Source: Ramicandelaber brevisporus
Lineage: Eukaryota; Kickxellomycota; Ramicandelaberales; Ramicandelaberaceae
DNA length: 20,067 nt
Assembly (NCBI GenBank): GCA_025201865.1
Contig: MU603109.1
Span: 1-20,067, forward strand
Reading direction: 5' to 3'
Shown: positions 1-20,067 of the stretch, piece after piece
Layout: each line of letters starts with the position of its first letter
How positions within the stretch are numbered: position 1 is the stretch's first letter
Made by a program: the position numbers and the translations under genes
The notes under the pieces: generated by a model
What the model was told of the DNA's origin: nothing
The model's input: only the letters and a program-made list of their open reading frames with translations
The model's database searches: none

Positions 1-48
1 ATTCAACGTTGCATTTCCGGCATCACCGCCTACTTGGCCCAATTCTAT

Positions 49-1641
49 CTAGATGAGGATATTGTCTTTACAATAAAGCCTGAGCACTTCTAATTTACGA
101 TATTCACCAAGTTCTTGAATGTCCAGCACTTGAACATTTGGAAACATCTCGATAATTGGATCAATCTTGGTGTCATAATTTGCAAACACTTCCTTGAGCC
201 TGAGCGTCTTGACGGACAGCGCCTTGATCCCATGCAGTTGGTCAGCTACATCCTTGGCGATACTGCAGGTCTTCAATTCAACAGTGGCCAGGCGTGGAGC
301 AGCGGCCATCATGTGGGGAAACGTGTCGGTGTCAAACGTCATCTCGTCAACATTGAGACTTTGAAGGAAACGGAGACAGGAGTTACGGTTAGTTGCTGCA
401 GCTGTGGTGGTGGTAGTGGAGGAGGCGGTTGACGCACAACTGGCGATGCTAAGAGCCTGTACAAACGGGATAGCCTGAGCAACCAAGCCAAAGTCGACAT
501 CCAGCAGAGCAGTAAGTGAACACTTTTGTATATTTGGCATGTTCACGAGATATCCGTGAATATCGGGCACACTAATCTTGGCGGCAGCAGATAACGAGAA
601 CTCGACAACAGTTTCCCATTGTCTCGCAAAGATTGTAGCCAGCGTTTGCTGAGAGAGCTCATTGCACGCACTGGATGTCACAGCCAGTGACAAAGACTGC
701 AGTTTTGGGAACCTTTCCGGCGTGAATGTCGAGTAATTGTAGATGGCTCGGTTACTGCAACACACCGGCATCTGCAGTTTACGTAAGTGCGGGAAGGTCG
801 AATTCGAGTTATCACTGCCAAACAATTGTTTGTTCATCTCACCGCAGCACCGATTGTTCAACTCGCTCACAGTACTCAGAGATACAAGAGATTGTGGCAA
901 CTTTGCAACAGTAGCGTCTGACAGAGGTTGACTAACTGCCAAGTCAATCCGAACTTGTCCAAACTCTTGAATTCCATTCATAACCGCTTCAAACGGTCCA
1001 AGTGCTGACTGCCACTCGTACTCGCTACGTTCAATCTTTAACCAAATCAGCGGAGCATGTTGGTCTCTACTCACTTCATTAATCCATCTGCAAGCTGCCT
1101 CTTCAGCGCCTGATGAATCATGCGTGATTGACAGAGTTACACGACGCAAATAACTCATCAGCTCCAAATGCACTTCAAACATCTCAATCATTCCAGAGTT
1201 AATCTCAAACAATACATGCTGCACATGAGGAAAGTAGCCGGTGAGATGGAACTCGTGTAGCAACGAGCCCAAACGTAAGTGCCGAACCATCTTGCCATTA
1301 CGCATTAACGAGCGAGAGGTCATTGGACCGCTGTACATGACACCGTTAAAGGGCAAGCTACGCCACAACTTTGAGGTAAACAACTTGTGGAAGGAGCGGC
1401 TGACTGGGAGCAAAGAGGCAGCGTCAGGTGTGTTAAAGTAGGATTCAGCAGTGTACTCGCACAACTCGTAAGGGAGGTCGAAGAAACGAAAGCCATCACT
1501 GCGATTGGTGGAGATGCCGTCAGATGAGCAGCCGAGATTTGCAAGGAATAGAGCAATCTGCCGAAGCTGTTCGTCAGAAGCAGCATCAATGTCGCGCCTA
1601 AGACGTGCGCGCAGTTCGCTGTCTGTAATTGTGGCATCCAT
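49..1641 (-). CDS. F-box-like / leucine-rich protein (probable SCF substrate adaptor)
   Basis: A 530-residue protein ending at a TAG at 49-51. Residues about 53-98 look like a degenerate F-box: FFDLPYEL, then a run of small and hydrophobic residues, LLPVSRSFHKLF, and a tryptophan at the end of the second helix. The rest contains irregular leucine-rich segments of the form LRKLQMP, LQSLSLAV, VQALSIAS and LEVLRLYC, as in the C-terminal repeats of fungal F-box proteins, plus a Ser/Thr/Ala run around residue 425. F-box proteins recruit targets to SCF ubiquitin ligases through Skp1; the target here is unknown. I chose the ATG at 1639-1641 because the upstream in-frame ATG at 1693-1695 adds only a hydrophobic, His/Asn-rich stretch that looks like translated leader. 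The stop lies 49 bp from the window edge, so a spliced continuation beyond it cannot be excluded. F-box identity is inferred from pattern only. Confidence 0.6.
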   Translation of the reverse strand: MDATITDSELRARLRRDIDAASDEQLRQIALFLANLGCSSDGISTNRSDGFRFFDLPYELCEYTAESYFNTPDAASLLPVSRSFHKLFTSKLWRSLPFNGVMYSGPMTSRSLMRNGKMVRHLRLGSLLHEFHLTGYFPHVQHVLFEINSGMIEMFEVHLELMSYLRRVTLSITHDSSGAEEAACRWINEVSRDQHAPLIWLKIERSEYEWQSALGPFEAVMNGIQEFGQVRIDLAVSQPLSDATVAKLPQSLVSLSTVSELNNRCCGEMNKQLFGSDNSNSTFPHLRKLQMPVCCSNRAIYNYSTFTPERFPKLQSLSLAVTSSACNELSQQTLATIFARQWETVVEFSLSAAAKISVPDIHGYLVNMPNIQKCSLTALLDVDFGLVAQAIPFVQALSIASCASTASSTTTTTAAATNRNSCLRFLQSLNVDEMTFDTDTFPHMMAAAPRLATVELKTCSIAKDVADQLHGIKALSVKTLRLKEVFANYDTKIDPIIEMFPNVQVLDIQELGEYRKLEVLRLYCKDNILI

Positions 1642-1847
1642 TGTATGATTGTTGTAGTGCGTTGTCGTGGAGAGAAGGAAGAGAAGAAGAGCCAAAGAAC
1701 AGCCAGTTCCCCGAGAACAAAGTACTCACATCGTCGTTCAGAGAACCAGGAACTTTCTATGTAGAACAAACACAGCTTAACATTGGAGGTGTTAAAAGGG
1801 GAGGGTTGTGATAGATTGTGACGTTTAGTAAACAATGGGCAGCTTCT

Positions 1848-3644
1848 TTACTGATAGAGGCTGCTCCAGATGCTGCCGGCAGTATCCTGCAACCACCGGG
1901 CAGTGCTACCAGCCAGCTGGACAGTAGTTTGAGTAGCACTGTAGGCGGCATTTGTGATTGTTTCCGAGTTGTTCAGCACATATTGCGCTCCGTGAACAAC
2001 TTGGCCGCGAACATTGCTCACCAGCGATTGCAGATCCTCGCTTGAAAACGTAGTTGAAGCGCCAGTGCCGGTGTGAGCAGTGATGGCCCACTGTTCGCCA
2101 TTCAAGATGTCACCAGTAACACTCGGGCCACCTGCAGAGCCTGCGGCAGCAGATGATGGCTGGAATGCATACCGAATGCCACGGAAGAGGCTATAGAGAG
2201 CAACAGCACTGGCGGCAATGGTGGCACCCAGCAGAATATCACCTTGGATTTTCCATCTGCGCACAGCGTCGCTGTAGCGGGTGCGAGAGAATGACACCAT
2301 TGTGTAGAGCGGGACAACAGTGTTTGGCATGAGACGGTGCAGCGAAGTTTCGATAAACTTGCGAGCACGGTAGCGACGAGTGGTTACATAGTGCTTCATT
2401 TCGTGGTGATTGTACATTGCCAAATCACAGATTGCAGCTGCATCAACACTGCGATGCTCAGTGTACTCATCCAGTGCAGTTTTCAGATTGGCGGCGTTGG
2501 CAGCAGTAACTCCATGCTTGGCGAAAATGCTGAACAGAACAGACACATCTTCGAAGCCAGCATTCATTCCTTGGCCATAGAACGGGACCATTGCATGGGC
2601 TGCATCGCCAATCACAAGACACTTGTCAGAGTAATGATATGGCGAGCACTTGATTGAGATCAGTGGTCCCTTGGGGTTGTTGAAGAAATCGCGAACAATA
2701 TTGTCTCTACCCATCAATGGAATTGCATCTGCAAAGTCACGCTCAAACCAATTCAACAAGTCATCAGAGGTCTTGATGGACTCCACCAATGAGAATGGAG
2801 CAAATAAAGTACAAGTAAACGAGCCATCAGGGTTTGGCAGAGCAATTAACATGTGAGTATGGCGTGGCCAAATGTGCAGATGGTCATTGGCCATCTGGAA
2901 TTCACCACTGCTGGATGGAGGAATGGTCAGTTCACAGTAGCAATGCTCAATATATTCCTGGCTGAAGTTCATTCTCACTTGTCTCATTAATGCTCGACGC
3001 ACTGCTGAAAATGCTCCATCGGCTCCAATGATTAAATCTACACTGGCCTTGACAGTTTCTTTAGTCGAAGCATTACCAGACTCACCACTTCCAGTAGCAG
3101 CAGCAGCAACACCAACTGTTTTATTGAAAGTCATGTGGCCATTCTCCAAATCAGCATTAACCAATGTATGGTTGAACTTAATTGCCACATTAGAATATTG
3201 CTCAGCAGCGGTCATCAAGTCCTCGTTTAATTTAGCTCTATCCACTGAGTTGATGTATTGGCCGGATAGTCCATATTGCTGGGATGCAGTCTGACCTTTG
3301 CGATCGTGCAGCATTCTTCCGGTCATTGGTAAGCCTCTGTCCAGCACTTGCTTATCAATTCCAACTCCCAACTCACGCATTGCGGCAATACCACGCTCGG
3401 ACACTGCCAGATTGATACTGCGCTGAGTAATCAGTCCGGCATTCTCGGGGAGACGCATGTCGGGGCGATGCTCATAGACGGTAACGTTCCAGCCATCGCG
3501 AGCAAAATACAATGCAGCCAGCGAACCGACTGGACCGGCGCCAATGATGGCCACGGACTTGGCACCAGGAACCGGAGAGTTCTCAGCGGGAGTATAATAC
3601 TCTTGGGCAGTTGAGCCTGGGGTAGAAGACACTGTGCTCGACAT
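1848..3644 (-). CDS. KMO: Kynurenine 3-monooxygenase (BNA4-type)
   Basis: FAD- and NADPH-dependent hydroxylation of L-kynurenine to 3-hydroxykynurenine in the kynurenine branch leading to NAD+, normally on the outer mitochondrial membrane. The 598-residue protein has the Rossmann FAD motif GAGPVG at residues 35-40, the family block RSINLAVSERG, a GADGAFSAVRR segment, and the second FAD motif GDAAHAMVPFYGQGMNAGFED starting at residue 346. Family blocks such as LHIWPR, SFTCTLF and PLYTMVSFSRTRY follow. A single hydrophobic segment near residues 470-487 matches the C-terminal membrane anchor of the family. Two features exceed the usual size of about 450-500 residues: an Ala/Gly/Ser insert after FNKTV, and a tail of about 110 residues beyond the anchor. 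The ATG at 3642-3644 is preferred because the longer open frame upstream translates into pyrimidine-run sequence without family similarity. The gene is divergent from the methyltransferase gene at 3839. Confidence 0.95.
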   Translation of the reverse strand: MSSTVSSTPGSTAQEYYTPAENSPVPGAKSVAIIGAGPVGSLAALYFARDGWNVTVYEHRPDMRLPENAGLITQRSINLAVSERGIAAMRELGVGIDKQVLDRGLPMTGRMLHDRKGQTASQQYGLSGQYINSVDRAKLNEDLMTAAEQYSNVAIKFNHTLVNADLENGHMTFNKTVGVAAAATGSGESGNASTKETVKASVDLIIGADGAFSAVRRALMRQVRMNFSQEYIEHCYCELTIPPSSSGEFQMANDHLHIWPRHTHMLIALPNPDGSFTCTLFAPFSLVESIKTSDDLLNWFERDFADAIPLMGRDNIVRDFFNNPKGPLISIKCSPYHYSDKCLVIGDAAHAMVPFYGQGMNAGFEDVSVLFSIFAKHGVTAANAANLKTALDEYTEHRSVDAAAICDLAMYNHHEMKHYVTTRRYRARKFIETSLHRLMPNTVVPLYTMVSFSRTRYSDAVRRWKIQGDILLGATIAASAVALYSLFRGIRYAFQPSSAAAGSAGGPSVTGDILNGEQWAITAHTGTGASTTFSSEDLQSLVSNVRGQVVHGAQYVLNNSETITNAAYSATQTTVQLAGSTARWLQDTAGSIWSSLYQ

Positions 3645-3838
3645 CAGAAGTTGCAGATGTTCTCGACGACAGAAGCGGAAGAGGATGAAGAAAAAGTAGA
3701 GATGTACTTTGGGAGACGGAGTGAGTGAGCGTGTGAAGCGATGAGCTGACTTCGGAGATAGCTGGAATAAATACAAAAAAAAAAACTCGAAAGAAAAAGT
3801 TCGAAAGAAAAAAGAAAAGCAGATCGGCGAGTGTAGTG
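3645..3838. promoter_or_regulatory. Short divergent intergenic region (KMO / SPOUT1)
   Basis: The 194 bp between the two start codons must hold the promoters and leaders of both genes. The half nearest the methyltransferase is strongly A-rich on the + strand. It has an AATAAATAC box around 3767-3775 that could act as a TATA-like element, an A-run, and a direct repeat of TCGAAAGAAAA at 3787-3797 and 3801-3811. Such A-runs tend to exclude nucleosomes. Function is inferred from position. Confidence 0.45.
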
Positions 3839-5599
3839 ATGGAGGCAGCAAGTTCCGGACCAAAGTCTGGTTCAGGCGACTCGCGGAAGGGAGACTTCGA
3901 TATCGAGAGCATTCCAGGATTCGGATCATCGAGAAGAGCAAAGCAAAAGCAGGCGCACAGTGCAAAGCGCAAGTCAGTTCCAAAACAACAACAGCAGAAC
4001 CAGCAGCAACAACAGCAGCAACAATACACTCCTCAGCACCAGAACCAACATCAGTATCAAAACCAAAATCAGAGCCGAGGTGAGCATTCGTCGACACCGT
4101 CGAAGCCACACTACAGCCATCAAAAGCCAGCAAACACCCCTACTAATGCGGCACCAACAGCATCCACAGCATCCACAGCATCTACAGCATCTACGGCTGC
4201 TGGCATTGAATCAACTGGTAGTCTGAGAGTTGGAGGCAAGCTGGGTCGACTCAAGCAGCGTCTCCAAAACCAGCATTTAAATGTCAAAAACACAAAGCCA
4301 ACTAAAGGCGGTGGTCTCTCTGACTTGGTTGGTTCCGACGGCAGTCTCAAGGTTCCATATCCAGATGTTGGCGGCGGTGGCTCAGTCTCTGAAGCTCTGT
4401 ACGGTGGAATCCAATTTGGCAGCACTAACAAAGTAGAGAATGGACGCAAATGGACGCTGAGTGTTGCAGTTCCTGGCTCAATTGTTGCTGCTGCGCCAAA
4501 TGCTGAACTGAAGACTTACTTGGCAGGACAGATTGCAAGAGCAGCAACCGTGTTTGGCATTGATGAGATTGTGGTTTATAACGACGCATCTGCCACTCCG
4601 CTGGGTGGTCCAAAGCATGAATTAAAGCGCAGATCAAAGAGAGCCAGATTGGAGCGACAGCAGGAAAAGGCTGCAATGAATGAAGCTGATAATGAGAACA
4701 ATGTTGGTGATGATAATGATAATGATGATGATGGTGATGATGATGATGAAGACAATGAAGAAGATGATGGTGGTGACGATAGTGATCCGGATCCAATTGC
4801 TGGAGAATACGAATCTGCCGACAAGGTTGGTAAATTTAATTGCGATACATTTTTGGCTCGCATCTTGAGTTTCCTCGAGGCTCCTCATTATCTCCGCAGT
4901 GCGCTGTTCCCTGTTCATCAAGATTTAGCCTACGCTAAACTACTGAACTCACTCGATGCGCCGCACCATCTCAAGGGCATTGACAAGTCCCAGTTTCGCG
5001 ATGGCCTTGTTCTGCCTCCCACCGACGAATCCAATGCTGCCAAAGAGCCTTGCCTGGTGGAATGTGGACTGCGCAAACCAGTCATTGTGAACCGCAGAGT
5101 GCAAGCTGGCGTGAGAGTTACTGTGAAGCTGTCAGGTAAGTTTAACCTAGCTGGACACGCACTGGGTGTATTGGTGTCGTCGAGAGTGCCGGTGGAAGAG
5201 TATGGAATGCCAGCATGGGGATACAAGGTCAGATTGGCCTCCAGTCTTGGCGAGGCATTGTATGAGTGTCCATACACTGATAGTGGACGGTACGATTTCA
5301 CAGTTGGAACGTCTGAGCGTGGCCAGCCGATTCATCAGCTTGACTCATCAGTGGTTAGCAACGGAGCTGCCACTGGCGCGAAACATGTGCTGATTGTGTT
5401 TGGCGGCAACAGCGGTTTAGAAGCAGCAATTGATACTGATGATTCGGTCAACACGGCTGGCGAAGACGCTCGGTCATTGTTCTCCGTGTATGTGAACACT
5501 TGTCCTGGCCAAGGTTCGCGTACCATTCGCACAGAAGAGGCCATGCTCATCTCCCTTGCCGCATTGAAGCCATACATTACCAAAGTAACGAGCATGTAA
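3839..5599 (+). CDS. SPOUT1: SPOUT1/C9orf114-type RNA methyltransferase
   Basis: Predicted S-adenosylmethionine-dependent RNA methyltransferase of the SPOUT fold (Methyltrn_RNA_3, formerly DUF171), the family of human SPOUT1/CENP-32. Residues from W205 carry VAVPGSIV, ELKTYLAGQIARA and DEIVVYND. From F333 follow FLARILSFLEAPHYLR, LFPVHQDL, LLNSLDAPHHL, then WGYKVRLASSL, TVGTSERG and the diagnostic knot segment NTCPGQGSRTIRTEEA from residue 553. The domain is interrupted by a very acidic Asp/Asn/Glu insert at about residues 281-317. The N-terminal 200 residues are low-complexity and basic, with a glutamine run and four Ala-Ser-Thr repeats. The protein has 586 residues, against about 376 in human as I recall. 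Start: the ATG at 3839, directly after a GTG that is not a likely eukaryotic start. It is convergent with the SCAMP gene. The RNA target cannot be told from sequence. Confidence 0.93.
   Translation: MEAASSGPKSGSGDSRKGDFDIESIPGFGSSRRAKQKQAHSAKRKSVPKQQQQNQQQQQQQQYTPQHQNQHQYQNQNQSRGEHSSTPSKPHYSHQKPANTPTNAAPTASTASTASTASTAAGIESTGSLRVGGKLGRLKQRLQNQHLNVKNTKPTKGGGLSDLVGSDGSLKVPYPDVGGGGSVSEALYGGIQFGSTNKVENGRKWTLSVAVPGSIVAAAPNAELKTYLAGQIARAATVFGIDEIVVYNDASATPLGGPKHELKRRSKRARLERQQEKAAMNEADNENNVGDDNDNDDDGDDDDEDNEEDDGGDDSDPDPIAGEYESADKVGKFNCDTFLARILSFLEAPHYLRSALFPVHQDLAYAKLLNSLDAPHHLKGIDKSQFRDGLVLPPTDESNAAKEPCLVECGLRKPVIVNRRVQAGVRVTVKLSGKFNLAGHALGVLVSSRVPVEEYGMPAWGYKVRLASSLGEALYECPYTDSGRYDFTVGTSERGQPIHQLDSSVVSNGAATGAKHVLIVFGGNSGLEAAIDTDDSVNTAGEDARSLFSVYVNTCPGQGSRTIRTEEAMLISLAALKPYITKVTSM
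3986..4024 (+). repeat. CAG/CAA repeat coding a glutamine run
   Basis: A mixed CAA/CAG tract broken by one AAC codon, giving QQQQN followed by eight Gln in the disordered N-terminus of the methyltransferase. Mixed codons suggest selection for Gln or an older repeat rather than recent slippage. Confidence 0.85.
4160..4195 (+). repeat. Four 9-bp tandem units coding Ala-Ser-Thr
   Basis: Four consecutive GCA-TCY-ACR units encode (AST)x4. Differences are confined to third positions (TCC/TCT, ACA/ACG). It is an in-frame minisatellite in the disordered N-terminal region. Confidence 0.85.
4680..4788 (+). repeat. GAT-rich tract coding an acidic insert inside the SPOUT domain
   Basis: A run of GAT, AAT and GAA codons encodes a stretch made almost only of Asp, Asn, Glu and Gly. 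It lies between the two conserved blocks of the methyltransferase fold, right after a basic segment (KRRSKRARLERQQEK). The insertion site is probably a surface loop, since both flanking blocks are well conserved. Confidence 0.8.
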
Positions 5600-5674
5600 A
5601 CTTTTTCGATTAGTAAAAACTGACTTACTTTTGAATCAGTGCCAGTTGAGTTAATTAAGAAAGTAGTTAAAGGG

Positions 5675-5688
5675 AATAAAAGAATAAA
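5675..5688 (+). terminator. Two AATAAA polyadenylation signals after SPOUT1
   Basis: AATAAA occurs at 5675-5680 and 5683-5688, about 75-90 bp after the stop codon of the + strand methyltransferase gene, within the 138-bp gap to the convergent SCAMP gene. The position fits a 3' end signal; use is inferred. Confidence 0.5.
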
Positions 5689-5737
5689 AAAAGAAAGGGA
5701 TGAAGAAAAAAAAAGAAGGGAGAGGGTTATTTTGTTT

Positions 5738-6859
5738 TTAGGTACGGCCGCCTGCTGTTCCACTGAGATAGCTTGTAGCAGCTGTAGTAGCAGCCTGCTG
5801 AGCCGCCTGCTGTGCTACATTTGACTGTGCAATGCCGCCGATGGCCTGTGCCTTCGCATCAGCAAACGTGTGGCCCTGAGTGCGATAGTGGGTGTAAACT
5901 CTCTTGTACATGTACAGATGGAACAGCACTTGGCAAATCCACGCGGCCGAGTTAATGATGCCAAACACACCTGCAGCCCACGCGGAATGCGACAATGCAT
6001 TGATCGTATTAATCAAGCCAGCCGATCCGGATCCATAGAAACCGGCAGCCATGTATGCCGAGAACAGAATGTGCAGTCCACCAAACACAAAGTAGATGAA
6101 ATAGTACAGAGACTTTTCCTTCATGTAAGCATTGTAGACGGGGCGGTACCACAAAAAGAACGAACCAAATGTCGCCGTAAACAGATATGTAAAGCTGACT
6201 CCAAAGTCAGTCGTACCTGTCCAGTTCTGCTCAATGTGAGACACCATCAGCACAAAGCAGCTGATCAAGTTAAAGACAACGGTTGCTTCCAGAATGAGCC
6301 AGCTGCGGAAGAGATAGCGGACAGTCTTTTGCTCGTGGACAGGGATCTCTGCATCGATGTTGTGGTACATGACTGGATAGAACGGAGGGAAGTTGTTTGC
6401 GGGGCGCGCACCGGCTGTACCCATCGCCGCCTGCTGTTCACGAAGCTGGCGCTCTCTAGCTGCCAAGTCCTGCTCACGCTGTTGCAAATCACGCTCGCGG
6501 TCGCTCATATCAATCGTGGCATGCCCCGGGGTCGATGCAGCGGCTGCATTGCTGCCATCAAGGTATCCACGACGAGCATCGTTGCCCACGTTAGAAGCTG
6601 TGGAATTGCCAGAGTGCTGGCGGCTACGGTTGGAGCGGCTGTAGTAGTTGCCAGAGAGGTCGTCTTCGTCCTGGAGCGACACGTCTACAGTGTGATGCGC
6701 TGCACCTCCACTGCTGTTCATTGCATGCGAGATCGCAGGGTCTGAGAACGGACTGCTGTGCGAGTTGCCGTATGTGTTCGAGCTGCCGCCATAGTAGCGG
6801 TTGCTGCTGCCACCACCGCCATGCTGGTCGCCAAACGGGTCGCTGCTGTTGTATGACAT
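5738..6859 (-). CDS. SCAMP: Secretory carrier-associated membrane protein (SCAMP family)
   Basis: Four-pass membrane protein of the trans-Golgi/endosomal recycling pathway. The 373-residue protein has the full SCAMP order. A disordered cytosolic N-terminus carries DPFG and SPFSDP motifs in place of the animal NPF repeats that bind EH domains. A heptad segment around RERDLQQREQDLAARERQLRE follows. The conserved entry NNFPPFYP (from residue 155) with DAEIPVHEQ leads into four hydrophobic segments near residues 187-209, 218-237, 250-274 and 293-318. The amphipathic linker WYRPVYNAYMKEKS after the second segment matches the conserved SCAMP E-peptide region. The C-terminal tail is Ala/Gln-rich with a QAIGGIAQS motif like the QAQEEFSQGI of animal SCAMPs. 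The ATG at 6857-6859 (MSYNSSDPF) is preferred over one 13 codons upstream, which lies in a GA-rich leader. The family is widespread in animals and plants but missing from many fungi. Confidence 0.92.
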   Translation of the reverse strand: MSYNSSDPFGDQHGGGGSSNRYYGGSSNTYGNSHSSPFSDPAISHAMNSSGGAAHHTVDVSLQDEDDLSGNYYSRSNRSRQHSGNSTASNVGNDARRGYLDGSNAAAASTPGHATIDMSDRERDLQQREQDLAARERQLREQQAAMGTAGARPANNFPPFYPVMYHNIDAEIPVHEQKTVRYLFRSWLILEATVVFNLISCFVLMVSHIEQNWTGTTDFGVSFTYLFTATFGSFFLWYRPVYNAYMKEKSLYYFIYFVFGGLHILFSAYMAAGFYGSGSAGLINTINALSHSAWAAGVFGIINSAAWICQVLFHLYMYKRVYTHYRTQGHTFADAKAQAIGGIAQSNVAQQAAQQAATTAATSYLSGTAGGRT

Positions 6860-6959
6860 TCCACTCTCTCTCTCTAACTCACTCGCTCTCTCAATCACTC
6901 AGGCGATGGACGATGTTGAAAAAAAAAGAAAAGAATAAAGAAAAGAATAATAGGGCTAC

Positions 6960-7036
6960 AGAGAAGCAGAGAAGCAGAGAAGTAGAACAGGAAGGGCCAA
7001 GTCAGTTGCTGAGAGGAAGGAAGGAAGGAAGGAAGG
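6960..7036. repeat. Purine microsatellites between the SCAMP and BTB genes
   Basis: Two simple repeats lie in the 178-bp gap between the SCAMP start and the BTB-gene stop. One is an 8-bp unit AGAGAAGC repeated three times (6960-6983, last copy ending in T). The other is a GGAA tetranucleotide repeated five times plus GG (7015-7036), ending two bases before the BTB stop codon. The gap is strongly strand-asymmetric, purine-rich on the + strand. No gene is seen in it. Confidence 0.8.
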
Positions 7037-7037
7037 T

Positions 7038-8633
7038 TTATCGCGAAAACTTGGCGAACCAATGCTCGATGCCGGCGCTGTGCAGTCGCTCGGAGTCCAT
7101 GGTCAAGTGCGGACATAGATATGGCTCGTGCTCGAGATAGGCTCTGATGATCGGTTCGTGCTCAACGTACTTGAGCAGCTGGTGTGCACCGTATGTCTGT
7201 GCAATGTCAAGGAGGTCTTCTCTTGCAATGCACGGATGAGACTCGGGTTGATTGGCAAGAGCCATTTCGCACATGCGGAACAAGCTCGGAATGCCAAACC
7301 GTGCTGCATAATGCATCGCCTGTATCCATTCATCCGCTGTCAGCTTTGTAACTGTGCCACAGCTTGGTAAACGAGCAGTGATCATCTCGTGTCTATCCAC
7401 GCCATATTCGTTTGATGCAGTTTCTATGGATCTGATGTACAGGTACCGCAAGCATTTCCGCAGCATGATACGATCGCCAGCGGTTTCGTTGGTTTCTTCT
7501 TCGATTGTAACATTCATTTGCCTTGATTCTACCATTGTCGACATCAATAGATCCTCAAAGTATCGACTGTTGCGTGCTACAATGCTTGAATGCAGTCGAA
7601 TCGGATTCTCTCTGTCGCCAGCCAGAACCACTGTAAAGTCAGCCGTCAGCTCGTCGTCAAACGCCAAGTGCTGTTCACTAACTGAGTCCTCCGGCTGAAT
7701 AAAGTCAACTTCTTGGAAGAATGGCCTCCAAGTTGTGCGAATATCAAATGGACAGCAAGGAAGGTCGGCGTTGTCGATATCGCCATTGAATGCATCTGTG
7801 ACAGTTTGAGATGTGGATGTTCTGAAAAGCTGCGCCTTGATGCGCGGCCAACCCTGAGTGCCTCCAGAGAGCACAGCGTAGACTTCAAACCCATATTCAC
7901 CACGGAGTAGCTCCGTGGCATCAAACGGTGGTGGAGGCGGACAAGATGTCCGACGTTGTATATCAAATTGTGGCGACAGCTCTTCAATCCGAGCAAACCC
8001 AGCTGATTCCATTGTGGCCAGCAACATATCCTTCGTGTCCACTGAACCGTGTGCGCTCTCTATCCAGCTTGTAAACGGAGTGTCACATCTTTCTGCCACG
8101 CTCTCCTCTTCTTTGTTATCATCGTTATCAAACATGATTGCCTTTGACAGCGGTCTAATCATCCAAGTAACCAGTGCCATCTCATCATGCACTGCTGATT
8201 CCAGTCTCAGTTTCACAGATTCCAGTATATACTTTTTGCTCATGAAATGCAATCTCCATCCAATTACTCCAATCTCCTCACTGCTGCTGTTGACGCTTTG
8301 TCTCGACAGATATGCCATTTCATGATTCTGCTCAACCTCTCGAGAGATATTGTACATTGCCCACACACCGCCACTTGGATGTCGAAATGAACTTGCAAGT
8401 GGCTCGCTGACTTGTCCATTTTCATAATAGCAATCTTCAACGGGGGAATAGGAGAGTCGATGGTGGTAGACTGAGCAATCGGATGAGTCGCGGAAGCGAA
8501 GCGGAATCGAGCCGTTGAGGACGCCGTCGTATCGACAGCGCTGGAGACGGTTAGCCACCTCTGACGGTGTGTGATAGACTCTGGAGTCCTTGGTAATTGC
8601 TCCGTGCAGCAGTACTAGTATAAACGACAGCAT
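7038..8633 (-). CDS. BTB/POZ-domain protein with a divergent N-terminal half
   Basis: A 531-residue protein with a recognisable BTB domain from about residue 330: ADFTVVLAG, then IRLHSSIVARNSRYFEDLL and later CLRYLYI. This matches the DhxHkxxLaaxSxyFxxxf pattern of BTB domains, which dimerise and often bind Cullin-3. The following helices (IQAMHYAARFGIPSLFRMCEMAL and LLDIAQTYGAHQLLKYVE) resemble the BTB-proximal BACK-like helices. The first 320 residues have no firm match. EEIGVIGWRLHFMSK followed by a long beta-type segment recalls a MATH domain and would suggest a SPOP-like ubiquitin adaptor, but this is weak. The annotated start gives a short hydrophobic N-terminus (MLSFILVLLHGAIT) that looks like a signal peptide, odd for a cytosolic BTB protein. 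An upstream exon or later start is possible. Stop TAA at 7038-7040. Confidence 0.7.
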   Translation of the reverse strand: MLSFILVLLHGAITKDSRVYHTPSEVANRLQRCRYDGVLNGSIPLRFRDSSDCSVYHHRLSYSPVEDCYYENGQVSEPLASSFRHPSGGVWAMYNISREVEQNHEMAYLSRQSVNSSSEEIGVIGWRLHFMSKKYILESVKLRLESAVHDEMALVTWMIRPLSKAIMFDNDDNKEEESVAERCDTPFTSWIESAHGSVDTKDMLLATMESAGFARIEELSPQFDIQRRTSCPPPPPFDATELLRGEYGFEVYAVLSGGTQGWPRIKAQLFRTSTSQTVTDAFNGDIDNADLPCCPFDIRTTWRPFFQEVDFIQPEDSVSEQHLAFDDELTADFTVVLAGDRENPIRLHSSIVARNSRYFEDLLMSTMVESRQMNVTIEEETNETAGDRIMLRKCLRYLYIRSIETASNEYGVDRHEMITARLPSCGTVTKLTADEWIQAMHYAARFGIPSLFRMCEMALANQPESHPCIAREDLLDIAQTYGAHQLLKYVEHEPIIRAYLEHEPYLCPHLTMDSERLHSAGIEHWFAKFSR

Positions 8634-8893
8634 CGCTGTTAAAAGTTGAGAGCTGGAAGCTGGAAGTTGGCTGTGCTGTGCTATGGTGTGTTTTGTTGTT
8701 TTGTGCTGTGTTGTGTTGTGTTTACAAAGTGAAACGTCCCAGGCTTGGCGCGAAAAAAGAAAAGAGATGGACTCAAACTATACTTTTGCGCCACGTTTCA
8801 CGAATGAAAAAATGAGTATGATCACACACATGCAAAGTTAAATAATAAAGGTTAATAAAAAATAGAAGAAGAGCAGGCAGTTACCTTTTTTGT
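8634..8893. other. Gap between the BTB-protein and glucosidase genes
   Basis: This 260-bp stretch is the upstream region of the BTB gene and the 3' flank of the glucosidase gene, both on the minus strand. It starts with a TGTGTT/TGTTGT-rich tract (about 8674-8722) followed by A-rich sequence. No coding signal is visible. Confidence 0.5.
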
Positions 8894-11800
8894 TTAAATG
8901 AGTTCAATAGACCAGTTGCTAGCGACTGGCAATGCTGGATTGTGTACAACCAACACCTTGTTCTTTGATGACCATTCATATCTAGCATCGCTCTGCTCAC
9001 TTCCGTCGACGTTAATCTTCACACCGGTTGGCGCTCTCTTCAATCCCAAAATAATAATGCGCTCAATCTTCAATGCACTGGCCACATTCCGAACATATTG
9101 ACCAACTGCCGTATCCGTCGACATGCTGTGTCCGTTCGTCTCCGCTACAACTGGAGCTGAAGACAGTGTGTTCTTCTCAAAGGAGAATTCACGATGCACA
9201 AAGTCATTCTTTGTCTCGAAATCATAGCTGAATCCATCGTCAACATACAATTCACCGCGAGCCTTGCCAGAGTTGTTGACAGCAATGGTCAATGTGAATG
9301 GATCGCGTGCCATGGCCGACGAAGATCTGCGAGCGCGCTCACGAGTTGGCACAATGGCTCCACTGCGCAAGAAGACGGGGATCTTCTCAATTGGAGCCTT
9401 GACGATACGGAAGCCGCTCTCCTTCGGGTTGGGGCTTGGAAGAGGAGCATAGGTATGCCAATCATACCATGGGCCACCGCTGACTTCGTCGCTTGGGAAG
9501 AATGCCTGAACAGCGTTGGCACGAGGATACAGTACTGGACAAATCAAGAGAGAGTCGCCAACCATGTATTGGGTTTCAACAGAGAATGCTTCAGACACAG
9601 ATGGGAATGCAATAAACATTGGCTTGACAATAGGAGTGCCATGGACAGAAGCCTGGTGGAAGAGGGTGTACCACAGTGGAAGTAGTCTATAACGAGCACG
9701 AACGGCATCACGAATCAAATCGGTAACTTGCTCGCCAAATAACCACGGTTCACGACGCTTGGCATCCAAATGAGCATGGGCACGCATAAATGGATAGTAA
9801 GCACCCAACTGATACCATCTAACAAGCAATTCGGGATCGGGATTGCCAAAGAATCCACCGATGTCAGCTCCACTAAATGGGAAACCAACAACTCCATTGG
9901 TCAGTACCATTGGAATCGACGCTATCAAGTGATCCCAACGAGACATGTTGTCGCCAGTCCACATTGCTCCCACACGCTGCGATCCACTGAAATACGCTCT
10001 GGTCAACACAAATGGACGGCGAGGAGTATCGGTGCGATTGCGAACGCCGTCTGAGCTAGCCATGTGATACAGCATTCCGTACAAGTTATGGATTTCACGA
10101 TGCTCAACTTCGCCATAGTGGATGTTATCCTTGACCATTGTGATTTCAGGTCCATTGAAAACAGAAGGCTCGTTCATGTCATTCCAAATGAAGAGATGTT
10201 CGCAGCATTCCGTACAAGTTATGGATTTCACGATGCTCAACTTCGCCATAGTGGATGTTATCCTTGACCATTGTGATTTCAGGTCCATTGAAAACAGAAG
10301 GCTCGTTCATGTCATTCCAAATAAAGAGATGTTCAGTCGATCCAATATACTTGTCGAATTTGAATCTGGAAGACCACCAGCTGCGTGCACTTGGATTCAA
10401 ATGGTCAATGTACTTGCTGCTTCCCGGCCAGCACCATCCATCAAAGTCATTTCCATAGCTATTCTTTACAAAGTATCCATTCTGGAGTGCTTCATCGTGA
10501 ATAACATATCCGTGCTCATTCTTAATGTGGGGATCCACAATGGTAACCAGCTTACGGTTGCCCGTTTCAGCCAATTTGAGTTGCATGTCGGCAGGAGTCG
10601 GGAACTTGTGCTGGTCCCATGTAAAGTACTTTTTGGAATCAGTGTGTTCAATGTCGAGCCAGATAACATCATATGGAATGTCGTGCGCATCAAAGCCAGC
10701 ATTCACGCTCAACACATCTTCTTCATCGTTATAATTCCAGCGGCATTGATGGTATACAATTGCAAACTGCGGCGGCATGGCTGTGGTACCGGTAAGTGCA
10801 GTGTACTGGGCAATCACTCCCTGTGGCTCAGGCGCAGCAAACAAGAACAAGTCCAGCACACCAGATTCTGCGAACCAGTGAGTGCGAGTCGAAAGGGAAT
10901 CATCGCCCTTGGAACGAGACAGCTTGGAGTCCTTCACGCGCTGAATATCAACCCACATTTCAGTTGGATTCATCCAGAATACACCGCCGGATCCACCAGC
11001 TTTGTGCGAGACCATAAACGGAACTGAACCGTACAGCGCCATGGGTGAGTCCAAATCGTGTTCAAACACATCCAGGTTGAACAGACGGTACGGCTCAGTG
11101 TATGCATTGTCATCATGGGCATCTGGGCCACGAGTCGAGCGCAGCGACAGAGTAGTGGCGTGCTCTGGGATACCGTAAACATGACGAGCACCGGGGAATG
11201 TAACGTCAACGCCAATAGACGATGGACCATTTGGCTTTGAGTCAGTCCACGTTTTGAACGTTTCCTCCCATCCACCATCAAGCTCCTCTCCCTCTTCTTC
11301 ATCAGCACTGTCACTGCCAGCCTTTGCTTCAGTATTCACCTCGAATGCAGCGGCAGAGTCTTCGCGCGACACATCCGCACCTGTATACTCTCTGAGAGCA
11401 TCAGCAGTATCAGCAGCAGCCTGCGGATCGTGCACTGGTGGAATTGGCTTTGGTGCCTTCTTGAGGCGATAATGCTCAAAGTTGAACAGGTTGCGCTCAT
11501 TGACAATGACACGCGGCTGGCCATTCTGCATCAGCTCAACCTTGAATGAAGGGCTGCTAGAGACACGCACCGTAACACCAGTCGATGCTCCATCAGCTTC
11601 CACGGCTTCATAATCAGTGTAATCAGCAGTGCGGTGCGGTTCAGTCAGGCCGCCTGGAATTGGAGCAGCCGCATCAGCACTCTTGAGAGCGTATTGAGCA
11701 GCACCTTCGTAGCGTGGCTTGATTGGATTCTTCTCGTTGACATGAACACGAACAGTGCCGCGGCCAACATGGCTAATTTCCACTACAAAGTGTGGATTGG

Positions 11801-12167
11801 TCTTTTGAGCACCTTTGATGACAGCCGATGGAGATACAGCCTCCAGCTCGGCAGTAACAACGCCGCGCGAGGGAACCAGTGTCAAACCACCATTGCTATT
11901 GCCTGTGTTTGAGCCAGAAGAGTCGATGACGCGGTAGATTGGCGACGGGCTGCCGTTGGAGGCACGATCTGCGAAAGCACGCTGGCGACGGCAAAAGGCA
12001 GTGTCGACACAGCGGCGGAAGTCCTCGTGTTTGACTGCATGAACACCATAGCCGAGGAATGGCAAGAGAACGGTGAAGAAGAAGACGACAAGCGAGAGGC
12101 AGGACAGGCCGATCAGCGGCCACGGTCGGTACGCGTACTGAGCCATCAGTCTGCGGAATATAAGCAT
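8894..12167 (-). CDS. GANAB: Glucosidase II alpha subunit (GH31), frame broken by a tandem duplication
   Basis: ER alpha-glucosidase that trims glucose from N-glycans in glycoprotein quality control, acting with a beta subunit. The N-terminus has a hydrophobic signal segment near residues 18-42, then the family motif KHEDFRRCVDTAFCRRQR. Catalytic-domain blocks include VIWLDIEHTD, KLVTIVDPHIK, GWCWPG, the nucleophile motif WNDMNEPSVF (Asp codon 10311-10313, residue 619), and in the second part TGDNMSRWDHL (acid/base region) and GVVGFPFSGADIGGFFG. As given, the upstream frame runs to a TGA at 10179-10181 (662 residues). The downstream half, from 10202 to the TAA at 8894, is in another frame. 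The cause is a near-perfect duplication at 10070-10334 with a 133-bp period. The gene span minus 133 bp is 3141 bp, exactly 1047 codons. The break is therefore either a recent lesion or an assembly error. The start could also be the ATG seven codons later. Confidence 0.9.
10070..10334. repeat. Two 132-bp tandem copies over the GH31 nucleophile motif
   Basis: Copy 1 is 10070-10201 and copy 2 is 10203-10334, separated by one base (G at 10202). The copies differ at one site only, G10190 versus A10323, which is a silent Phe codon difference (TTC/TTT) in the minus-strand gene. Both encode EHLFIWNDMNEPSVF and the residues that follow, up to LYGML. A 132-bp unit would keep the frame; the extra base at 10202 shifts it. 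The G matches neither the base before copy 1 (A10069) nor the base after copy 2 (A10335). It is therefore a filler base, a substitution in a 133-bp unit, or an error. Confidence 0.95.
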
Positions 12168-13659
12168 ACGGCCGTAAGCAGTGTCGATGTGCGTCGAAGC
12201 TGATGCTGGCGAACAACAACAAAGTTACGTGTGATAGATTTCCAAGAGTGAGGTTGAAGTTGAGTTGAGTTGGAGTTGGAGTCGCATTATTATCAATCTG
12301 GTCTGAAGAATACGATGATGATAATGATAGTGGAGAACGACTGGCTGCTATGCCAACATCGCTATCAATGCGACACAGTTTGCTCGACATCAGGTGGTTG
12401 CCTACTGAAGTCATTAAGTATGGCTGTGAGTTACACAGCCAATTTTGGGGAGAGCAAGAAACAAACTGGAAGAGTACACAGCCAACGACGGTGAAATCGT
12501 TAGCCGTTGGGGATTTTTATGAGTGAGTGTATTTACAGCATTTACAGCGGTAGACCCAAACAGGGCTGGATGAGGGCTATGGAGAGTCGGCAAGACAACA
12601 AAGAGTCGGGAAGACTAGTGTGTCTAATGTCTCATTTATACCATGTAGCGCAGCCAGTCTATACCCGTGCAGATGGTCCGGAACAAAAACGAACGAACCA
12701 AAGTGCACCAAACAACCAAAGCGAACCAAAAGAAAAAAAATTATAGCCATGACAACAACACCAACAGGAGGAACAGGTGCTGACAGCCATAGCAACCACC
12801 CACTTGACAACGACGAGGGACGACGACGGCAGAGAGCACCGGCGTGCGATGCAAGAGGTGGGGGAGAAAGCCAGCGGAGGAGGGACGAGCCAAGAGGGAG
12901 GGGAACAGATGGAACATGCCGCTGGGAAAACCCGGATGGACATTGACGCAGATACAAAGACGCAGAGGAAGAGAGAGACCAGGAACAGGGGGAACACGCG
13001 ATACTTGAGAGGATCTTGAGACAAAAGCGGATACAGTGGAAGACAAAGGTTAGAGGAAGGGAGAGGGAGAACGGGCCAAATAACGACAGCCGAAGACACG
13101 TACAGCATCGCGTTCCTATACTCTTTTCTCGAAGCTGCAATGTTTACAAACAAACCGCCACTACTCGTCTCTTTTGTTTGATTGTAAATTGGTCTTCTCT
13201 CGTATACGTGAATGCACCTTTTTGGATGTTACACACATATTTGTTGGTACTGCGTGATTCGTTGCAGAGTCTGGCAATTCCGAAACAAATGAGCAACTGT
13301 CAACAACGACGCAATTAGTAGATCATTTCCGCCGCGTATCCAAAAGGAGACACCAGGTTCTTTGATCAGCGTAATTCCGGTTTGAAAAGGGATAGCTGAA
13401 TGCGCCACTCCGACTGTTGTCAAACATTCAAACACATCCATTTGTGTTTGCCACAGACACTAATTGTATACATCTCATTCTCTTGTCAACACTTCAAGGC
13501 TCGACAGTATACAGCAAGTAGTTCCGTACGAGCTTTTAGTGCTACACAGCAAAGAAAAAGAAGTGGCTGATTTCAACTTTACATCTTGATTACTCGACTG
13601 AAGATTGACCAACAACAACAGCAACAGCAACAGCAGATCTACCCAGCAACTTGTCAGCC
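12168..13659. other. 1.49-kb gene-free region between divergent genes
   Basis: This gap holds the upstream regions of the glucosidase (-) and zinc-finger (+) genes. Visible structure: a GTTGA/GTTGG tandem tract at 12253-12282; a perfect hairpin at 12422-12440 (7-bp stem GGCTGTG/CACAGCC, 5-base loop); and a T-poor, purine-rich tract at about 12750-13100. The tract is open in several frames because stop codons are rare in such composition. A CAACAG repeat lies at about 13611-13637, just before the zinc-finger start codon. No frame has a recognisable protein, and no tRNA or spliceosomal RNA was seen. A small or spliced gene, or a noncoding RNA, cannot be excluded. Confidence 0.5.
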
Positions 13660-15864
13660 ATGTCGACCGTGAACATAAAGACGGAGCCAGCAACAGTAGT
13701 AGCAGCAACAGTAGTAGCAGCTGTCGATGTGCAAGTCAAGCTCGAGCCGAGTCTCTCAACTGGTGATATCAAACCCGAGCAGCACACTCCAGACGCCGAC
13801 AATATAGTCATGCTCAACTCAGACACTGACAATGAAGAAGACAACGATGACAACGATGGCGATGACACCGACCAACACCAGACCACAGAAGCTCCCAAGA
13901 ATAAACTACAGTGGATATGCAAACATCCTGGATGTGATCGTAGGTTCAATTCTGCTAGTTATCTGGTAAAACATCGACATGAACACAAGCTCCAAACAGA
14001 ACTCAGTATACATGGAAAGACTTACACTCTGACTCGGCAGTCGTTAAATGATCGATGGCCATGTCCTATTCCGGACTGTGAAATGACATATGCAACAGTT
14101 GTTGTTGTGTATAATCATCTACGAACATGCCATGATAGCACTATGAACCAGCCACAACATCGACAGCAGCAGCAGCAGCCTCCAGTAAAGAGGGCTCGAA
14201 TGATTCATTATTTCCATAATGTGGATCATTTTTATGTGAATGATATACGCTGTGGATACCATAATACGACTGGAGTGTTTATTTGTTATGAATGTAGGTT
14301 GGTACCAGAATGTTTACTAGCTCATTTACAACAGAAACATGGATATGATGAGAAGTCGATTGATAATTCTGCTCTACCAGAAAGTGCAGTTAATGCAAAT
14401 GTCGATCCAAATACTAATCAGCACACTGGCAACTCACATCTCACATCGGCAATTCGCGAGCCATATCAGCAACGTCACAAGGATATAGTTCAAGGCTGGC
14501 TTTGTGTTACATCTAACTGTGGTTATTGTGGCTTTACAGCATGTAATAAGAGTGAGCACAAAAGTCGCGTACATCAAGGTAAAGAGATAACAACAGTTCC
14601 TGCCCTTATACTTCGCCTTGTGTATGCGAAAATACAAACCTCATGCTTTCTCATTACTCGCATTGACAAAGCAAGCGGTGCCTTCACAACCAGTAATAAC
14701 GGTCACAGTGAATTGAATGCTCAGGATGAGAATGGTGATGGTATCAGTCAGAATGGGATCGCAGATGAATCAAATCAGAAGCGGCAATGGGTTTGTCAAT
14801 ATCCCAATTGTGGATGCAGTTTCAACTCATCTAAAACACTTAGCGCACATCGACGCGAACACCAACTTGAAGTTGTGGTTAGTGTACACGGTACGACATT
14901 CACTCTTACTCGTCAGTCTGTAGATGATCGATGGCCATGTCCAGTTCCAGACTGTGATACAACATACAAAGTAGTTGATGCTACTCGTGCGCATATTCAA
15001 TGCATTCACAGCACATCAATGAGACAAAAACGTACGAATATGGAGCATGATATTGATCAGCAGCAGCAATCTATCAAAAGGAGACAACCTATCATTCATT
15101 ATTTCATTGATGTAGATAGTTTTTATTTGAATGGAGTTCGCTGTGGCTATCATAATACGACTGGGGTGTTCATATGTCACGAATGCAGGTTGGTTCCGGA
15201 ATGTCTTCTCACACACTTGCAAAAGAAACATGGATACAATGAAAAGTCAATTGATAATGCAATTCTGCCAGAAAGTGTTAGGACTACTGGAAGTGATCCC
15301 AATATTAATCAGCATACCAGCAATCCGCATATCGCAGCAGCAATTAGCCAGCCATATCAACAACAGCATCCAGACATTGTTCAAGGTTGGCTGTGTGTTA
15401 CATCCAACTGCGGATATTGCTGTGCCACTAAAGGGTCTAGAAAACATCATCAGTATATGGAACACAGAGGTAAACAACCATCGACGGTGTCTGCTCTTGT
15501 ACTGCGATTGCTTTATGGGAAAGCACAAACTTCAGGCTTTCTCATTACTCAGTTGGACACAGCCAGCAACAACAGTGTCAATCCAGATAACTCAATGAAT
15601 CAGTATAATACCGAGAGTGAGGACGAAGAGGACGTTGAAGTAGAAATTAGTGACACTAGTGATGAGGACGATATCTATTCACCAGAGATAGACACAGTAT
15701 CTGCAGAGTCTCCACCATCCCAGCTACAGCAACCTCAACCACAATCTCAACCTCAACCTCAACCACAACCTCAACCTCAACCTCAACCACCATCGCAGTA
15801 TAACATATTTAATATGCCGCTACCTGATGATCCTGAGTTCTGGCGTCTTTTAAACGGTTCATAA
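13660..15864 (+). CDS. Zinc-finger protein with two OrsD-like four-finger modules
   Basis: A 734-residue probable DNA-binding protein made of two similar modules. Module 1 has a C2H2 finger (C87, C92, H105, H109), a second one (C135, C140, H153, H158), a third in FICYECRLVPECLLAHLQQKH (C209, C212, H222, H227) and a fourth in NCGYCGFTACNKSEHKSRVH (C287, C290, H300, H305). Module 2 repeats this from C379. The third and fourth fingers, followed by a hydrophobic VPALILRLVYAK strip, resemble the fungal OrsD family (PF12013/DUF3505). That assignment is by pattern. The N-terminus holds three SUMO-type sites (IKTE, VKLE, IKPE) and then an acidic Asp/Asn stretch. The C-terminus has an acidic Ser/Glu stretch, a Pro-Gln repeat and a hydrophobic end (PDDPEFWRLL). 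The acidic parts suggest a transcription regulator. Start: the ATG at 13660; an in-frame TTG three codons upstream is not a likely start. Target genes are unknown. Confidence 0.82.
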   Translation: MSTVNIKTEPATVVAATVVAAVDVQVKLEPSLSTGDIKPEQHTPDADNIVMLNSDTDNEEDNDDNDGDDTDQHQTTEAPKNKLQWICKHPGCDRRFNSASYLVKHRHEHKLQTELSIHGKTYTLTRQSLNDRWPCPIPDCEMTYATVVVVYNHLRTCHDSTMNQPQHRQQQQQPPVKRARMIHYFHNVDHFYVNDIRCGYHNTTGVFICYECRLVPECLLAHLQQKHGYDEKSIDNSALPESAVNANVDPNTNQHTGNSHLTSAIREPYQQRHKDIVQGWLCVTSNCGYCGFTACNKSEHKSRVHQGKEITTVPALILRLVYAKIQTSCFLITRIDKASGAFTTSNNGHSELNAQDENGDGISQNGIADESNQKRQWVCQYPNCGCSFNSSKTLSAHRREHQLEVVVSVHGTTFTLTRQSVDDRWPCPVPDCDTTYKVVDATRAHIQCIHSTSMRQKRTNMEHDIDQQQQSIKRRQPIIHYFIDVDSFYLNGVRCGYHNTTGVFICHECRLVPECLLTHLQKKHGYNEKSIDNAILPESVRTTGSDPNINQHTSNPHIAAAISQPYQQQHPDIVQGWLCVTSNCGYCCATKGSRKHHQYMEHRGKQPSTVSALVLRLLYGKAQTSGFLITQLDTASNNSVNPDNSMNQYNTESEDEEDVEVEISDTSDEDDIYSPEIDTVSAESPPSQLQQPQPQSQPQPQPQPQPQPQPPSQYNIFNMPLPDDPEFWRLLNGS
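13906..15566 (+). repeat. Two tandem copies of the zinc-finger module
   Basis: Module 1 spans about 13906-14676 and module 2 about 14782-15566; the offset is 876 bp at the first finger and 891 bp at the end. The protein is much better conserved than the DNA. RCGYHNTTGVFIC and ECRLVPECLL are identical in both copies, while their codons differ at many third positions. This marks an old duplication with both copies selected as protein. Confidence 0.9.
15730..15791 (+). repeat. CAACCT hexamer repeat coding Pro-Gln
   Basis: A 6-bp repeat (CAACCT/CAACCA) encodes alternating Gln-Pro near the C-terminus of the zinc-finger protein. It is probably length-variable and encodes a disordered linker before the last hydrophobic residues. 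Confidence 0.85.
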
Positions 15865-16009
15865 TCTGTAAATTAAACTATTACCACACTCCAAGCTACT
15901 CCTTTATAATTGAACATTGTCTCCAACTCCAGGTACCTTTTCTGTGAAGAGAGCTTCGACATCCACATCCAAACACTACAAAATTCAAACACTTTCAAAA
16001 CAAGCTACT

Positions 16010-17596
16010 ATGCCGCGTGATAAGGGTAAAGCTGCTGTCGATGCTACTCAACAACAGGCATACGCTCAGCAACAGCAGTCATCGACTGGAGCACCTCGAG
16101 CGCAGCTACCTGTATGGCTGCACTGCAATCAATGTTTCTACTATCCACAGCGCTCCAACGACATTGACTACAACGGTAGTAACGAGGCTTCTTCAATGCA
16201 TCAACAACATCAACAGCAGCAGCAACATAGACATCGGCCAAAAGGCTTCTTTGTAACTGATTGTGGACATGTTTTGTGTAGCTCTTGCAAACCCTCACCT
16301 CCAGACAAGTCCTGTCCCATCTGCAACTCAGCCAACATTGACATCGAACCAGTCGAGACTCTCGACTTTGCAGCGTTCTTCAACCCGACAAGTCATGCAA
16401 TTGAGCAGTTGATTCAGATTGATAACTTTCAGCAGTCGAATACAACCGCATTGATTCATCTTTTGATGTCAAAGAATGCACGGCAGAAGACTGCATTGAA
16501 GAAGGCAAAAGAGGCAATCAATCAGAACCAGGAGCTTAAGCGCAAGTTGGATAATGCTGAACGTGAAAATGAACGATTAAGAGCGCGTTTGGCAGCAATG
16601 GACTATCGGAACACTGGAAATGGTGCTGCTGCCTCAGCTTCAATGACAGATCCTCAGCAGTTAGCATCGAGAGCACCGACTAGCATAATGTCAAACGAGG
16701 TTGATGTTGCAGCTTTGGCGGCAGTAAATGGCGCGCTGTCAAGTTCTGGTAGTGTTTACAGCTCGCCTTCACGTCACATACAGCAGATGTCTATCAATGA
16801 GCAACAGTTTCATCAACATCATCAACACCATCATCAACATCAGCATCAGCAGCAAGCTGAATCACCAACATTGACACAGACTTCATTCGCTCAGCAACTG
16901 TCCAGTGGTAACGTCGATAATGGACAGTTCCATGCACCGAAGCGTCGCCTGTTTGAACGCGATTCCGGTTCCCCAGCAGATACAACACCATCACGCATTC
17001 CAATCACAGATATTCCCACATACTTTGTTCCACCGCGCTTGACTTGTCAATCTCCAATGACACCGCCACCGCCACCACCACCACCACCGCCACAACTATC
17101 GATATCAATGGCCCCGATCAATCGTCCACCAGTGTCTCCATCTGCATTCACTGACATTCTCCCATCCACGCAGCCTCAGATACGCACGCGTCAGTTGACG
17201 ATGCAGCCGCGTCAACCGCGTCAAAACCTCTTCACGCGATATCAGTATCAATCTGACGACTCGCCATTTGGCCATCCGTCGCCATTCTCGAGCCCCATGC
17301 GCGGCTCAGTGCCGCCGCATGTTGGAAACTCGCGTCACTTCACACAGAATTCGGCGGCATCTGTCGCAGGAGCAAGTCCTTTGATATCGTCGGCCATGTC
17401 CATGATTGATCAAGGAAGCAGCCAAGACTGGGTGGCAGACACGCGCGCTCGTCTATCGACACAGCTGCCATCCATGAACCGCAACCGTATCGGGACCATC
17501 CGCAAGCCGTTGTACGACACGCGCGCTCGTCTATCGACACAGCTGCCATCCATGAACCGCAACCGTATCGGGACCATCCGCAAGCCGCTGTATTAA
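16010..17596 (+). CDS. RNF212/Zip3-like RING protein (probable meiotic SUMO/ubiquitin E3)
   Basis: A 528-residue protein with an N-terminal C3HC4 RING: C39, C42, C85, H87, C90, C93, C102, C105. It is followed by the region typical of RNF212/Zip3/HEI10 proteins: an acidic/hydrophobic LDFAAFFNP segment, a FQQSN motif, then a coiled coil at about residues 157-203 (KTALKKAKEAINQNQELKRKLDNAEREN). These proteins act on synapsed meiotic chromosomes and help select crossover sites by SUMO or ubiquitin ligation. The rest is disordered, with His/Gln runs (about 16808-16856), ten prolines (17063-17092) and a basic Ser/Arg-rich C-terminus. Oddities are a long Gln/His insert between the first and second zinc ligand pairs, and a duplicated 26-residue tail. 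Start: ATG 16010 (MPRDKGK). The frame is open further upstream but only from a TTG. Family placement rests on RING spacing plus the following FF and coiled-coil segment. Confidence 0.75.
   Translation: MPRDKGKAAVDATQQQAYAQQQQSSTGAPRAQLPVWLHCNQCFYYPQRSNDIDYNGSNEASSMHQQHQQQQQHRHRPKGFFVTDCGHVLCSSCKPSPPDKSCPICNSANIDIEPVETLDFAAFFNPTSHAIEQLIQIDNFQQSNTTALIHLLMSKNARQKTALKKAKEAINQNQELKRKLDNAERENERLRARLAAMDYRNTGNGAAASASMTDPQQLASRAPTSIMSNEVDVAALAAVNGALSSSGSVYSSPSRHIQQMSINEQQFHQHHQHHHQHQHQQQAESPTLTQTSFAQQLSSGNVDNGQFHAPKRRLFERDSGSPADTTPSRIPITDIPTYFVPPRLTCQSPMTPPPPPPPPPPQLSISMAPINRPPVSPSAFTDILPSTQPQIRTRQLTMQPRQPRQNLFTRYQYQSDDSPFGHPSPFSSPMRGSVPPHVGNSRHFTQNSAASVAGASPLISSAMSMIDQGSSQDWVADTRARLSTQLPSMNRNRIGTIRKPLYDTRARLSTQLPSMNRNRIGTIRKPLY
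17063..17092 (+). repeat. Ten-proline run
   Basis: CCG/CCA codons encode ten consecutive prolines in the disordered part of the RING protein. It is a possible profilin-, SH3- or WW-type ligand, or simply a low-complexity linker. Confidence 0.85.
17438..17593 (+). repeat. Two 78-bp tandem copies at the C-terminus of the RING protein
   Basis: Copy 1 is 17438-17515 and copy 2 is 17516-17593, directly followed by the TAA stop. The unit is in frame (26 residues, from DTRARLSTQLPS to RKPLY). The copies differ at two sites only (T17510/C17588 and C17515/T17593), both silent and both in the last six bases of the unit. It is a very recent duplication, or the last bases have been converted or are the true boundary. 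Confidence 0.95.
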
Positions 17597-17752
17597 TTCT
17601 TTTCTTTTCTTTCTTACTACCACCGCCTCGGTTGTCGCGCTTTCGGATCTACTCACCGTAATTTTTTTTTACTTTACTTTTTTTCAAAACCTCCCGTTCT
17701 CCCTCGGATCGTGTTCCAATCGACAGCGACAACGACGACGGCAACGACGACG

Positions 17753-18391
17753 ATGAAGGTGACGACGAGAGCTCTGAGCGCAGCAGCAGGCGGCAGCGGC
17801 AGCACCGGCGGTTTGTGGCAGAAGATCCGCACGCGTCTTCAGCTGAGTCCATACTGGCAGCCAACTTGGTTCGACACCACCAAGTACCGCCAGCCAGCAC
17901 CTTCCGAGCTGCCACCGTACGAACGTCCTCTCACTCCAGCCTCTAACATCCACGACAACTACTACTACAAGCGCGACGTGCGTCGCAACTTCCCAGCCTC
18001 TGTTGCTTATACTCAGACTGAGGTTGCGCGTTTGATTGCGCCAGAGGCTGCTGAGGCTTTGGCCCAGCCAGGTGCTGCTCCAGTTATTGCTGACGCTGCA
18101 TTGTCTGGCCAGGTTGGCGGTCCATCACAGACGTCGGCCACGGCTGCCGCTGCTGCTGCCACGAGTGTTGCGACGGCTGCTGCCACCAACGCTTCGGCGC
18201 CGGTGCCAGTTGAGCTGACCATCCAGGCTGCGCTGGAGGCAAAGGGTGCATCTCCAATTTACACTGCCGAGAACTTGCCACCGTTCGCACCATGCAATCC
18301 AGGCTGGCGGAAGCCAAACCAGTGGCGTCTCAGCGACTTCCAAGAGAAGAAGGAGGATGACGTTTACTGGCCAGTTTACCTTGTCAAATAA
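17753..18391 (+). CDS. NDUFA7: Complex I accessory subunit, NDUFA7/B14.5a-like
   Basis: Nuclear-coded accessory subunit of mitochondrial NADH:ubiquinone oxidoreductase. The 212-residue protein has the family signature NIHDNYYYKRDVRR at residues 65-78 (human: SNNYYCTRDGRR), a following PASVAYT segment, and the C-terminal W-x-LS-x(n)-Y-x-P-x-YL pattern (NQWRLSDF and YWPVYLVK). An N-terminal LWQKIRTRLQLSPYW matches the amphipathic start of the family. Between the signature and the C-terminus lies an Ala-rich insert (about residues 100-165) that roughly doubles the length against the 113-residue human protein. The fungal counterpart (NUZM in Yarrowia, from memory) is also longer. Start: ATG at 17753. 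The frame is open upstream only from a GTG through an ACG/ACA threonine run. It is convergent with RAD52, only 60 bp away. Confidence 0.85.
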   Translation: MKVTTRALSAAAGGSGSTGGLWQKIRTRLQLSPYWQPTWFDTTKYRQPAPSELPPYERPLTPASNIHDNYYYKRDVRRNFPASVAYTQTEVARLIAPEAAEALAQPGAAPVIADAALSGQVGGPSQTSATAAAAAATSVATAAATNASAPVPVELTIQAALEAKGASPIYTAENLPPFAPCNPGWRKPNQWRLSDFQEKKEDDVYWPVYLVK

Positions 18392-18392
18392 A
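18387..18392 (+). terminator. AATAAA overlapping the NDUFA7 stop codon
   Basis: The TAA stop (18389-18391) lies inside an AATAAA hexamer. With only 60 bp to the convergent RAD52 stop, the two 3' UTRs must be very short or overlap. Use as a polyadenylation signal is inferred. Confidence 0.35.
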
Positions 18393-18451
18393 TCAGTAAG
18401 TAAAAAGTTCTCTTTAATTAACGAATAATGGTTACTTGAGGATGGGTGTGT

Positions 18452-20026
18452 TTAAGGAACGAGACGGCGGGCTGCGCTGCGCTGAGCACCGGCTGGAGCA
18501 GACGCTTGTCCCTGTGGACCCAATCCCATATGCGCAGCTGGTGTCGCGCCGATCAAGCCCGCCTCGATATCAGGGCGATCGAACTCGGCATCCTCAGCCA
18601 GGATGGCCTCAAAGTCATCGCTGAAGGCCATGTCATCGTCAAAGTCAAAGTCATCCACTTTTCCTTGGTTGGAAGCCGATAAAGCAGCGGACTGGGATGG
18701 CTGCCAGCTAGCCTGGTCAATGCCAGTCGGAACCGGCCCCATAACATTGGCCTGCGAAGTCAAGGTGGACGGCGGCATAGGCACATTAAAGTTGAGCTGG
18801 GCAGGATTCGTTGGGATCGGCGGTGGCTTCGAAATGTCGATGCTGTCAGCTGAGCGGATGAGCATCTTCTCATCCATATCCGGCAACGGAATGGCCTTAA
18901 CCTTGATGATTTGGCGCAGGTAGTTCTTGTCATAGAGGCAGTTGCCAAGGGCATCGCCAAACATGCGCAAGCAACGCTTCGTGGCATCCGTGACAGCCTC
19001 CTTCTTTGCCTTCTCGAATCCCAGCGCCTTGGACTTGACGTTTTCAATCGATCCAAATCCGACGTCTTCGCGGAATGAGCCGTTGGCCAGAGTGACTCTC
19101 ACAATGCAGCTGATGCCAATGTTGTGGTTGCCATTCTGGTTCATGTCACAAAAGTCATCGCGCATACACATGATGCGGGAAGACCAGCCATCAAATCCAA
19201 AGATGTCATTGGCCAGGTTAAAGACGCGGAAAGACTCGAGGTACATGAGCTTTTGGCCGCCTGGCGCCGGACGCGATGCAAGCATCTCGGGACCCAGGCG
19301 ACGGCGCAGCAGGACACGGATGCGAGCACGCTCACCCTCACTAAAGCCACTTGTGGCTTCAGAAGAACCGGTTCCAAGACGCTTGTGCATATCGAGCGTA
19401 TGGTCCTCTGGCAGCTGCGAGTCGTCTGGCACTGGCACCAGCGACAGATTATCATTGCCACGAATCAAAGTCAGCGAGTCAAGGGGCTGCACCTTCTCAG
19501 CCGAAATACGCGCAATTCGCTTGAGGAAGGCCTTGTCATAAACAATGTTGCCCATTGCGTTTCCAAACGTCCGCAACGCGCGTTTCAGCGCATCCGTAAC
19601 TGACTCCTTCTTTGCCTTCTCAAAACCTTGCGCCTTGGAGCGAATATTCTCAATCGAGCCATATCCAATATCTTCGTGGGACTGTCCACCTGGGAGCGTG
19701 ATTCGCACCACGCACGACACGCCAATATTAAATGCATTGTTGATCATGTCGCAGTAGTCGACCGTGAGCTCTACAATTTGAGAGGACCAGCCGTCGAAGT
19801 CAAAGAGCTGGTTGGCGGTGTTGATGGCACGCCAGCCTTCGAGGTAGCTGAGACGCTGGCCACCTGGAGCAGGACGAGTCGCGAGAACCTCGGGACCGAG
19901 GCCACGACGCAGGCGGTTCGCGAGATGGGTACGATCGGCTACTTCAAAGCGGTACGAAGGAGTGAAGACAGCGTCAGCGTTGGAAGTTGGCATCGCGCCG
20001 GATGCCACAACTGCCATATTATTCAT
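18452..20026 (-). CDS. RAD52: RAD52 recombination mediator with two RAD52 domains
   Basis: Single-strand annealing and recombination protein. The 524-residue chain holds two complete RAD52 N-terminal domains, about residues 28-178 and 228-386. Both have LGPE(V/M)LA-x-RPAPGGQ, YLE-x-x-R, FDGWSS, ED(I/V)G(Y/F)GSIEN, FEKAKKE, VTDA and a KR-x-LR-x-FG helix. Positions equivalent to human R55, Y65, K152, R153 and R156 (the inner DNA-binding groove, by memory of human numbering) are R51, Y61, K148, R149, R152 in the first domain and R252, Y262, K350, R351, R354 in the second. So neither looks dead. Domain 2 is closer to canonical RAD52 (GNCLYDKNYLR). After a Pro-rich linker comes an acidic patch (about 457-488). 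Known RAD52 proteins carry one such domain and form 10-11-mer rings. Start: ATG 20024-20026, with an in-frame TAG five codons upstream. No frame break occurs between the domains, and the linker (about 179-227) is hydrophilic. Confidence 0.93.
   Translation of the reverse strand: MNNMAVVASGAMPTSNADAVFTPSYRFEVADRTHLANRLRRGLGPEVLATRPAPGGQRLSYLEGWRAINTANQLFDFDGWSSQIVELTVDYCDMINNAFNIGVSCVVRITLPGGQSHEDIGYGSIENIRSKAQGFEKAKKESVTDALKRALRTFGNAMGNIVYDKAFLKRIARISAEKVQPLDSLTLIRGNDNLSLVPVPDDSQLPEDHTLDMHKRLGTGSSEATSGFSEGERARIRVLLRRRLGPEMLASRPAPGGQKLMYLESFRVFNLANDIFGFDGWSSRIMCMRDDFCDMNQNGNHNIGISCIVRVTLANGSFREDVGFGSIENVKSKALGFEKAKKEAVTDATKRCLRMFGDALGNCLYDKNYLRQIIKVKAIPLPDMDEKMLIRSADSIDISKPPPIPTNPAQLNFNVPMPPSTLTSQANVMGPVPTGIDQASWQPSQSAALSASNQGKVDDFDFDDDMAFSDDFEAILAEDAEFDRPDIEAGLIGATPAAHMGLGPQGQASAPAGAQRSAARRLVP
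18869..19945 (-). repeat. Internal duplication of the RAD52 domain
   Basis: Domain 1 is coded by about 19493-19945 and domain 2 by about 18869-19345, with a period of 201-202 residues. Roughly half of the aligned residues are identical, with one single-residue length difference near NN-x-FN-IG. The divergence shows an old duplication or a fusion of paralogues, not a recent or assembly duplication. Confidence 0.9.
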
Positions 20027-20067
20027 CTTTGGATACGACTACTACTGCTACAGTTGTTGCTGCTGTT
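20027..20067 (-). promoter_or_regulatory. RAD52 5' leader (partial)
   Basis: The 41 bp up to the window edge read on the minus strand as a CAGCAACAA/TAGTAG-rich leader with an in-frame stop, confirming the RAD52 start codon. The promoter lies beyond the window. Confidence 0.4.

What the first reader, a model, noticed from the sequence alone, without database searches (positions are those of the whole stretch)
18452..20026. One polypeptide with two complete RAD52 annealing domains
Seen: two full RAD52 domains in one uninterrupted frame, both keeping the basic inner-groove positions and the beta-sheet motifs, separated by a linker of about 50 residues. Known: RAD52 N-terminal domains assemble into closed 10- or 11-subunit rings, and yeast has a separate paralogue, Rad59, that mixes with Rad52. 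Inference: a covalent dimer can only form rings with an even number of domains, in fixed alternation. It could be a natural Rad59-Rad52-like fusion, with domain 1 as a specialised half and domain 2 as the canonical half. I know of no described RAD52 of this architecture.
Basis: partly seen in the sequence, partly recalled or inferred. Interest (0 to 1): 0.8.

Follow-up and report, generated by a model that had tools for sequence, protein, structure and literature searches.

The report
Fungal RAD52 with two annealing domains
A little-studied soil fungus appears to have replaced the usual one-domain DNA-repair protein RAD52 with two genes that each join two RAD52 domains in one chain, offering a natural test of whether this ring-forming protein can be built from linked pairs.

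Summary
ORF 18452-20026 (-) encodes 524 residues with two full RAD52 annealing domains (Pfam PF04098), both keeping the basic inner-groove residues. The window is one contig of a 17.9-Mb genome that matches Ramicandelaber brevisporus (Kickxellomycotina). The genome holds a second, 41%-identical gene on another contig with the same layout, and two searches found no single-domain RAD52: the four RAD52 domains found lie in these two genes. Only these two of the 313 RAD52-family proteins inspected are double; 12 named kickxellomycete relatives have one domain. The four domains group together (95/61, not decisive), so this looks like a lineage-specific tandem duplication. It is not a Rad59-Rad52 fusion. 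The specialised half is in the second gene: its first domain has lost residues invariant elsewhere (Y65, T148) and R55, yet should still fold. Most likely each chain is a pre-linked pair of ring protomers with one tail per two domains. 'Only even rings, fixed alternation' is too strong: human RAD52 works as open, variable rings, and this protein's linker is predicted to be disordered. Assembly state, transcripts and function are untested.

The parts
18452..20026 (-). RAD52-A: intronless ORF of 524 aa with two RAD52 annealing domains in one frame (stop codon included)
19463..19951 (-). Domain A1 (residues 26-188): canonical inner-groove residues kept; acidic D at the interface position human G80
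   Evidence: Pfam core 19496-19930
19352..19462 (-). Linker (residues 189-225); the segment running into it (LDSLTLIRGNDN) resembles the start of the tail after A2 (MDEKMLIRSADS), suggesting a truncated RAD52 tail left by the tandem duplication
   Evidence: alignment read by eye
18854..19351 (-). Domain A2 (residues 226-391): no departure at the 27 most conserved columns
   Evidence: Pfam core 18896-19327
19524..19679 (-). Copy 1 of the DNA-level trace of the duplication (156 bp, 72% identical to copy 2, offset 606 bp)
   Evidence: family D6
18918..19073 (-). Copy 2 of the same direct repeat
   Evidence: family D6
18578..18652 (-). Acidic patch in the single disordered C-terminal tail (DFDFDDDMAFSDDFEAILAEDAEFD; 12 acidic in 25), as in most kickxellomycete relatives looked at; RPA binding is an inference

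Best explanation
In Ramicandelaber brevisporus an ancestral single-domain RAD52 gene underwent an in-frame tandem duplication of its annealing-domain unit (the first copy losing most of its tail), and two such double genes now exist: RAD52-A (this window) and RAD52-B (contig C378). They appear to be the only RAD52s of the genome. Each chain is a pre-linked pair of annealing protomers. Most likely the two domains pack as neighbours in a RAD52 ring or open ring, so ssDNA runs over alternating first and second domains, the nucleus for assembly is already a dimer, and there is one RPA/Rad51-contacting tail per two domains instead of one per domain. A is the conservative annealing form. B is asymmetric: B2 is a working-type domain, B1 a folded structural protomer with a weakened inner DNA site, and B's tail carries a GFKTA motif resembling GFKSA in the genome's own Rad51. 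Shown by sequence: the architecture, its presence in two genes, no other RAD52 found, residue retention and loss. Inferred: side-by-side packing, tail stoichiometry, A/B division of labour, A/B co-assembly.
Against: No assembly data. The AF2 model of the A chain has pTM 0.43 and does not fix how the two domains sit together; D1 was modelled with few aligned relatives and low confidence in its beta-hairpin. The tree does not resolve the order of events: none of A1+B1, A2+B2, A1+A2, B1+B2, A2+B1 is rejected (p-AU 0.165 to 0.806), the clade's SH-aLRT is only 61, and rare shared residues point in several directions. The genome is in 510 contigs, completeness unknown, so a missed single-domain RAD52 is possible. 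In number of substitutions B1 (five) only ties with the most divergent other domain in the set (P0228, five). FxxA alone is uninformative (in 56-65% of shuffles; F.[ST]A is present in 80 of 186 other proteins of 350 aa or more), and the GFKTA reading is post hoc. A BRCA2-like OB1 domain is encoded, so a Rad51-mediator role for B is not required.
Confidence: 0.6

Rival explanations
1. The doubling is real but functionally neutral: a fused pair that behaves as two ordinary RAD52 protomers, fixed by drift in a genome prone to intragenic tandem duplication.
For: Three other tandem duplications lie in the same 20-kb window: an 876-891-bp-offset module in ORF 13651-15864, a 77-bp unit in ORF 15917-17596 and a 132-bp unit at 10070-10334. 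The linker of A is disordered in the model and little like that of B.
Against: Both halves of both genes look constrained at protein level, both genes keep the double layout, and no single-domain RAD52 was found; B1 has lost DNA-contact residues while its fold and K152/R153/R156 are kept.
Confidence: 0.25
2. The two domains of one chain sit in different rings or on different DNA strands, so the protein is a ring-ring or end-end tether.
For: A's linker is 37 residues between profile edges and disordered in the model, long enough in principle; AF2 gives no confident packing of the two domains.
Against: B's linker is much shorter, 13 residues between profile edges and by eye 27 between conserved cores, which favours neighbours. 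No direct evidence for tethering.
Confidence: 0.1
3. A Rad59-Rad52-like fusion, with one half derived from a Rad59-type paralogue.
For: B1 is divergent, as Rad59 is; B1 and A1 have the highest Rad59 scores of the seven domains tried, but only by 2 and 0 over the best Rad52 control (131 and 129 against 129).
Against: Every domain scores 330-443 with a yeast Rad52 domain and 103-131 with Rad59 (recalled sequence), and the four group together, not with Rad59 or with the Schizosaccharomyces protein named Rad22 Rti1 (P0158). The beta1-beta2 hairpin strands are predicted in A1 (low confidence), A2 and B1, whereas Rad59 and a phage Sak are described as either lacking or greatly extending the hairpin (PMC9870868, passage).
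Confidence: 0.03
4. Gene-model or assembly artefact: two separate genes or transcripts, or a chimeric contig.
For: No RNA evidence; the ORF starts 41 bp from the contig end; the stretch around A's linker holds GT and AG dinucleotides.
Against: One open frame of 1572 coding bases; the halves are only 55% identical, so not a collapsed repeat; the same layout in gene B with a short linker, deposited as a 526-aa protein.
Confidence: 0.02

Closest known systems
Canonical fungal Rad52 (for example Mycoemilia, Spiromyces, Coemansia, Kickxella, Dimargaris, yeasts)
   Same: PF04098 annealing domain at roughly 38-58% identity, inner-groove residues, and in most relatives looked at an acidic C-terminal tail
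   Different: One domain per chain in all 12 named kickxellomycete proteins held, against two in both Ramicandelaber proteins
Human RAD52 (PDB 1KN0, 5XRZ, 8BJM, 8RJW)
   Different: Human RAD52 assembles from single-domain chains, as rings and open rings of variable number (PMC11096129, PMC12002259, passages)
S. cerevisiae Rad59 and Schizosaccharomyces Rti1
   Same: They show that RAD52-type paralogues can coexist, as genes A and B do here
   Different: Separate single-domain proteins (Rad59 recalled); no Ramicandelaber domain groups with them
Mgm101 (RAD52-superfamily annealer)
   Different: A different family (PF06420); 16-18% identity in the structural alignments

Membership tests
RAD52 family (Pfam PF04098) | PF04098 domain above the curated cut-off | tested here: met
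   329.8 bits against 20.3, two stretches
RAD52 family (Pfam PF04098) | Inner ssDNA-groove residues R55, Y65, K152, R153, R156 (list from PMC3823998, passage) | tested here: met
   All five in A1 and in A2; in the second gene B2 has K for R156 and B1 lacks R55 and Y65
RAD52 family (Pfam PF04098) | RAD52 fold | tested here: met
RAD52 family (Pfam PF04098) | Ring or open-ring oligomer and ssDNA annealing activity | not testable with these tools
   AF2 monomer only; pTM 0.43 does not fix domain packing
Ordinary single-domain RAD52 | One annealing domain per chain | tested here: not met
   Two in A and two in B; only these 2 of 313 inspected proteins
Rad59 | Closer to Rad59 than to Rad52 | tested here: not met
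Yeast-type Rad52 recombination mediator | Rad51-mimicking FVTA-like motif in the tail (PMC3902949, passages) | tested here: inconclusive
   No FxxA in A's tail; GFKTA in B's tail. PMC3902949 notes that the motif is absent from some ascomycetes expected to use Rad52 as mediator
Yeast-type Rad52 recombination mediator | RPA-binding region in the tail | not testable with these tools
   An acidic patch is present; binding is an inference

The most novel reading that the evidence does not exclude
A fungal lineage has wholly replaced homomeric RAD52 by two obligate covalent dimers, one symmetric (A) and one half-inactivated (B). The first domain of both carries a new acidic residue in the hydrophobic subunit-interface cluster (A1: human G80 to D; B1: human Y81 to E) while both second domains keep FGFDGW. 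This suggests that two distinct interface types, within and between chains, have evolved and enforce alternating even-numbered rings with half the usual number of tails.
Probability: 0.2. Interest if true: 0.85.

Novelty: new variant of a known kind. Interest (0 to 1): 0.6.

Why it matters
How many subunits RAD52 needs, whether closed rings are the active form or a reservoir, and what its many tails do are under debate (PMC11096129, PMC12002259, PMC10556141; passages read). A natural covalent pair, with no single-domain version found in the same genome, is a ready-made tool: it favours even domain numbers unless a domain is left out, halves the tail number, and gene B supplies a natural mixture of intact and weakened DNA sites. 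I found no paper describing such an architecture in ten searches of the open-access library held here. Those bearing directly on it are 8 papers, all listed; 60 papers, 10 listed; none; 71 papers, 15 listed; of these I saw listings, and passages of a few. The main text of PMC11783212, a structural tree of 10,280 single-strand annealing proteins, holds none of the words tandem, fusion or duplicat. Subscription papers, preprints and InterPro architecture tables were not searched.

Full report
Observation. Pfam finds PF04098 in two stretches (whole protein 329.8 bits, cut-off 20.3). The two matches in DNA are 19496-19930 and 18896-19327. The halves share 90 of 163 aligned residues (55%) and leave a DNA-level direct repeat at 606-bp offset. 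Between the halves third codon positions are the most diverged (0.44 identity, against 0.67 and 0.71), with dN 0.40 and near-saturated dS 1.66, as expected if both halves have long been under protein constraint.

Where it is. The window is the whole of contig C391 in a 17,887,837-base, 510-contig assembly. The second RAD52 gene of this assembly encodes a protein identical to P0002, which its source names Ramicandelaber brevisporus. NCBI places Ramicandelaber in Kickxellomycotina. P0002's longest listed contig is 21,369 bases while C378 has 19,517, so the database protein may come from another assembly of the species.

The whole genome's RAD52 set. A PF04098 search of the assembly gives four matches, two on C391 and two on C378. 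A search with the Mycoemilia Rad52 at E up to 1 gives the same four places. Thus both RAD52 genes found are double. Gene B (C378) is an uninterrupted ORF of 526 aa, 41% identical to A, with only 13 residues between domain-profile edges. That makes separate transcripts for its two halves very unlikely and supports the architecture of A. The assembly is fragmented and its completeness is not given, so absence of a single-domain RAD52 is likely, not proven. One Rad51-family match (PF08423), one RPA1-type C-terminal domain, a BRCA2 OB1 domain (97.3 bits, with a second match at 20.8 bits below the cut-off) and two Mgm101 matches were also found; no BRC repeat was seen.

How rare it is. Of 313 RAD52-family proteins held, two have two full domains, and both are these. 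The 12 named proteins from Mycoemilia, Spiromyces, Coemansia (7), Kickxella, Linderina and Dimargaris each have one (their place in Kickxellomycotina is recalled). In the search with the tandem alignment A and B score over 1000 bits, having built the profile, and the next protein 232, as expected if no other double protein was among the 7994 candidates scored. Only the top 120 hits of each search were visible, and proteins over roughly 915 aa were outside the searches.

Origin. In a tree of 58 domains the four Ramicandelaber domains are one side of a branch (bootstrap 95, SH-aLRT 61), again with Rad59 added (96/68, bootstrap not settled, Rad59 on a very long branch). Branching inside the four is unresolved and none of the five pairings tested is rejected (rare shared residues). 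Parsimony prefers one domain doubling followed by gene duplication, but two doublings are not excluded. In A the residues leading into the linker (LDSLTLIRGNDN) resemble those at the start of the real tail after A2 (MDEKMLIRSADS) (read by eye), as if the first copy's tail had been cut down to a linker; and the match of Mycoemilia Rad52 to A2 runs on into A's tail.

Tails. Each gene has one tail, with an acidic patch like that of most relatives looked at (12 and 10 acidic residues in the best 25; 10-14 in 11 kickxellomycete proteins, 2 in Dimargaris, 8 in Basidiobolus). Rad51- and RPA-interaction motifs of yeast Rad52 lie in this half (PMC10556141, passage). A's tail has no FxxA; B's ends in GFKTA, close to GFKSA of the genome's own Rad51 (its role as the polymerisation motif is assigned by eye). 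GFK[ST]A occurs in 0.04% of shuffles of B's tail, but FxxA in 56%, and F.[ST]A is found in 80 of 186 other proteins; this reading is post hoc.

Mechanism. RAD52 domains bind neighbours and line ssDNA along a groove. Yeast rings are decamers (PMC10556141); human RAD52 forms 11-mers and open rings, the open rings being reported as active (PMC11096129), with rings of 7-13 protomers and annealing by monomers or short oligomers (PMC12002259); passages of each were read. A covalent pair would start assembly at the dimer, would favour even domain counts without enforcing them, and would give one tail per two domains. I hold side-by-side packing in one ring as most likely (about 0.6), because gene B's linker is short; the AF2 monomer model does not decide it (pTM 0.43). 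The first domain of each protein carries an acidic residue in the interface cluster and the second does not; that may mark two interface types, but it rests on two substitutions.

Verdict. A real new architecture of a known family, present in both RAD52 genes found in one genome and, as far as searched, confined to that lineage. Interesting chiefly as a natural experiment on RAD52 assembly; the biochemistry is entirely untested.

Noticed in passing
window 13651-15864 (+): A zinc-finger-like ORF (737 aa; C2H2 match weak) is itself an internal tandem duplication (offset 876-891 bp, 72-78% DNA identity over four stretches); a related-looking ORF lies beside RAD51 on C17 (L005 3-1187).
   Followed up: partly
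window 17438-17592 (+): A 77-bp unit is repeated in tandem at 99% identity at the C-terminal end of a RING-like ORF (15917-17596; RING match just below Pfam's cut-off), ending the protein with two copies of DTRARLSTQLPSMNRNRIGTIRKPLY.
   Followed up: no
window 10070-10334 (-): A 132-bp stretch is repeated in tandem at 99% inside what looks by eye like a glycosidase gene (ORFs 10179-12167 and 8894-10288), where it coincides with a frame break; recent mutation or assembly error.
   Followed up: no
G000 C364:18523-19029 and C465:11191-11706 (L012, L013): Two Mgm101 matches (PF06420) over the cut-off, so this second RAD52-superfamily annealer also seems duplicated in the genome.
   Followed up: no
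G000 C17 (L005 1492-2505): PF08423 gave one match in the genome, a Rad51-like ORF of 337 aa; no second (Dmc1, Rad55 or Rad57) candidate appeared in that search, though intron-split or divergent genes could be missed.
   Followed up: partly
G000 C230:3094-3435 (L010): A BRCA2 OB1 domain (97.3 bits) in a long open frame, with no BRC repeat detected in the genome by PF00634.
   Followed up: partly
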